Positions 1 through 64,000 of a DNA stretch of 64,000 nucleotides are shown here, in pieces. The notes under the pieces were generated by a model that worked only from the letters and a program-made list of their open reading frames with translations, searched no databases and had not been told where the DNA came from. Source of the stretch: Armatimonadota bacterium (GTDB lineage Bacteria > Armatimonadota > Fimbriimonadia > Fimbriimonadales > Fimbriimonadaceae); NCBI GenBank assembly GCA_025360125.1, contig JANYCU010000043.1, forward strand, positions 1 to 64,000. The letters are read 5' to 3'. A program made the position numbers and the translations under genes. How positions within the stretch are numbered: position 1 is the stretch's first letter; each line of letters starts with the position of its first letter.

Positions 1-213
1 ATTTGCCTTGGTGACGTAACTGCCAATCAAGAACAGACCGTACATAGCCATCAACGGAAGCATTAACTGAGGCAGGACAGCAGTGAGGCAGATGATAGCT
101 ATATAGCCAATTCCTTTCAGAACGTTGATGAAACATCCCTGCGCGGTTTTCTGTCCCCAAATGGCAGCGATGAGTGCGCCGAAAGCCAATACAACGAGTG
201 CAACTCCAATCAT
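1..213 (-). CDS. Partial membrane protein, C-terminus outside the window
   Basis: An open frame runs leftwards from an ATG at 213 off the window edge with no stop in 71 codons. The visible part has two hydrophobic stretches, an N-terminal one (residues 1-18, starting MIGVALVVLAFGALIAA) and a second around residues 35-62, separated by a short polar link with a Cys. This is the pattern of a small integral membrane protein. It is divergent from the XRE-type regulator next door, and the palindrome at 232-258 lies between the two starts. I do not recognise a family. Confidence 0.5.
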   Translation of the reverse strand, partial: MIGVALVVLAFGALIAAIWGQKTAQGCFINVLKGIGYIAIICLTAVLPQLMLPLMAMYGLFLIGSYVTKAN

Positions 214-231
214 CCCAGCTACAGTTTACTT

Positions 232-258
232 CAAGTGACTGCAAATTGCAGTCACTTG
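232..258. promoter_or_regulatory. Perfect 13-bp inverted repeat, likely operator
   Basis: CAAGTGACTGCAA and its exact reverse complement TTGCAGTCACTTG face each other across a single A. The repeat covers the most 5' possible start (GTG at 235) of the XRE-type gene and sits just upstream of the divergent membrane-protein start at 213. Regulators of this family often bind such dyads to repress their own and divergent genes, so an autoregulatory operator is the simplest reading. It also argues that the true start of the regulator is downstream of the repeat. Confidence 0.6.
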
Positions 259-555
259 TCTATCTATTCTTCGTATGTGGAGAAATCGTCTGGAACGCGA
301 AATGAAACGATTGCGCCACGAACTGCCGAGTACCAAAACATAGGGATATGGATTCGGAAACAGCGAGAAAAGTCAGGTTTAAGCCAACGGGAAGTATCAC
401 GGGCCTTAGGTAAGAATCAATCCTTCATGTACCGTGTAGAACGGGGCGAGCAACGCATCGACTTGCTTCAGTTTTTGGATCTGATTCAGATGCTTGGCGT
501 GGACAAGACGCAAAGTATTGAAATTTTGTGGGCCTCAATTAAGGCAGTTTGTTAA
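235..555 (+). CDS. XRE-family helix-turn-helix regulator
   Basis: The longest frame is 106 residues from GTG 235. The segment from about residue 38 (IRKQREKSGLSQREVSRAL, then GKNQSFMYRVERGEQRID) is a typical Cro/C1-type HTH, with the recognition helix followed by the conserved E-R-G motif. The first 30-odd residues look non-conserved and their DNA is occupied by the palindrome at 232-258, so TTG 256 or GTG 277 are more likely starts; none has a strong ribosome-binding site. It is probably a repressor of itself and of neighbouring accessory genes. No metallopeptidase or toxin domain is fused to it. Confidence 0.8.
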   Translation: MTANCSHLSIYSSYVEKSSGTRNETIAPRTAEYQNIGIWIRKQREKSGLSQREVSRALGKNQSFMYRVERGEQRIDLLQFLDLIQMLGVDKTQSIEILWASIKAVC

Positions 556-574
556 GACTCGATCAAATGGCTCG

Positions 575-787
575 CTACATTGCTCGAACAGTTCGCACCG
601 TTCGTTTGCCGCCCATCTTTCGCTCGAATCGCTCCCGAACCATCGCTAACGCCTCTTCGAACGAGATGCCATATCTGACCATGTACGATTGAGCGAAGAG
701 TTCTTTGCCCTCTTCCGTGTTCAAGTCGATATCATCTACTGATGTTGCTACTCGCGTTTCCATATTCTGCTCTAGCTTCTTTGCCAT
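575..787 (-). CDS. Small hypothetical protein, partner of the HExxH protein
   Basis: A 70-residue acidic/basic protein with no signal peptide or membrane segment. The middle (residues 18-50) is predicted helical and the tail is rich in Lys/Arg (RFERKMGGKRTVRTVR). Its ATG at 787 lies inside the end of the upstream gene (16-bp overlap, stop at 772), so the two are translationally coupled. Small basic proteins overlapping a larger gene are common in toxin-antitoxin and phage-derived pairs, but nothing here proves that. No family recognised. Confidence 0.55.
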   Translation of the reverse strand: MAKKLEQNMETRVATSVDDIDLNTEEGKELFAQSYMVRYGISFEEALAMVRERFERKMGGKRTVRTVRAM

Positions 788-1464
788 GACAATCTCCTAA
801 AGAGCCTGTCTATCTCTTGTTCCACATCGTCGAAGTCCGATCCTTGCCAGTAATTGAACACTTGCAATTCACCGACCCAATGGTTATGACTACATTCTAC
901 AACCATTTGTTCGTTGATACTCTCTCCTTTATGTCGGCGGCAAATGTAGAGTTCATAAGACCGCGCCCATAGTTCGCGGACCTTTAGCAGGATTTTTACT
1001 TCCTTCGAAACAGGGCTTTTTGATTCTAGGCGGTCATCAGCCTGGAGTAAGATTTTGTGGTGAGTCGAGGCCTGAACTGCTACCCACCAAGGTCTCAAGA
1101 GATCTGTATCCTCGTCTCGGAAACCATCGATACCTTTCGCCAAGTCAGAAGCAAATTGAAGCGGTGGATCCAAGGGATCGTCTCCGAACTGAACAGAATT
1201 GAGAAATACGCCATCTAATACATGTCCCATTTCATGAAGTCCTGCCAACGTGGGATAGGGCGTTTGGGAACTGATCAACACTTCAAAGCTGACAGCATGC
1301 CGTCCATGAACACCATATGGCAGTTCAGAAAATGCAAAGTCATAATCTGCCTGGCCCTGAACTAAATGGACTTCATCAATCAGTCTGCAAATCTCATCCA
1401 AATGAGCTTCTGATCTGCCTCCATCGTTGTCAGGTGTAAAGCTCTCCCTCAGACGATTTAGCAC
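772..1464 (-). CDS. Putative HExxH zinc metallopeptidase-like protein
   Basis: A 230-residue soluble protein. Residues about 76-80 read HEMGH inside LAGLHEMGHVLDGV, a zinc-binding HExxH motif. Further on is ELWARSYELYI, which resembles the glutamate-containing helix that supplies the third ligand in several phage-associated and lethal-factor-like metallopeptidases. The start at 1464 is the only good ATG. It heads a two-gene unit with the overlapping 70-residue gene. Catalysis is inferred from the motif alone; substrate unknown. Position in an accessory island favours a mobile-element or defence role. Confidence 0.5.
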   Translation of the reverse strand: MLNRLRESFTPDNDGGRSEAHLDEICRLIDEVHLVQGQADYDFAFSELPYGVHGRHAVSFEVLISSQTPYPTLAGLHEMGHVLDGVFLNSVQFGDDPLDPPLQFASDLAKGIDGFRDEDTDLLRPWWVAVQASTHHKILLQADDRLESKSPVSKEVKILLKVRELWARSYELYICRRHKGESINEQMVVECSHNHWVGELQVFNYWQGSDFDDVEQEIDRLFRRLSWQRS

Positions 1465-1590
1465 TGGGGCATTTTACTATCAATATAAAGGCATAGACTC
1501 CTGCAAAATCGCTTTATGCAAACCTTTCAGCGCAGTCTTGTTTATCGGATTTTATGATTCGATGTAAACTGTCTTTGAGCCCGTCTCCAA

Positions 1591-2643
1591 ATGTCCAAGA
1601 TCAACCTCGATACCCATTTTAACGATCCCATCAAAGAGTGGACAGCTCGAAAGCATCTCCTTATCACGAGGTATGTAGTGCCCGCTGCAATGATGATGAA
1701 GTCAATCAGAGGAAAAAGAGAGGTTGCGTTGATTGACGGCTTTGCTGGTCCCAATTCTTATGACGGAGAGGTAAAAGGCTCGACGGTCATAATGGTCGAA
1801 GCCGCCAAGAACGTGATTGAGAAGGGTGCTTCAGCCACTGTATACGCTTGCGAGGAAGATAGTGATCGCTATAAGGTATTGACAACCGTACTTGCAGATG
1901 CGATACGGGATGGAATTTTAATTGCATACAATTCTAAACATCATGCCAAAGTCGGGGAAATTCAGAAGAGCATGGGCAGTAAACCTGCAATTGTCTTTCT
2001 CGACCCTCAATGCCCAAGCGAACTTACGTTGGCGGGCGACCTCAAACCATGGACCGAAAGGAAATCCACCGATATACTTGGCGTTTTCATGGGAGGCGGA
2101 GCCTGTAGGGCCTGTGCGCAAGGCGTCTTAAATGGACAGGACAAAGAAAAAATGGAAGCATCCTTGGGAGAAAATTGGAGAACGGCCACTACTTTAGAAG
2201 CAGCATACGAAGTTTATGAGTCCGCAATTGGACCCCTCAAACGACACTTTGGACTTTATCGCCTTCGAAAGCAAGAACCCAAAACGGATGCTTATGGGAT
2301 TTTTGGCCTTTCTGACAGCCCAAATGCGATGGCCCTTCTATCAGATGCCGTTGCCAAAGACTGGGGCGTCCTCATGCAAATCGATGCTTCAAAAACTACG
2401 CCGAGCCTATTCGATTTTCTTCCTGAGGAACTCGGGGAACAGGACAGCTTCACATCTTTACTGGAATTCAGTCGCCCAATCCTCAAAACTCAGAGACAAA
2501 TCAAGGGTCGAGAACTCGCTCATGCTATTTTTGCAGGAGAGAATGGGAAGAAGGCATTCGGCCAATATCAATGGAGCGACTACACTAAGGCGGCGAATCA
2601 TGTTCGCGATGAATTTGAAAAGGAGATGGCGGTGAGCAATTGA
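1591..2643 (+). CDS. tcmP: Three-Cys-motif partner protein TcmP
   Basis: 350 residues. The N-terminal half has a Rossmann methyltransferase-like layout: [14 protein letters not shown] (residues 46-59) as the glycine loop, VYACEEDSD as the acidic end of strand two, and AIVFLDPQ as the strand-four motif. This is the signature arrangement of the TcmP family, named for its constant pairing with a three-cysteine protein. That partner is the next gene, whose TTG start overlaps this stop (ATTGA). The family's biochemical role is not established; a SAM-binding or nucleotide-modifying role is inference from fold. Gene neighbours suggest defence. Confidence 0.8.
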
Positions 2644-3437
2644 AAGCAACTCATATTGAATGGACGAATATGACGTGGAATCCTGTTACGGGTTGCACAA
2701 AGGTCTCCCAGGGCTGCAAGCACTGCTACGCCGAACGAATGGCGAAGAGGCTAAAGGCGATGCGTTCGCCAAGATATCAAAACGGATTTAAGGTCACACT
2801 CCATCCCGATCTGCTTGATGTACCTAAACGGTGGAAACAACCTCGCCTTATTTTTGTAAACTCGATGAGCGACCTTTTCCATGAAGACGTTCCATTGGAA
2901 TTTATCCAGTCCGTTTTCAGAACAATGCGCGAATGTCCTCACCACGTTTTCCAAATTCTCACAAAGCGAAGCTCTCGTCTTCTGGAACTGTCTACCCAAC
3001 TTGACTGGCCCAATAATGTGTGGATGGGTGTTAGTGTAGAAGATTCCAATGTAACTAAACGAATTGACGATCTTCGTCAGACGGGCGCAAAAATAAAGTT
3101 CTTGTCTTTGGAGCCCTTGATCGGCCCACTTGAAAAGCTCAATCTCAAAGGAATCCATTGGGTCATAGTGGGCGGAGAAAGCGGTCCTAAATCTAGACCA
3201 ATTGAAGCAGACTGGGTTAGATCGATTCACAGGCAATGTAAAAAGGCGAACGTGGCCTTCTTCTTCAAACAATGGGGAGGCGTGCGAAAAGACTTGGCTG
3301 GGCGAACACTCGATGAGAAAACATATGACGAGTTCCCTAAGTCAAACTTTGCAAACCACGGAACGCAAAAGCCATTGATTGGAATACCGATGGTACTTGA
3401 AAGCAATCTCAAGGATCAGGCTCTTCAAGCTGTCTGA
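2640..3437 (+). CDS. DUF5131 / phage Gp37-Gp68 family three-Cys protein
   Basis: 265 residues starting at a TTG that overlaps the tcmP stop codon. The N-terminus [14 protein letters not shown] is the family hallmark, followed by Cys19-x6-Cys26-x2-Cys29, a radical-SAM-like cysteine cluster that probably holds an iron-sulfur centre. The rest has alternating strand/helix segments ([35 protein letters not shown]) typical of a TIM-like barrel. Family members occur in phages and beside tcmP in bacterial islands. The substrate is unknown. The close coupling with tcmP and the Abi_C gene 6 bp downstream points to one operon. Confidence 0.8.
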
Positions 3438-3443
3438 GAAATT

Positions 3444-4304
3444 ATGCTGATCTCGCTCGCCACCCGTAAAGAGTTTCGAGAGTGGATGACTGGTTGGGTT
3501 TTGCGGCAGATCGACGAAGAGTTCCAGAATGCTGGATTACACGTTGATCCCTACTATGAAAGTACGATGCAGGGAGAGAGAAGGCGTCTGATCGACACTT
3601 ATTACCATGCCATCGATTTTACGGATTGGGGACAGGTTAATCGCCTTTTGAAAGTCTACGAAACCGTGATCGATCAGGCAGAAAGTACGAACAGTGAGCA
3701 ACTTCCCAAATTCATAAAGTGCCTTTCGCGTGATGGTTTCATTTACGAAGAACACAGGATATTGCCGAAAGGCGGGCAACTTGCATTAAAGGGAATTTCA
3801 CAGATAGCCATCCATTTCGATGCTTCGTATATTAACACCCAAGTCGCCAGAATTGAGGCGTCAGTCGACTCAGATCCTGCTCTTGCAATTGGTTCGGCGA
3901 AGGAGCTGGTCGAAACATGCTGTAAGACCATTCTTAGTGAACGCGGTGTTGTTGTGGAAGAGTTTATGGATCTGCCCAAGCTAGTCAAGGTGACACTTAA
4001 GGAGCTAAATCTTGCACCTGAGGATGTTAAAGCACCCAAGAAGGAAACTGACACAGCAAAGAAAGCCGAAGAGGCGATGAAGAGACTTTTGCAGAACCTA
4101 GGCGGGATTGCGGGCAGCCTAGCAGAACTTAGAAACCTTTTGGGAACTGGTCACGGACCTGATGGGAAAGTAAAGGGACCCAAACCGCACCATGCAAAAT
4201 TGGCCGCTGGTGCAGCTACGACATTTGTAATGTTCCTTTTTGAAAGTCACCGCGAGAATTTAAGCAAGACAAAGCTACATGATCAAGCTGATGCGAAGCC
4301 GTGA
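3444..4304 (+). CDS. Abortive-infection protein with Abi_C (HEPN-clan) domain
   Basis: 286 residues. The N-terminal half is unassigned. From about residue 125 it matches the abortive-infection C-terminal family: an ARIEASVDSDPALAIGSAKE helix start, then the closing motif ELRNLLGTGHGPDG with Arg230-x6-His237. That Arg/His pair is the HEPN-type signature of many RNA-cleaving defence effectors. The ATG at 3444 is 6 bp after the DUF5131 stop, so it is probably cotranscribed with tcmP and DUF5131. Likely role: the effector arm of an anti-phage module that halts growth on infection. RNase activity is inference. Confidence 0.72.
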   Translation: MLISLATRKEFREWMTGWVLRQIDEEFQNAGLHVDPYYESTMQGERRRLIDTYYHAIDFTDWGQVNRLLKVYETVIDQAESTNSEQLPKFIKCLSRDGFIYEEHRILPKGGQLALKGISQIAIHFDASYINTQVARIEASVDSDPALAIGSAKELVETCCKTILSERGVVVEEFMDLPKLVKVTLKELNLAPEDVKAPKKETDTAKKAEEAMKRLLQNLGGIAGSLAELRNLLGTGHGPDGKVKGPKPHHAKLAAGAATTFVMFLFESHRENLSKTKLHDQADAKP

Positions 4305-4375
4305 CTGAGAGCATATCTCGTACTTCGCAAGATTTCATGTAGGTAGGGTTTTTCATTGTCTCGAAAAATCATCTT

Positions 4376-5083
4376 ATGGCAAGTGCCGAAGATATCAAAA
4401 ACCTCATGCTCGCATATGAGATTGTAGGGAATGACCTGGACCAACGCTGTTGCAAAAAGGTTGCTAACATCACCGACAAGGTTATGTACAGAATCTCGAA
4501 GAATTCCACTTGGCAGAATGTTGGAGATGCACTTCAGAATACGGTGATTGATCCTGCCGTAGCCGCTGGGCAGACAGCGATGAACGCGGCAAATGCCGTT
4601 GGACAAACAGCCTCTAATGCTGCCAATGCGGTTGGTCAATTTGCTCAAGACTGGCTCAGTCCTCAAGCACTCGCCACGAAGTCGGCTCAGTTCCTACAGG
4701 AGCAGCTAAATAAGGCAATTGATGCAACAGTGAAACAGAAGCTCACCGCTGAACTGCAACGACGTGGAATACAACCCTCTGCATCGCAAACTGCGACCCC
4801 AACACCCGAATCCCAAAATGCGATGATATCCAAAGTTCTCGATTGGGCCAAAAAAGTCCACAGCCTTCCCTACAATGGTGCAGATAGTGTCCACGATGGC
4901 TGGGGTGTTATTAACGACGCCATCCGAGACAATACAGTTCTTACGCCAGCTTCGAAACAGTCTCTCAAACAGCAGTGGGCTCAGCTAGCTGAAACATTGC
5001 CCAAACAACCACCTGCTAGTGCCAAACCAAAACCCGCAGGTCCTGCCCCATCAGCCACTGCAACACCGCCTACAAATGTCTGA
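4376..5083 (+). CDS. Hypothetical protein with Ala/Asn-rich repeats and Pro-rich tail
   Basis: 235 residues, same strand as the Abi_C gene and 71 bp after it. Residues about 62-90 contain a doubled helical unit (AANAVGQT...AANAVGQ). A helical region with many Gln/Lys follows, a middle segment (about 143-190) looks globular, and the last 30 residues are Pro/Ala/Lys rich (KPKPAGPAPSATATPP). No signal peptide, no membrane segment, no family recognised. There is no clear ribosome-binding site at the ATG. It may be a fourth member of the defence-like operon or an unrelated island gene. Confidence 0.55.
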   Translation: MASAEDIKNLMLAYEIVGNDLDQRCCKKVANITDKVMYRISKNSTWQNVGDALQNTVIDPAVAAGQTAMNAANAVGQTASNAANAVGQFAQDWLSPQALATKSAQFLQEQLNKAIDATVKQKLTAELQRRGIQPSASQTATPTPESQNAMISKVLDWAKKVHSLPYNGADSVHDGWGVINDAIRDNTVLTPASKQSLKQQWAQLAETLPKQPPASAKPKPAGPAPSATATPPTNV

Positions 5084-5089
5084 TGACAG

Positions 5090-5731
5090 TTAAGGCTCGC
5101 CTTCTAAAAGGCGTGCGGCTTCCTTCTCTCGGTCGAATTCCGCAAGAAGATCGTCTTCAGTGACACCTGCTAATTTAAGGAGCGACTTACATATCACTTG
5201 GGAAACAAATTCAGCATTCTCAAACTTGTCTTTAGTTTCAATTAGCTCGGCAGATATTCGACGCATCCCAGCCACTGTGAGAAGATCATTGGCTTTTCGA
5301 AAGAAAAAGCCGTGACAAAGACCATTGCGTAAGCGCAGGGCATCAGTTAGGATTTCTTCCGCATCGTCGGCAATGCTGATCTGCTTTCGAACTTTCGTCA
5401 GAAGGGCTCCAAGAGTTTTTCCCGAAAGGTCTGTCTCAAAAGCTTCATACTCCTCTTCTGTGACGAGATCTCCCAGAACCTTTGCATGCAGCAAGAGGAT
5501 GTTAAGTAGATCCGCTTCAAACAGCTGAGCCTGATAGAGAGCTATCCCGACGAGGGCACACACATGCTTCCACTGACCAAGACTGTCGAGTTCGTCAAAC
5601 TCTTCTTTGAGCAGGTCTTCTATCCAGTTTTCGTTGATGGGAGTATCTGGTTCTCCGTAAATTAAGCCCATGTAGATCTTGGGCTTTCCCCCTTCATTGG
5701 CCATGGTGCCAGTATACAGAACCCACCGCAA
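5090..5731 (-). CDS. HEPN-like protein (Rx4H motif)
   Basis: 213 mostly helical residues. Near the middle is ALRLRNGLCHGFFF, with Arg135-x4-His140, the pattern of the HEPN nuclease motif, preceded by an acidic helix bundle (residues 45-130). It converges on the 4376-5083 gene with a 6-bp gap. The start may be the ATG at 5704 (MANEGG) rather than 5731. HEPN proteins are common toxins and defence RNases; the motif fits but no partner nucleotidyltransferase is adjacent. Its start lies 11 bp beyond the stop of the gene broken by the IS element. Confidence 0.6.
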   Translation of the reverse strand: MRWVLYTGTMANEGGKPKIYMGLIYGEPDTPINENWIEDLLKEEFDELDSLGQWKHVCALVGIALYQAQLFEADLLNILLLHAKVLGDLVTEEEYEAFETDLSGKTLGALLTKVRKQISIADDAEEILTDALRLRNGLCHGFFFRKANDLLTVAGMRRISAELIETKDKFENAEFVSQVICKSLLKLAGVTEDDLLAEFDREKEAARLLEGEP

Positions 5732-5742
5732 TGGATTTTTAG

Positions 5743-5802
5743 CTAGGCCAGATTCAAACTAGGCACTTTGTAAAAGGACTGCATACCCAGATTAAAAATT
5801 AC
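5743..5802 (-). pseudogene. Severed 3' end of the secreted-protein gene broken by the IS
   Basis: Reading leftwards from the element's left target duplication gives, in frame, the residues FNLGMQSFYKVPSLNLA and a TAG at 5743-5745. Joined to the codons that end at 9309 (after removing one copy of the 8-bp duplication), it restores an uninterrupted frame of about 147 codons with the 9309-9700 gene. That continuity is direct evidence for the insertion site. Confidence 0.75.
5795..5802. repeat. Target-site duplication, left copy
   Basis: AAAATTAC directly abuts the left inverted repeat of the IS element; an identical copy follows the right end at 9309-9316. Eight bp fits the 8-9 bp usual for IS1-family insertion. 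Confidence 0.88.
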
Positions 5803-5818
5803 GGTAGTGTATCAGTTT
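5803..5818 (+). repeat. Left terminal inverted repeat of the IS
   Basis: GGTAGTGTATCAGTTT, identical in complement to 9293-9308. Beyond base 16 the similarity is patchy (A and T-run positions match). Confidence 0.88.
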
Positions 5819-5855
5819 GATTTTTCCAGGTTCAACGGGGGAAAATGTCTAAAAA

Positions 5856-6347
5856 TTATTCTGGCAAGGATTTTGGAGCCGAAGGCAGTTCTGAAGTCAC
5901 CTCTACCTGAGGGGCAGGGAACGCGATAATTTCCTTTGGTGTTATGAACTGCGTCGGGACAGGTGGAACCGTCAACAATGCGCGTGGGGCCATGTTTGCG
6001 ATCAATTCCCTAAAGTAAGGTCGCACCATGACGTGAAGTTGCCGGGTACTGTACTCTTCGGCAAACTCTTCAGAATAAGTTCCTTCCGTGTAAAGCAGGA
6101 GTTCATACTTTGCCTTCAGAAGCATGACTGGCTCACTTGAGCTTTCCTCGATGATTCTGGCGGTGTATTCCTGGGAAAAGGCTATACAGCCCTCGGAAAT
6201 GCCCCAAACCGCCTCTCCGGTCAATTCAGGTGGGCTAGTAAGCCGTGGAGAAAACGTTTGTTGGTACGTTGTGAAGAACACGTTTCGGAGTACGACACTT
6301 GATGTTCGTGTTCGCTCCAGGAGTGGATTGTATTCTTGTGGACGCAT
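5856..6347 (-). CDS. SecB-like chaperone (TAC chaperone candidate)
   Basis: 163 residues, close to the length of SecB (about 155). It has the SecB order of features: an early strand VVLRNVFFTTY, a central region of long strands (VMLLKAKYELLLYTEG), then the family's best-conserved stretch HVMVRPYFRELIANM followed by APRALLTVPPVPTQF, matching the PY-x-RE-x-I-x-x-M and Pro-rich strand of SecB. It is the last gene of a leftward operon behind an antitoxin-like and a toxin-like gene, the layout of toxin-antitoxin-chaperone modules in which a solitary SecB folds the antitoxin. Its start overlaps the antitoxin end by 113 bp. Confidence 0.7.
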   Translation of the reverse strand: MRPQEYNPLLERTRTSSVVLRNVFFTTYQQTFSPRLTSPPELTGEAVWGISEGCIAFSQEYTARIIEESSSEPVMLLKAKYELLLYTEGTYSEEFAEEYSTRQLHVMVRPYFRELIANMAPRALLTVPPVPTQFITPKEIIAFPAPQVEVTSELPSAPKSLPE

Positions 6348-6642
6348 GGGAAACAGGACTTAATATACCACGAAGCCCGTGCTGTTCAGGCTCGGGCTCG
6401 GGTTCGAATTCTTGGGTGAGGTCTTCCCATGTTGGAACGGGAATCTTCTCTCCATTTTTTAACATCCATTCATATGCTAGCGGGGCAATTTCTCCTAAGA
6501 TCGTCAAAGCCTTGTCTCGGCTGTCGGCAAACGCTCGGAAAATGTTTTCGCCTAGAGTCGGCACAACTGCCAGCCAGTCTCCATTTGCAAGTTGAGTGAC
6601 CTCAACTCTCCAGGGAGTTCCGCCTATTAGAATAGATTTCAT
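6235..6642 (-). CDS. HicB-like antitoxin candidate
   Basis: 135 residues from ATG 6642, chosen because AAGGTGG lies 8 nt upstream; the frame is open further but that part is not conserved. Residues 9-62 have the HicB pattern of short strands then a helix: WRVEVTQLANGDWLAVVP, a turn, ADSRDKALTILGEI. An acidic Glu/Pro patch follows, and the last 35 residues share DNA with the SecB-like gene. In TAC systems the antitoxin has a C-terminal chaperone-addiction tail that requires SecB, and the tail here sits in that place. The exact TA family is uncertain. Confidence 0.55.
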   Translation of the reverse strand: MKSILIGGTPWRVEVTQLANGDWLAVVPTLGENIFRAFADSRDKALTILGEIAPLAYEWMLKNGEKIPVPTWEDLTQEFEPEPEPEQHGLRGILSPVSHASTRIQSTPGANTNIKCRTPKRVLHNVPTNVFSTAY

Positions 6643-6736
6643 TTTCGCCACCACCTTAAAATGATTGGCATTTTTCTCATCACATCTCATTGTAACCATA
6701 TTTATTGTTCCATGTGCTACGAAAGTTCCATGTGTC

Positions 6737-7090
6737 CTAGGGATTCTCCTCAGATTCAAGAGCTTCCTCTTCTAGCAAATATCCTATATATTTCATGACG
6801 TCGTCCACGTACCATTGCGTGCATTCACGATCATGAATCACAACACTGAATTTTGTCTTTCCCCAGCGAGCCTGGATCAACCGGGACGCAACTCTCACCG
6901 TGTAAAGGTGGCTTCCACCATTCTTGGAGCAGTCATCTACAAACGGTGCAATGATTCTGTGAGACAGCAATTGAGCCATATCCTTGTCGGACATGGGCTT
7001 ATTGCCCTTCTTCGATTTGAGGGTGTCGTATAGCTTTTCAGCCTTAGATCGGTTATCTTTATTCGACACTGGAAGATCACGAGTATACAC
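6737..7090 (-). CDS. HicA-like toxin candidate
   Basis: 117 residues from a GTG at 7090 (GTG 7069 and ATG 6994 are alternatives). The middle reads NGGSHLYTVRV, similar to the GSHH-type strand of HicA mRNA interferases where His is catalytic, followed by strand-rich FSVVIHDRECTQWYV and a C-terminal helix. It is longer than usual HicA (60-80 residues) because of an N-terminal Lys-rich extension. It comes first in the operon, 94 bp ahead of the antitoxin-like start, as in many toxin-first HicAB loci. Family assignment rests on one motif and on context. Confidence 0.42.
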   Translation of the reverse strand: MYTRDLPVSNKDNRSKAEKLYDTLKSKKGNKPMSDKDMAQLLSHRIIAPFVDDCSKNGGSHLYTVRVASRLIQARWGKTKFSVVIHDRECTQWYVDDVMKYIGYLLEEEALESEENP

Positions 7091-7119
7091 GTCGTGGCTT
7101 TAAGGTGATAAAACTAAGA

Positions 7120-7146
7120 ACGCATGCTTAGGCGTCTAAGTAGCGT
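7120..7146. promoter_or_regulatory. Nested inverted repeat between divergent cargo operons
   Basis: ACGC-3-CTTAG-GCGT-CTAAG-2-GCGT: a 5-bp dyad nested in a 4-bp dyad, in the 68-bp gap between the leftward TAC-like operon (start 7090) and the rightward operon (start 7159). TA operons are commonly repressed by their own complex at such dyads, so this is a candidate operator for one or both. Confidence 0.4.
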
Positions 7147-7158
7147 AGAATAAGGCAT

Positions 7159-7398
7159 ATGGCAAAACATCAAGGCCCAGAGGACTTTGCTGAGACCGCG
7201 TTCGGGGTCTTTCAGCAAGCAACTGGCGAAGTCAAAAATGATGAGCCGCTAAAGAATCCTGCCGCTGTCGCGCTTGGCAAACTTGGCGGATCGAAAGGCG
7301 GGAAAGCAAGAGCCGCAAAGCTATCTGACCTTCAGCGATCAGAAATTGCAAAAAACGCAGCTTCAGTTCGGTGGAAAAAACAAAAGGAGGACGAATGA
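7159..7398 (+). CDS. Small basic GGKARA-motif protein
   Basis: 79 residues. The C-terminal half carries the motif ALGKLGGSKGGKARAAKLS, then RSEIAKNAASVRWKK, a short Gly/Lys/Ala-rich pattern seen in many small uncharacterised bacterial proteins and loosely resembling histone-like or antitoxin N-termini. The stop overlaps the start of the protease gene (ATGA at 7395-7398), so the two are translationally coupled. It may be a partner or substrate adaptor of the protease. Function unknown. Confidence 0.65.
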   Translation: MAKHQGPEDFAETAFGVFQQATGEVKNDEPLKNPAAVALGKLGGSKGGKARAAKLSDLQRSEIAKNAASVRWKKQKEDE

Positions 7399-8396
7399 TG
7401 GAAGACGATCAAGTGAAAGCGTTGCTGTCCGCAGCAGCTAAATTGGCGGAGTCCTCAAAATCGGATGTCCTGTTTTTCAACGGTCCAATCCAGGATTCAC
7501 CAAGCCAGCGGCTGATTAAACGAGTCTCGGACCGACAAGGGAAACTTGAAAACGTGTACTTTTTTCTGACTACCTTAGGGGGCGATCCTCATGGCGCGTA
7601 TGTGATGATGCGATGCCTTCAGCGTAATTACAAAAGAGTCACAGCGGTAATTTTGGGCGATTGCTATAGTGCCGGAACCTTAATGGCACTCGGAGCGAAC
7701 GAGTTGGTCCTGTCGGATAAAGGTCATTTCGGTCCAATTGATATTCAGATTCGAAAGAAGGATGAGTTTTTTGAAAGAAGCTCAGGAATGGTCGTATCGA
7801 AGGCATTGGAAGAACTTCAGAGCATCGCCATAAACTCAATGGAGCAGTTCATGGTTGGGTTAGTTGCCAGATCCGAAGGACAGATAACGCTCAAGACCTC
7901 AATGGATGCGGCTTCCAAATTAACATCCGGGTTACTTGGAGAACTTTACAGGCAGATTGACCCGTATAGAATCGGTGAAGATGCTCGCGCAATGCAGGTC
8001 ATGAAACATTACGGTGATCTTCTTGGAAAGAAAGGAGGCAACATCATAGATGGAACGCTCGATCACCTTTTGAACCACTACCCGGACCATGGATGCATCA
8101 TCGACAGGGATGAGGCTTCAGACTTATTTAAGGTCGCCAGAGGTCCAAATGACGACGAAAAGGAGTTGTTTGATTTATTGGACTCAATAACTGAAACACC
8201 CATACAGAAGGCGAAAGACGCCGCAATAATGTATATTAACCCGATTGAGCAAACCAAAGAAAAGGAAAAAGCAGATGGCAATACAACAGACAATGATGCA
8301 GGAAATGGAAAGGGCGGCAAAGGAATCCAACCGCCAACAGGAAATGGCAAAGCAGAACCAAAAGGACCTGCTACAGCAACTGCAAAAAGAGACTGA
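7395..8396 (+). CDS. SDH-family Clp-fold serine protease
   Basis: 333 residues from ATG 7395, with AGGAGG 4 nt upstream (ATG 7398 is equally possible). It has the crotonase/ClpP-like core of the serine dehydrogenase proteinase family: DVLFFNGPI strand, FLTTLGGDPHGAY glycine turn, LGDCYSAGTLMALGA with nucleophile Ser92, and SDKGHFGPIDIQI with Asp108 and His111. No signal peptide. The core ends near residue 285; the last 45 residues are a Gly/Lys/Asn low-complexity tail whose DNA also encodes a coiled-coil frame (8275-8424). Cytosolic peptidase is the likely activity; target unknown. Confidence 0.75.
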   Translation: MMEDDQVKALLSAAAKLAESSKSDVLFFNGPIQDSPSQRLIKRVSDRQGKLENVYFFLTTLGGDPHGAYVMMRCLQRNYKRVTAVILGDCYSAGTLMALGANELVLSDKGHFGPIDIQIRKKDEFFERSSGMVVSKALEELQSIAINSMEQFMVGLVARSEGQITLKTSMDAASKLTSGLLGELYRQIDPYRIGEDARAMQVMKHYGDLLGKKGGNIIDGTLDHLLNHYPDHGCIIDRDEASDLFKVARGPNDDEKELFDLLDSITETPIQKAKDAAIMYINPIEQTKEKEKADGNTTDNDAGNGKGGKGIQPPTGNGKAEPKGPATATAKRD

Positions 8397-8424
8397 AAAA
8401 TTGGAATGTTCCAACAAAAAGTAA
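8275..8424 (+). CDS. Overlapping small coiled-coil ORF
   Basis: A 49-codon frame (+1 relative to the protease) starts at ATG 8275 with AAGGA 8 nt upstream and ends at TAA 8422-8424, past the protease stop. The product is almost entirely Gln/Glu/Lys/Met/Leu (for example QQTMMQEMERAAKES and KDLLQQLQKETEKLE) and would form a charged coiled coil. By contrast, the protease frame over the same DNA is low complexity. Either this is a real overlapping gene, or the protease tail arose by frameshift into it. Confidence 0.35.
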   Translation: MAIQQTMMQEMERAAKESNRQQEMAKQNQKDLLQQLQKETEKLECSNKK

Positions 8425-8429
8425 CGAAA

Positions 8430-8467
8430 ATGATTAGTATGCTTTCATAATTAAGTATACTAATCAT
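8430..8467. terminator. Stem-loop just before the transposase start
   Basis: ATGATTAGTAT (8430-8440) pairs perfectly with ATACTAATCAT (8457-8467) across 16 nt; the transposase ATG is at 8469. The stem has no T-run, so it may stop read-through from the cargo or hide the transposase ribosome-binding site in long transcripts, a known way IS elements limit transposition. Which one applies is inference. Confidence 0.45.
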
Positions 8468-8468
8468 T

Positions 8469-9293
8469 ATGAACTCAAAGTCACTCGCTTCTAAAGCTCA
8501 GATTGTCCGTTGTCTCTGTGAAGGTAACAGCATCCGAAGCACTTCAAGGCTTTGCGGATGCGCCATCAACACGGTCATAAAGCTCTTGCTTGAAATGGGT
8601 ACCGCTTGCTCGCAATACCAGGATCGAGAGCTACGCAACTTGAATTCACTCGTCGTACAAGTTGACGAAATTTGGTCATTCGTCGGATGCAAGCAAAAGA
8701 ACGCAGACGAAGAGAAGCAATCCCAAGGTCAAGGCGATGCTTGGACGTGGACCGCCATTGACGCAGATTCTAAGCTCATGATTACTTGGCTTATCGGTGG
8801 ACGCGGTGAAGGTTACGCAACTTCGTTCATTACTGATCTTGCAAGCCGAATGAAGAACCGTATTCAACTTTCAAGCGATGGTTACGGAGCCTACAACAAT
8901 GCCGTCAAACTTGCCTTTGGCGCGAATGTGGACTACGGACAGATCATCAAGGAATACGGCTCTGATATCTATGCAGAGAAGCGATACAGCCCAGCCGTAT
9001 GCACGTCGGTCAAAACCAAATGCATCACAGGTGATCCAATGGACAGCCAAATCAGTACAAGCTACGTCGAACGGTCAAACCTTTCAATCAGAATGTGCAA
9101 CCGACACTTTACGAGACTAACCAACGCTTTCAGCAAGAAGATTGAGAACCATATCGCCGCGTTCAGCTTGTATGCCATGCACTACAACTTCTGCAAGAAG
9201 CACGGAACGATCAAAACGAGTCCAGCAGTTGAGGCAGGATTAACCGATCATATCTGGACAGTCGAGGAAATGATTCAGAAGGTTCTAAATTGA
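8469..9293 (+). CDS. IS1-family transposase, single-frame type
   Basis: 274 residues in one uninterrupted frame, unlike classical IS1 that needs a frameshift. An N-terminal HTH (SIRSTSRLCGCAINTVIKLL) precedes the DDE core: LVVQVDEIWSFVG with the first Asp near residue 66, LSSDGYGAYNNAV with the second Asp, and STSYVERSNLSIRM with the Glu, followed by the family's NRHFTRLTNAFSKK motif. The stop TGA shares a base with the right inverted repeat. All catalytic residues are present and both ends are intact, so it may be active. Confidence 0.85.
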   Translation: MNSKSLASKAQIVRCLCEGNSIRSTSRLCGCAINTVIKLLLEMGTACSQYQDRELRNLNSLVVQVDEIWSFVGCKQKNADEEKQSQGQGDAWTWTAIDADSKLMITWLIGGRGEGYATSFITDLASRMKNRIQLSSDGYGAYNNAVKLAFGANVDYGQIIKEYGSDIYAEKRYSPAVCTSVKTKCITGDPMDSQISTSYVERSNLSIRMCNRHFTRLTNAFSKKIENHIAAFSLYAMHYNFCKKHGTIKTSPAVEAGLTDHIWTVEEMIQKVLN

Positions 9294-9308
9294 AACTGAT
9301 ACACTACC
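9293..9308 (-). repeat. Right terminal inverted repeat of the IS
   Basis: AAACTGATACACTACC, exact complement of the left end. Confidence 0.88.
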
Positions 9309-9316
9309 AAAATTAC
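9309..9316. repeat. Target-site duplication, right copy
   Basis: AAAATTAC directly after the right end, identical to 5795-5802. Confidence 0.88.
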
Positions 9317-9700
9317 GGAACCCGGAGGTGTTCCAGTAACATCAGCAGTTAATGCATAATGCACCGTGATTTCCGAAGCATTACCGGAGGAGTAAAGACG
9401 ATCATAATATATTTGACCGCCCGAATAGAGGGACGTTATAAGTATGGACCCTTGCGTGTCCCCGGCGTAAACCGCAGTCCAAGTGCTTCCAACTACATGC
9501 CAATATTCATCAGTATCGGCAATTGTTACGTCAAATGTCGTAGACGTGTGGTTATTGATCGAGATGGACGAGGGGACCGTAAATACCACTGGTGTGGCAG
9601 GGCCTTTGCCAATATAATAGTTGGTACCTTGCGCAAATGCCGTGGCTGTAAAAATTATTGATCCTATTGCGAGAATGCAGAGCTTCGATATCGACTTCAT
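9309..9700 (-). pseudogene. Secreted protein gene truncated by the IS insertion
   Basis: Starts at ATG 9700 with a clear Sec signal peptide (KLCILAIGSIIFTATAFAQG). The mature part is small and strand-rich with Thr/Ser/Tyr repeats (VPSSISINNHTSTTFDVTIA). Codons to residue 130 are original; after that the frame now runs into the IS end and stops at 9275, adding 11 foreign residues. The original tail of 17 residues and its stop are at 5743-5794 beyond the element. The truncated protein may still be exported. No family recognised. Confidence 0.7.
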
Positions 9701-9810
9701 AGCAAATTCATCATATCATCCCCCCCCCACACTGAAATGTCAATCAATCTAGGACTTTTCTAAAAAATTTAATATTTCCTTGACATCCGCACCAATATTT
9801 CGTCATCTAT

Positions 9811-11016
9811 TTGAATTTAGCGTCTATTGACGATAGACTAAGCATTGTGACCAAAGTTGGATTGCCCACAACCGTCAAAACTTTGGGATGGATTAGCTTT
9901 TGGGCCGACGTCGCCTCGGAGCTTGCTTATCCGATTCTCCCGCTGTTCATCGTTGGCACCCTAAGTGCACCAAGCTGGTCGCTTGGCCTGATGGAAGGCC
10001 TGTCGGGGCTCGTCATCGCCATCCTTCGACTCTGGTCCGGGATTCATAGCGACAAGGTAGGCAAGCGAGTGCCCTACATTCGATGGGGCTACGGAATCAG
10101 CATTTTCGCCAAACCAATCATCGGTTTGGCTACCAGTTGGCCACTCGTTCTCGTTTTTCGACTAGCCGACCGAGTCGGTAAGGGCATCAGGACATCATCG
10201 CGCGATGCCCTCATAGCAGATTCAGTTGAACCCACTTTATCGGGCCGGGCCTTTGGCTATCACCGCATGATGGATACCGCGGGAGCGTTCGTGGGGGTTT
10301 GCATTGGGGCAATCCTGGTTTGGAAATATCCAACTGCGCTTCGTTCGATTTTGCTCCTTACCGCCATCCCCGGCTTAGTTGCCTTAGGAATTACATTCTT
10401 GGTAAAGGAACAAAAGGCGGCCGACCTCGTGGAAGGGAAAGGCAAGACCAACCTCAGCCTAAAGATTCCTCGCGAGATTTGGCCCACATTTGCGGTCCTG
10501 GGCTTGTTCGGAATCGCGAACAGCAGCGACACCTACTTGCTCCTCTATGCGGGTTTCCACGGCGTCGCTCCATACCAGGTCATCTTGCTATACGCCCTGT
10601 TCAATCTCACTTATGCGCTTGCTTCGTCACCGCTGGGAATTCTTTCAGATCGGGTTGACTCGGGGAAAATTTTAATCGGTGGTTGGGCGATGTTTGGAGT
10701 TTGTTACGTGCTGTTCTCTCGGTCGTCCGGTGTAAATTTGATTCCATTATTCGCTCTTTATGGTCTGTCGGTTGCCGCGACCGACGGCATTTCGAAGGCA
10801 TATTTGGTCCAGACTGGCTCAAACATTCCGAAAGGGACCCTCATTGGCGCGCAGTATTTTGTGATCGGGCTGACAACCCTAGCCGGGAACCTCATTGCGG
10901 GCTTAATCTGGGCAAAAATATCCGCCGAAGCCATGTTGGTCTTCGGCGGAGTTTTGGCTCTAGTCAGCACAGGTTGTCTAGCAATCTTAGTCTTCAAAGG
11001 CAAACAGAGAACCTAG
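9811..11016 (+). CDS. MFS transporter
   Basis: 401 residues with about 12 hydrophobic segments and the layout of a major facilitator: RLWSGIHSDKVGKRVPYIRWGY after helix 2 is the conserved loop 2-3 motif (G-x-x-x-D-x-x-G-x-R), and a similar SDRVDSGKILIGGW follows helix 8. The loop RLADRVGKGIRTSSRDALIADS is typical of a drug/sugar efflux subfamily. TTG 9811 is the start used here; there is a TTGACA at 9780-9785, so the leader would be very short, and a downstream start such as GTG 9847 is possible. Substrate unknown. Confidence 0.8.
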   Translation: MNLASIDDRLSIVTKVGLPTTVKTLGWISFWADVASELAYPILPLFIVGTLSAPSWSLGLMEGLSGLVIAILRLWSGIHSDKVGKRVPYIRWGYGISIFAKPIIGLATSWPLVLVFRLADRVGKGIRTSSRDALIADSVEPTLSGRAFGYHRMMDTAGAFVGVCIGAILVWKYPTALRSILLLTAIPGLVALGITFLVKEQKAADLVEGKGKTNLSLKIPREIWPTFAVLGLFGIANSSDTYLLLYAGFHGVAPYQVILLYALFNLTYALASSPLGILSDRVDSGKILIGGWAMFGVCYVLFSRSSGVNLIPLFALYGLSVAATDGISKAYLVQTGSNIPKGTLIGAQYFVIGLTTLAGNLIAGLIWAKISAEAMLVFGGVLALVSTGCLAILVFKGKQRT

Positions 11017-11018
11017 GC

Positions 11019-12098
11019 TTAGCGGGGGTGAACCGGAAGGTTTGCTGGTTGATTGATGCTGTTTGCCCTCGCACCACCATCAAAAACCCGCTCCCAAGTC
11101 TGCTTCTGAATATCGAGGTGCTCCGGAATCTGAGCCTCCTCAGTCGCCCCCGACCCGTTGTAGGGTGGATTCCGCCGCAAATATTCAATGAAGTCCTGTA
11201 AGGCCTTTTCCTTTTCAGGCGTCCAGCCCGTAGACGGTCGCAAGGCAATCGACGAAGGTCTCTCCCAAACCGTCACTCGTGGAACAATCTTTCCAAGTTG
11301 GCCATTGCTTCGTTCGACTTCACGGTCGGCCAGCGCATTGTGTACCAAGATGAAGTCGAGTTGGCTGGCACTAAATTCGGCAGCAAGCCCTCCAGACGGT
11401 GCGGCCAAAGGCTGGTATCCGCCATTTTTCAGGTTCGTCAAATAAGCTCCGAATTCTTTGGTCTTCGACTGGTGCTTGAATGACCAATCGCAGTACCCCA
11501 GTGCGGTGTGCCCTCCACCCGAGGTGAGCGGATCGGGGAAAGAGTACCGAAAGGCTCCATTGATTGAATCGAGCGGATGCTGGCCAGAGAAGATAGAGCT
11601 CAGTCGGTCTTTTGCGGAGGATTTACAGAGTAGAACCATCGGCTGAGGTGGCCAGACGGCATAGGTTCTGGTGTCATTTACGTTTGCGAATGAACTTGAT
11701 ATGGCCTTTGTAGCGGAGCTGAGGTTTTGAACAAGGGCATCGTTGCTGGCGAGCCAAATATCAGGAAGATCGCTTTGTCCGTTCTTGCTGTGGTCAAGAA
11801 TTGAATGGAGCGCATCACGGGATTCCTTGGGCGGAAGTACCTTGACGTGGATTGATGGATTGTCTTTTGCGATTCGAGTGACGAGTTTCTCGACGTAGTC
11901 TTGATACGTTCCACTGGTTTGGATCGTAATGGTTGTTCCCCCTATTTGTCCAGCATTCAGTTGGGAACTGCCGGAGTCGGTCTGGGAGGATTGATTTGAT
12001 GCCAATTTTGCAGAAGGATTGAGGATTCTGAAGATTCCAGCAATGCATCCTGCAAGGATGATGAGAATGGCAACTTTCCCTAATGTTGTAATACGCAT
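11019..12098 (-). CDS. Solute-binding lipoprotein (ABC type, domain 11-like)
   Basis: 359 residues. The N-terminus AILIILAGC is a lipobox with Cys18, so it is membrane-anchored. The mature protein has the periplasmic binding layout: TTITIQTSGTYQDYVEKLV, DIWLASNDALVQNL (molybdate/sulfate-type substrate pocket pattern), and FPDPLTSGGGHTALGY, the conserved hinge segment of extracellular binding-protein family 11. No ABC permease or ATPase is adjacent, which is unusual. It converges with the MFS gene (2-bp gap). Ligand unknown. Confidence 0.7.
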   Translation of the reverse strand: MRITTLGKVAILIILAGCIAGIFRILNPSAKLASNQSSQTDSGSSQLNAGQIGGTTITIQTSGTYQDYVEKLVTRIAKDNPSIHVKVLPPKESRDALHSILDHSKNGQSDLPDIWLASNDALVQNLSSATKAISSSFANVNDTRTYAVWPPQPMVLLCKSSAKDRLSSIFSGQHPLDSINGAFRYSFPDPLTSGGGHTALGYCDWSFKHQSKTKEFGAYLTNLKNGGYQPLAAPSGGLAAEFSASQLDFILVHNALADREVERSNGQLGKIVPRVTVWERPSSIALRPSTGWTPEKEKALQDFIEYLRRNPPYNGSGATEEAQIPEHLDIQKQTWERVFDGGARANSINQPANLPVHPR

Positions 12099-12124
12099 GT
12101 TCGTATTTCTTCAGTTTCATTTTA

Positions 12125-12139
12125 TTAACGCAGCGTTAA
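12125..12139. promoter_or_regulatory. Perfect 7-bp dyad upstream of the binding-protein gene
   Basis: TTAACGC-A-GCGTTAA, 26 bp upstream of ATG 12098 on the minus strand, where an operator would sit. A related GTGTTAA half-site follows at 12144-12150. Confidence 0.4.
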
Positions 12140-12308
12140 GGGAGTGTTAAGAAGGATTATTTGTCTATTCTCTGGCGGCCCGCCTTTCTGACCTTGAACA
12201 TCCTGAGCATTGTCAGAGAACTGGCCGCTTAGTACCCGTCGTTCTTTCCCACTACACAGAAAAGTTCGACGTGCTAGTTGCCCCTCCTTCAAACAAACTG
12301 AAAGAGTT

Positions 12309-13085
12309 ATGAGCAATTCAGGAAGAGTCAAGGGAGAAGTAGCCATCGTAACGGGCGCATCTCTCGGAATTGGAAAGGCTTGCGCCGAAATGCTCGCTCG
12401 CGAAGGGGCGGCAGTTGCAGTTACCGATGTGTTGGTAAAAGAAGGCGAGGAGCTTGTTGCCAGCATCCGAAAGGCAGGTGGCACAGCTGAATTCTGGAAA
12501 CTCAATGTTGCCGATGAAGCCAATGTTCAATCGGTCATGAATGAAGTCGCATCGAAGTTCGGCAAGATTTCGATTCTGGTTAACAACGCAGGCATATCGG
12601 GTGCCAATAAGCCCACCCACGAGATTACGTCCGATGAGTGGAATAAGGTCATGGGCATCAATGTGAACGGAGTTTTCTTCTGTACAAAGCACGCCTTGCC
12701 CCACCTCATGAAAAATGGAAAAGGAAGCATTATTAACCTCTCATCGATTTACGGACTCGTCAGTGCTCCTGACGTCCCGCCCTACCATGCCTCAAAAGGC
12801 GCTGTACGTTTGATGACGAAGACCGATGCTTTGATCTATGCTCCAAATAATATTCGAGTCAACTCCGTTCATCCTGGATTCATCTGGACCCCGATGGTCG
12901 AGAACTTCCTGAAAGAATCTGGCAATTTAGACGCGGGTAAGGCCGCAGTCGGGTCTCTCCACCCGCTTGGACACCTAGGTGAAGTTGACGATATTGCTTA
13001 TGGAGTTTTGTATTTAGCATCCGATGAGTCCAAATTCGTTACAGGAACTGAACTCGTTATTGACGGAGGCTACACCGCACACTAG
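12309..13085 (+). CDS. Short-chain dehydrogenase/reductase
   Basis: 258 residues from ATG 12309; the frame is open upstream but that part is not conserved. All classical SDR marks are present: TGASLGIG for cofactor binding (near residue 14), NNAG, the catalytic Ser in NLSSIYG, and Tyr-x-x-x-Lys in PPYHASKGAV, then PGFIWTPM and a C-terminal VTGTELVIDGGYTAH. This is the 3-oxoacyl-reductase/glucose-dehydrogenase-like group; the substrate cannot be told. The acidic residue after strand 2 (VTDVLV) suggests NAD preference. A flavodoxin stub follows 2 bp downstream. Confidence 0.85.
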   Translation: MSNSGRVKGEVAIVTGASLGIGKACAEMLAREGAAVAVTDVLVKEGEELVASIRKAGGTAEFWKLNVADEANVQSVMNEVASKFGKISILVNNAGISGANKPTHEITSDEWNKVMGINVNGVFFCTKHALPHLMKNGKGSIINLSSIYGLVSAPDVPPYHASKGAVRLMTKTDALIYAPNNIRVNSVHPGFIWTPMVENFLKESGNLDAGKAAVGSLHPLGHLGEVDDIAYGVLYLASDESKFVTGTELVIDGGYTAH

Positions 13086-13087
13086 CC

Positions 13088-13177
13088 ATGGCAAACATTC
13101 TCATCATTTATGGAACGAGCAAGGCACTCACTCGGAAGATCGCCCATCGCATTGGTAGTTCTAGCCGCGACTTCTGA
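13088..13177 (+). pseudogene. Flavodoxin-like N-terminal remnant
   Basis: A 29-codon frame begins MANILIIYGTSKALTRKIA, the first strand and FMN-phosphate loop of a flavodoxin (MioC/HemG type), and then stops at TGA 13175-13177 after unrelated codons. Nothing flavodoxin-like follows in any frame I could see. It is therefore a decayed gene once cotranscribed with the SDR. Confidence 0.55.
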
Positions 13178-13280
13178 AGCTCACTTTGGAAATGCTTCCT
13201 CATTTCTAGTACTAAATTTTGCTTTCTTAACGATATTCCCCCCTTAAATTCAAGCTAAAAAAGAAAAATTTCGTGAACCA

Positions 13281-13309
13281 TTCCATTCCTGTCGTCCGTA
13301 CACTATAAT
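13281..13309 (+). promoter_or_regulatory. Promoter candidate for the small lipoprotein
   Basis: TATAAT at 13304-13309, preceded at 17 bp by TTCCAT (13281-13286). The -10 is perfect, the -35 weak. The 5' leader would be about 75 nt. Confidence 0.45.
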
Positions 13310-13389
13310 GACAAGGCGGCTAACGACATCAAGAGGTTGTGAAGTCCCAAACAAAAATCTACACTCCGGAGGTGTAAAGGAAAAAAAAT

Positions 13390-13536
13390 ATGAAGAAAAT
13401 TATTACTCTCGTTATGGTGCTTAGCGTCCTTGGTGGCGTTCTCGTTGGATGCAGCGGTGCTGCAAACAATGAACCAGCTGCTGGTGGAACAACTGGCGGA
13501 GCTGCTAACGCGGCAGATACAAACAAGCCAGCCTAA
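13390..13536 (+). CDS. Small lipoprotein
   Basis: 48 residues: a positively charged start MKKIITLVMV, hydrophobic core, and lipobox LVGC at residues 18-21, then a Gly/Ala/Asn/Thr-rich mature chain of fewer than 30 residues. A GGAGG lies about 17 nt upstream and AAGGA about 8 nt upstream of the ATG. It stands alone, with its own promoter candidate and a strong terminator, so it is likely to be abundant. Small lipoproteins of this kind are often structural; function unknown. Confidence 0.75.
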   Translation: MKKIITLVMVLSVLGGVLVGCSGAANNEPAAGGTTGGAANAADTNKPA

Positions 13537-13568
13537 GATAAGACGTTTCGCATTTAGCGAACAATATA

Positions 13569-13596
13569 GGGTCCCTTCTCGAAGGGGCCCTTTTTG
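13569..13596 (+). terminator. Rho-independent terminator
   Basis: GGGTCCCTTC-TC-GAAGGGGCCC stem followed by TTTTTGTTTT, 33 bp after the small lipoprotein stop. The stem has one mismatch. Confidence 0.85.
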
Positions 13597-13598
13597 TT

Positions 13599-14531
13599 TT
13601 ACTCTTTCCAGTCGCCGTGAATGATCTGATCCGTCACGTCCCCGTCGGCGGAGACAGGTCCCGCTAAGATGCAATGGCGGATTTTTCCTTTGACGTTGAT
13701 GACCGCGCCGGGCAACACAACTGTGTCCTCAATGCTCTCGCAAGTGACATGCGCCGCTTCTCCCACCACAACATTGGCCAAAACCTTCCCAGCTATAACT
13801 GACGAGGCCGCCACTCTGTCACGCCGTTCGATCAGGTAAGAACTGGTCTCAAGAAATGAATCAAGGGTTCCAGTGTCGAACCAAGCATCGGTATAAACCC
13901 CCGCCAAAACCATCTCGCCCTGGTCAATCAACGTCTGGATCGCATCGGTAATCTCATACTCCCCTCGCGCCGACGGCTTCAAAGTGGGGAAGACATCCCA
14001 AATCTGAGGACCGAAGAAGTACAGCCCCGCCATCGCCAAATTCGATTCCGGATTCTTTGGCTTCTCGACCAACTTAACGATTCGGTCACCGTCAACGTTG
14101 GCAACTCCAAATCGCGAAGGATCGTCAACCGACTTGACCAAGTTCAAATTAGCGCAACCGGACTCTTCGAACTTCCGCTTAAGCTCCTCAAATCCCGCTC
14201 CGTACATGGCGTCGCCCAAATACAAAACGAAGGGATCCCGATTGATGAACGACTCGGCAAAGCTAACCGCATGGGCTAAGCCTTTTGGCTCTGACTGTCG
14301 AATGTAAGTAAGTGAAACCCCATGGCTTGACCCATCGCCGAGCGCCGCCTTCATCAACTCCTCATTCTCGCCAACCACGACGCCAATATCCGTGACTCCA
14401 ATTCCTTTTAGCTTTTCAAAGGCATAATCCAGCGTCATCCGGTTCGCCAAGGGAAGCAACGGCTTCGGAATAAGATGAGTGATTGGATAGAGTCGACTAC
14501 CCTTTCCAGCAGCAAGAATAAGCCCTTTCAT
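13599..14531 (-). CDS. Sugar-1-phosphate nucleotidyltransferase
   Basis: 310 residues from ATG 14531 (GGGGA just upstream); an upstream in-frame extension is not conserved. MKGLILAAGKGSRLYP is the nucleotide-binding loop, HLIPKPLLPLANR the sugar-nucleotidyltransferase signature with its Lys, and FVLYLGDAMY the metal-binding Asp strand. After about residue 240 come hexapeptide-like strands (VIAGKVLANVVVGEAA, VVLPGAVINVKG), giving the long form of RmlA-like glucose-1-phosphate thymidylyl/uridylyltransferases. It makes an NDP-sugar for envelope polysaccharide. Base specificity cannot be read. Confidence 0.82.
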   Translation of the reverse strand: MKGLILAAGKGSRLYPITHLIPKPLLPLANRMTLDYAFEKLKGIGVTDIGVVVGENEELMKAALGDGSSHGVSLTYIRQSEPKGLAHAVSFAESFINRDPFVLYLGDAMYGAGFEELKRKFEESGCANLNLVKSVDDPSRFGVANVDGDRIVKLVEKPKNPESNLAMAGLYFFGPQIWDVFPTLKPSARGEYEITDAIQTLIDQGEMVLAGVYTDAWFDTGTLDSFLETSSYLIERRDRVAASSVIAGKVLANVVVGEAAHVTCESIEDTVVLPGAVINVKGKIRHCILAGPVSADGDVTDQIIHGDWKE

Positions 14532-14598
14532 GTTCCCCGTTAGAATACCGGTCAAATTAGAATGTCCGATCATGTTCGAACTTGTGCTACCCTAAATC

Positions 14599-15852
14599 AT
14601 GCCACGGATGGGCAGTTACTATTTGGTCGCATTAACGGTTGTTGCTCTTGCGGGATGCAAGAAGCATGATCGCGTTGAATTTACCAAATGGGTTGCACCT
14701 AGTTCTCAATCACGAATGACGGTTACAGAGGCTTCAGCCAAGCTCGTTAGCGCTGGCAGTGCAGTTGATCAACGTGCGAAAGCATCAGTGAAGCCAGATT
14801 CAAAAGGAAAGCCAACTTCGCCAATCACGACCCGAACAACATTCTTTCCAAAGCAAAAAAAAGAAGCCCGAAAGATTATTGGTGGCTCGAAGAAAGAAGC
14901 TCTCGCAGCCGCAGCATTGATCGATCATTTAGTCTACGAGCCAACTGGACTAACACCGCCACCGTCTTACTTGGCTGGAATCCGCCTGATCGGCAACTCC
15001 CTCATCTGGGATATCGAAGACGCCCTTAGCAATCACGACTACGACAAGGCTATTCCTGCATGTGGACAAGCGACCCAACTCGGATTTGCCTTGATGAGCG
15101 GAGGAGCTTACGAAGCGTCCCTCGGGGCATCTTTTATCAACCAAGCCCGGCAAAAAATGGTCCCCGTCCTCGGAAATCTGAGCGGCCTCCAACTAGGGAA
15201 GCTAGGAGCGGTCCTACAGAAGGCAAGCGCGAAGCGTCCGTCTCTGCAAGTAACCGTTGAAAACGAACGGGAAAATATGTTGCTGGGCCTGCAACAAGCG
15301 CAAGATGCATTTGAAAACAACAAACTAGATGGATTGCAAGATCGACTGGGCGTTAGCTCGAAAGACACCATCGACATGCTTCAATCGCTCGAAAAAGATC
15401 AGGAAAAAGGAAAAGCCATTTTCGACTGGATTGGAAACGACATAACCGCTCGGTCAGGCTGGTATTTGAAGCTGTTGAAGAGTCCTCGCAACGCTGGCTT
15501 GCAGCCCAAAAAGGATGAGACCAAGTCAAAGCTCATGATTTATCGATACTTTGGGTCGAGTATAGAAAACCTGGTTCCGATGCTACAACTGACCTACTGC
15601 CGGACCCAGCTATTCGTTTTGGAATGCTACTTAAAGCAAAAACTAAAGATGGGCAAGGACCTGCCCGACTCTTTGTCAAAATTCTCACGGGTGGCCACGC
15701 TGGACCCGTTCACTGGTGAGCCCTTTTATTACAAGGCAAGTGATTCAAGCTACGTCCTCTACTCAGCAGGCGAAGATGGCATCGACAATGGCGGCACAAC
15801 GGACTCGAATGGTCGACGCCAAGACATCCAGCTAGAAAAAGCTCACAGCTGA
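14599..15852 (+). CDS. Hypothetical lipoprotein
   Basis: 417 residues. SYYLVALTVVALAGC is a signal peptide with lipobox (Cys20). A Ser/Lys/Thr-rich linker (residues 30-80) is followed by a mostly helical domain with no recognised fold. The C-terminal 50 residues hold DPFTGEPFYYKASDSS and LYSAGEDGIDNGGTTD, a Gly/Asp-rich ending frequent in secreted proteins of Planctomycetes and Armatimonadota, often behind pseudopilin-like regions. Divergent from the nucleotidyltransferase (67 bp apart); its end overlaps the ABC gene end by 10 bp. Confidence 0.7.
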   Translation: MPRMGSYYLVALTVVALAGCKKHDRVEFTKWVAPSSQSRMTVTEASAKLVSAGSAVDQRAKASVKPDSKGKPTSPITTRTTFFPKQKKEARKIIGGSKKEALAAAALIDHLVYEPTGLTPPPSYLAGIRLIGNSLIWDIEDALSNHDYDKAIPACGQATQLGFALMSGGAYEASLGASFINQARQKMVPVLGNLSGLQLGKLGAVLQKASAKRPSLQVTVENERENMLLGLQQAQDAFENNKLDGLQDRLGVSSKDTIDMLQSLEKDQEKGKAIFDWIGNDITARSGWYLKLLKSPRNAGLQPKKDETKSKLMIYRYFGSSIENLVPMLQLTYCRTQLFVLECYLKQKLKMGKDLPDSLSKFSRVATLDPFTGEPFYYKASDSSYVLYSAGEDGIDNGGTTDSNGRRQDIQLEKAHS

Positions 15853-16646
15853 AATTCAGCTGGCTTCGCAGGAGAAGATGCTGCCGCCCCAACAGGCACT
15901 GGCGTTTCAATCGGAGCTTCAGGATCGGGCAATTTCAAAAGAGCGTCTCTCGCGTCGATCGGGTTGGCGACCATTTCATCGATTTGCACGCGGCCATCGC
16001 GGAATCGAATGATTCGCTTGCAGTGGTGAGCAATCTCCTCTTCGTGAGTGACAATGATGACCGTCTTACCGTGGCGATTGAGGTCCTGAAACACCGCCAT
16101 GATGTCTTCAGACGTCCTTGAATCGAGGTTTCCCGTTGGCTCGTCACCCAAGATCATGACGGGATTCGTGACAATTGCGCGTGCGATAGCCACACGTTGC
16201 TGTTGGCCACCAGATAATTCACTCGGCTTGTGGTCAATTCGGTCGCCAAGTCCCACTTTTTCGAGGGCCACTTTGGCAGTCGCCGCACGATCTTTTACGC
16301 CCGCATACATCAATGGAAGCTCAACGTTCTTGAGCGCCGAAGTTCGAGGAAGTAGATTGAAGTTTTGAAAGACAAAGCCAATATATTTGTTGCGAATGGC
16401 GGCCAATTGGTTATCGTTCATTGTTGCAACAGGCTTTCCGTCAAGCTCAATTTCGCCTTCGCTTGGCCGATCAAGACAGCCTATCAAGTTCATAAATGTC
16501 GACTTACCTGAGCCAGATGGTCCCATAATTGCGACGAATTCGCCTTCATTAATCGTAATGTCAATTTGCCTCAAAGCATGAACCGTCTGGTCGCCCATCA
16601 CGTACTTTTTCGAGAGTCCGCGAACTTGGACTACGGGTTGGCTCAT
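15843..16646 (-). CDS. ABC transporter ATPase, MacB/LolD type
   Basis: 267 residues. Walker [10 protein letters not shown] (near residue 40), Q-loop [10 protein letters not shown], signature [14 protein letters not shown], Walker [10 protein letters not shown], and the switch His in VIIVTHEEE. The sequence fits the MacB/LolD/FtsE branch. The last 35 residues are a Pro/Ala-rich extension. The ATG overlaps the stop of the TolC-like gene (ATGA), so both come from one message. No permease or membrane-fusion gene is next to it; these must be elsewhere, or the genes have been rearranged. Confidence 0.88.
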
Positions 16647-17920
16647 TGGCCCTCTTCGCCGGGCATTGGAAGTCCCGTTACAAATCGAAGCTTAAGCTGT
16701 GAAATTTGAACGTCATAAGATGCTTGAATAAAGTTGGCCTCGGCGGTGACCAAGCTAACTTGCGCAGTAATGACATCGATGAGGCTCGCCGCTCCTAACT
16801 TTTGAGATTCATCGGCGGCTTGGTAATTAAGCTGAGCTGCCTTCAATGCCAGGGCAGCCGACGACAACCGAAGCTGGTCTTGCTGATAGGTTAAATAGGT
16901 TGCTTCGATTTCACTGCGGGCATCTTTCTCGGCCTGATCTAAGACCGCTTTTGATGCCATCAGATTCGCCCGTCCGCCCGTCACCTCAGCCTTACTTCTT
17001 CCGCCGTCAAATAGAGGATAAGTCAACAAGAACGATGCGTTTCGGTTTGAGCTCTCACTTGGCGTGAACTGCCGACTGTAGTTAAAGTCCAAGGACCAAG
17101 CAAGACCTGCGTCGATTTCAGTTACCCGCAAGGAGTTCGATTGGCTACTGACGTTTTTCCTTCGGGCGACGAGGTCTGGCCGGCTTTTTAAACCAAGTTC
17201 CACTGCGCCAGCAACACCAGATGGTAAGTCAGTCGACGGCACGAAAGTGACCAAGTCCAAGTCCAATGGCGCGTAATTGTTCTGCAAGCCGATAATCGCT
17301 TTGAGAAACGCTGTATTGGTATTGGTCTTATTTTTGGCGCTAATCGCATTCACTTTAGCGTTGAGTGAATCCGCTTCAGCTTGAAGGATTTCGCGTCGAG
17401 CTGCATCACCAACGCGGACTCGAGTCTTGGTTTGATCAAGAACCTTTTCCGAACGAAGTTGCTCAGAATTGGCAACTTTTTCCAGCTCTTGAGCTCGCAA
17501 GGTCTCAAGGAAATCCACTACCACATCAAAAATGATGGTCCGCAAGGTTTGTTGAGTTTGGGCTTCTTGGGCCGAAACTCCGTCACGAGCAGCTCTAAGA
17601 TTGGCATCGCGCACACCAGCATCGAGAACTCTCCAGGTCAATCCTGCTTGAGTTGAAGTTTGGGAAAACGCAACCGACGTGGATCCCGGATTTTGGCGTA
17701 GGCTGTCGGTATACGTCAAAGTTGGCGTGACAACCGGGAAAAATGAAGACGCTGCAATGGTCCGGCGAGCCTTCGACGCCACGATGTCAAGCTCGGCCGC
17801 CTTTAATGTCCCGTTGTTCCGCTTGGCAAGACGAATTGCTTCGTCCATCGTGAGCTTTTCACCAAAGCTGTGTGATGCAAACACCACCAGCAATCCACAA
17901 ATTGATAATTTTCCTCTCAT
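16643..17920 (-). CDS. TolC-family outer-membrane efflux protein
   Basis: 425 residues with a signal peptide (MRGKLSICGLLVVFASHSFG) and two long alpha-helical repeats characteristic of TolC. Each half starts with a similar pattern: LTMDEAIRLAKRNNGTLKAAELDI, and VAGAVELGLKSRPDLVARRKNV. Helical coiled-coil stretches (ARDGVSAQEAQTQQTLR, KVLDQTKTRVRVGDAARREI) follow each. It would form the outer-membrane exit duct of a tripartite exporter with the ABC ATPase encoded immediately downstream. Confidence 0.85.
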   Translation of the reverse strand: MRGKLSICGLLVVFASHSFGEKLTMDEAIRLAKRNNGTLKAAELDIVASKARRTIAASSFFPVVTPTLTYTDSLRQNPGSTSVAFSQTSTQAGLTWRVLDAGVRDANLRAARDGVSAQEAQTQQTLRTIIFDVVVDFLETLRAQELEKVANSEQLRSEKVLDQTKTRVRVGDAARREILQAEADSLNAKVNAISAKNKTNTNTAFLKAIIGLQNNYAPLDLDLVTFVPSTDLPSGVAGAVELGLKSRPDLVARRKNVSSQSNSLRVTEIDAGLAWSLDFNYSRQFTPSESSNRNASFLLTYPLFDGGRSKAEVTGGRANLMASKAVLDQAEKDARSEIEATYLTYQQDQLRLSSAALALKAAQLNYQAADESQKLGAASLIDVITAQVSLVTAEANFIQASYDVQISQLKLRFVTGLPMPGEEGQ

Positions 17921-17987
17921 CCCTTTTCCCTCAATCTTTACGCTGCTACTTGACCTTACGATTCCCTTTAGGACCTGTTACCTAAAA

Positions 17988-19289
<1,302 letters not shown>

Positions 19290-19401
19290 TCATCCTTGAT
19301 GCTGCGGCCAACTCAAAAAAAGTAGCCGACGCATCTTGTCGAGGATCCGCCGGCGATTAACCGTTGAGCCTTCTCCCAACGTTAATAGATTATGACCGAA
19401 T

Positions 19402-19788
19402 TTAGACCCAAGTAGACGCTCGTCGAAAATGCTTGAACGTCACGGGTCGCCGAATGTTTGCAAAAACAAAATCGGGCCAACCCGCCATGAAGTCCAATTC
19501 GTAATCGTCTGGTGGCGTCACGAGCACAAGCGGAATTTTCGATGCGGTTGGATGACTCATTTTTGCTTGAGCGAATTTTTCGTACCCGGAGATTTTGTGC
19601 GGCTCATCGAGGGTAGCTAGAAGGTCGAGAAACACTAGATCGGCACCCTCGCAAGCGTTTAATCCTGTTTCCCAATCCGAAAAACAGTTGAATGTATCAC
19701 TCGGATGGAAGCCTTCTCGAGCTTCACTTTCCATTTCGCTATCCTTTGTGATTAAGACAAATTTCATCCTTACAAGGCGATCATACAT
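19402..19788 (-). CDS. Degenerate CheY-like receiver protein
   Basis: 128 residues, possibly starting at the internal Met (19767). The order of strands matches a receiver: KFVLITKDS, then ADLVFLDLLATLDEP with an Asp in the phospho-acceptor place, PLVLVTPPDD, and FANIRRPVTF where a Lys-Pro would be expected. The conserved Lys is replaced by Arg and the acidic pair after strand 1 is changed (KDSE), so phosphorylation is doubtful. It is divergent from the sigma factor gene and could be a protein-interaction module for it. Confidence 0.45.
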   Translation of the reverse strand: MYDRLVRMKFVLITKDSEMESEAREGFHPSDTFNCFSDWETGLNACEGADLVFLDLLATLDEPHKISGYEKFAQAKMSHPTASKIPLVLVTPPDDYELDFMAGWPDFVFANIRRPVTFKHFRRASTWV

Positions 19789-19892
19789 GATTCAGCCCGA
19801 TTGGACAAGGTTTGTTAAGTTGTCATGGGTAGTCCCAAGCGCATTTGTTTGAAAATGCTAGAATAGAGGTAGACCAATTGGAACAAGTTTTT

Positions 19893-20492
19893 ATGAATTC
19901 AACCATTGAAAATCATTCCTCATTTCCGGATTCCGAGAGATTCGAAAAGATGATTGAGCAAAGCCAAAAGCGGGCCTACCGTATGGCTTATGAGTTGACC
20001 AGAAACGCTTCCGACGCTGAAGACCTGATCCAAGAAACCTACATCAAAGCCTGGAAAGGATTTGATTCCTATGCCATCGAAAAGCCATTCCTGAATTGGC
20101 TCCTTCGCATCATGCAGCGAGCATATTTAGACTCTCGGCGGCGGGCAAACCCAATCCGAAAAGCTGATTCGCTGCAAGCGATCGCTCAAAGCGTCGAGGG
20201 TGAAATACAGGAACTGACGATTGCCGACCAGTCGCCCATTGCGTCCGATGAAGTCTTATTTGGTGAGTACCAAGAGCAGTTGTCGCGATCGCTTGATAAC
20301 ATTCCTGAGATTTACGCCACTGCGATTCGGCAGTGCGATCTCGAAGGCATGTCCTACCATGAAATTGCCGAACAGCAAAACACCACGATCGGAACGGTTC
20401 GCTCAAGAATTCACCGTGGTCGCAAGCTCCTCCGAGTCGCAATTTTGAAAGGCGATTACCAGTTTTCGCCTTACCAGCTTAAGAATCAGTAA
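19893..20492 (+). CDS. ECF-type RNA polymerase sigma factor
   Basis: 199 residues from ATG 19893 (GGAA 9 nt upstream); the frame is open 16 codons further up. Region 2: RAYRMAYELTRNASDAEDLIQETYIKAWKGF, which holds the -10 and core-binding motifs. Region 4: DLEGMSYHEIAEQQNTTIGTVRSRIHRGRKLL with the -35 recognition HTH. No fused anti-sigma or C-terminal domain, and no anti-sigma gene is adjacent. Probably responds to an envelope or stress signal. Confidence 0.9.
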   Translation: MNSTIENHSSFPDSERFEKMIEQSQKRAYRMAYELTRNASDAEDLIQETYIKAWKGFDSYAIEKPFLNWLLRIMQRAYLDSRRRANPIRKADSLQAIAQSVEGEIQELTIADQSPIASDEVLFGEYQEQLSRSLDNIPEIYATAIRQCDLEGMSYHEIAEQQNTTIGTVRSRIHRGRKLLRVAILKGDYQFSPYQLKNQ

Positions 20493-20514
20493 TTTCTGCC
20501 AAGAATATTGATCA

Positions 20515-20700
20515 ATGCAGGGGATTTCTAGTCAAGTTACGAGCATCGCAAGCCAAATTAACACCGACCCGGCAGCCAATGCCCAAACCCGTGTCCAAGG
20601 CATGCTTTTGAAAAAGGCACTTGAGGGTCAGAAATCTGAAACCGCCCAATTGCTTTCCATGCTCGAAGGAAAGGGACGGATTGTGGATATTCGAGCTTAA
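20515..20700 (+). CDS. Small YjfB-like putative motility protein
   Basis: 61 residues, 22 bp after the sigma factor gene. The pattern SQVTSIASQI, a short linker, VQGMLLKKALEGQKSETAQLLSML is the small helical layout of the YjfB family, annotated as putative motility proteins on thin evidence. May be cotranscribed with the sigma gene. The ribosome-binding site is weak. Confidence 0.5.
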   Translation: MQGISSQVTSIASQINTDPAANAQTRVQGMLLKKALEGQKSETAQLLSMLEGKGRIVDIRA

Positions 20701-20703
20701 AGT

Positions 20704-20818
20704 CAGTGCAAGAGCAAGAGCAAGAAACAGAGTCCACCCAGTAAATTCTAAACTGCGGTCAAAGACTGGGGCATCATTCTTATCTTGCACCCGCACTCGC
20801 TCTCGCACTCAACCCGGG
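20704..20818. repeat. Degenerate short repeats flanking a gap
   Basis: AGAGCAAGAGCAAGA (about 20708-20725) and, at 20784-20813, GCACCCGCACTCGCTCTCGC, whose complement is again a run of GAGTGC/GAGAGC units. The two runs are inverted relative to each other and could pair. Non-coding. Confidence 0.5.
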
Positions 20819-20853
20819 AACCAATTCCGCCCCCTGCGGGTACACTATGGTCA

Positions 20854-21108
20854 GTGAGCGAGAAGACGCCCGTAACTCCTACCAAGAATTCTTGGCTAAA
20901 AAATACCTATTTTTGGATTGCAGCAGTGCTTTTCCTATTGGGTATTGCTGGCCTAGTGAAAGGAGATAACTTCATTCGTGACCCGGGACAGCGGCACGAG
21001 AACAACCTTTGGGCAATATATTTTGCAGCGTCGGCCATTATGGGAGTCGGCGGATATATTTCCCACAAGATATGGCTCTCTTCGTTTGTCGAAAAGGATT
21101 CTAACTAA
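20854..21108 (+). CDS. Small membrane protein with two TM helices
   Basis: 84 residues from GTG 20854; the frame is open further upstream through the repeat but that part looks non-coding. Two hydrophobic segments, FWIAAVLFLLGIAGLV and LWAIYFAASAIMGVGGYI, are separated by a charged loop containing RDPGQRHENN. The TAA stop overlaps the ATG of the zinc-ribbon gene, so they are coupled. No family recognised. Confidence 0.6.
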   Translation: MSEKTPVTPTKNSWLKNTYFWIAAVLFLLGIAGLVKGDNFIRDPGQRHENNLWAIYFAASAIMGVGGYISHKIWLSSFVEKDSN

Positions 21109-21314
21109 TGGTAAATTGCTCGTGCGGAAAGCCGATTGAAAAAGTGCCAGACTGGCTCAAGTCTGCGCAAGTCGAATTTGTTTGTAACAACTGCCCTAAT
21201 CGGCAACTCAAGAACATTGCGTTCGTAAACCTTGATGCTGGACTGAAGAACCCCGGCAAATCGATTGACGGCGAAACTGAGCCAATGATCGACGAAGACG
21301 AAGACGCAGATTAG
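21108..21314 (+). CDS. Small Cys-rich (zinc-ribbon-like) protein
   Basis: 68 residues. Cys4-x-Cys6 near the start (NCSCGKP) and Cys-x2-Cys in VCNNCPNRQ make a probable zinc-binding knuckle; the tail is acidic (PMIDEDEDAD). It overlaps the stop of the membrane-protein gene by one base and is followed by a strong terminator. Function unknown. Confidence 0.65.
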   Translation: MVNCSCGKPIEKVPDWLKSAQVEFVCNNCPNRQLKNIAFVNLDAGLKNPGKSIDGETEPMIDEDEDAD

Positions 21315-21337
21315 TCCCCTACTTTAAAACAAAGAAA

Positions 21338-21376
21338 AACGGCGAACTTGAGCATATTAAGTTCGCCGTTTTTTAT
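21338..21376 (+). terminator. Rho-independent terminator
   Basis: AACGGCGAACTT, a 9-nt loop, then AAGTTCGCCGTT and TTTTT. A perfect 12-bp stem 25 bp after the zinc-ribbon gene; the A-run before it means it may also work leftwards. Confidence 0.9.
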
Positions 21377-21447
21377 GATGTGGGGGCTTTAAACCTACCC
21401 GGTATTATTGCTGAAGACGCTGTTTAAGCGTCTCCTATATTGATGAT

Positions 21448-21684
21448 CTATGCGGTTCGCGCAAAGACCCGATTTGGTCTCGGGGTCATCAGGAGGATCC
21501 TATCTGGGCTCACTCCAAGCCCTTCTTCACAACGATTGATGATCGTGTTCTCAGAAAGAGTACTTGTTTGGGGCACCATTACTTGTACCTTCAACATCTC
21601 TCTCTCAAAACTGACGACCGCATTGATAATGCCATCTTGAGTCTTCAAGAACTCTTCGATTTTTCTCAGTTCTGTTCCGTTCAT
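21448..21684 (-). CDS. Small hypothetical protein
   Basis: 78 residues: a helix (ELRKIEEFLKTQDGI), a strand pair (INAVVSFEREMLKVQVMVPQ), and a second helix/strand (NTIINRCEEGLGVSPDRILLMTP). This alternating alpha-beta pattern resembles small ferredoxin-fold or YlmH-like domains, but I do not recognise it. Stands alone between a terminator and RNase J. Confidence 0.5.
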   Translation of the reverse strand: MNGTELRKIEEFLKTQDGIINAVVSFEREMLKVQVMVPQTSTLSENTIINRCEEGLGVSPDRILLMTPRPNRVFARTA

Positions 21685-21843
21685 TTCACTATCCCTTACA
21701 GATATAGTTGGTTTAACGTTCCAGAAGCCCCAGGGTTTAGTGCAAACGTCCTAATAATTTCCTACACGGATCATATTTGGATCAATTTGAGCCTGGGTCA
21801 AGTCTAAAGCGGCATTTTTTTGTGCAGGCAAAAGTCCCGGCAA

Positions 21844-23511
21844 TTAAACTTCAATAACCGCGGCCACAATCAGTGGTCGCAACTTCCCGCTTTTCGCCAT
21901 GAATTTCTTCACGATCGTTGTCGCGTCGTTGCGAATTCGGTCAAGGTCTTTGATTTCCTCTTTCTTCAACGAAGAGATCGCATCGGTCATGATGTCTTGA
22001 GCCCGCTCAATCATTCCCGGCGATCCATGGAACCCTCGGGTAAGAATCGTCGGGTCGCCAACAATCTCTCCCGCTAGCGTATCGACCGCGATCGACAAAA
22101 TCAAAACGCCATCATTGGCAACCGAGAAGCGATCTCGCAGGATTTCTGGTGTCACTCCCGGGGTTCCGCTGTTGTCAATCAACACGACGCCCGTATGAAC
22201 CGCCTTGCCAAGTCGAGCATTCTTCTCATCCATCTCGAGCGGTACGCCCGCTTCAAGGGTAAACACCCGGTGGGCTGGATAACCCATGTCCATCGCGATC
22301 TGGTTATAAAGGAACTGGTGCCGAGGCTCACCATGAACCGGGGCAATGTAAAACGGCTTGGTCAAGTTGATCATCATCTTCAACTCTTCCTGGTAGGCGT
22401 GTCCGCTCACATGGATGGGCAAAGGCGAATCATAAATAACGTTGCAACCCAACTGAAACAGTCGGTTAATCGTTCGCCAAATGGGTCCTTCGTTGCCCGG
22501 AATCGGTCGCGCCGAATAGATCAACGTGTCACCCTCCTTAATCTGCAAACGACCATAGTCGGCTTTGCTCATCTGGACCAATGCGCTCAGCATCTCGCCT
22601 TGCGATCCCGTCGTCAAAATTGCAACCTCGTTCGGCGGCAACGTCTTCGCTTCGTCTAAGTTGATGCCGACACCATTCGGAATCGTCAAGTAACCCATGC
22701 TTTGACAAATATCGATGTTCCGCTCCATCGAGCGTCCGACCACGGCAACCTTTCGTCCCGTTTCTTTCGCAACGTCATAAACTTGTTGCATTCGGTGGAT
22801 GTTCGAGGCAAAGGTCGTCAGAAGCACTCGGCCAGGGGCGGTGCTCATGACTTTGCGCAATCCTTCGGCGACGGAACGCTCACTCGGGCCCCAACCTTTT
22901 CGCTCGACATTAGTTGAATCCGAGAGAAGCAACACGACTCCCTCTTCTCCAATTTCGCCAAAGCGTTTGAGGTCAGTCAATTTGCCATCGACGGGCGTAA
23001 AGTCGAGCTTAAAGTCGCCCGTAAACAAAACATATCCGTGCTCGGTATTCACCGCAACCGAACAGTTCTCAGGAATCGAGTGGGTTACCCGGATAAATTC
23101 GACCGCAAAAGAGCCAACTTTGACAATCTCGCCCGCGGGAATGATTCGGTAATCGATCTTTTTGTTAGGAAGTCGCTCTTCCATCTTGTGCCGAATCAAG
23201 GCGTGGGTGAACTCAGTGAGATAAACCGGAACCGAGACGTCTCGTAGCAAGTGGGGAAGTCCGCCAACGTGGTCTTCGTGAGCATGGGTCAGGAAGACGC
23301 CCTTGACTTTCTCCTTATTTTCGATCAAATAACTAAAATCGGGAACGACGATATCGACGCCCAACATCTCTTCATTGGGAAACGAAAGACCGCAATCGAT
23401 AACGACAATGTCGTCTCCTTGCTCGACAATACTACAGTTCTTTCCAATCTCTCCAACTCCGCCAAGCGCAATAACGCGAACAAAACTCACCCCATCAGGG
23501 TACCTGGACAT
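21844..23511 (-). CDS. rnj: Ribonuclease J
   Basis: 555 residues, the usual length. VIALGGVGEIGKNCSI is the N-terminal strand, FLTHAHEDHVGGLPHLL the metallo-beta-lactamase HxHxDH centre, VLFTGDFKLDFTPVDG the third metal motif, and HVSGHAYQEELKMMI with PVHGEPRH the beta-CASP His motifs. It is a two-metal 5' exonuclease/endonuclease for mRNA decay and rRNA processing; the C-terminal domain (residues about 450-555) is present. Absence of RNase E cannot be judged from this window. Confidence 0.95.
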   Translation of the reverse strand: MSRYPDGVSFVRVIALGGVGEIGKNCSIVEQGDDIVVIDCGLSFPNEEMLGVDIVVPDFSYLIENKEKVKGVFLTHAHEDHVGGLPHLLRDVSVPVYLTEFTHALIRHKMEERLPNKKIDYRIIPAGEIVKVGSFAVEFIRVTHSIPENCSVAVNTEHGYVLFTGDFKLDFTPVDGKLTDLKRFGEIGEEGVVLLLSDSTNVERKGWGPSERSVAEGLRKVMSTAPGRVLLTTFASNIHRMQQVYDVAKETGRKVAVVGRSMERNIDICQSMGYLTIPNGVGINLDEAKTLPPNEVAILTTGSQGEMLSALVQMSKADYGRLQIKEGDTLIYSARPIPGNEGPIWRTINRLFQLGCNVIYDSPLPIHVSGHAYQEELKMMINLTKPFYIAPVHGEPRHQFLYNQIAMDMGYPAHRVFTLEAGVPLEMDEKNARLGKAVHTGVVLIDNSGTPGVTPEILRDRFSVANDGVLILSIAVDTLAGEIVGDPTILTRGFHGSPGMIERAQDIMTDAISSLKKEEIKDLDRIRNDATTIVKKFMAKSGKLRPLIVAAVIEV

Positions 23512-23520
23512 TTGCTACGA

Positions 23521-23590
23521 GCTTCTAGCTTCAAGCCTCAAGCCTCAAGCCTATTTTGCTAGTAGCTTGAAGCTGGTAGCTAGAAGCTTT
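23521..23590. repeat. Period-7 tandem repeat with hairpin potential
   Basis: Units AGCTTCA-AGCCTCA-AGCCTCA-AGCC, then an inverted segment AGCTTGAAGCTGGTAGCTAGAAGCTT. The outer parts pair with each other. Lies between RNase J and the NanE-ROK gene (divergent starts). Confidence 0.6.
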
Positions 23591-23608
23591 CCTTCATACT
23601 AAACGTAC

Positions 23609-25015
23609 ATGCTCTCCAACTTGCTCGCAATGCTCAAGGAATGTCCGGTCATCGCCTCCGTGCAGGCTTCCGAAGGCTCTGCTCTCGATTATCCGGAATC
23701 GTTGTTTCAATTGGCGCAAGCATCGGTCGATCAAGGAGTTCAAGTGGTGCGCCTCCAAGGGGCCGAGAACATTCGACACATCCGCGAGAAACTTGCGGTC
23801 CCAGTTATTGGCCTCATCAAAAAGAATCACCCAAACTCGGATATTTACATCACGCCGACCCAACATGACGTCAAACGGCTGATCGCCCTTGAGTGTGAAA
23901 TCATCGCTATCGATGCCAGCACCGAACGCCGCCCCGACGGGTCCCGATTTGACGACATGGTCGGCCTCATCCAATCATCTAATCGATTTGCCATGGCTGA
24001 CTGCGACAGCGAACAGTCGGTCGATAATGCGGTTCGAAGCCACGCAAACATCATCAGCACAACCTTGGCGGGCTACACCAACAAACGCCCCATGACCGAC
24101 GGTCCCGACTTCGACCTGATCCGATATGCCGTATCAAGACGAGTTACCGTCATTGCCGAAGGCCGATTCACCCAGCGGTGGCAAGTCGAAGCCGCCCTCA
24201 ATATCGGAGCCAAAGGCGTTGTCATTGGCGGAGCCCTAAACGACCCGGTCAAGCAGACCCGAGCTCTAACCCCGACCAGCCGAGCCTACGAGAAAGTTGG
24301 TGCCGTTGACCTCGGTGGAACCTGGATTCGATTCGGAGTTTTCGAAAATGGTGAACTGACAGATGTTCGAAAGATCGCCCGACCTGCCGACCAGCAAGAA
24401 AGAATTGATTGGATCAAAGAACAAATCAAAGCAACGAAAGTTGACCGCCTCGGAATCGGGACGGGCGGCACCGTCGACCCTCGAACTGGAGAAGTGTGGG
24501 AAGCCAAAGAAATCATCCCATCCCACGTTGGCACCATGCTCAATTCCGAAACGTTTGGAGTACCAACCGTCGCCCTCAACGACGGCCTCGCAACAACGTG
24601 GGGCCACTATTGCCATCCCAAATTGGCAGGAAAACGAGTCGCAACCTTGGCTCTCGGAACTGGAGTTGGAGCAGGATTCGCATCCGAAGGTCGAATCTTG
24701 GCGGGAAGACGCGGTGAATACTTGCGGATCAATGACCTCTATCTGCCGAACGGAAAAACTATCGAAGAAGTGCTTGGCGGAGCGGGACTGACTGAAAATC
24801 CAACCAAAGCCCAACAAGACGAAGCCACCAACGCATTTGAGTACGCCGTAAACTACCTGCGCAAAAGCTACTTCCCGGACGAAATTATCATTTGCGGCTC
24901 AGTGGGATTATCTGACTGGCTCCGTCCCGCGCTGGAATCCGCCGGATGCATCCCAACTCCCTACGGCGACGAGGCCGGACTTCACGGTGCTTACCAACTG
25001 GCGTACTACCGCTAA
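23609..25015 (+). CDS. NanE epimerase - ROK kinase fusion
   Basis: 468 residues. Residues 1-225 are a NanE-type N-acetylmannosamine-6-phosphate 2-epimerase: CPVIASVQASEGSAL, GLIKKNHPNSDIYITPT, IAIDASTERRPDGS, MADCDSEQ, VIAEGRFTQ and GAKGVVIGGALNDP. Residues 230-468 are a ROK sugar kinase: VGAVDLGGTWIRFGVFENG for ATP, ALNDGLATTWG with the catalytic Asp, and LALGTGVGAGF. The zinc-binding Cys cluster of most ROK kinases is absent. Together they would phosphorylate N-acetylmannosamine and convert it to GlcNAc-6-P for sialic acid or amino-sugar use. No other nan genes are nearby. Confidence 0.85.
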   Translation: MLSNLLAMLKECPVIASVQASEGSALDYPESLFQLAQASVDQGVQVVRLQGAENIRHIREKLAVPVIGLIKKNHPNSDIYITPTQHDVKRLIALECEIIAIDASTERRPDGSRFDDMVGLIQSSNRFAMADCDSEQSVDNAVRSHANIISTTLAGYTNKRPMTDGPDFDLIRYAVSRRVTVIAEGRFTQRWQVEAALNIGAKGVVIGGALNDPVKQTRALTPTSRAYEKVGAVDLGGTWIRFGVFENGELTDVRKIARPADQQERIDWIKEQIKATKVDRLGIGTGGTVDPRTGEVWEAKEIIPSHVGTMLNSETFGVPTVALNDGLATTWGHYCHPKLAGKRVATLALGTGVGAGFASEGRILAGRRGEYLRINDLYLPNGKTIEEVLGGAGLTENPTKAQQDEATNAFEYAVNYLRKSYFPDEIIICGSVGLSDWLRPALESAGCIPTPYGDEAGLHGAYQLAYYR

Positions 25016-25156
25016 AATAGCCGATGCCTCGCTAATCCAAATAAGATCGACTTTCGGACTATTGGAACTCAATTGGCGAGGCTAATGCGTTTTCAGCCTC
25101 GCCAAGTTAGACCGAACAAATCGTTTGGTCCGGGAAATCAGGTTAGCAAGGCATCC

Positions 25157-25232
25157 AACTTGTGGCACGGATACACGGTTCATCGTGTATCACTCGGAAG
25201 ATCCAAGCTGAGTTTATCCGTGTCACTCGTCG
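25157..25232. repeat. Short inverted repeats before glyS
   Basis: GATACACG-6-CGTGTATC (about 25169-25190), and an outer pair CACGGATA with TATCCGTG at 25216. The TTTATCCGTGTCAC motif recurs in other gaps (49783 region). Non-coding as far as I can see. Confidence 0.5.
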
Positions 25233-25257
25233 CTCAAGGTATTCTGTTAGCTTCGCC

Positions 25258-27288
25258 ATGCCTGAGTTTTTGCTCGAAGTCGGATGTGAAGAATTACCCG
25301 CGTCTTTTGTTGAAAAGGCGTACACCGACCTGGCCGCCGCACTGTCGAAGGAACTCGACGCCCTCGGAATCAAGAATTCTGAACCCGTCGCGATGGGAAC
25401 TCCCCGCCGCCTGATTGTTTCGTTTCCTGACCTGAAATCTCGACAAGAAGACTCAACCAAAGAGCAGCGCGGACCATCCCTTTCCGCGGCATACGGCCCC
25501 GATGGAAGCCCAACCGGCGCTCTCCTCGGATTCTGTAAATCTCAAGGAATCACGGTCGACGACCTGCGAAAAGACGACCAGTACGTTTGGCTCACCAAGC
25601 ACATTCCCGGCCAAGATACCGCCGACGTGCTCTCCGCAATCCTGCCCGGCATCATCCTCGGCCTCAACTTTGAAAAGTCGATGCGATGGGGTTCGTCCAA
25701 AACTCGGTTCGCTCGCCCAATCCGCTGGGTTCTGGCCGCGTTCAACGAAAACCTCGTCCCGTTTTCGGTTGAAGATGTTCCGTCCTCGCTCCTCAGCCAC
25801 GGCCACCGATTTTACGCTCCCACCGCCTTCGAAGCCAAAACCCTGGAGGGATTAACCACCAAGCTTAGGAACGCCTTTGTCGAGCCCGTCATGGAAATGC
25901 GAAAGGAAAAAATCCTCAAGCAAACTATCGCGGTCGCCAACGGTGCCCCAGAAATCTCGGACGATTTACTCGATGAAAATACCTTCCTCTGCGAATGGCC
26001 AACCGCCATCTCGGGAACATTCCCCGAGTCTTATCTGGAACTGCCAGAACCTGTGCTGATCACCGCGATGGCGAAGCACGAGCGCATGTTCCCGGTTCGC
26101 GACGCCAGCGGAAAACTGACCAACTCCTTCGTCTTCATCCGCAACTCGGGAGAAGACGAGACCGTCGCCCGCGGCTGCGAGTGGGTTCTCGGCGCCCGCT
26201 TCAACGACGCCCGATTCTTCTACGAGCAAGACCAGAAGCACACGCTGGACGACTTCCTTGCCAAGACCAACGACATGCTCTTCCAGGCGCAGTTGGGAAC
26301 GGTAAGGCAACGAGCGGACCGACTATCGAACCTTTGCGCACAAATTGCTAAGTCCATCCTTTGCACAGAGGAAGAACAATCATGGTCAGCAAAAGCTGGT
26401 CTATACGCGAAAGCTGATCTTGCAACTGGCCTAGTAAGTGAGCTAAGTTCCCTTCAAGGAGTCATTGGTGGTGAATACGCCAGTCGACAAGGAATGTCAT
26501 CTGCAATTGCAACGGCTTTGTCGCAACAATACAGAACTCCGTCGAAACCACAATCATCGCCTGACGACAAAATTGCGATGATATTGATCATCGCTGACCA
26601 AATTGACAAGTTGGTCGGATATTTGGGACTTGGTTTGGAACCCAGTGGATCGAGTGATCCTTTTGGGCTCCGTAAAGCCGTAACAACTCTAATTCGGACG
26701 GCAGAACAATGGGAAACTCGGGCTCCAACTTATTCCGAAGCCATCGATTTCGCGGTTGGACTCTATGCCGATCAGGGCTTTCAGATCGACAGTGCCAAAG
26801 CAGAAAAAGCGTTGGCGTCGATCTTCAAAAGCAGGTACGAAGCACTTTATGACAACTTCCGATACGATGTTCTGAATGCAGCTCTTCCCGATGATCCCAA
26901 AGCATTGTCAAAGCCAAGATATATTCTCTGGCGACTACAATTGATTGAAAAGCTGAGCAAGAACGATCTATTTGTTCAGACTGCGACACGACCTATCAAC
27001 ATAATTTCCGCCGCATCCAAAAAAGGTGAAAGCTTTGGTAATCGAGAGAATGTTGATGTTGAAAAAGCCCAAACTCCTGATGCAGCAGTCTTGCAACAAC
27101 TCCTTAACACGTACGAGGCGGATTACGAAAAAAGCATGTTGAGCCTAATCGGGCCAATCAATGCGTTTTTCGATAATAACATGATCATGGACGAAGACCC
27201 GACCATTCGATACCACAGACTCAGCCTAGCAAATGCCGCTGCCGAAGCAATCCTCGATGTCGGCGACTTCACCAAACTCGAAGGCTAA
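25258..27288 (+). CDS. glyS: Glycyl-tRNA synthetase beta subunit
   Basis: 676 residues from ATG 25258 (the frame is open 32 codons further up, not conserved). MPEFLLEVGCEELPASF is the family start, then FEKSMRWGSSKTRFARPIRW and GHRFYAPTAFEA of the core, and DPFGLRKAVTTLIRTA near residue 465. The beta subunit binds tRNA and needs GlyQ, which is not in this window. From about codon 357 (26,330) the codon choice appears to shift to fewer G/C third positions. The stop is 3 bp before the next ATG. Confidence 0.95.
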   Translation: MPEFLLEVGCEELPASFVEKAYTDLAAALSKELDALGIKNSEPVAMGTPRRLIVSFPDLKSRQEDSTKEQRGPSLSAAYGPDGSPTGALLGFCKSQGITVDDLRKDDQYVWLTKHIPGQDTADVLSAILPGIILGLNFEKSMRWGSSKTRFARPIRWVLAAFNENLVPFSVEDVPSSLLSHGHRFYAPTAFEAKTLEGLTTKLRNAFVEPVMEMRKEKILKQTIAVANGAPEISDDLLDENTFLCEWPTAISGTFPESYLELPEPVLITAMAKHERMFPVRDASGKLTNSFVFIRNSGEDETVARGCEWVLGARFNDARFFYEQDQKHTLDDFLAKTNDMLFQAQLGTVRQRADRLSNLCAQIAKSILCTEEEQSWSAKAGLYAKADLATGLVSELSSLQGVIGGEYASRQGMSSAIATALSQQYRTPSKPQSSPDDKIAMILIIADQIDKLVGYLGLGLEPSGSSDPFGLRKAVTTLIRTAEQWETRAPTYSEAIDFAVGLYADQGFQIDSAKAEKALASIFKSRYEALYDNFRYDVLNAALPDDPKALSKPRYILWRLQLIEKLSKNDLFVQTATRPINIISAASKKGESFGNRENVDVEKAQTPDAAVLQQLLNTYEADYEKSMLSLIGPINAFFDNNMIMDEDPTIRYHRLSLANAAAEAILDVGDFTKLEG

Positions 27289-27291
27289 CCC

Positions 27292-28335
27292 ATGCTCAAG
27301 GAAGCCCTGAAGTACTTCGAAAACGAAATCCGGCCCAACGCCTACGCAATCGACCACGACCCAAAAGCCATGGCGCAAGCCTTCGAGGGCCTCAAACAAC
27401 GTGGACTCCTCGCCCTCAAACGCAGTGACGAGTTCGGCGGACCCGCCCTCAACGAAGCCGACTTTCGTCGCTTCCAAGAAGAGATCGCGCGTCACTCTGG
27501 CGCGCTCGCCTTTCTTCAAACCCAGCACCAATCGGCCGTAAGCCTCATCTCCAAGCAAGCCGGAGACGCCCTCAAGCACGCCTACCTGCCTCACATGCAT
27601 GACACTAAAACCGTTGGGCTCGGTTTTAGTCAACTCCGCCGCGCAGGAAACCCAATCTGCCGCGCCACCCAAATCGACGGCGGATTCCGCATCGACGGCT
27701 TCGTCCCATGGATCACGGGCAAAGGCTATTTCAACGAATACATTATCGGAGCAACGCTCCCCAACGGCCAATCCCTCTTCGGCCTCATTCCGCTGAAAAA
27801 CGTCAAGGGGCAAACCCTCAGCAAGCCAATGAAGCTTGCCGCGATGGAGGCTGCCAACACCGTCACTGCCCAACTCGACGGCTACATTCTGCCAAACAAC
27901 AAGGTCGCCTTCGTGAAAGACAAAGATTGGATCAAAGCCAACGACGCTTTCAACATCACCCTCCAAGGCCACTTTTCAATCGGGTGCGCGATGGCGGGAA
28001 TCGACATCGTCCGCGACAACGCCCAAAAGAGGAGTCTGAGTTTCCTGAACAAAGCCGCCGATGACCTCGAGAAAGAAGTCAACGACTGCCGACAAGCCCT
28101 TATCGACTCGCAACGCGACTTCGACGAGGCGACCGCGCCGGATCGACTCAAAAAGCGCGCCTGGGCAATCACGCTCATGATGCGCTGCGCCCAAGCCGCC
28201 GTCACCAGCAGCAGCGGAGCGGCGAACACCGCCGACCACCCCGCCAACCGAGTCCTGCGCGAAGCCATCGTCTTCAGCGTCTCCGCCCAAACCCAAGCCA
28301 TCATGGAAGCCACCATGGAACGACTGATTCATTAG
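27292..28335 (+). CDS. Acyl-CoA dehydrogenase-family protein
   Basis: 347 residues, somewhat short for the family (about 380). The three-domain order is visible: N-terminal helices (LKEALKYFENEIRPNA, FGGPALNEADFRRF), a middle sheet (GLGFSQLRRAGNP, GFRIDGFVPWITGKGYFNEYIIGA), and a C-terminal helix bundle ending in LREAIVFSVSAQTQAIM. The usual catalytic Glu and FAD motifs are not obvious, so an acyl-CoA dehydrogenase-like oxidoreductase is as far as I can go. Starts 3 bp after glyS and probably shares its message. Confidence 0.72.
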   Translation: MLKEALKYFENEIRPNAYAIDHDPKAMAQAFEGLKQRGLLALKRSDEFGGPALNEADFRRFQEEIARHSGALAFLQTQHQSAVSLISKQAGDALKHAYLPHMHDTKTVGLGFSQLRRAGNPICRATQIDGGFRIDGFVPWITGKGYFNEYIIGATLPNGQSLFGLIPLKNVKGQTLSKPMKLAAMEAANTVTAQLDGYILPNNKVAFVKDKDWIKANDAFNITLQGHFSIGCAMAGIDIVRDNAQKRSLSFLNKAADDLEKEVNDCRQALIDSQRDFDEATAPDRLKKRAWAITLMMRCAQAAVTSSSGAANTADHPANRVLREAIVFSVSAQTQAIMEATMERLIH

Positions 28336-28354
28336 CAACCACTTTGGAATCGCT

Positions 28355-28430
28355 CCCTCAGTAGCTCACGATTCCCGGACGTGGATTCATTACCCGAGTG
28401 TTCGAATTTCCAAAACCAAGCTACTGAGGG
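28355..28430. repeat. 12-bp perfect inverted repeat between convergent genes
   Basis: CCCTCAGTAGCT (28355-28366) and AGCTACTGAGGG (28419-28430), 52-nt loop. The left arm and its flank (GAATCGCT...CACGA) recur at 46211-46235. No T-run. A bidirectional transcription end or a dispersed palindromic repeat. Confidence 0.6.
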
Positions 28431-28456
28431 TAAGGCGGGCACTCTCGCCTCAGACC

Positions 28457-28909
28457 TTACTTACTGCCCGGAGGAGGGGTTCCGGTTCCGCCACCACCGA
28501 GGCCTTGCCCGGGACGTGGGTTGCTACCAGCCCGGGGCTGACCCTGGCCGCCACCGCCGCCACCCTGTCGAGGGGCGGGCAACTTGGCTTGGCCGACAAT
28601 CCGCATCGATTCCATTTCGATCTTATAAATGGTGTCTCCTGCGGCCGCGAAAAGCATATTCCCCGAAGTGGTCATGCTATTGACCATCGGACCATTCATG
28701 GGCATTTGACCTTGCCGAAATTGACCTTGACCTTGCCCAGGAAGAGTTTGACCGCCCTGGGCTCCCCCGGCTTGTCCACCCCCAAAGCCGCCGCCTTGAG
28801 CTGGGCCCGCGCCCTGAGCAACCGTTTTGCCCGATGACAATGTGTAAGGAAGCGATGCGACAACGGCACCTGCGACGAATGCTGCAATGATGGAAGAATT
28901 GACCTTCAT
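28457..28909 (-). CDS. Secreted SLPYTLS-family protein, paralogue 1
   Basis: 150 residues from ATG 28909. N-terminal export segment SIIAAFVAGAVVASLPYTLSSGKTVAQG, a long Gly/Gln-rich low-complexity middle, and a C-terminal half with NMLFAAAGDTIYKIEMESMRIVGQAKLP, then a Gly/Pro tail. The sequence SLPYTLSxGKxxAQ and the DTIYKI module are shared with the two genes upstream (28950 and 29383), so these arose by duplication. I do not recognise the family. Probably periplasmic or secreted. Confidence 0.65.
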   Translation of the reverse strand: MKVNSSIIAAFVAGAVVASLPYTLSSGKTVAQGAGPAQGGGFGGGQAGGAQGGQTLPGQGQGQFRQGQMPMNGPMVNSMTTSGNMLFAAAGDTIYKIEMESMRIVGQAKLPAPRQGGGGGGQGQPRAGSNPRPGQGLGGGGTGTPPPGSK

Positions 28910-28949
28910 ACCCGCATTATAAGCCAATTTCATCAAAAAGCCGTTCGAA

Positions 28950-29213
28950 TCAATCGCGGGGAGCTTCAGGTAGCTTTTGCCACGAATTATACGGAATCGA
29001 ATTGGTCTGCATTTTAAGGACCTTGCCGTGATAGATGAGATATAAATCGCCGTTGTCCGCGGTTACATGGTCCGGCATGACCGGAATATGCTTCGGCTTT
29101 AACCGACCCAAGTCCTGCTGGGCCGTGGTCCGACCCACCGAAAGGGTGTAGGGCAGACTTCCTATCGTGACACCGAGAACAACCAAGCCGATTGATTTTG
29201 AAACTGATTTCAT
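28950..29213 (-). CDS. Secreted SLPYTLS-family protein, paralogue 2
   Basis: 87 residues (ATG 29213; ATG 29219 is also possible). SIGLVVLGVTIGSLPYTLSVGRTTAQQ leads directly, with almost no linker, into GDLYLIYHGKVLKMQTNSIPYNSWQKLPEAP, the shared C-terminal module. Smallest of the three. It sits between paralogues 1 and 3 on the same strand with gaps of 40 and 163 bp. Confidence 0.65.
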   Translation of the reverse strand: MKSVSKSIGLVVLGVTIGSLPYTLSVGRTTAQQDLGRLKPKHIPVMPDHVTADNGDLYLIYHGKVLKMQTNSIPYNSWQKLPEAPRD

Positions 29214-29313
29214 GATCAATTTGGACTATACACCAACCATCGTCTCGATGCCTCGACAGTTAGAGAGCCGGATCGATAAAGGACTGGTTCAATTGAAACC
29301 ATAGGCGAACGTA

Positions 29314-29346
29314 GTGTCGAGGCTAAGCATCTAAGAACCTCGACAC
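29314..29346 (-). terminator. Hairpin after paralogue 3
   Basis: GTGTCGAGG (29314-29322) and CCTCGACAC (29338-29346), perfect 9-bp stem with a 15-nt loop, 37 bp after the end of the 29383 gene. No T-run, so termination is only likely. Confidence 0.5.
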
Positions 29347-29382
29347 TCGAAGCAACTCCTGAGTGAAATTGAGCCCCTAAGC

Positions 29383-29838
29383 CTACGGACGAGCAGATCG
29401 ACCCTGAGCGGCTGATGGCGGGAAGTGCTGCTGCGAGACAATTTGGTGATCGCTTTTTCGCATCGTGTACAGAGTGTCGCCTGACCCAATGTACAGATAT
29501 ACTTCGTCGTTCGTAAGGGCACCGATAGTCGATCCCGAACCAGAACCAGAGCCACTCGACGATCCCGAATTCCCCGAACCCGATCCGCTGTTCGAACTAT
29601 TCTGTCCGCCGCTAATGTTCGCCCCCGCCGACTTCGAGCCAAACGCATTCTGCGATCCGGTCGAAGAAGTTTCTGCACTCTTGGAACCGGACGAATTAGC
29701 CGAGGAATTGGTCGACGAATGGGACGAACTCGTGACCGTACCCTGCGCGTTAGCCTTTCCTAACGAAAGCGTGTAAGGAAGACTGGCGATCGCGGCTCCG
29801 CAAACGAACATGCCGATGGATTTGACTTGAAGTTTCAT
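29383..29838 (-). CDS. Secreted SLPYTLS-family protein, paralogue 3
   Basis: 151 residues from ATG 29838 (the frame is open upstream but non-conserved). SIGMFVCGAAIASLPYTLSLGKANAQG is the export segment, followed by about 70 Ser/Gly/Asn residues (SSSHSSTNSSANSSGSK and similar), then the module NDEVYLYIGSGDTLYTMRKSDHQIVSQQHFPP. The linker differs completely from paralogue 1, while both ends are kept. Confidence 0.65.
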   Translation of the reverse strand: MKLQVKSIGMFVCGAAIASLPYTLSLGKANAQGTVTSSSHSSTNSSANSSGSKSAETSSTGSQNAFGSKSAGANISGGQNSSNSGSGSGNSGSSSGSGSGSGSTIGALTNDEVYLYIGSGDTLYTMRKSDHQIVSQQHFPPSAAQGRSARP

Positions 29839-30022
29839 GGTTTTCTCCGAGAGCAATATAACATTGCCGTGAAGTCTATTTACCAAACAATCAGCCTCTT
29901 TTTGCCTGACACTTTGTGCGCTTTTTTTGAATGTCAAGGCCCCTTTTGGAGTGCGCTTGCCTGCAAGCGCTTTGGCCTGGAGGAACGAAGTTCCCAGAGC
30001 CTGCTTCGCTGAAAGAAACTCC

Positions 30023-30982
30023 CTAATCTCGAGCCGACTTGATCCATCCCAAAGTCTCGTCCGCAAATCCCGCATCCCACATCGCTCCCTCATAGTTCAT
30101 GTACCGCTCGAACAAATTGTGCGCCGACTGGTAACAGCTAAACGGCGACATAAAATGCGCAAACTCGAACGTGATGATCTTCTCCGCGATCTGGGCCGCC
30201 GTCTCAAGCTTGAACCGCAAATACCGCCAGTCCGCGGGTGGAAACTTGATCGGCATATCCCGGTCAAAGGTCTCCAGATTCGACCAAATCGTGATGTCGT
30301 ATTTCCGTCCTAGCGCAGCAATCCCCTCAATGAACTTCGGCAACTCTTCGTAATGAACCTGCCCATCCTGAAACGCACAGATATCAAAACTCTTGTTCGT
30401 CTCGGCAAACACCCGGTCCCAGTGATCGAAGCTCTCCTCCAGCGCCAAGGCGTTCTCGCCCGATTGCTTCGACCCTTGCGGATACGGCGAGATCAAAACC
30501 GGAAGGTCAGCCCTCGACTTGCAATGCTGGCCGATGTGGTTATGAATCTCAATAATATGGGCGTCGTTTTTCCCCGTCTCATGGGTCAGGTACCAACCCG
30601 CAAAGCTCTTGTGATGACCATACCGGGCATGCGCTTCGTCAATGAATGCCTTGTTGAGATCGACTTCTTTCCACCAGGTCCGCCGCCACCAATAGAATCC
30701 CGAGTCGTAGGTTCCAAAGTAAAGTTTCAACCCATATTCATCCGCCAGCGAGAAGAACATCTCGCCGATATCCTCGTACACGGGCAGAAGCGACGGAATC
30801 ACCTGCGAAGGGTATATGCACTTGTTTTTGTAGCCCGACCGAATGATGATCAGGGTGTCGACGCCAATGCGCTTGTAAAGCTCAAACTCGCGCCGCCAAT
30901 GCCGCTCCGTCCAGTTCTGACTGGGAATATCGTGGGTGATCTCGTCGAGAAAAGTTCCCGTGATCCGGGGGAGCGTCGGCAT
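30023..30982 (-). CDS. DUF4434-like TIM-barrel protein
   Basis: 319 residues. Order and motifs fit the DUF4434 glycoside-hydrolase-like barrel: RITGTFLDEITHDIPSQNW at the first strand, LIIIRSGYKNKCIYPSQ, FFSLADEYGLKLYFGTYDSGFYWW, SFAGWYLTHETG (a Glu-bearing strand), and LPVLISPYPQGSK. No signal peptide, so cytosolic or exported by another route. Probably acts on a carbohydrate; substrate unknown. Confidence 0.65.
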   Translation of the reverse strand: MPTLPRITGTFLDEITHDIPSQNWTERHWRREFELYKRIGVDTLIIIRSGYKNKCIYPSQVIPSLLPVYEDIGEMFFSLADEYGLKLYFGTYDSGFYWWRRTWWKEVDLNKAFIDEAHARYGHHKSFAGWYLTHETGKNDAHIIEIHNHIGQHCKSRADLPVLISPYPQGSKQSGENALALEESFDHWDRVFAETNKSFDICAFQDGQVHYEELPKFIEGIAALGRKYDITIWSNLETFDRDMPIKFPPADWRYLRFKLETAAQIAEKIITFEFAHFMSPFSCYQSAHNLFERYMNYEGAMWDAGFADETLGWIKSARD

Positions 30983-31036
30983 GCCGAGATTTTACCGAGG
31001 AATCAAGTGGCAAACCGCGACAGTGCGCAATCATGC

Positions 31037-31065
31037 TAGACATCGATCGGGAAGAATCGTATAAT
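31037..31065 (+). promoter_or_regulatory. Sigma-70-like promoter
   Basis: TAGACA (31037-31042), 17-bp spacer, TATAAT (31060-31065). Five of six -35 bases and a perfect -10. Transcription would start near 31072, past the ATG at 31064. Confidence 0.65.
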
Positions 31066-31129
31066 GACTTTGGACATGAGCAATGTCCTTAATCTTGCGA
31101 GCAGCAAGCAAACAGGAAGAGCATTCCAA

Positions 31130-31471
31130 ATGAAACCATATAAGTATTTCGACTGGGCACAGCCCTATTCGTCATTAGCGGACCAAACTGGATACCTTTG
31201 CCCTCACCTTGAGGCAGTTACGGTGATTCAAGGTCCAAAAGTAGTTCAAGTTGCGCCGGACGGTGTAATAGAAAAGGAGTATTCAACGACTAAAAGTGGT
31301 CGCGGAACCACCGTTTGCCTCACTTTTTTTACCGAAGAAGGTGACAGATTCTATAGAGTCTTTCAATTCCACAAGGGCGATGTCTTTGAAAAGCAAATGC
31401 CGAAGGAGCCCATTCCTGATTATGAATTGGATCCAAATAACCCTTGGCCATCCGAATTGTGGCGAGACTAA
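31130..31471 (+). CDS. Hypothetical cytosolic protein
   Basis: 113 residues from ATG 31130, chosen because AGGA lies upstream and the promoter above rules out the ATG at 31064 (ATG 31076 remains possible). Begins MKPYKYFDWAQPYSSLADQ; the middle is strand-rich (TVIQGPKVVQVAPDG, TTVCLTFFTEEGDRFYRVFQF). No signal, no membrane segment, no family recognised. A single-gene unit. Confidence 0.55.
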   Translation: MKPYKYFDWAQPYSSLADQTGYLCPHLEAVTVIQGPKVVQVAPDGVIEKEYSTTKSGRGTTVCLTFFTEEGDRFYRVFQFHKGDVFEKQMPKEPIPDYELDPNNPWPSELWRD

Positions 31472-31507
31472 CATAGCCCTTGAGTTCAAATACTCTCCTT
31501 GAATCGG

Positions 31508-31632
31508 TCCGAACCTGACCCGGAGGGTCCAAGATGGTAGCCAGGGAGTCGGAGTGAGTGGAACGAACAAAGACCCCTGGATAGCTACCAAATTCACTCG
31601 ACACCGGAGGGTGTCGCAGAGACATTCATGAA
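31508..31632. repeat. Dispersed repeat with GGA-loop hairpins
   Basis: GACCC-GGA-GGGTC (31517-31529), a longer stem TGGTAGC...CAGGG with CCCTGG...GCTACCA (about 31533-31590), and GACACC-GGAG-GGTGTC (31600-31615), followed by CGCAGAGACA. Parts recur at 51823-51893. No coding frame. Confidence 0.55.
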
Positions 31633-31659
31633 TCAAAACCAAATTTCGACTTAAGCTGG

Positions 31660-32763
31660 TTAATAACCGTGCACCTTAAACCGGCGTCGACGTTGAACGT
31701 AGTAAATGACCGACGCAGAAATGACTGCTACGGCCCCGACAAGAATCAAAATCTGCACGACCGTGAATGCCGGTCCATTCATCAATCCCTTTCGCTTGAC
31801 GATCAGTTCTTTTTCCGTAATTTCAGGCACATCGACAAAACCTGTCCAGAAGTCTGGATTTGTGTCTGGATGTTTCCCTTTGGCAATTTGGGCAAGAATC
31901 CACTCCTCGCGGTTAGCTTGGAATTTGTCGCCGTTGAACACGAGTTGATACAAGACGCTTTTCTCTTTCGGATTGACTCGATTTACTTTGACAATCGGAT
32001 ATCCATTGTTATCCCATTCGGGGATAAGCATGCCTATTCGCAACGTGCAGAGATTCACGACTTGCTCATCTTCCGGTACCAAGTTTGCCATCGCCTGGAT
32101 CATCGGCGGCATGTTCCATGCGGCTCCAAGCACCATCATTCCCGCGATGCCGAATCGAAGCTTTTTACGGTCGATATGGTCTCGATCGGCGATTTTGATC
32201 AACGTGTCGGTGAATTCCGCTTTCCAGTTCTCATTCTTGCCACATTCGATCATTGCTCGGATGCTGTATAGCTGGGCGAATTCGCGGCCAAAGTGAGCAT
32301 CGGGGTTAATCTTCAATGCCTTTTCGATGAATTTCTCCGATGCGACCGCGTCAACGACATCGCCGGGCTTGTGCCCGCGAATCCATCGCACGATCAGGAA
32401 TGTGCCTTCATTCGCCTCGGTGCTGTAAAGCTGAAGATCAGGCGCTCCGGTTAGGTGCTTTCGCTTTTCGTGGATCCACTTGAGCGCACTTTCGCCATCG
32501 CAGATACGATCGTAAGCAACGGAAATGTTGTCGTAGGCCTCCAGATTGCTCGGATCTTTGCGGAGAATTTCTTTCTGAATTTCAATCCGCTTTCGATAGT
32601 ATGCCGCCGGATACAAAGTAAATCGGCCAATGATTGCCTTGGTGACATCGAGATTATCCCTCAGCTCGGTCAAGTTGGTATCGTGATCGTTGTAACACGC
32701 CATCGCCGAACTCGTCGCGACCGAAATGCCCAGGATTACGCTAAGCCACCGCATCTTGAACAT
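31660..32763 (-). CDS. Membrane-anchored TPR-like protein
   Basis: 367 residues. A signal peptide (LSVILGISVATSSAMAC), then helical pairs reminiscent of tetratricopeptide repeats (EIQKEILRKDPSNLEAYDNISVAYD, SEKFIEKALKINPDAHF), and a C-terminal membrane helix VVQILILVGAVAVISASVIYY with a basic tail RRRR. So the body faces the outside of the cytoplasmic membrane. Start ATG 32763 (or 32754). Function unknown. Confidence 0.65.
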   Translation of the reverse strand: MFKMRWLSVILGISVATSSAMACYNDHDTNLTELRDNLDVTKAIIGRFTLYPAAYYRKRIEIQKEILRKDPSNLEAYDNISVAYDRICDGESALKWIHEKRKHLTGAPDLQLYSTEANEGTFLIVRWIRGHKPGDVVDAVASEKFIEKALKINPDAHFGREFAQLYSIRAMIECGKNENWKAEFTDTLIKIADRDHIDRKKLRFGIAGMMVLGAAWNMPPMIQAMANLVPEDEQVVNLCTLRIGMLIPEWDNNGYPIVKVNRVNPKEKSVLYQLVFNGDKFQANREEWILAQIAKGKHPDTNPDFWTGFVDVPEITEKELIVKRKGLMNGPAFTVVQILILVGAVAVISASVIYYVQRRRRFKVHGY

Positions 32764-32877
32764 GATAACTGCATTTATGAAAAATTAGTTCTCAGGTTTT
32801 CTCGCTTCTTCGCTATCAGCTTCTTTGCCCTCGCCCTAGCGAAGCGAGCCCAGGCGCGCAGCGTGCCCTGGTTTTGG

Positions 32878-33188
32878 AGTCAGCCTATAAGCCGGATTCT
32901 GTCTTTGTGTGACGATTTATCTGCGCGGCCAACCCGGAGAGTCGTCGAGCCGAGTCATCCTCTCCCTATTTGGCCTTGCTTCTGGTGGGGTTTACCCGCC
33001 TGAACGATTGCTCGCCCAGACCGTGAGCTCTTACCTCACGATTTCACCCTTACCCCTTGGCGAGCCAAAAGGCGGTTTGTTTCTGTTGCACTTTCCGTCG
33101 GGTCGCCCCGCCCCCCGTTGCCGAGGGCACCATGCTCTGCGAAGTCCGGACTTTCCTCTCCCTTGCGGGAGCCGTCACCCGGCCAACT
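32878..33188 (-). ncRNA. rnpB: RNase P RNA, bacterial type A
   Basis: On the minus strand the sequence carries the conserved core: GAGGAAAGTCCGGACTTC near the 5' end (P4 left half), AACAGAAA in the middle, GGGTAAACCCC (P10-P11 region), and ACAGAATCCGGCTTATAG near the 3' end (P4 right half). The ends are set by the promoter at 33195-33223 and by base pairing of the 5' and 3' arms; they are good to several bases. It is the catalytic RNA that trims tRNA 5' leaders. Confidence 0.95.
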
Positions 33189-33194
33189 CCGTTG

Positions 33195-33223
33195 ATAGTA
33201 TGGCATTGTGTGGAGTGCGGCAA
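33195..33223 (-). promoter_or_regulatory. Promoter of the RNase P RNA
   Basis: Minus strand TTGCCG, 17-bp spacer, TACTAT, placing transcription start near 33188, where the conserved RNA begins. Confidence 0.75.
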
Positions 33224-33242
33224 TTTATTGGCGCTTTGTCCT

Positions 33243-33383
33243 GTGAGATTTATCTCACTGTAAGTTCGCTTCAGCGAAATACATTTCGCAGCTGAAAGCG
33301 CGGATAAATCCGCGCACCCCAAGCTAAGCCAAAACTGTAAACTAAATCCTTAAACTCCCAGGAATTACTCCTCGCGAAGCGAG
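33243..33383. repeat. Cluster of tight palindromes
   Basis: GTGAGAT-TT-ATCTCAC (33243-33258), GCGCGGAT-AA-ATCCGCGC (33298-33315), and CTCGC-GAA-GCGAG (33371-33383), with AAACTGTAAACTAA at about 33334 and again at 33478. The gap 33224-33495 has no gene that I can see. Confidence 0.6.
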
Positions 33384-33495
33384 ATGCTTCTCTGGACAGA
33401 CAAGCCAATGAGCGAGGAACGAGTGAATTGGATGAGTCGATTGAGCGAAGCGAATAATCTTCCGTCTGCCAACCGCAAACTGTAAACTAACAACC

Positions 33496-34122
33496 TTGCA
33501 ACTCCAAAACCTCGGCCGAATATCCTACCAAGACGCCCTCGAGCGTCAACTCGATATCCTCGCCCAAGTCCAAGCCGGAACCGAAGATACTCTCCTCCTC
33601 CTCGAGCACGACCCCGTCCTCACCCTCGGAGCAAGCTTCCATCCCGAAAACCTCATCCACCCCCAAGACTGGTACGAAGCCCAAGGAATCCATGTCCTCC
33701 CCACCGACCGCGGCGGCGACATCACTTATCACGGACCCGGACAGCTCGTCGCCTACCCCATCTTCAATGTCGCCAAGCACGGCCAAGACCTCCACCGCTG
33801 GATGCGCGACCTCGAACAAACCGTCATCCAAGCCCTCCAAGAATTCGACCTAACGGGCGAACGACTCGACGTCAACAGCGGAGTCTGGATCAACGACAAA
33901 AAGGTCTGCGCGATCGGAATCAAGATCAAGCGATGGGTCTCGATGCACGGCATTGCCATCAACTGCAACCCAGATTTGACCCCCTTTTCCACGATTGTCC
34001 CGTGCGGCATCCGCTCGCACGGAGTAACATCCATTTCTCAGGAGCGGGGAAGAATAGTCACCATCGAAGACTTCACCCCGGCCCTACTGAGAGGCTTTGA
34101 ATCGGTATTTAATCATGCTTGA
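33496..34122 (+). CDS. lipB: Octanoyltransferase LipB
   Basis: 208 residues, start TTG 33496. RGGDITYHGPGQLVAYPI is the family signature; the catalytic Cys is in FSTIVPCGIRSHGVTS and the Lys in NDKKVCAIGIKI. It moves octanoyl from ACP to lipoyl domains of dehydrogenase complexes. LipA is not in this window. Overlaps rnhB by 8 bp. Confidence 0.94.
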   Translation: MQLQNLGRISYQDALERQLDILAQVQAGTEDTLLLLEHDPVLTLGASFHPENLIHPQDWYEAQGIHVLPTDRGGDITYHGPGQLVAYPIFNVAKHGQDLHRWMRDLEQTVIQALQEFDLTGERLDVNSGVWINDKKVCAIGIKIKRWVSMHGIAINCNPDLTPFSTIVPCGIRSHGVTSISQERGRIVTIEDFTPALLRGFESVFNHA

Positions 34123-34699
34123 ACGTTTTCCTGGTTGTGCAGGTGTTGATGAAGCAGGCCGAGGTCCGCTCGCGGGTCCCGTCGTGGCTGCCGCCGTCAT
34201 CATTCCCGCCGACGTCGAAATCAAAGGCCTCAATGATTCGAAAAAGCTCTCCCGTGAACAGCGCGAGCGGCTCGAAATCGAAATCCTCGACAAAGCCATC
34301 TACAGCATCTCCTTCGTCGATAATCGAGAAATCGACGAGCTCAACATCCTGTGGGCCAGCATGGCCGCCATGAGCCGCGCCATCAAATCCCTCAGCCAAA
34401 CCCCGACCAAAATCTACATCGACGGCAACCGCTTGCCCCGAGACATCGAAGGCGAGGCCGTCGTCAAAGGTGACGGAAAAATCGCCGAAATCGCGGCTGC
34501 ATCAATCCTAGCTAAAGTCGCCCGCGACCGCTACATGGCAACCCTCATGCACGCCCAATATCCCAACTACGGCTTTGATCGACACTTCGGCTATCCCACA
34601 CCCGAGCATTTCGAGGCCCTCAGCCAACATGGCCCCTGCGAAATCCATCGATTCAGTTACGCCCCCATTCAAGCCCTTTCCCAAGCCAGTTTGTTTTAG
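34115..34699 (+). CDS. rnhB: Ribonuclease HII
   Basis: 194 residues from ATG 34115, inside the lipB end. CAGVDEAGRGPLAGPVVAAAVI carries the Asp-Glu-Gly motif; IYIDGNRLP the third acid, and KGDGKIAEIAAASILAKVARDR the Asp of the active site, with GFDRHFGYPTPEH near the end. Cleaves RNA in RNA-DNA hybrids after misincorporation of ribonucleotides or primers. Confidence 0.95.
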   Translation: MLERFPGCAGVDEAGRGPLAGPVVAAAVIIPADVEIKGLNDSKKLSREQRERLEIEILDKAIYSISFVDNREIDELNILWASMAAMSRAIKSLSQTPTKIYIDGNRLPRDIEGEAVVKGDGKIAEIAAASILAKVARDRYMATLMHAQYPNYGFDRHFGYPTPEHFEALSQHGPCEIHRFSYAPIQALSQASLF

Positions 34700-34907
34700 G
34701 AGAACCCTCATAGATTCCATTTCCTCGCCAGATCCTCGATCCAATAGTGTTCAATGCGACTCTTCGACCTGTGTATGACTTTGCCCAAAACAATCCAGTC
34801 CCTTCCAAGGTCGCTCCGTATTACATTTGTATCAGGAGCCAATTGGCGAGCGACCCCGGCGGTTACAGCCGATCCGAATCAGAATACGATGAACTACCTC
34901 TTCCGAA
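34700..34907. other. Gap without recognised feature
   Basis: 208 bp between convergent genes rnhB and the propeller-like gene. No frame of interest, no clear hairpin with T-run, no RNA family recognised. Confidence 0.5.
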
Positions 34908-36302
34908 TTAGAAACTCGCGTTAACCCGAACCAACTCCGAATTCTTCAAAATCATGAACTGAACCGAGGAGTCACTCTTCCAAACGAAAGTGCCCTTACC
35001 AAGGTTTTGCAATTCACAGCCCGGCTTCATCACTTCAACCGCCGCCGTTGGGTTCTCCAAATCGATCATAAACGCCCGGGTCTCCTTCAGATCAGCGCCA
35101 CCAATAACCATATATCTTCCATTGGGGCTAACCGACATCGTATCTGGCAACGATGTAAACGGACCCAATACAAAAACGCCCTTATCTTCGATGAAAACAG
35201 ACGGCTTTTCTCGCTTTGGTTGAAAGAGCAACACAATCTTGCCGTTGGCAAATTTCGCCATCTTATACGGCTCCGGAGGAGCCTGGCCCAAGCCCGGAAA
35301 TTCGCCATAACTTACCATTCCCATACTCGAAACGTACAAATACGGAGTCTTGCCATTCAGACCAGACATCACCCATTTCTTTCCATCTGGAGCATAAGTC
35401 AGACCCGTCTGTATTTGCAAATCGGGAATCGAGTAGCCGCCAATCGTGTATTGGTAAAAGGCAATATTGGTTCCGCCCGGGGTCGGCCCCGTAAACGATC
35501 GCCGAAAAGCAAACTGCTTGCCATCCGGTGAGAAAACTGGCTTCCCGGAGAACTCGCCTTTGAACTCAGACAGCTTGTTTCTAAATTCAAACGAATAGTC
35601 GGTCGTTTCCGAAAAATCGGTGTCCAATACGGCATAACCTTGGTTGTTTGGAGCCGGGAAAATTTGCATCGTATTGCCACGCAATCGCTTTGTGCCGTCG
35701 GCAAGAATAATATAGTCTCGAGTAGTCGGAGCCGCTGGTTTGTCGGCCGGAATATCCTTCAACGGAATCTTTTCATTGATCCGCAGCGCAAACGATGATC
35801 CGTCCTCACTAAAGTAAATCTTTTCGATCTTATCGAACCACTCAGTCACTCCGCCAGGATGAATCAGACGCGTAAATTCATTGCGAATCTCCTTTTTCGG
35901 GTCTTTGGGATCAGGTTCAACCATGACTTTGCGTTCCCCCCAGCAGATTCCGCCCGTTTCTCCTGCTCGAAAGACGCTAGTAACCGGGAATTCCGTCGTC
36001 TTCGGAACGCCGTTCCAAAAAATAGTTGGGGGTGCATTGACCTTTAAGTTCGCAAGGAATGCAAAGTCCTTACTGTCGCCCGAATAGAGCACCGCTCCAT
36101 TCGAAACATAAGGGCCAAAGGCTTTTCCATCGATGATCACCTTGTGGTCCATCGTGCTATACGAATAGTGATCCAAATTCGGTGAAACCGCAATCGAACC
36201 CGGAGCAACCACCCCTTTTTGATTGCGAAACAGTTTCGTCTCGACCAACTTCGGTGGTTGGAAATTGAGAAAAGGGATCGCAACAAGAGTGGCTAAGATC
36301 AT
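34908..36302 (-). CDS. Exported beta-propeller-like protein
   Basis: 464 residues with a short hydrophobic N-terminus (MILATLVAIPFLNF). The body consists of repeated strand-turn units of PD40/WD-like type: SIAVSPNLDHYSYS, KIYFSEDGSSFALR, KPVFSPDGKQFAFRR, GLTYAPDGKKWVMSG, MSVSPNGRYMVIGG, each with S/F-x-D/N-G. About six such units suggest a six-bladed propeller. Usually a binding scaffold; no catalytic domain is fused. Divergent from yraN (18 bp apart). Confidence 0.65.
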   Translation of the reverse strand: MILATLVAIPFLNFQPPKLVETKLFRNQKGVVAPGSIAVSPNLDHYSYSTMDHKVIIDGKAFGPYVSNGAVLYSGDSKDFAFLANLKVNAPPTIFWNGVPKTTEFPVTSVFRAGETGGICWGERKVMVEPDPKDPKKEIRNEFTRLIHPGGVTEWFDKIEKIYFSEDGSSFALRINEKIPLKDIPADKPAAPTTRDYIILADGTKRLRGNTMQIFPAPNNQGYAVLDTDFSETTDYSFEFRNKLSEFKGEFSGKPVFSPDGKQFAFRRSFTGPTPGGTNIAFYQYTIGGYSIPDLQIQTGLTYAPDGKKWVMSGLNGKTPYLYVSSMGMVSYGEFPGLGQAPPEPYKMAKFANGKIVLLFQPKREKPSVFIEDKGVFVLGPFTSLPDTMSVSPNGRYMVIGGADLKETRAFMIDLENPTAAVEVMKPGCELQNLGKGTFVWKSDSSVQFMILKNSELVRVNASF

Positions 36303-36320
36303 AATCTGATTGTTCGCACC

Positions 36321-36656
36321 ATGAATTCAAAAGTGTCACTGGGCCGCGCGGCAGAACAGCGAGCGGCGGATTATCTCTTGAATTTGGGCTATACCATTAT
36401 CACTCGAAATTACCAAATTCGTGGGGGTGAAATTGACCTCATCGCCCTCGATGAGGATGAATTGGTTTTCGTCGAAGTTCGGTGGCGAACCGACGACTTG
36501 GCCGAAGAAAGTATTGGATCTAAAAAGGCTGACGCCCTCCGTCGAACGATCCAAACGTACCTTACCACCATGGACGAAACCCGTAGCTATCGATGCGACC
36601 TCATCACCGCGAGCCCAAAAGAGTGCCGACATCACCGAGATTTCTTAAGTTCGTAG
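36321..36656 (+). CDS. yraN: YraN/UPF0102 nuclease-like protein
   Basis: 111 residues. LGRAAEQRAADYLLNLGYTIITRNYQIRGGEIDLIALDEDELVFVEVRWR matches the family, with the restriction-endonuclease-like core Glu-x-Asp...Glu-x-Lys (here EID and EVR: the final Lys is Arg). In many genomes it is near rnhB, as here. Function not settled; probably nucleic-acid binding. Confidence 0.88.
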   Translation: MNSKVSLGRAAEQRAADYLLNLGYTIITRNYQIRGGEIDLIALDEDELVFVEVRWRTDDLAEESIGSKKADALRRTIQTYLTTMDETRSYRCDLITASPKECRHHRDFLSS

Positions 36657-39600
36657 ATGCATTTACACCCGGCTTACGTCAAATTAAACGTTGTGCGCGC
36701 AATCATCTCTTTGCTCCTTGCCCTCGTGGCGACAATTGGGCAAGCCCAATTCAAGGTGGATCTTCAGAATACGCCAGTAGTACCAGTCAATCGACACGCG
36801 TTAATCATTGGTGCTAGCGAGTATCAGCATCTTGGCAAATTGACCTATGCAGCCAGTGACGCTAAACGATTCAAAGAAGCCCTAATCTCAGGATTTCGAT
36901 TTCAGGAAAGCTCGATTGCGTATCTGAGCGATGAAGGTGAAGGTGTTCTCAAGCCGACATCCGAAAATATTTCTGGCTCCTTAAAGAAGATGCTTTCTGA
37001 TCCAAGGTTGGACAAAGGTGACCTCTTCATCTTGTACTTTAGTGGTCATGGGATCGGGACACCTTCTGGCGACTATCTTTGCGCAACCGACTCAACAGCG
37101 AATGACGTTGAAAAAACTGGACTGCCCATTCGTGACGTCATTCAACAACTCATCGATGCAAAATTGCGAAACGTTGTCGTCATCGCTGATGCTTGTCGAG
37201 CAGGTGAAAAGAACGCGTTCGGGCATGAACTGTTTGACCTGGCAAAGAAATCAAACATTGCCCTCATGTTGGGGTGCCAACCAGGAACCAAATCATATGA
37301 GTCGCCTCAGCTTGGGTCGGGGATTTACACCTACTTTTTGCTTAGAGCCCTTAGCAACCCAAAAAACCGAACAGAGTCAGGCGGCCTTTGGACGAGCAGA
37401 CTTGCCGCAAGTATCGAATCCAGTGTTTACGAATACACCAAACATGATTACGGCGACAATGCCCAGCGGCCAACTGCGTTTGCCGAGCCAACAAGCGACG
37501 TCATGCTTGCAAAGTTTATTGATAAATCATTGGCATCTGACGGGATAGATTCGGACTTAGCGATGACTCAGGATAGGGAGAAGAGCGCCGAAGAATTAAT
37601 AGTCACTGCTGAATCAAAATTAGGAGCCAATGACTATCCTGGTGCGCTCGAAGCCGCTAAGCAAGCATTGGCCCTAAAGCCCGAAAAACTCCAAAGCGCC
37701 TATTATGCAGCGCTTGCCACCGAATACATGGGCCGCAGCGGTGAGCACCAAAAATTCTGTAATTTGATGACGAACTCCACCGACCCGTATTTCAAGAATT
37801 TCGGGGTGTTCATATCCAACAGCAGAGCCACGCCGATCGAGGCAAGGCTCAAAGCAATGGAAGCGTATTGGCAGGCTTCCCCGAAAGACGACATTTATGC
37901 CATCCAAGTTTGGGCGCGAGCAAGAACCTTTGCAACCCTAGCCGAGACCAAACGGGTCATCCTCTCTATCTTGCCCGGATTGACTTCCAAGGGGCGAGTC
38001 AGGGCCTTTTTCGAAGGAGAAATTGCCAATGCTGATGGCAACCTCGATCTCGCAATCGCGAAATATCGAGAGGCTAGAAAATTCGACGAAGGTCAGGACC
38101 TAATCGGAAACGACATGTTGGTCTTGCTCGAAATGACCACCCTGTTTATTCAGCACAAATATCCTGAGGTCAAGGCTCTCCTCAAAGAGCAGTTCAACAG
38201 CGAAAAAGTCAGTCCGATGATTTGGACTTCCGGAGCAGCCTACCTCAAGCTGATGGGCAGCCGAGACGCCGCCATTGCGATCATCAAGAAAGGAATAAAA
38301 GAAGGCATCTTGCCGGAAGACGATGTCGTCTTGGTTGCGGTGGCGATGGGTGCCAGCCTGCCTGATATTTCCGAAGATTTGGACGCCCAAGTCAAGCTTC
38401 AGCCGTACAGTTGGAAGGTTAGAACGGTCGCCACCTTTGCCCATGGAATGAAGGATAAAGACGCCCATGCAACCGCTCTAGCCATTGAAGATGCCAACCA
38501 CTACTGCGACGATGAACTCGAAATTGCAACTTTGGCATACCGAATAAACGATGCGATACTTGGAGACTCCGTTGCGCAGGGAGTCCAGTCCAGTGTCAAC
38601 CCAACCGATATCCGTGAAACCTACCGACTTCTATTCCTTAGTTTCGTCGACCGGCTTGGGACCGATTCGGAGAAATGGCAAATCCTCGGAACGCTAGGCT
38701 TGTCGTCGATGCAAGGCCCAAACACGTATCACCTCTTCAAGAAGTACATCAAGGACTTTAACGCCAAGGCCTCTCAAGGTGCCGACTTTTACGAAATGCT
38801 GTTTCAATTGGCTGCTTCGGATGAAGATGACGAAATGGTCAAATTCGCGGTTCTCCAGCCGTCGATTTTAGAGCCCGACCGGAGCGAATATCGACTGAAT
38901 TACGTCGCCTATCTGCTCTCAAGGCGCAACTATGCCTCGGCCAAGGAAGCCCTTAAAGAGGTTAAGCAAGTTTCAGACGACGCCAAACAGTTAAAGGCCG
39001 CAATCGACGCAATTTTCCTTGCCCGAAGCGGAGACAAATCCGCCTTGATCAAGCTGATGAAGTCCGAATTTGGGCCAGAGGAATATGCCCAGATCGGTCG
39101 CGGAATTGCAGGAATCTGCCTTGCCGACCTCGGCATGGGAGACCTTGCATTGCCACACTTAGAGGCAGTATCAAAATACAACCTAAAGACGATTCCCAAC
39201 ATTCGTTTTCGATGCGTAGAGGCCCAAATGAAGGTGCTTAAGACCGCCAACAAAGTCGGCCAGGCCGACGACATCTTCTTCGACATCCTCGCCTCTGACC
39301 AAACCTGCCCGTCTGTTGCCGCCAGTTTCTTTGGAGCAAAGCCAGGGATTACCAACTATGTCGGCGAAATTAAATCCGACACGAAGTGGTTCTCGGATGA
39401 CCTCTTCGAAGAGGCTAATCCAACCCACCAAGACCAACTCAACATGGCGGCAATTGGTCAAGGCACAATCGTGCTTAAAGTCAATTCAGATGGCAACGCG
39501 AATGGATCGATATCAATATCCGGCGGAAGTACTTTTGTTATCACTGCCAAAGTCGACGCGCTAGGCAATCTCAGGGGAGAAGCCAAGAGCTCTAAGCACA

Positions 39601-39782
39601 TCTTGGCCGTCGAAGCAAAGCTGCTCAGTAATGAATTCAAACGAACGGACGCATTCAAGAAATCGAATGTCGGGCAAATAGTGGTCTTCACCGACGAACG
39701 CGGAATTCAGACTCGGTGGCTAATTCGGTGGCTAATCCCGAACTCTCGCATGAAGCCTAGCCATGCGAACGCAGTCGAATAA
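36657..39782 (+). CDS. Exported caspase-like peptidase with TPR region
   Basis: 1041 residues, ATG directly after the yraN stop. An export signal (VVRAIISLLLALVATIGQAQ) precedes a C14 caspase domain (residues 45-285): HALIIGASEYQ, LFILYFSGHGIG with catalytic His131, and VVVIADACRAGEKN with catalytic Cys180, all intact. Residues about 310-900 are helical repeats of TPR type (LGANDYPGALEAAKQALALKPEKL and others), and the last 100 form strands. A self-contained orthocaspase with a binding scaffold, acting outside the cytoplasm. Substrate unknown. Confidence 0.82.
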   Translation: MHLHPAYVKLNVVRAIISLLLALVATIGQAQFKVDLQNTPVVPVNRHALIIGASEYQHLGKLTYAASDAKRFKEALISGFRFQESSIAYLSDEGEGVLKPTSENISGSLKKMLSDPRLDKGDLFILYFSGHGIGTPSGDYLCATDSTANDVEKTGLPIRDVIQQLIDAKLRNVVVIADACRAGEKNAFGHELFDLAKKSNIALMLGCQPGTKSYESPQLGSGIYTYFLLRALSNPKNRTESGGLWTSRLAASIESSVYEYTKHDYGDNAQRPTAFAEPTSDVMLAKFIDKSLASDGIDSDLAMTQDREKSAEELIVTAESKLGANDYPGALEAAKQALALKPEKLQSAYYAALATEYMGRSGEHQKFCNLMTNSTDPYFKNFGVFISNSRATPIEARLKAMEAYWQASPKDDIYAIQVWARARTFATLAETKRVILSILPGLTSKGRVRAFFEGEIANADGNLDLAIAKYREARKFDEGQDLIGNDMLVLLEMTTLFIQHKYPEVKALLKEQFNSEKVSPMIWTSGAAYLKLMGSRDAAIAIIKKGIKEGILPEDDVVLVAVAMGASLPDISEDLDAQVKLQPYSWKVRTVATFAHGMKDKDAHATALAIEDANHYCDDELEIATLAYRINDAILGDSVAQGVQSSVNPTDIRETYRLLFLSFVDRLGTDSEKWQILGTLGLSSMQGPNTYHLFKKYIKDFNAKASQGADFYEMLFQLAASDEDDEMVKFAVLQPSILEPDRSEYRLNYVAYLLSRRNYASAKEALKEVKQVSDDAKQLKAAIDAIFLARSGDKSALIKLMKSEFGPEEYAQIGRGIAGICLADLGMGDLALPHLEAVSKYNLKTIPNIRFRCVEAQMKVLKTANKVGQADDIFFDILASDQTCPSVAASFFGAKPGITNYVGEIKSDTKWFSDDLFEEANPTHQDQLNMAAIGQGTIVLKVNSDGNANGSISISGGSTFVITAKVDALGNLRGEAKSSKHILAVEAKLLSNEFKRTDAFKKSNVGQIVVFTDERGIQTRWLIRWLIPNSRMKPSHANAVE

Positions 39783-40539
39783 TCTCTAATATCGGCAAAG
39801 CCACCGACAAAACCAGCACGAAGTACCCAAAACCCGCCTTCAGCTTCGAGCCGTCAATCACCTTCCGTAGCAACGACCCAATCACCATTCCGCTGCCCGC
39901 CGAAGCCATAATCCGAGCGACAAACGCCCACGGAATATCGGGATGATTGAGGTACTCCGCCCCAAACCCGAGGCTAGTAATCATCACCACCGCGCACAGC
40001 GACGTCCCGACCGCAACCTTCATATCCAATCCGAAAAAGAGGGCGAGAACCGGAACAATCATAAACCCGCCGCCAATCCCAAAGATTCCGCTAATCAGCC
40101 CAATCCCCAAGCCAAAACAAATCCCCGTAATTGGGTGAGGATTAGCCGGAGCCTCATATTTCTTGCTCCGAATCATCGCAACTCCCGCCATCACCAAGAT
40201 CACCGCAAACGCAAACATCATCGCCGATTTTCGGGGAATCCCAAACATCATCGCGGGAAGCAAAGGATTTAAATAGTAGCGCGTCAGAAACGACATCAGC
40301 GCGGTCGGAATACCAAACTCAAACGCCTTCTTAAAGTCGACGACCTTCTGGTTCGCCGCCATGATCGTCCCCACTCCGCTCACCAAAACACTGACCCCCA
40401 ACGAATATCCCGTAGCATGCTCAAAGGTCTGACCAAGCATGTAAACCAAGATCGGGACGCTGACAATCGCCCCACCCGCGCCGATCAAACCAAACGAGAC
40501 CCCGGTCAAAAGGATGAGAAAGTAAGCCAGAATCTCCAT
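39757..40539 (-). CDS. TSUP (TauE/SafE) family permease
   Basis: 260 residues from ATG 40539 (ATG 40560 possible). About eight hydrophobic segments, with the family repeat pattern FGLIGAGGAIVSVPILVY in the first half and ISGIFGIGGGFMIVPVLALFFG in the second. These permeases move sulfite, sulfonates or other anions. The 3' end overlaps the caspase gene end by 26 bp. No sulfur genes near. Confidence 0.85.
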   Translation of the reverse strand: MEILAYFLILLTGVSFGLIGAGGAIVSVPILVYMLGQTFEHATGYSLGVSVLVSGVGTIMAANQKVVDFKKAFEFGIPTALMSFLTRYYLNPLLPAMMFGIPRKSAMMFAFAVILVMAGVAMIRSKKYEAPANPHPITGICFGLGIGLISGIFGIGGGFMIVPVLALFFGLDMKVAVGTSLCAVVMITSLGFGAEYLNHPDIPWAFVARIMASAGSGMVIGSLLRKVIDGSKLKAGFGYFVLVLSVALPILEIIRLRSHG

Positions 40540-40672
40540 GTTTTCGTTTTGAGTAAGCATACGCCATTATTCAAATCACCTCCTTTGAACCGCCGCCAAA
40601 CGGAGACCATGTTCTCACCGTTTGCACCACCATCGGAAGTAATCGACCATTTCTCGGTATCCTTATAACCGA

Positions 40673-42061
40673 ATGAAGAAGCTTTGGGGCGGTGCGTTCA
40701 GCGAGTCAACCGCTGATCTTGTAGATCGATTTGGACAAACCATCCACACCGACCTTAATTTTTGGCAAGAAGACATTATCGGCAGTGTCGCGCACGCTCG
40801 AATGCTCGGCGAAACTGGCATAATCACCAAAGAAGAGGCCAAGATCATCTACGATGGCCTCGAGAAAATCCACGACGATGGCCCCGAAGCACTTCGATTG
40901 GACGTTGAAGACATTCACACCGCCATCGAACTTCGACTTTACGAATTAGTGGGCGACGTCGCCGGAAAACTTCACACCGCCCGCAGCCGAAACGACCAAG
41001 TAGCCACCGCAGCCCGGCTGATGCTTCACAACGAGCTACTAATTGTCCTCGATCTTATCAAATCGCTTCAAGGCGAACTATTGGTCCAAGGTGAGAAATA
41101 CAAATCCGCGATCATGCCCGGCTTCACTCACCAGCAGCATGCCCAGCCAATCACCCTCGGATTCCACCTCATGGCTCACTTCTGGGCCCTTCAACGCCAC
41201 GGACACCGTGCCGAACAACTCTTCAAATTAGCCAACTATTGCCCTCTCGGCGCCGCCGCTCTTGCCGGAACCAGCTTCCCGATTGACCGACAAATGACAA
41301 GCGACGAATTAGGCTTTACCGCCCCAATTCCAAACGCCCTTGACGCAACCAGCGATCGGTCATTCATCATGGACGCCCTCCACGTCTGCGCGCTCATCAT
41401 GATCGACCTGAGCCGAATCTCGCAAGAACTTGTCCTGTTTAGTGGTCGAGAATTCGGATTCATCAAGCTCGCCGACTCCGTCACCACGGGCTCATCCATC
41501 ATGCCGCAAAAGCGAAACCCCGACATGGCCGAGTTGATTCGGGGTCGAACTGGTCGCGTCATTGCTAACTGGGTCACTCTCGCCACCGTCATGAAAGGCC
41601 TTCCTCTCGGCTACAACCGAGACACCCAAGAAGACAAACCGCCGCTCTTTGACTCGCTTGGAAAAGTCAAAGACTCACTTCAACTGATTCAGCTTCAACT
41701 CGAATCGTGCGAATGGCAACTTGACACCATGCGAGATGCCACCAAAGGCGATTTCTCGACCGCAACGGACCTGGCCGACTACCTTGCTTCAAACGGAACT
41801 CCGTTCCGCGAAGCCCACGAAATGGTTGGAAAGGTGGTCATCGGCTGTAACGAGCGAAACATCACCCTCGAAGACCTCGATGAAAAAAGTCTGAACGAAA
41901 TTTGCCCCGAAATCCCTGTCGAAGCCCTCAGCGTTCTCCAACCCGAAGACTCAGTCAAACGACGAGAATCATTTGGAGCACCGGGTCCGAAGGCAATGGA
42001 TGTTCAATTGGCCCAAGCAATGAAAGTATTCGAATCGCGCGGATTTGAAGAAATCGTCTAA
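40673..42061 (+). CDS. argH: Argininosuccinate lyase
   Basis: 462 residues. KLWGGAFSESTADLVDRFG is the family start; HTARSRNDQVAT and GFTHQQHAQPITLG hold active-site contacts, and GSSIMPQKRNPDMAEL is the fumarase-superfamily signature with the catalytic Ser loop. Splits argininosuccinate into arginine and fumarate. argG is not in the window. Confidence 0.96.
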   Translation: MKKLWGGAFSESTADLVDRFGQTIHTDLNFWQEDIIGSVAHARMLGETGIITKEEAKIIYDGLEKIHDDGPEALRLDVEDIHTAIELRLYELVGDVAGKLHTARSRNDQVATAARLMLHNELLIVLDLIKSLQGELLVQGEKYKSAIMPGFTHQQHAQPITLGFHLMAHFWALQRHGHRAEQLFKLANYCPLGAAALAGTSFPIDRQMTSDELGFTAPIPNALDATSDRSFIMDALHVCALIMIDLSRISQELVLFSGREFGFIKLADSVTTGSSIMPQKRNPDMAELIRGRTGRVIANWVTLATVMKGLPLGYNRDTQEDKPPLFDSLGKVKDSLQLIQLQLESCEWQLDTMRDATKGDFSTATDLADYLASNGTPFREAHEMVGKVVIGCNERNITLEDLDEKSLNEICPEIPVEALSVLQPEDSVKRRESFGAPGPKAMDVQLAQAMKVFESRGFEEIV

Positions 42062-42068
42062 AAAGACC

Positions 42069-42620
42069 CTACAAGTCCAGCCGAACGCCCTTCAGGAACA
42101 TTCGGGCTTCTTCGTCGGGGCCACCGTAACTTAACCGCATGATGTCTTCAACCGGGAACACCCGGCGACCGTCTTCATACCCAAGGAAACTAATTTCCTC
42201 AAGCTCAACATGATCGTCCGAATAGGCTCGCACGTACCCGTATAGAACCGATCCATCTTCAGTGTGGATTCCGGCCAAAAGCTTTTTGTTCATTACAAAT
42301 TCAAGCAGCTTCTCCATTTCAAGGCTGTCCGGTGCCCCCCGAGATTGGCCATTCGAAATCTTTTGTCGCTCAAGCAGCAGCTTGACCGCGTGCATGTACT
42401 GAGTTCCGTATTGAACTCGCAAAATCTTTTCCAGCGACCCTACAAACGAGCCCCAATTCTGACCATATCGGTCGATCCGTTCGAGCCGAAATGAATCCCC
42501 GTCGATTTCGCGAACAAATCCGACTTCGAAGGAATCAGGCTCATAATGAACGCCACAAAGCTCTCCTCGTTCATGACAATCGAAGAGAACTTGGCGGATT
42601 CGCTCAAACAGTTCAGACAC
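42069..42620 (-). CDS. Hypothetical protein with duplicated Sm-like domain
   Basis: 183 residues made of two similar halves: residues 18-82 (GVHYEPDSFEVGFVREIDG, LEKILRVQYGTQYMHAVKLL) and 113-180 (GIHTEDGSVLYGYVRAYSD, VEDIMRLSYGGPDEEARMFL). Each has the strand succession of a small beta barrel, ending in the shared I-x-R-x-x-YG-x-x-x-x-A. This looks like an internal duplication of an Sm/LSm-like or RNA-binding barrel. Family not recognised. Same strand as the HAD gene upstream, 18 bp gap. Confidence 0.6.
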   Translation of the reverse strand: MSELFERIRQVLFDCHERGELCGVHYEPDSFEVGFVREIDGDSFRLERIDRYGQNWGSFVGSLEKILRVQYGTQYMHAVKLLLERQKISNGQSRGAPDSLEMEKLLEFVMNKKLLAGIHTEDGSVLYGYVRAYSDDHVELEEISFLGYEDGRRVFPVEDIMRLSYGGPDEEARMFLKGVRLDL

Positions 42621-42637
42621 CAGATCGTTGTACCCGG

Positions 42638-43273
42638 TTAAAGGGCTACCTCATGAAGCGTCTTGACAACTTGGTTGGCCAACTTGAAGTCCAAATGCTG
42701 AGTCACATCATTCGGACAAGCGATCACCACCAGTCCCGCTGCGTGAGCCGATGCCACCCCATTTTGAGAATCCTCAAGGGCAACCACTCCCGCACGGTCC
42801 ATATTCATCAACTCGAGTGCCTTAAGGTAAAGATCCGGTGCGGGCTTGCTGCGAGCCGCATCCTCCTGGCAAATGATTCGCTCAAAATAATGGGTCAAAT
42901 TCATCTTCTCGACAAAATCGTCCACCCAACTATGCAGCGAGCTTGAAACGATACAGCACCGAATCTGCTTCTCCTTTGCTCGCTCTAATAATTCGACCGC
43001 ACCAGGCCGAGCCTCAAGCTTGAAAAGCTCCCAATATCGAACCCGAAATCGAGCCCGAATCGACTCGTTGCTTTCGTCGAGCGAGGCCAAACGCTTCAAC
43101 AAGGCATCAGGCTGCTCAGCCACCTGATCAGGTCCTCGACCAACAATGTTTAGCCAAACTTCATCCGGATATTCCTGCCCGTGAGATGCATAAAGCCATT
43201 GCCAAGCCAAAACTTCCGGCGTCTCAGTGTCAAGAATCAAGCCGTCGAAGTCAAAGAAAAGGGCGGAAACCAA
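42638..43273 (-). CDS. HAD-superfamily phosphatase (beta-phosphoglucomutase-like)
   Basis: 211 residues from TTG 43273; upstream the frame runs through a repeat and is not conserved. ALFFDFDGLILDTE is motif I with the nucleophile Asp; RCCIVSSSLHSW motif II with the Ser; SKPAPDLYLKALE motif III with the Lys; VVALEDSQNGVASAHAAGL motif IV. Cap domain between motifs I and II. Phosphatase or mutase on a sugar phosphate; substrate unknown. Confidence 0.85.
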   Translation of the reverse strand: MVSALFFDFDGLILDTETPEVLAWQWLYASHGQEYPDEVWLNIVGRGPDQVAEQPDALLKRLASLDESNESIRARFRVRYWELFKLEARPGAVELLERAKEKQIRCCIVSSSLHSWVDDFVEKMNLTHYFERIICQEDAARSKPAPDLYLKALELMNMDRAGVVALEDSQNGVASAHAAGLVVIACPNDVTQHLDFKLANQVVKTLHEVAL

Positions 43274-43297
43274 GTATCCAGCGTACCATCCAAATCG

Positions 43298-43341
43298 GCT
43301 GACAGCTAACAGCTTCTTGGCTAACAGCTTCTTGGCTAGCC
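43298..43341. repeat. Period-7/16 tandem repeat
   Basis: TTGGCTAACAGCTTC repeats directly (CAGCTAACAGCTTCTTGG, then CTAACAGCTTCTTGGCTAGC). Built from GCTAACA/GCTGACA units of 7. Between divergent hadA-like and ftsE starts. Confidence 0.65.
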
Positions 43342-43359
43342 GGGTATCTTTACTAGGAA

Positions 43360-44145
43360 GTGCCGAACGGAAAGCCTTACGTTGAATTAAAAGATGTTTC
43401 CGTTTCATATCGGAAGCAAACCGAAGCGCTGGCCAAATGCAATTTGGTGATCGAAGAAGGCGAATTTGTCTTCCTCGTCGGCAAAACTGGCGCGGGCAAA
43501 TCCACCCTCCTAAAACTCATTTCCCGAGAAATCGCTCCAGAATCCGGCACCGTCATGGTCGATGGAAAAGCGGTCAACAAGCAACTCGCTTTCTTCATTC
43601 CCAACTTGAGGCGCAAAATGGGGATCGTCCCCCAAGATTTTGCCCTTCTTCCCAAAAAGACCGTAGCCGAGAACATTGCCTACGCAAGTCGAGCTGCTGG
43701 GAAGACGAAAAGACAAACTCGTCGCCGAATGGCCTTCATTCTTTTCGGAATTCATCTCGATCACAAGATGAACAGCTTTCCCGACGAACTGTCGGGCGGA
43801 GAAAAGCAACGAGTCGCCATCGGTCGCGCCCTCATCAACGACCCACCCCTGCTTCTCGCCGACGAGCCCACCGGGAACCTCGATCCCGAACACTCAATGG
43901 AAGTCATGCAACTGCTGATGAACCTCAACGAACGAGGGACCACCGTTATTGTCGCCAGCCACGACATGATGGTCATCGAGCAACTCGGAAAAAGGGTGAT
44001 CCGAATCGATGATGGCAAAATCATTTCCGACACCAAATTTCCCGAGCAGTTTGCCAACCCCGAACCTACAATCGAACTGGTAGAAAACCCCGGCCCCGAG
44101 CTAGAACTCTTCACCCAGCCGGAGGAGGAGGATTCAGATGTTTGA
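43360..44145 (+). CDS. ftsE: Cell-division ATPase FtsE
   Basis: 261 residues from GTG 43360 (AGGA is close upstream). Walker [18 protein letters not shown]-loop [10 protein letters not shown], signature [15 protein letters not shown], Walker [14 protein letters not shown], and IVASHDMMV. FtsE family traits such as PQDF. The last 45 residues are an acidic extension not seen in E. coli FtsE. Overlaps ftsX by 8 bp, and the pair is followed by an EnvC-like activator, confirming the assignment. Confidence 0.93.
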
Positions 44146-45013
44146 TCGAATCACCTTCATCCTCGGCGAATGGCTGGTCTCAATCCGTCGAAACCTCGGC
44201 ATGGTCCTTCTCGGAATCATCACTGTCTCCGTCTGCATTTTCATCTCAGCAGGACTAACCCTCGCCTACCTTGGCATCCTCAAGTACGGTCAAAACCTAA
44301 CGGATAAATTTGAGATGCGGGTCTTTCTCAAAGACCAAACCAGCGTTCAACAAATCTCAACCATTGCCCAAAAAATACGAACAATGGACGGAGTTGCAAC
44401 CGTCAACTGGATTCCCCGCGACAAAGCCTGGGCCAAATTCAAAGCCGAAAATCCTGAAAAGACCAAGGATCTCGACAATATCCTCCCCGATGCCTATAAA
44501 GTCGTCCTTAAAGATTTGAGCAAGAGCGATGCAATCGCAGCCACGATCCAAAGCTTGCCCGAAGTCGAGCCCGATGGCGTCAAATATCTTCAGAACACCC
44601 AAAAACAAGTCGAAGAAAGTCTTCGATTCCTCAAATGGATCGGCCTGGTTGCAGGCGGCTTGCTCGCCCTCGTTTCCGGCGTTCTCATTTACATCGTCGT
44701 GCGTCTAACTGCTATGTCTCGCAGACTAGAGCTACGCATCATGAGCCTTGTCGGCGCGACCTACACCACCATCTACACGCCGCTCCTCCTCGAAGGTGTA
44801 TTCCAAGGTTTACTCGGAGGACTACTCGCCAGCTTATTACTGCGATTGTCCTACGGCCAGCTTCAAACTGCGGTTCAAGGCTATCAAGCATTAACTGGCA
44901 TGCCCCCGTTCCCCAATAATCAAGTATTCCTCGTTTGTTCGTGCGCCGGAGCCGCATACGGTCTCCTATGCTCGATCATGGCCCTTATGAATTTGCGAGG
45001 AAAGCTTCGATGA
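44138..45013 (+). CDS. ftsX: Cell-division protein FtsX
   Basis: 291 residues. Four TM segments: [24 protein letters not shown] after an N-terminal cytoplasmic helix, then an extracellular domain (residues 50-160) with VRVFLKD-like strand, [37 protein letters not shown] and [18 protein letters not shown]. Transmits FtsE ATPase cycles to the periplasmic hydrolase activator. Stop overlaps the ATG of the next gene (ATGA). Confidence 0.92.
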
Positions 45014-46182
45014 GCCGCAAGTTAACGGGCTTTCTCATTTTCCTCCTCGTTCTGCCAATGGCCACCCTCGGCCAAAAATCGATCCATAAGCTCAAAAAGG
45101 GACTCGAAGACGTTAAACACACCCGGAAAGTCGCCGAGCAGAAGCTGAAGGCCACCAAAGCAGGAATCGTCGATGTCAAAACCGAAATGGGGGCCATCGA
45201 AAATCGCCTCCAAACCGTCTCAAATCAACTCGAAGATGCCACCGACCAATTAGGCACCGCCAAAAACCGCCAAGCAAAGCTCGCCGTTGAACTCACGAAA
45301 GCAAACGCCGCCGTCCTCGCCAAAAAAGTCCAGGTTCAAAAGAGAATTCGATCCATCTACAAGGAAGGAAAGCCAAACGTACTTGAATTTTTCTTTAGTT
45401 CGAAGAGTGCCGCCGACCTTTCCACTCGCGAATTCATCGCCAACCGGGTTGAAATGGGTGACCGCAGGATGTTCACCGAATTCCAGTCCGTACAAAACGC
45501 CGCGAAAAAGAAAAAGGCCGAACAAGATGTCGAAGTTCGCCACGTCCAGCAGCTGATGCGGACGCAAGAAAGCAAACAGCAGGAACTAAATTCCGCCCAG
45601 CACGAGAAGGAAGGCTATCTTCAAGTCCTCAAAAATAAGAAAGTCAACCTCGAGAACATCCTCGATGAACTTGCATCGGATGCCGCAGACATTGAATCCG
45701 AAATCCGAGTCGCAATTGCCCGAGCTAAAGCGGCGGAGGCTCGCCGTGCCACCGAAGCAAAGAAAAAGGGGGAAACGTACGTGCCACCACCTCGACACTC
45801 AGGCGGCTTCTCTCGACCAACCGGAGGCTCAATCACGAGTCGATTCGGAATGCGATTTCACCCGATCCTTAAATACACTCGAATGCATTCAGGAATCGAT
45901 TTTGGTGGCGGTTACGGGGCCGCTGTCTTCAGTGCTGGAGCCGGAACAGTTATCTCCGCCGGATCAAAAGGCAGCTACGGCAGCACTGTCGTCATCGACC
46001 ACGGAGGCGGAATTTCAACCGTCTACGGTCACCTTTCCCGTATCTCCGTCGCTAATGGGCAAACCGTTTCCTCCCACCAAAGAGTCGGATCAATCGGGTC
46101 GTCCGGCTTGTCCACTGGCCCCCACCTTCACTTCGAAGTCCGAATCAACGGTCGCGCCGTAAACCCTCTCGGCTACCTCTAG
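45010..46182 (+). CDS. EnvC-like murein hydrolase activator (M23)
   Basis: 390 residues from ATG 45010. Signal peptide LTGFLIFLLVLPMATLGQ, a long coiled coil (residues about 25-250), and a LytM/M23 domain (280-390): GSITSRFGMRFHP, MHSGIDFGG, DHGGGISTVYGHLS, and TGPHLHFEVRING. The His-x3-Asp and His-x-His motifs of M23 are both present (HSGID, HLH), so it may be an active endopeptidase rather than a degenerate activator. Encoded with ftsEX, so it is likely the FtsX partner. Confidence 0.93.
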   Translation: MSRKLTGFLIFLLVLPMATLGQKSIHKLKKGLEDVKHTRKVAEQKLKATKAGIVDVKTEMGAIENRLQTVSNQLEDATDQLGTAKNRQAKLAVELTKANAAVLAKKVQVQKRIRSIYKEGKPNVLEFFFSSKSAADLSTREFIANRVEMGDRRMFTEFQSVQNAAKKKKAEQDVEVRHVQQLMRTQESKQQELNSAQHEKEGYLQVLKNKKVNLENILDELASDAADIESEIRVAIARAKAAEARRATEAKKKGETYVPPPRHSGGFSRPTGGSITSRFGMRFHPILKYTRMHSGIDFGGGYGAAVFSAGAGTVISAGSKGSYGSTVVIDHGGGISTVYGHLSRISVANGQTVSSHQRVGSIGSSGLSTGPHLHFEVRINGRAVNPLGYL

Positions 46183-46210
46183 CGAGCGATCAACGAATAA
46201 GAAAGACGTT

Positions 46211-46292
46211 GAATAGCTGCCTCAGTAGCTCACGAGACGAGAACGAATAGAGTCTGACCCGCTATCGGATATCTGGGCCTCTGCTGCTGAGG
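46211..46292. repeat. Second copy of the CTCAGTAGCT palindromic repeat
   Basis: GAATAGCTGCCTCAGTAGCT (46211-46230) differs from 28347-28366 by two bases and shares CACGA after it. Right arm GCTGCTGAGG at 46283-46292 pairs with CCTCAGTAGC with one mismatch and is followed by CTAAAAAA, so it may end the ftsEX message. Confidence 0.55.
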
Positions 46293-46471
46293 CTAAAAAA
46301 CCTCTTAGGCAATAATCTCCACGCAACCCACTCACACCACCTCGCATATTTGCCAGATGCAATCTTACTAGCCAGTAACCTGTTAGAAATACCAGGATTT
46401 GCCATACAATAGTAAGGAATCTCAACTCCACGGACGGAAATAAAGGGACCGCCTGTCCGGGGGGATATTTT
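46293..46471. other. Leader region without recognised RNA element
   Basis: About 180 bp before the coiled-coil gene. Contains GGGACCGCCTGTCCGGGGGG at 46448-46467, a GGACAGGC-like half palindrome. I considered riboswitches and saw no known consensus. Confidence 0.4.
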
Positions 46472-46999
46472 TTGAGAGCATCAGAACTTAGGCGCAAAGT
46501 GAATCGGCGATTGCTGGTCCTTGCGTTCGCATGCATTCTCTTCATCCTCTGCGGCATCAGCGTCAACGCCCGAGCGGCAAAAAGGCACAAAGGACTGTCC
46601 CGACTCACGGCTGGTCTTCGCGAAGTCAAAGAAACCGCCAAGAAGGCTCGCCAACGCTTAGCCGCCCTAAACAAACGTGAGGACGAACTCCTCGACAAAA
46701 TCGACGAAGTCAAAAGTCGAGAAGAGCCTAACGCCGACGATGAGAAAGAATCGACGATCACCTGTGCCACCGACGAATTGGCCAAGATTCGATACGAAAA
46801 GAAGGCGCTGACTAAGAAAGTCAAAGAGTGTGCTTTCAACAAAAAATGCATCCTCGCCGAAATCGAAGTCGTGAAAGAAGGCCTGACCGACGTTCAACCA
46901 CTCGATCCGTTCGCTGAGGACATTCAAGTGCGACGACCAATTAAAGGTCGAATCACCAGCAGCCCGATCAAACGGCTTCGCGCCACCGAAAAAGCCTAG
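46472..46999 (+). CDS. Membrane-anchored coiled-coil protein
   Basis: 175 residues from TTG 46472 with GGGGGG upstream. RRLLVLAFACILFILCGISVNA is one membrane helix near the N-terminus; residues 40-140 form a charged coiled coil (LREVKETAKKARQRLAALNKREDELLDKI), with two Cys in KECAFNKKCIL. The coiled coil resembles that of the EnvC-like protein upstream, so it may be a truncated relative or interacting partner. Function unknown. Confidence 0.6.
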   Translation: MRASELRRKVNRRLLVLAFACILFILCGISVNARAAKRHKGLSRLTAGLREVKETAKKARQRLAALNKREDELLDKIDEVKSREEPNADDEKESTITCATDELAKIRYEKKALTKKVKECAFNKKCILAEIEVVKEGLTDVQPLDPFAEDIQVRRPIKGRITSSPIKRLRATEKA

Positions 47000-47038
47000 C
47001 CGTGCAATTCACCGCGCTCCAACTTGCATTATTTTCCC

Positions 47039-47062
47039 CTGAGCTCTGAGATCTGAGCCCTG
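47039..47062. repeat. Period-7 repeat before leuC
   Basis: CTGAGCT-CTGAGAT-CTGAGCC-CTG. Three and a half units of 7. Confidence 0.6.
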
Positions 47063-47100
47063 CCCCCTGATCATTGAAAGTAAACTGACGCCATAACACT

Positions 47101-48489
47101 ATGGCAAAGACGCTGTTCGACAAAGTTTGGGATAGTCACAAAGTAGCCGACCTTCCCGGTGGCGGAACCCTCCTCTACATCGACCGACACCTGGTCCACG
47201 AGGTCACTTCCCCCCAAGCATTCGATGGCCTGCGAGAGAAAGGCCGACCCGTCCGCAGACCAGACCTAACCTTTGCCACCGCCGACCACAACGTCCCCAC
47301 CGACGGCCGAGCCATCGACGAGTCCTCCCTTAGCGGAAAGCAACTAGCTGCCCTCACCCGCAACTGCGAAGAGTTCGGCGTTCCCCTCTACGGCTACGGG
47401 CACGAGCGACAAGGCATTGTCCACATCATCGGCCCCCAACTGGGTATCACCATTCCCGGCGTTACGATCGTCTGTGGTGACAGCCACACCTCGACCCACG
47501 GAGCGTTCGGCGCCCTCGCCTTCGGCATCGGAACCACCGAAGTCGAACACGTTCTCGCCACCCAAACCCTACGCAGTTCCGCCAAACCAAAGTCCCTCGG
47601 AATCCGAATCGAAGGTTCGCTCGGCTTCGGAGTCACCGCCAAAGACGTCATCCTCGCCATCATCCGCAAACTCGGAGCCAGCGGCGGCACGGGTTACGTC
47701 GTGGAATATTACGGGCCCGCTATCGAAAAGCTTGGAATGGCTGGACGAATGACCATTTGCAACATGAGCATCGAAATGGGTGCCCGCGCCGGAATGATCG
47801 CTCCCGACGACATCACCTTCGACTACATCCGCGCCGAAGACCGTCCTTTTGCACCAAAAGGGGCCGACTTCGACGCCATGGTCGCATCCGCGCGATTCCT
47901 CAGAACCGAAGACTTTAGCGCGTTCGATCGCCACGAAGTTCTCGAAGCAAAAGACCTCGTCCCCCAAATCTCATGGGGAACAAATCCCGGCATGACCATC
48001 GACTTGACCGGAGAAATTCCCGAGCCACGCGACGCCTCCGAACAACGCGCCCTCAAATACATGGGACTGAAAACCGGCGACCGAATGACCGACCAAGCCG
48101 TCAACACCGTTTTCATCGGTAGTTGCACCAACGGACGAATCGAAGATCTCCGCGAAGCCGCATCAATCCTCAAGGGCCAACATGTCGCCGCTGGAGTCCG
48201 CGCTCTCGTCGTTCCTGGTAGCGAAGCCGTCAAGGAACTCGCCGAAGCCGAAGGGCTCGATGTAGTTTTCAAAGCCGCAGGCTTCGAATGGCACCGCGCT
48301 GGCTGCTCAATGTGCCTTGGCATGAATGGAGACATCCTCCGACCCGAACAGCGAAGCGCCTCAACATCCAATCGCCCGTACGAAGGCCGTCAAGGACCTG
48401 GTTCGCGAACCCACCTAGTCAGCCCAATCACCGCCGCCGCAACCGCAATCAAGGGCAAATTCGCCGACCCAAGAGAATATTTGTCGTGA
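47101..48489 (+). CDS. leuC: 3-isopropylmalate dehydratase large subunit
   Basis: 462 residues. [52 protein letters not shown] (first Fe-S ligand), and [12 protein letters not shown] (the other two Cys). All three cluster ligands are present. Works with LeuD to isomerise isopropylmalate in leucine synthesis; leuD is not adjacent. The Asn-Gly in place of Asn-Pro near the last Cys is a mild variation. GTGA overlap with the next gene. Confidence 0.94.
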
Positions 48490-48974
48490 CGACCCAAGTC
48501 TTCATTCACTCCGAAATCGAGTCCCCGGTCGGCCCCCTTCACCTGTACGCAAACGAAGACGGGCTAACCGGGCTCTACATGAACATCCAAAAGGGCGACC
48601 AACCCGCCGGAGTCGATGGGACCAATCCGTTTATCGACGAAGCCATCCAAGAGCTGAATGAATACTTTGCGGGCGGGCGCCGGGATTTCACTGTGAAGCT
48701 CGCGCCAATCGGCACCAAGTTTCAACAATCGGTGTGGACCGAACTCATGAATATTCCGTTCGGCAAAACCATCAGCTATGGCGAGCTAGCCAAACGCCTC
48801 GGCGACCCGCTCCTCACCCGCGCAGTCGGCACTGCGAACGGGAGCAATCCTATCTCAATCATCATCCCCTGCCACCGCGTCATCGGAGCAAACGGACATC
48901 TCACCGGATACGGCGGCGGAATCGAGCGAAAGCGATGGCTTCTCGATCACGAAGCCGAAGACCAGCTTTTTTGA
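48486..48974 (+). CDS. ogt: Methylated-DNA-protein cysteine methyltransferase
   Basis: 162 residues from GTG 48486, overlapping the leuC stop. [25 protein letters not shown] is the DNA-binding HTH and [15 protein letters not shown] the active-site Cys motif; [18 protein letters not shown] the closing motif. No Ada regulatory domain. Removes alkyl groups from O6-guanine in DNA. Confidence 0.93.
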
Positions 48975-48975
48975 G

Positions 48976-49230
48976 ATGAAATCTTTCCTCTTCACTCTTT
49001 CGGGTCTGTTCTTAATCATCAGCGTTGCACGAGGTGTGATGCTATATAGCAACATATTCGGTTACACCAACCAAAATGGCTATGTTCTAACAGCGGAGCG
49101 GATTCAGCCATTAGTTTTTCACTTTCTACCAACGATTATTTTGCCCATTTGTATTGGAGTCGCATTGATGGTATTCGCCCTGAAAGACCGTGAAGATTCC
49201 CTGTCAAATAATGGGAATGAGTCAAATTAA
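48976..49230 (+). CDS. Small membrane protein
   Basis: 84 residues right after ogt. Two hydrophobic segments, SFLFTLSGLFLIISVARGVML and PLVFHFLPTIILPICIGVALMVFAL, with a polar loop between. Acidic Ser/Asn tail. Overlaps the GNAT start by one base. No family recognised. Confidence 0.6.
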   Translation: MKSFLFTLSGLFLIISVARGVMLYSNIFGYTNQNGYVLTAERIQPLVFHFLPTIILPICIGVALMVFALKDREDSLSNNGNESN

Positions 49231-49658
49231 TGATGCCAAGTATCAGCTACAGCTTCGAACGAGAAAAACTCCAGCGCGATCGCATCTACGACTACTTGTC
49301 GAATTGCTACTGGTCACCAAACATCCGCCGAGATTTGGTCGAAAGAGCGATCGACAACAGCCTCTGCATCGGGGCCTATGACGACGAAACGGGCCTCCAA
49401 ATCGGCTTCGCTCGCCTTGTCACCGATTACGGCCGATTCGCCTACTTATGCGACGTGTACGTCCTCGACGGTTATCAAGGTCAGGGCATCGGCCGAGCCA
49501 TGTGCCAAGCCCTCATGGATCACGATAGCGTCAAAACCGTTGGACATTGGACCCTGGCCACCAAAGACGCCCACGGAGTCTACGCCAAGCTTGGCTTCGA
49601 ACCCGCGAACGATCGTTACATGAAGATGAGCCGATCAAGCGACCGCTGGCAGAAATAG
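49230..49658 (+). CDS. GNAT-family acetyltransferase
   Basis: 142 residues. QIGFARLVTDYGRFAYLCDVYVLDGYQGQGIGRAMCQALM holds motif A (Q-x-x-G-x-G-x-A) for acetyl-CoA, preceded by the strand FARLVTD. VYAKLGFEP is the end motif. Substrate not readable. Probably in one operon with leuC-ogt and the membrane protein. Confidence 0.85.
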   Translation: MMPSISYSFEREKLQRDRIYDYLSNCYWSPNIRRDLVERAIDNSLCIGAYDDETGLQIGFARLVTDYGRFAYLCDVYVLDGYQGQGIGRAMCQALMDHDSVKTVGHWTLATKDAHGVYAKLGFEPANDRYMKMSRSSDRWQK

Positions 49659-49722
49659 AAAATATGGCTGGGGGTGGCACTGATACCGCGACGCCCAGTC
49701 ACAAAATTTCGAAGCGCTTCGG

Positions 49723-49794
49723 CCAGAGCTTATCAGTGTTTCTCTGAGAATATTGAGCCAAAACCGGGAGGAACGACCAGAGCTTATCCGTGTT
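49723..49794. repeat. Two 18-bp direct repeats
   Basis: CCAGAGCTTATCAGTGTT (49723-49740) and CCAGAGCTTATCCGTGTT (49777-49794), one mismatch, start to start 54 bp. The TTATCCGTGT core also occurs at 25214. Gap 49659-49890 has no gene that I can see. Confidence 0.6.
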
Positions 49795-49890
49795 CCTTAA
49801 TCACTGATAAATTTCGCTCGTTCCTCGCTTCATGTATTAGTGCACCCGACAGGCTTTAGTTCCAAGCCCCAAAATGCTTCATAATGAAGT

Positions 49891-50124
49891 ATGCCCACCG
49901 TCCGCGTATCCGTAACTCTCAAGCCATCGCTCCTTGATTCAGCCGGACGAACCGTCGCCGGATCGCTCAAGCACCTCGGCTACGAAGAAGTATCGGACGC
50001 ACGCATCGGCAAGCTGATCACCCTCCAAGTCGAGACGGTCGACGAAGCCCGAATTCGAGAAATGTGCCAAAAGCTTCTCGCCAACCCGGTCATCGAAGAC
50101 TTCTCCTTCGAGGTGGTCGGATGA
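49891..50124 (+). CDS. purS: Phosphoribosylformylglycinamidine synthase, PurS
   Basis: 77 residues. MPTVRVSVTLKPSLLDSAGRTV is the family start, with LKHLGYEEVSDARIGK and MCQKLLANPVIEDF matching PurS. Small subunit that stabilises the PurL-PurQ complex. ATGA overlap with purQ. purL is not next in line. Confidence 0.92.
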   Translation: MPTVRVSVTLKPSLLDSAGRTVAGSLKHLGYEEVSDARIGKLITLQVETVDEARIREMCQKLLANPVIEDFSFEVVG

Positions 50125-50804
50125 GGGTAGCCATTCTCCAATTCCCCGGTTCAAACTGCGATCAAGATGCCCTCAAATCGCTCCGCGAAGATATTGACGT
50201 CAGTGCCGAATACGTCTGGCACGACGAATCTTCGCTGTCCGGTTTCGATGCCGTTTTCGTTCCCGGCGGATTCACTTACGGAGACTATCTTCGCTGCGGA
50301 GCCATCGCCTCGCAATCGCCAATCATCCGCGAAACCGTCAAATTTGCCAACGAAGGCCGCCCCGTCATCGGCGTTTGCAACGGATTTCAAATCCTTGCCG
50401 AAGCCGCGCTCCTTCCTGGTGCCCTAACCCGAAACATCAACCAAAAGTTCATCTGTAAAGATGTCTTCCTCCGGGCGGAAACCAAACGAAGCATCTGGAC
50501 ATCCGGCGTCGACAAGGTCATCCGAATCCCCATCGCTCACGGCGAAGGACGTTACATCGTCGATGCTGACGGGCTCAAAGCAATCGAAGACAATGAACAA
50601 ATTGCCTTCCGATACGTCAATTCTCAAGGACAAATCGAAGATTCAGCCAATCCAAATGGATCAGTTTCGAGCATTGCTGGCGTCATAAACAAGGCTGGAA
50701 ATGTTCTGGGAATGATGCCGCACCCCGAGCGAGCAACTAAGGAACTTTTGGGCGGGATCGATGGTTTAACCATATTGCGAGCCCTATCGCTCGTCAAGGC
50801 GTAG
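50121..50804 (+). CDS. purQ: Phosphoribosylformylglycinamidine synthase, PurQ
   Basis: 227 residues from ATG 50121. VAILQFPGSNCDQDA is the family start; GVCNGFQILAEA has the nucleophile Cys, and GMMPHPERAT the catalytic His-Glu pair. Glutaminase supplying ammonia to PurL. Upstream start extensions in the same frame overlap purS and are not conserved. Confidence 0.95.
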   Translation: MRVAILQFPGSNCDQDALKSLREDIDVSAEYVWHDESSLSGFDAVFVPGGFTYGDYLRCGAIASQSPIIRETVKFANEGRPVIGVCNGFQILAEAALLPGALTRNINQKFICKDVFLRAETKRSIWTSGVDKVIRIPIAHGEGRYIVDADGLKAIEDNEQIAFRYVNSQGQIEDSANPNGSVSSIAGVINKAGNVLGMMPHPERATKELLGGIDGLTILRALSLVKA

Positions 50805-50855
50805 ATCGGTCATCCAGATCGCCAATTTTTGTCCGATAATAACTAAGTTAGTTTG

Positions 50856-51515
50856 ATGAAGAAAGTATTTATTTGGCTCTCAATTGTCATTAGCACCCAT
50901 GCCGTTGCGGCAGAGGGGCAGGGTCGCGTCCTTGGCAACCTTGGCCAAGCACTCGAAAACACCCGAATCTACGCGTCTCCAAATACAAAATCTCACGTCT
51001 ACTACACGGCGAAGCAATACCAATATTTGATTGTTTCCAGCTACACCGAGACGTATCACAAGGTCGTCATGTCCAACGGAATTTACGGCTACGCCCGAGT
51101 TTCAAAAGTCGCAATGTTGCCCCAGGTGGTTCGACAATCAAATAACACCAGCCGTGCAACTGCAGCTCGAAAGGGCCTGAATTACATCGGCACCCCATAC
51201 GTTTGGGGCGGAGACAACATAACCAGCGGCATTGACTGCTCAGGATTTGTCAAAAAACTTTACGGCGACATTGGCATCAATTTGCCCCGAACCGCAGCCG
51301 AGCAAGCCAAAGTCGGAACTCCGATCACACGACTGGAAGATCTCAAAGCGGGCGACCGCCTCTACTTCTGGGAAAAGAAACGAGCCACCATCGGACATAC
51401 GGGCTTGTATCTCGGCAACGGATATTTCGTCCACTCATCCCGAGGTCATAACGGCGTCAATACCGACCGCTTGACCGAAAAGTGGCAGAAGATTCTCGTC
51501 GCCGCACGCAGATAA
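50856..51515 (+). CDS. NlpC/P60 cell-wall hydrolase with SH3 domain
   Basis: 219 residues from ATG 50856. Signal peptide KKVFIWLSIVISTHAVAA; an SH3b-like domain (residues 30-90, ENTRIYASPNTKSHVYYTAKQ); NlpC/P60 catalytic core with GTPYVWGGDNITSGIDCSGFVKKL (Cys), ATIGHTGLYLGNGYFVHSSR (His). All catalytic residues present. Cleaves D-Glu-diaminopimelate bonds in peptidoglycan. Confidence 0.9.
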   Translation: MKKVFIWLSIVISTHAVAAEGQGRVLGNLGQALENTRIYASPNTKSHVYYTAKQYQYLIVSSYTETYHKVVMSNGIYGYARVSKVAMLPQVVRQSNNTSRATAARKGLNYIGTPYVWGGDNITSGIDCSGFVKKLYGDIGINLPRTAAEQAKVGTPITRLEDLKAGDRLYFWEKKRATIGHTGLYLGNGYFVHSSRGHNGVNTDRLTEKWQKILVAARR

Positions 51516-52038
51516 GCTTCGTCGAACCTTTCTATTCGTATCGTCTCATCAGCTAACGGCCGACGGTTAACGGCTAATGGCAAATGGCTAACAACCAGAA
51601 GCTGACTAGTCCGTTCCTTCATTTACGATGTTCGGTAGCCTGGATCCCCTCCGAAGCTGGGAGGGGTGGCGCTTCGGTCATTCCAAGTTCTTGGCAGTTT
51701 CATGACCGAAGCGACGGGGTGGATGATGTCCAAGCTACCAAATCTCCCAACGACCAACGGCAAACTGCAAACTGCAAACGCATTCTGTACCCATGCGGCT
51801 TTGCCCTTCAACTTGAAACATCAAGAACCTGACCCCGGAGGGGTCACAGATAATAGTCGAGGAACGGAGTTCCCAAAGGTCGCAGAGACAATGAGCCCTA
51901 GCGAAATTGGAAAGAAGACCCCTGGAAAGGTCAGAAAACTCCCAGGTCCAAGGAGCTTTGCGACCCGGCGATTATCGCCGATCCTTGCGAGCAACGGCAA
52001 ACGGCAAACGGCAAACGGCTGACGGCTGACGGCTTCCC
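51516..52038. repeat. 523-bp gap made of repeats and hairpins
   Basis: No coding frame. Contains period-7 runs at 51550-51600 (GGCTAAC/GGCAAAT), 51749-51780 (CAAACTG), and 51992-52035 (ACGGCAA/ACGGCTG); hairpins GACCCC-GGA-GGGGTC (51831-51845) and GGAAC-GGA-GTTCC (51861-51873); and copies of segments found at 31508-31632 (GAACCTGACC, AAGACCCCTGGA, TCGCAGAGACA, GGTAGCC...GCTACC). Confidence 0.65.
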
Positions 52039-52890
52039 TTATTCTTGGTGATCCATGATCCGAAGCTCCTCGTGTGCCTGGGCTTCCAGCCGAAGTTGAT
52101 CCAAAACATTGTCCATAACCGTGGTCGAACTTAATCGATCCGCAAGGGTAACCGGACCGCTGATCACTTCCTCATATCGGTCGGCCAGTTCGTGCAATTT
52201 CTCAATTTGAATCTGGCTCTGGGATTCAATCACCGACTGAGTTTCAGGTGCCTCCTCATGAAGCGCAATTTGGTTAATCAAGGTCACAATCGCCTCATCA
52301 CTCGCCGCCTGAATTTGAGGCAACAAAGTCGTCGATCGCCCAGTCGAACCCTTTGCAAGCTTCAACAGGCCAGAAATTCGGTTATGCTCGATGCAGCCCG
52401 CCTCAAGCAACTGCGCACCAACCGGAGTGAGTACTTGGCTAGCCGTCTTAACTCCGACAACTCGAGCCCACCACATGCCCCATTGGTTTCCGCGCATGTT
52501 ATTGATCGAATCATGGTCGTGCCAACCAATATGTTGGCCTATCTTGAAAAGCAACTTTCGTCCACTTCCCGACAACCGAACTTCCGATTGGACGCCCTTC
52601 CTCATTCGCCGATAGTTCCAAAATGTCCCCACCAAACTCACAACCGCCGCCGTGCTAAAGATGATTGGCAGGACAACCGGAAAGCCCTTCGAAAGAAGAC
52701 TTAGGGCAATGAAGATCACCGCCGCAATCGAGTGTGCGATAGAATTGATGATTCCCGCCAAATGCCATTGGTGGTTCGAATAGCCAAATAATCGGACGCC
52801 CTTCGCCCAAAAAAACCGATCAATACTCGACGGTTGAGGAATATCCTCGTTCCCACCAAGATTGATATTGAGATTGGCCCAGCCTTTCAT
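52039..52890 (-). CDS. Hypothetical membrane protein
   Basis: 283 residues. Two TM segments at about 45-90 (IINSIAHSIAAVIFIALSLL and VVLPIIFSTAAVVSLVGTFW), a basic stretch (RRMRKGVQSEVRLSG), then a helical cytosolic-looking domain of about 190 residues with acidic end (EAQAHEELRIMDHQE). No family recognised. The ATG is preceded by the GNAT gene end on the same strand (9 bp). Confidence 0.6.
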   Translation of the reverse strand: MKGWANLNINLGGNEDIPQPSSIDRFFWAKGVRLFGYSNHQWHLAGIINSIAHSIAAVIFIALSLLSKGFPVVLPIIFSTAAVVSLVGTFWNYRRMRKGVQSEVRLSGSGRKLLFKIGQHIGWHDHDSINNMRGNQWGMWWARVVGVKTASQVLTPVGAQLLEAGCIEHNRISGLLKLAKGSTGRSTTLLPQIQAASDEAIVTLINQIALHEEAPETQSVIESQSQIQIEKLHELADRYEEVISGPVTLADRLSSTTVMDNVLDQLRLEAQAHEELRIMDHQE

Positions 52891-52899
52891 GTCACAAAT

Positions 52900-53367
52900 T
52901 TATACGATAGGTCGCTTCATTCGGATGCAATCGACCAAAACTGGGCCCAATTGCTTAACAAGCCTTTCTTCTTCGACAAATCCATGTCGGGCATAAAACT
53001 TCGCCGCATTATTCGAGGCCACGAGCCCAATTTCCCGATCGTGAAAATTCTCCAGCACACGCCGAATCAGCTTAGTCCCAATTCCCCGACGGCCACATCC
53101 GCCTTCAACATAAATGTGCTCCAGCATCGTTTCCGACCACGATGCAAAACCAACCACTTCTCCATCAACTTCGGCAACGATGAACGCAAACTCCAAAATC
53201 CGAGTCGCCCAAGAATCCGGTTTGACCGCTTCTTCCCAGGCATCACGCTGATCGCGATTATAGTAAGAATCTCCGATCGCCCGAATAGCCGATAGAAAGA
53301 CGCGATGCATCGCTTCGCCATCCTCCGGCCGAGCTGGTCGAATCGTTAGCTCAACTGACGCTTCCAC
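52900..53367 (-). CDS. GNAT-family acetyltransferase
   Basis: 155 residues. LTIRPARPEDGEAMHRVF start, then ILEFAFIVAEVDGEVVGFASW, VEGGCGRRGIGTKLIRRVLENF (acetyl-CoA loop R/G-x-x-G-x-G) and LVASNNAAKFYARHGFVEEE end. A GNAT with unknown substrate. Overlaps the S9 peptidase end by 22 bp, hence coupled. Confidence 0.87.
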   Translation of the reverse strand: MEASVELTIRPARPEDGEAMHRVFLSAIRAIGDSYYNRDQRDAWEEAVKPDSWATRILEFAFIVAEVDGEVVGFASWSETMLEHIYVEGGCGRRGIGTKLIRRVLENFHDREIGLVASNNAAKFYARHGFVEEERLVKQLGPVLVDCIRMKRPIV

Positions 53368-55352
53368 CAGTTCACGATCTCCTGAAGTCGATGCATTCGC
53401 AAATCTGCCGGGCCATTTCGGCTCATTCCGTGCGATGTATTCTTTGGATATCGCACAAATCGAGTCTCAACCTTCTGCATCTTCAAGGCAATGAACACCT
53501 GCTCGCTCTGCTCGATATTGCACCGCAAATCGCCTTCGCTATGAATAATCAGAGTCGGAGTCTTTACATTCGTAAAGAAGGAGATAGGCGACTGTGCCCA
53601 AAGCCCCTTGATATCTTCCAGATTCCCCCAAGCCGTACCGTGGAAATAGCCGTCCTTGTTAACCGGGAAGTCGCTATTGCCCGCCATGCTCACCATGTTC
53701 GAAACGCATCGGTCGGTAATCGCCGCCCTAAACTCATGGGTATGCCCAATCGCCCAGTTCGTCATGTAGCCACCGTAAGATCCGCCCATGATTCCGAGCT
53801 TCGACTGATCAACGAATGGCTGTGACTTCATCCAAGCCGTTGCGGTCTGAACGTCGATCCAATCCTTGTTCCCCCAATCGCCCTTGATTGCGTTACAGAA
53901 TGCCTCGCCGTAGCCCTTCGATCCCCGCGGGTTCGTATAAACCACCACATACCCTTGCGCAGCCAAGACCTGAAACTCATGGAAAAACACCCAGCCGTAC
54001 TGCGTATGCGGGCCACCATGAACCTCTAAAATCGCCGGATACTTCTTGCTCGAATCAAATCCGACTGGCTTCATCACCCAACAATGAACCTTCGCCCCGT
54101 CCGGCGAATCCAAGTAGAACGCCTCCGATGTCGCAATTGCCACCTCAGACGCCCATGCCGCATTAAGGCTCGTCAGCGGTTTTGATTTACCCGTTGCCGT
54201 ATCAATTAAACAAAGTTCTGGAATGCTAACCGGGTCACCATAAACCGCTGGAACCGTGTGTCCGGCCGCATCAAGATTCCCAATAAAGTAAGCGCACTTT
54301 CCACTGGTCACCAAGCGAATCTCGCCACTCGAACCATCAATAAATCCAAGGTGCGTCTCGCCGTGCCAAGCAATCTGAGCGAACAATCCGCTGCTGTCCG
54401 GAGCCCAATTCATAATCGCGCCGTATCCCGCCTCTTTGGTGTCGCTCAACGTCGCAACGTCAAGATCATATTCTGTGTCTGGTGTCAAACTGACGAAGCC
54501 AGTTCCATCCGTGCGAACCTTATAAAGTCGAGTGTTTAAAGCGCCCCACGGGTCTTCAACGCTGTCATTTCCTGCGAATGCCAACCAAACGCCGTCCGGT
54601 GACCATCGTAGCGATCCCTTGTTGCCCTTTGGCAATCCTTGTAGCATCTGTTCTTTTCCGTCCAGACTGATCAGGTAAATCTGATCGTTTGGCTTCTCCA
54701 AGAACGGGTCAACTTCCGCCGAGCGTACAATTGCAATTTTGTCCGACTTCGGGCTCCAAGCCACGCTATAGTTGCCGTGGGCACTCTTATCGCAGAGTAA
54801 GGTCACGAGTCCCGACGCAACATTGAGCAAATATAGGTGATGCCGTTGCTCGCCAAAGTAACCATCGCCATCAAGCCGATACCACGTCGTCTCAAATGCC
54901 AGCGGCGCATCGCCAAGTCCCTTCTCTTTGCGCTCGGCAACCGCCTTTTCGGTGAAGTCTGGGTGCGTCTTCCGGTGGGTAAAGGCAATATATTTTCCAT
55001 CAGGCGACCAATCGTATCCTCCAATCGATCCTTCTTCTAGCGACGTCAGCTGCTTCGCTTCGCCAACCTCAGGCAATACAAAAATCTGATCACCCGCCGT
55101 CCCGCGACCGGAGGTAAAGCTAACTGACTGACTGCCCGGCACCCATCGGCCGGCGCCAACTCCCTTTTCGCCTTGCGTTAGCTGGCGCACTTCGCCGTCA
55201 AAGTTGACGAGGTGCAAGTGGCTAATGGATTTGTTCTTATCCGTAACCGTTTTCAGCCCAAACAGCACCAATGGCTGAGTTGGATGAACTTGAGGGTCGC
55301 CCACCAACTTAAACTTGGTCAGGTCATCAATCGTAATCGCGCGTTTGGACAT
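53346..55352 (-). CDS. S9-family prolyl oligopeptidase
   Basis: 668 residues. N-terminal beta-propeller (residues 10-400) with units such as SPDGKYIAFTHRK, WSPKSDKIAIVRS, WSPDGVWLAFAG. C-terminal alpha/beta-hydrolase: LEVHGGPHTQYGW, LGIMGGSYGGYMTNWAIG (nucleophile Ser), IHSEGDLRCNIEQSEQ (Asp), and PKNTSHGMSRNG (His). Acylaminoacyl/dipeptidyl-peptidase-like. No signal peptide: cytosolic. Degrades short peptides. Confidence 0.93.
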   Translation of the reverse strand: MSKRAITIDDLTKFKLVGDPQVHPTQPLVLFGLKTVTDKNKSISHLHLVNFDGEVRQLTQGEKGVGAGRWVPGSQSVSFTSGRGTAGDQIFVLPEVGEAKQLTSLEEGSIGGYDWSPDGKYIAFTHRKTHPDFTEKAVAERKEKGLGDAPLAFETTWYRLDGDGYFGEQRHHLYLLNVASGLVTLLCDKSAHGNYSVAWSPKSDKIAIVRSAEVDPFLEKPNDQIYLISLDGKEQMLQGLPKGNKGSLRWSPDGVWLAFAGNDSVEDPWGALNTRLYKVRTDGTGFVSLTPDTEYDLDVATLSDTKEAGYGAIMNWAPDSSGLFAQIAWHGETHLGFIDGSSGEIRLVTSGKCAYFIGNLDAAGHTVPAVYGDPVSIPELCLIDTATGKSKPLTSLNAAWASEVAIATSEAFYLDSPDGAKVHCWVMKPVGFDSSKKYPAILEVHGGPHTQYGWVFFHEFQVLAAQGYVVVYTNPRGSKGYGEAFCNAIKGDWGNKDWIDVQTATAWMKSQPFVDQSKLGIMGGSYGGYMTNWAIGHTHEFRAAITDRCVSNMVSMAGNSDFPVNKDGYFHGTAWGNLEDIKGLWAQSPISFFTNVKTPTLIIHSEGDLRCNIEQSEQVFIALKMQKVETRFVRYPKNTSHGMSRNGPADLRMHRLQEIVNWWKRQLS

Positions 55353-55383
55353 TCTGCGCGCAAGTTTACTGTCTCGCGGCTAT

Positions 55384-56403
55384 TTACTGACCAGGAGGTG
55401 GATCTTTTGGCGCGTCTTTCGAAGTTCCTGCAGGCTGAGCGTCCTTCGTATCTTTCGGAGTCTTCGCATCAACCTTCGTTGATCCCATCGGCTCCCACAA
55501 AGTAGCTTCCAGTGCCGCAACCGCAGGCTTCGTCACGTCAAGCTTGCTTATTCGAGAATAAATCGCACCGTTCTTTCGAACTTCAATCAATCCAACAAAC
55601 GGCAACTTGTCGTCGCCAATAGGGCCGCCCACTGCCATTCGGTAAGCATCTTTTGCCTCGGGACGAGATAACAGCGGAGTTTTGGCCGACGAGGAAACAA
55701 ACAGCTTCACTTTCGAATTCTTCGATAAGTAGTCGGTGGTCGAAATGACCGGAGTCGGGTCGTCCTTGCCAAGCGAACTCGTCGCCCGAAAACCGATAAC
55801 GACCCCAGAATTCTCTTTCATTTCATTCTGTCGAGCCATGAACCAAAGTCGAGCAATCGAACCTGTCTTCTCCGCCTTCAGCGGAGTGTCGGTGTTCAAA
55901 AAGAAGAATCGGACGCCGTCATAAACCGCCGTCGCACTCAAATTCTTTTGGTCAACCGCCAAAAGGTCGGCATTCGGTCCGCCCGTAGTCGGTCCGTTGC
56001 CATAAATCTTATCTGCGCCAAGCGTCTTCAGAACCTTCGCCCAGTCCTTAACATCAGGACCCGGAACCGGAATACCGGATATCTTTGCGTCACCTAGTGG
56101 CTTCTTAAACCATTCGGCCGTACTTAGCGTTGCACCAATCAAGAAAACTCGCTTCGGCGGGACGGGAAGCTTCTTCATACCATCAACCGTCAACGAAGCC
56201 TGCTTTGCATCCTTAATTTCAGTCGCATTCAAGAACGCATCAACCGCCAAAACTTCGTTCGCGGGTGGTGCTCCCTGGTTCGATGAGATCGGAGCATACG
56301 GATCTTGGCTACCCGTACGGTTGTACTGCGACATGCCGTCGGTCGTGTTGGTACCACCACAACCAGCAAGTAAAACGAGACTTAACCAAGACAATCGTCG
56401 CAT
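55384..56403 (-). CDS. Hypothetical lipoprotein
   Basis: 339 residues from ATG 56403. LSWLSLVLLAGC is a lipobox. Next a Thr/Ser/Pro-rich linker, then a domain (residues 60-320) with strands such as KRVFLIGATLS, ATAVYDGVRFFFLNTD and FVGLIEVRKNGAIYSRIS, and a Pro/Lys tail. No recognised family; a periplasmic binding role is possible. Confidence 0.65.
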   Translation of the reverse strand: MRRLSWLSLVLLAGCGGTNTTDGMSQYNRTGSQDPYAPISSNQGAPPANEVLAVDAFLNATEIKDAKQASLTVDGMKKLPVPPKRVFLIGATLSTAEWFKKPLGDAKISGIPVPGPDVKDWAKVLKTLGADKIYGNGPTTGGPNADLLAVDQKNLSATAVYDGVRFFFLNTDTPLKAEKTGSIARLWFMARQNEMKENSGVVIGFRATSSLGKDDPTPVISTTDYLSKNSKVKLFVSSSAKTPLLSRPEAKDAYRMAVGGPIGDDKLPFVGLIEVRKNGAIYSRISKLDVTKPAVAALEATLWEPMGSTKVDAKTPKDTKDAQPAGTSKDAPKDPPPGQ

Positions 56404-56461
56404 ATATCTATTTTGACGCACAAATCACGAAACTGTATCCCTCGGTAAACTAAATAACTTC

Positions 56462-58399
56462 ATGTCCAAAACAACAATTGTGACGGCGATCCCGTACGTC
56501 AACAGTACTCCTCACATCGGAAACATCCTAACGACCCTGTCGGGCGACGTCACAGCTCGCTATTTTAGGATGCGGGGTATGGATGTTTTTGCCGTTGCGG
56601 GTACCGACGAAAACGGACTAAAAATCAAAGAAGCGGCCGAAGCTCAGAGTCGAAACCCCCACGAATTCGTTCAAGAAATCGCCGAACGGTTCATTCACAT
56701 CTTCGATGGAATGGGCATGAAATTCGACGCCTTCATGCGCACATCGCTCGAACCGCACAAGATCGCATCGCAAGCTCTCTTCGCAGAACTTCAGGCAAAT
56801 GGCTATATTTACACCGCGACATACGAAGGATGGTACGACGTTTCGACCGAAACCTATTTTAAAGCTGACGAGATTGTTGACGGCAAAAGTCCCGACGGAA
56901 ACGTAGTCCGCTGGGTCAGTGAAGAGAATTACTTCTTCAAACTCTCCGCATTTGGCGATCGTCTCCTCAAACACATCGAAGAAAACCCCGACTTCATCAT
57001 TCCCGAAACCCGCAAAAACGAAGTCGTAAGCTTTATCAAGATGGGATTGCACGATCAATGTGTGTCCCGAAAAAACAACGGCTGGGGAATCCCTGTCCCC
57101 GGCGATGAAACCCAAGTCATTTACGTTTGGTTCGATGCCCTCATCAACTACATCACCGCCACGGGTTGGCCCGAAGCCGGATGGGAGGAGAAATGGCCCG
57201 CGCTGTGCCAATGGCTTGGCAAAGACATCCTCACCCGATTCCACGGAACCCTGTGGCCCGCCATGCTGATGGGAGCAAACCTGCCGCTGCCCAAGCACGT
57301 TATCGCCCACGCATGGATCCTTCTCGGCGGAGAAAAGATTTCCAAATCAAAGGGCAACGTCATCACCCCGCTCGAACTCGCGAGCGAGACTGCCGAGCGG
57401 ACTGGCTGCAAACCCGAAATCGCCGTCGATGTCGTTCGCTACTATCTCACCGCCACCATGGGCTACGAAAACGACACCGTCTTCACCTACGAAGATTTCG
57501 ATAAGCGTTACAACAGTGACCTCGCCAACGACCTTGGCAATGCCCTCAACAGATCGCTGTCAATGGCCCACAAATTCCTCGACGGCGTCGTGCCCGACGT
57601 CCAACCCGAACCAGAAGCCCTAGCCGCCATTCAAAGTGCCAAAGAAGCCTACGAAAAGGCAATGGATGGCTTCCGACTCGAACGAGCCGCCAACGCCGGA
57701 ATCGATGTCATTCGATTTGTCAACAAGTATGTCGACACCCGCGCCCCATGGGCGTTAGCGAAAAACAACGATCCTGCTTTGCCAGCCGTTCTCCGATCCA
57801 TGCTCCTCTGCATCCGCGCCGCCGAGGGCTTCATGAGGCCCTACATGCCTCACGCCGCCGACGCAATCGCCAAACAGCTCGGCGTTCCACCAATGACCGA
57901 CTGGAACCAAATCGGCACCCTCGACTCGCTGCCCCATGGCACGAAACTCGGCTCCCCCGAGCCAATCTTTCCGAGAATGGAAATTGCCAAACCAGCTCCC
58001 GCCGCACCAAAGCCAAAGCCCGAGCCTAAACCTGCTCAACCAAAACAAGAAAAAATGGAAGAAACCGCAACCAACATCATCGGAATCGAAGATTTCGCCA
58101 AAGTCCAACTCAAAGTCGGCCGTGTCCTCGAGGCCGAACCCGTCGAGGGCAGCGATAAGCTGCTCAAGCTTCAGGTAGTCATCGGTGCCGAAAAGCGCCA
58201 GATCGTCGCCGGAATCAAGGCTAATTACACCCCCGAAGACCTCATCGGTCGTCAGGTGATCGTCGTGGTGAACCTCAAACCCGCGAAACTAAGAGGTGTC
58301 GAAAGCCAGGGCATGCTCCTCGCCGCAACTGACGAAAACGGCGGAGCAATTCTCCTTCAACCCGACCGAGAAGCTCCCGAAGGCACGGGCGTTCGGTAG
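56462..58399 (+). CDS. metG: Methionyl-tRNA synthetase with C-terminal tRNA-binding domain
   Basis: 645 residues. TAIPYVNSTPHIGNIL (HIGH-like motif), FAVAGTDENGLKI, and HAWILLGGEKISKSKGNVI where the KMSKS loop is KISKS. No zinc knuckle in the connective domain. After residue about 540: Pro/Lys/Ala linker, then IIGIEDFAKVQLKVGRVLEAEPVEGSDKLLKL, the EMAP-II/Trbp111 tRNA-binding OB fold. Bacterial type with the C-terminal dimer domain. Confidence 0.96.
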   Translation: MSKTTIVTAIPYVNSTPHIGNILTTLSGDVTARYFRMRGMDVFAVAGTDENGLKIKEAAEAQSRNPHEFVQEIAERFIHIFDGMGMKFDAFMRTSLEPHKIASQALFAELQANGYIYTATYEGWYDVSTETYFKADEIVDGKSPDGNVVRWVSEENYFFKLSAFGDRLLKHIEENPDFIIPETRKNEVVSFIKMGLHDQCVSRKNNGWGIPVPGDETQVIYVWFDALINYITATGWPEAGWEEKWPALCQWLGKDILTRFHGTLWPAMLMGANLPLPKHVIAHAWILLGGEKISKSKGNVITPLELASETAERTGCKPEIAVDVVRYYLTATMGYENDTVFTYEDFDKRYNSDLANDLGNALNRSLSMAHKFLDGVVPDVQPEPEALAAIQSAKEAYEKAMDGFRLERAANAGIDVIRFVNKYVDTRAPWALAKNNDPALPAVLRSMLLCIRAAEGFMRPYMPHAADAIAKQLGVPPMTDWNQIGTLDSLPHGTKLGSPEPIFPRMEIAKPAPAAPKPKPEPKPAQPKQEKMEETATNIIGIEDFAKVQLKVGRVLEAEPVEGSDKLLKLQVVIGAEKRQIVAGIKANYTPEDLIGRQVIVVVNLKPAKLRGVESQGMLLAATDENGGAILLQPDREAPEGTGVR

Positions 58400-58419
58400 A
58401 TATGGTGGTTGGGCTTCTA

Positions 58420-58569
58420 GTGGGTGGGTCAATGTGTTTAATCAACGAGAAAACCATCGTTCGCTACCTCCGCAGCAACGAATAGTTGAACCTAGCAAAT
58501 AAGGATAACCTTCGCGGTGAAGGTTAAAAAAGTCAAGATCATCGAGACATTACACAATGACCCACCCAC
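58420..58569. repeat. 150-bp segment with 17-bp inverted ends
   Basis: GTGGGTGGGTCAATGTG (58420-58436) and CACAATGACCCACCCAC (58553-58569), 16 of 17 paired. Inside is ACCTTC-GCGGT-GAAGGT (about 58517-58533). Between convergent metG and the 58587 gene. A miniature element or a two-way terminator. Confidence 0.55.
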
Positions 58570-58586
58570 GTCTTGCCCTACAAAAA

Positions 58587-60887
58587 CTATCGTGTGTGAA
58601 AGCTATTTGAACTATTCGAAAAGCTCGGAGGAGGAACCTTCTTGATCGGAGGCTGCTCGTCCTTGACCCGGTTCCTAGATTCCTTATAGGCTTGCTCCGC
58701 TTCCGAATACCCCTTTTGGATTTCGTCCTGATACTTCTGGGGAAGCGTCCTTAGGGTGTAAACGGTAGGATCATTCCAAGAGGTACCTTCCAAGCTCCAA
58801 GAGAGGGACAACCACTTTGAAAGACGCATCCTAATCGACATGGATCGAGAAGTCACTATGCGGATATGCTCGGTGTCAAGGCTCATTTGGTAATCCAACT
58901 GAATTTCTCCTTCGATCGAATTGCTCCTTTTTTCTCTAGGCTTCGAAAATTCGAACATCATTCGACCCAATGATTCGGGTTCGAGCTGCATCTTAGGTGA
59001 ATAATCACCCATCATTTCGACAACCTTAGAGTTACCCTCGATCTTATACGTAGCCGAAAGAGTCGGTTTCGATGTTTCCCCTAGCTTCAATGTGAAATCA
59101 GTTTGAATTCCGTTCGGCATCCCAAATGTCGGGTCTCTGAAAGCGCCATAAACGAGACTCTGCAGTCGTTCTTGTTCGGGAGTTAAATTCTCTTCGTCAG
59201 GTAAATCAACAGTTATTCCGCCACTTCTTCTGCCATTCATTCCGAAGTAGGCTGCTCGATAGATCTCCTTCCGAGTCGCTTCGGATAGTGAACCTACCGA
59301 GACTTCGTTACCAAACATTCGGCGACGTTCACCGTCAGTCAACGATCCATAAATTCGCTTCGCGCCATCCGATTCGTCACCAGACCCAAAACCAAATGAA
59401 CGGTACCTGCCACCGCTTTCAGGCTGAAACAACGCCCGGATGGAACCAAACACCCAATTCGGATTCGTGTTCCACTGCTCAGAGAACGCCAAACTGGCAT
59501 CCTCTTCAAGGGTCAACTCTCGCTGATTCTGATCTAAATAACGAACAATTGGTCCAAATATCTTCCGGTCGACCACCCCTTCGCGAATCGCAATTGGATT
59601 CAAAAATCGACTGACATACCAATCGGAATTCGCATCAACGACGGTTTTTCGCTCAACCTCATCCGGGTCCTGACCTAAGTCAAAACCTTCCGGTGTAGCC
59701 ATTGGGTCGTCAAGCACCATCACAATATTTGGACTCTTAATTTGGGCAAAAGCAATTTCCGGAGCGGCAAACGATAGCGGATCGAATTTCTCGGGCTGAA
59801 CAAATTTCTTCAAGAGTGGCGACTTGCTAACCTTTGGTTTAGATCGATCCCACCCCTGACTAATGACATCAATAAATTCTTTTAACTCACCCTTTGGCGG
59901 CACCTGTTTTGACTCGTCTTGCTTAATCAGAAACTCTGAAAGTCGAATATTGGCCGGTGAAGCCACCTCATCCGAATTTTCTGCACTATAAACATTGCTA
60001 CTAAGACTGGCATCGCCCTTGACGCTGTATGTATTGACCTCTATCATTTCAGTATTTATGTCGAGGGAAACCGTAAATGTGGAGAGGCTCTCTTTCAATA
60101 CTGGATTACGATTTGAATTCAAACCGCCAAAATACTCCTCCAATCTGTACTCATCGTCACTGCTCCCAACTTGAGTAGATTTGGGCTTTATGGGGTTACT
60201 GCCTGCCACCTTGATCCAGAGGTCCTGGTCCCGAATAACTTGGTTAACAATGTCGTCGATCGGAAAAGGCAGCGCGATCTGCATAGACGTTGGATGGTTG
60301 CAGTAGACGACTTTCGGACGCTCCTTAGTCAGCTTCATGAACATCTGTGGTGTAACTCGGCGAGCAATCAAGAGCCCAAGGCGTTCATCGGGTGTGTTCG
60401 AATCAATTTGTTCAAGTCGTTTCGACAATTGATCGTTGTTTTCTTTCGTCCGCTCGATTTTAGACAAAGCAATAATCGACTGCTGAAGCGTTTTGCAAGT
60501 CGCCTCACTCATCACAGACATCCGTGCCGCCTTTTTCTGGATGTCGCTAACTATTTTGGAATATTTCTTCAGCCGCTCAGAATCAAAAACCGCCTTATCT
60601 TGGGCCAACTGCTCGGCAGTCTGAGCCAGCCGCCAACCTTCTGGCGAATGCATCCAAGTGGCATTAACTACTTTGGCAATCTTCTCCTTCAAAACTTCAG
60701 GAGAAACGTTCTTGCATCGCACCAACAAAACGTCGTTTCGAATGCTCGGACCAACCGTTAAAGATTCGAGTCCCAATGCCTGGGACAAAACAGGAGCCGC
60801 GATCTCAAGGCGTACGCCTCGAACCTCAACCGACACGTTCGCTGTCTGCGCAAGCAGACCAATTCCAAACAACAGTGCAGAAACCAT
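58587..60887 (-). CDS. Large exported protein with STN-like N-terminus, paralogue A
   Basis: 766 residues. Short signal peptide (MVSALLFGIGLLAQTANV), then VSVEVRGVRLEIAAPVLSQALGLES..VGPSIRNDVLLVRCKNVSPEVLKEKIAKVV, the strand-helix layout of secretin/TonB short (STN) domains. The rest (residues 100-766) is helix- and strand-mixed, with no recognised domain, ending in YTLRTLPQKYQDEIQKGYSEAEQ and a Pro/Lys tail. A homologue lies upstream (60959). Probably periplasmic. The reading as an STN domain is by pattern. Confidence 0.7.
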   Translation of the reverse strand: MVSALLFGIGLLAQTANVSVEVRGVRLEIAAPVLSQALGLESLTVGPSIRNDVLLVRCKNVSPEVLKEKIAKVVNATWMHSPEGWRLAQTAEQLAQDKAVFDSERLKKYSKIVSDIQKKAARMSVMSEATCKTLQQSIIALSKIERTKENNDQLSKRLEQIDSNTPDERLGLLIARRVTPQMFMKLTKERPKVVYCNHPTSMQIALPFPIDDIVNQVIRDQDLWIKVAGSNPIKPKSTQVGSSDDEYRLEEYFGGLNSNRNPVLKESLSTFTVSLDINTEMIEVNTYSVKGDASLSSNVYSAENSDEVASPANIRLSEFLIKQDESKQVPPKGELKEFIDVISQGWDRSKPKVSKSPLLKKFVQPEKFDPLSFAAPEIAFAQIKSPNIVMVLDDPMATPEGFDLGQDPDEVERKTVVDANSDWYVSRFLNPIAIREGVVDRKIFGPIVRYLDQNQRELTLEEDASLAFSEQWNTNPNWVFGSIRALFQPESGGRYRSFGFGSGDESDGAKRIYGSLTDGERRRMFGNEVSVGSLSEATRKEIYRAAYFGMNGRRSGGITVDLPDEENLTPEQERLQSLVYGAFRDPTFGMPNGIQTDFTLKLGETSKPTLSATYKIEGNSKVVEMMGDYSPKMQLEPESLGRMMFEFSKPREKRSNSIEGEIQLDYQMSLDTEHIRIVTSRSMSIRMRLSKWLSLSWSLEGTSWNDPTVYTLRTLPQKYQDEIQKGYSEAEQAYKESRNRVKDEQPPIKKVPPPSFSNSSNSFHTR

Positions 60888-60958
60888 AGCCCTGCTATCA
60901 CTATAAACGAAAACGCCCTAATTCTTGCTTATTTGGACGCACAACTCTCTTCGCCGAA

Positions 60959-63139
60959 TCACCGAGGCGGCGGATTCTTCTTCGACTGACTATTCGGGAT
61001 CCCATAATACTGATCGCTCTTCTCCGCCTCGTCGTAACCCTTCTTAACCTCAGCCTTAACCCGGTCCGGCAAGGTTTTGGAAGTATAGGTTGCGGGATCT
61101 GCAATCAATGTCTGCATCAAATTCCATGAAACAAACACTTCAGAAGATAGGCGTAATTTAATCACCAATTGTCGTCTGGTCGTCAAGTGAATTTGGTTCT
61201 CATCAATCCGATTGTAATCCTGAACCGCCCATCGATATTTCGTTGGGTTCGTGAGATGAAAAAGATACCCACCCAATTGACTAGCCGACATGGTAACTCC
61301 TTGGCCATAAGACATGTCCCCGCCTCCCAAAGGTCGATCGCAATACAATAGGTCAGTTGATTGATCTTCAATCGAAATCAATAGGCTATTCGTAAGGCCA
61401 TTTGGAAGCAAAAAGGTCTTTTCTTCATAAATCCCGCCGTAAAATAAATTTTGCATGGCCATCATTCGCTCCACCTCTTTTGATGTCATTTTGCCGCTTG
61501 CTGACCAGTCCAATTGAGCTTGAGCATCGTTTCTTTGACTGTAAAACAACGATCGAAAAATTTCCTGCTTAACCGTATCATTCAGGACCGATAAAGGAAA
61601 CGCTCTCTTTTTTGCTCGATCCCGTTCTCCACCGTTCATCGATCCGTAAATACGCAAACCACTACGACTGTTATAAGATTCAATTTCCTTTGTTTGAAGC
61701 ACACTCATGTGATCCCGATACCGATCTGTCACGTCAGTTTCCCACGGCAAATCCATCGCCAATTTCGCCTGCTCTTCCAAGGTTAAAGATCGATTGTTCT
61801 CGTTCATAAAGCGTAAAATCTGACCCAGACGTTTGCGCTCTGGCATCATTTTTCGATTCATGAGCGGATTCGATTGCGGGGCCAAGAACCATCCATCTTT
61901 TTCTGAGACAACCATTGGGTTAAATTGGACAAATCGCGGATCGCGAAATTCAGCGAACCGGCTGATCCGCTGGCTATCACTCATTACCATGACCACATTT
62001 GGGGTCTCGATACTCTTCAAATAGACCTCAGGTGCAGCAATTGACAGTGGGTCAATTGTCTCAGGATGCAAGATCTTTGCCTTCAGGGATTCACTAAGTG
62101 GCTTCCTCGAACCTCTTACTTGCTCCATGATGTTCTCCGATGAAAAAAGGTTAAGGTATTCCGCCGCATCGCCCGTAACCTTAACCATCCTCTTTTGGAT
62201 TTTTTGGATCTCATCCTGGATATTGAGCTCTAGCTCGATGTCAGAATTGTCATATCCTGAAATATTTGTAGAGATGACGCGCTTTCCCTTGGCATCATAA
62301 CTCGCAAATTCGATGCTCTGGTTAGTTAAGTTTAGCGACATCGTAAAAATATTAATATCCTGACTACTCAAAGGCTGGCGATGCTCGTTCATCTGCCCTA
62401 AGTAGTAGCGTATATTCATGTCGCCACCGTCAGATGACGATTGTAACGGCTCCCCGCCAGCAAAGGTTGCCCAAGTATTCTGTTCTTGGTTTACCAAGTT
62501 CAGCAGATCGTCAATTCTCACGGGAAATGGTTGCTGCATTTGGTTTGGACGAGTTGAGAACACGATGCGAGGAGCCTGGTCGGTCAGTTTCATCCACACG
62601 TCAGGAGTGATTCGCTGAGCAATTCGAAATGCTAATCGGCTGAATGGTCCTTGCTCGTCAATCTTTTTATAGCGGGCATAATAATTGTTGAATCGAGACT
62701 GCGGGACAGATGCGATCGCCTTAATTTCCTTGAGCAGGCGCTTGCACTCTGCTTCATCAAGTGGCTTGACCACCGCAAGCTTCTTTTTTGACTTTGCAAC
62801 TAATTCTGAGAAATATTTGTATCGCAACTCATCATAAGTCTTCTTATCAGTATCTTTTTGGATGTCACTTTGACCAAGCCACCATCCTTCAGGTCTATGA
62901 ACCCAAGAACCGTTGAGTACTTTCGCAAGATTTGCCCGTAAAACGTCAGGGTCCACATCTTTCGTCCGGACCAATAGGACTTCATTTTTTAGCGACGGTC
63001 CAATTTCTAAGGAATCCAAACCAAAGGTCTTGGCGAGAATTGGCGCTGCATTCTCGAGTCTAACTCCTCTCAACTCGAGCGACACATTGGGTTGTTGCTT
63101 TGAAGCAAACGCAATTCCGATTAGTAATGATGCAAACAT
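60959..63139 (-). CDS. Large exported protein with STN-like N-terminus, paralogue B
   Basis: 726 residues. Signal peptide LLIGIAFASKQ; VSLELRGVRLENAAPILAKTFGLDSLEIGPSLKNEVLLVRTKDVDPDVLRANLAKVL matches paralogue A almost position for position. Shared later motifs include LAFRIAQRITPDVWMKLT (A has LLIARRVTPQMFMKLTK), QRNDAQAQ, and the ending YTSKTLPDRVKAEVKKGYDEAEKS. A tandem duplication with considerable divergence. 71-bp gap. Confidence 0.7.
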   Translation of the reverse strand: MFASLLIGIAFASKQQPNVSLELRGVRLENAAPILAKTFGLDSLEIGPSLKNEVLLVRTKDVDPDVLRANLAKVLNGSWVHRPEGWWLGQSDIQKDTDKKTYDELRYKYFSELVAKSKKKLAVVKPLDEAECKRLLKEIKAIASVPQSRFNNYYARYKKIDEQGPFSRLAFRIAQRITPDVWMKLTDQAPRIVFSTRPNQMQQPFPVRIDDLLNLVNQEQNTWATFAGGEPLQSSSDGGDMNIRYYLGQMNEHRQPLSSQDINIFTMSLNLTNQSIEFASYDAKGKRVISTNISGYDNSDIELELNIQDEIQKIQKRMVKVTGDAAEYLNLFSSENIMEQVRGSRKPLSESLKAKILHPETIDPLSIAAPEVYLKSIETPNVVMVMSDSQRISRFAEFRDPRFVQFNPMVVSEKDGWFLAPQSNPLMNRKMMPERKRLGQILRFMNENNRSLTLEEQAKLAMDLPWETDVTDRYRDHMSVLQTKEIESYNSRSGLRIYGSMNGGERDRAKKRAFPLSVLNDTVKQEIFRSLFYSQRNDAQAQLDWSASGKMTSKEVERMMAMQNLFYGGIYEEKTFLLPNGLTNSLLISIEDQSTDLLYCDRPLGGGDMSYGQGVTMSASQLGGYLFHLTNPTKYRWAVQDYNRIDENQIHLTTRRQLVIKLRLSSEVFVSWNLMQTLIADPATYTSKTLPDRVKAEVKKGYDEAEKSDQYYGIPNSQSKKNPPPR

Positions 63140-63169
63140 TCAGCCTCTAATCGTTACTATAAACGATTT

Positions 63170-64000
63170 TCACGCTAGAACAGTTATTTCATTCTGTTTC
63201 GGACGGAACACGAAAGGAAATACTAATACACAAGCAAACGTAATCCCCGTCGGAATCACGAAAATGGCCTGCCAATTGACTAGCTTATCAATCGACCCAA
63301 TCCCAGGAATTGAGATCTGAGCCGGAAGCGATGAGGTGTTAATTGACTCGATATAACCGCCGAGGATCGCGCCGATGACTCGACCAAACCCAAAAGTCAC
63401 AATCGCATAGAGTGCCTGAGCCGAAGACCGAATATCAACCGAAGCAACGCCAGCAACATACAGCGATCCACCAACCAAGAAACAAGCAATGCAAAAACCG
63501 TGCAGCATGATCGAAATTACCGTTGCCGCTACGCTCGTAAAGAACACGTAAATGACGAACCGCAAGAACCACGCGATCACCCCCAAATAAATGGTCCATC
63601 GATAGCCCAAACCCTTCAGGAAGTAGGGAAGACTCAGCATCATCACCACTTCTGAAACTTGAGCCAAGGACATATAAAAAGACACCTTCGCGGGAGCAAT
63701 GCCCAATCCCGCAAAACCGCTTTGTACGTAAGACTCGGGCAAATATCGTTTCAGCACATCGAGCGAAGGAGCGGTTAAGTAGCCCGGAGTGAACATATAA
63801 AAGAAGTCAAACTGTGTGCAAATCACCAGGCTAAAAACCATCAACATCATAAAGTTAGGGTTCTTCATCAACTGCATCGCCTTACCAAAGGCATATCGAT
63901 TTGCCGCCGATTTTGCCGGAGGAACCTTCGGTACAAACAGGCAAACAACACCCAGGATCACACTCAAAATCGCTGCAATGACAAACAGATCTCCCGAAAT
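63170..64000 (-). CDS. MFS permease, NupG-like, partial
   Basis: At least 276 residues; the start lies beyond the window's right edge. Six or more TM segments (AILSVILGVVCLFVPKVPP, FMMLMVFSLVICTQFDFFYMF, VSEVVMMLSLPYFLKGLGYRW, IMLHGFCIACFLVGGSLYVAGVA, ALYAIVTFGFGRVIGAILGGYI, AIFVIPTGITFACVLVFPFVF). The spacing and motifs such as GLGYRWTIYLGVIAWFLRF fit nucleoside:H+ symporters of the NupG type. Substrate inferred only loosely. Confidence 0.72.
   Translation of the reverse strand: MSGDLFVIAAILSVILGVVCLFVPKVPPAKSAANRYAFGKAMQLMKNPNFMMLMVFSLVICTQFDFFYMFTPGYLTAPSLDVLKRYLPESYVQSGFAGLGIAPAKVSFYMSLAQVSEVVMMLSLPYFLKGLGYRWTIYLGVIAWFLRFVIYVFFTSVAATVISIMLHGFCIACFLVGGSLYVAGVASVDIRSSAQALYAIVTFGFGRVIGAILGGYIESINTSSLPAQISIPGIGSIDKLVNWQAIFVIPTGITFACVLVFPFVFRPKQNEITVLA

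Follow-up and report, generated by a model that had tools for sequence, protein, structure and literature searches.

The three leftwards-transcribed genes at positions 5856–7090 of the window (the whole 64,000-nucleotide stretch of DNA that was analysed) very probably form a HicAB-type toxin-antitoxin-chaperone (TAC) operon. The open reading frames proposed in an earlier note on this DNA are confirmed at their coordinates, are co-directional, and lie in the order toxin, antitoxin, SecB-like chaperone (Table 1). The TAC reading of that note as a whole is supported by the conservation of gene order in relatives, by the HicB profile match, and by a SecB fold that is nearest to that of a TAC chaperone. 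The kind of system (HicAB-SecB TAC) is already known, and what is new is a copy in the Armatimonadota (Fimbriimonadaceae) that has an atypical antitoxin.

In the mechanism we propose, the HicA-like toxin, probably a ribonuclease that has a dsRNA-binding-like fold and a catalytic histidine (His61), would arrest growth through RNA cleavage, and the N-terminal domain of the HicB-like protein would bind and block it. The SecB-like TAC chaperone may bind the C-terminal tail of freshly made antitoxin, aiding its folding and shielding it from proteolysis. Were the chaperone to become limiting, as might occur through stress, unfolded proteins or phage infection, the antitoxin would be lost and the toxin freed.

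Identification of the three genes

None of the three window proteins alone has a Pfam or NCBIfam match above threshold, and the three give no match with PADLOC. However, profiles built from relatives alone, with the window sequence excluded (leave-one-out profiles), and run against the whole 64 kb have these three genes as their sole significant matches, with E values of 5e-7 for the toxin, 2.7e-9 for the antitoxin and 2e-13 for the SecB-like protein; the next best in-window match is at E 0.8 or worse. Because the profiles single them out in this way, the three frames are not chance open reading frames. Scans of viral contigs with window and family queries gave no match, and neither did plasmid and phage searches by tblastn with the family SecB. 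The Shine-Dalgarno sequence that had been noted for the antitoxin is present at a suitable position (Table 1). The toxin and antitoxin genes overlap in several of the relatives, whereas in the window there is a gap between them that contains two short repeats.

Table 1. Features of the predicted TAC operon and its gene junctions.
Feature	Coordinates	Strand	Description and basis
HicA-like toxin	6737..7090	(-)	117 aa; GTG start; GGSHLYTV motif; putative catalytic His61; ORF and leave-one-out profile
Toxin-antitoxin intergenic gap	6643..6736	(-)	94 nt; two CACATGGAAC repeats, 18 nt apart
Shine-Dalgarno-like AAGGTGG	6651..6657	(-)	8 nt upstream of antitoxin ATG; read from sequence
HicB-like antitoxin	6235..6642	(-)	135 aa; ATG at 6642; ORF and leave-one-out profile
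Antitoxin/SecB-like gene overlap	6235..6347	(-)	113 nt, different frames; encodes antitoxin tail and SecB-like residues 1-37; candidate chaperone-addiction region
SecB-like chaperone	5856..6347	(-)	163 aa; PYFRELIANM stretch; ORF, leave-one-out profile and AlphaFold model

The best solved match to the SecB family profile is Rv1957, the Mycobacterium tuberculosis TAC chaperone (5mtw, E 6.5e-4), in a structure where it is bound to an addiction peptide. The window protein as modelled by AlphaFold (pLDDT 70, with residues 126–153 uncertain) has a helix, four strands and a long helix, in the SecB order. Foldseek searches with this model place the four 5mtw chains at the top, at 1.2e-5 to 1.0e-4, with export SecB behind them, and VIA-align gives Z 12.1 for 5mtw (120 residues, 2.3 A) and Z 9.1–9.6 for the export SecB crystal structures of E. 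coli and Haemophilus influenzae. The presence of a SecB fold in the model was a check set beforehand, and the SecB-like assignment is borne out. The earlier description of this SecB as solitary also holds, as neither Pfam nor the family profile finds a second SecB homologue in the genome.

The toxin was the weakest of the original calls, and we regard the protein as HicA-like with moderate confidence, on the basis of the GSH motif, a profile-profile match and the order of strands and helices, the fold match being weak. Five residues (G58, S60, H61, V65 and Y94) are invariant in an alignment of ten toxin sequences. When the toxin family profile is compared by hhalign with one of 14 HicA proteins from the phylum, the score is 28.6 (P 9.5e-5) with GSH aligned onto GSH; the maximum among 200 column shuffles is 19.8, the reversed control scores 11.7, and the HicB and SecB profiles score 15–16. 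Only two toxin siblings match Pfam HicA_toxin, with a best E of 6e-4. The model of the window protein (pLDDT 74) has helices at residues 11–28 and 35–42, strands at 51–57 and 60–66, a short helix, a strand at 80–86, and a helix at 92–115, an order that is compatible with the helix, three strands and helix of HicA. Structure prediction, which had been suggested as a check, does not contradict the dsRBD-like fold of HicA, but the match is weak: VIA-align gives Z 3.5 for 5yrz_B (57/58 residues), 3.3 for 6g26_F (60/60) and 2.9 for 1whz (64/70), with unrelated structures at equal Z. Foldseek with the toxin model returns nothing under E 0.001, and the fold evidence is only suggestive. The best PDB sequence matches of the toxin profile are a designed protein and calbindin, which we take as chance. 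We note that the toxin start is ambiguous (GTG at 7090 or at 7069), and that there is a promoter-like TATACT at 7087–7082 just after the first GTG, although such sites are no commoner here than in shuffled sequences.

The antitoxin and its overlap with the chaperone gene

For its N-terminal domain, the antitoxin is HicB-like as had been proposed: in addition to the leave-one-out match, positions 7–80 of the family profile match the solved HicB structures 6u0i (4.4e-4) and 6hpb (1e-3), and plasmid relatives of one family antitoxin (at locus L007) are annotated as HicB. The protein has a HicB N-terminal domain (residues ~1–70), an acidic linker (~73–87), and a basic tail of ~48 residues (~88–135) that contains no acidic residues, is rich in basic ones, and is mostly encoded in the overlap with the chaperone gene. 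A C-terminal DNA-binding domain is common, although not universal, in HicB antitoxins. The Pfam HicB ribbon-helix-helix (RHH) domain is present in 11 of 12 aligned antitoxins, with the window protein the sole exception; its tail is also unlike those of the aligned relatives, and in relatives such as L017 the distance from the HicB core to the start of secB is ~210 nt (~70 residues) longer than in the window. Judged by its sequence, the window antitoxin is atypical, an apparently stripped-down form without a recognisable DNA-binding domain, which raises the question of whether such a HicB is still chaperone-addicted.

The earlier note took the overlap of the antitoxin tail and the SecB start to place the chaperone-addiction region where TAC systems have it. 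There is indeed an overlap of the two genes in different frames, but its length is within chance: when the start of secB is recoded synonymously, an equally long open frame results in 22% of cases (p ~0.22). As an overlap of this sort arises so readily by chance it does not locate the chaperone-addiction region, and we rejected it as evidence for one. The depletion of acidic residues in the tail encoded by the overlap has p 0.06. In the relatives the antitoxin/secB overlaps are short, either 4 nt (ATGA) in L012, L017, L019 and L022, or ~10–20 nt in L006, L007 and L016. It is conceivable, although doubtful, that the window protein represents a minimal TAC antitoxin in which the DNA-binding domain has been dropped and the addiction tail overprinted on the 5' end of the chaperone gene, the same 113 nt encoding both. 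If this were so, the tail would be locked in evolution to the N-terminus of its possible binding partner, the chaperone. The basic, acid-free tail (residues 88–135) fits known SecB-binding stretches, but dual coding of the overlap is within what chance could produce. No close relative suitable for a selection test was found.

The antitoxin also has a stretch, VPTWEDL, that resembles the M. tuberculosis peptide EVPTWHRLSSYRG (PMC6377645), and which from the sequence might be a candidate chaperone-binding stretch, as a lead only. The HicB domain ends at this stretch, which is in an acidic context of the kind that SecB-binding stretches disfavour (PMC5105189).

Relatives and alternative explanations

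Relatives were obtained by searching whole genomes of the same class and phylum. The toxin-antitoxin-SecB order recurs in eight further Armatimonadota genomes: G080 (L006), G061 (L007), G183, G186, G187, G178, G235 (L016) and G213 (L045). The loci of this order in genus g92 are L012, L017, L019 and L022, with the toxin frame broken by a frameshift in L019 and by a stop codon in L022. Within the window's family, the HicB proteins are 171–194 aa long when secB follows and 139–148 aa long without SecB, and those preceding SecB mostly have tails containing Trp or Tyr. Examples of HicAB without SecB are L014 and L018, with HicB proteins of 148 and 139 aa.

In genome G181 (L011, 1498–2350, on the same contig as L050) the antitoxin is cut short at 148 aa and no more than ~40 C-terminal SecB residues are left, while the toxin frame is intact. 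This is a natural deletion in which most of secB was lost along with the antitoxin tail and the toxin and antitoxin core were spared, as the chaperone-addiction model predicts, and with this joint loss the family provides a natural test of chaperone addiction. An exception to the length pattern is L015 (465–1845), with a HicA and a HicB of the same family; the HicB is long (207 aa), and in the chaperone position there is a DUF6941 gene, its start overlapping the hicB end. We reject for now DUF6941 as a general SecB replacement, as 30 other DUF6941 loci were examined and the family's HicAB is beside none of them.

A rather unlikely alternative to a working operon is that it is a TAC module in decay, in which a deletion has removed the DNA-binding domain and original tail of the antitoxin so that it now reads out of frame into secB, with no working chaperone addiction. 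This would fit the missing RHH domain, the ~70 fewer residues between HicB core and secB start, and a frame through the overlap that could be open by chance (p 0.22), and decay of such a module by deletion has a precedent in L011. However, none of the three window frames is broken, the conserved motifs (GSH, the HicB core and PYFREL) are all retained, and the antitoxin is preceded by a good ribosome-binding site.

It is quite improbable that the locus is a two-part HicAB pair beside a SecB-like chaperone that serves export or general folding and not the antitoxin. Family members lacking SecB (L014 and L018) would be consistent with this, as would the fact that no chaperone-binding tail has been located in the window antitoxin. 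But few genomes of the phylum have SecB-like genes (9/291 or 15/291, depending on which of two profiles is used), none was found in the same-genus genomes searched, those in the phylum are mostly located behind toxin-antitoxin pairs, and the chaperone model is closest to the TAC chaperone of 5mtw. The idea that the first gene encodes an unrelated small protein and not a HicA-type ribonuclease draws on the weak fold match and on the window protein having no Pfam match, but is very unlikely given that GSH is invariant, that the HicA profile-profile match exceeds those of the shuffles, and that the gene has a constant position ahead of a HicB.

Comparison with known systems and genomic surroundings

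HicAB-SecB TAC modules have been described previously, and that of Methylomonas methanica (Mmet-TAC; Bordes et al. 2016) is chaperone-controlled in E. coli (PMC5105189). Likened by description and not by sequence, Mmet-TAC and the window locus both combine a HicA-family toxin, a HicB-family antitoxin and a SecB-like chaperone in one module; the window differs in having an antitoxin without a recognisable DNA-binding domain, encoded by a gene that shares 113 nt with secB. In the M. tuberculosis HigB1-HigA1-Rv1957 system, the C-terminal tail of the antitoxin recruits the chaperone (5mtw; PMC6377645). Its chaperone fold (Z 12.1) and its gene order are like those of the window, whereas its toxin and antitoxin are of the HigBA family and not HicAB. 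Two-gene HicAB modules have the same toxin and antitoxin families as the window but no chaperone, and the chaperone-less HicB proteins of the window's own family have a shorter C-terminus. CmdTAC of E. coli is an anti-phage defence system whose toxin is an mRNA ADP-ribosyltransferase (PMC11618068); again by description and not by sequence, it shares with the window the tripartite arrangement of toxin, antitoxin and SecB-like chaperone, but its toxin is not HicA-like. A literature search found no report joining Armatimonadota, SecB and toxin-antitoxin. The window locus extends the HicAB-SecB TAC modules to this phylum, whose SecB-like proteins mostly occur alongside toxin-antitoxin pairs.

At the left end of the window, positions 1–9700 (9.7 kb) have a G+C content of ~0.45–0.48, compared with 0.51 from 10 kb onwards. 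With this low G+C, candidate defence genes and an IS1-type transposase, we infer that the TAC module is probably in a mobile or defence island. The transposase (8469–9293) is near the end of the low-G+C stretch and could mark an island boundary. At 1591–3437 there are two genes matching the PADLOC candidate defence systems PDC-M30/M41, the second of which encodes a DUF5131 protein (PDC-M41B, E 1.8e-124), and next to the TAC operon, at 3444–4304, a gene encodes an Abi_C domain protein that weakly matches AbiJ. Beside the operon on its other side is a ClpP-like serine protease gene (7159–8396; SDH type, below the family cut-off), preceded by an overlapping 79-aa ORF.

Elsewhere in the phylum, SecB-like genes at L024, L025, L027 and L040 are situated behind genes for RelE/HigB-like toxins and HTH antitoxins, and these are probable HigBA-type TAC modules. 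Two SecB-like genes (L025 and L042) are near phage-like genes, with a weak match to a Mu-like prophage protease at L025, which suggests carriage by prophages.
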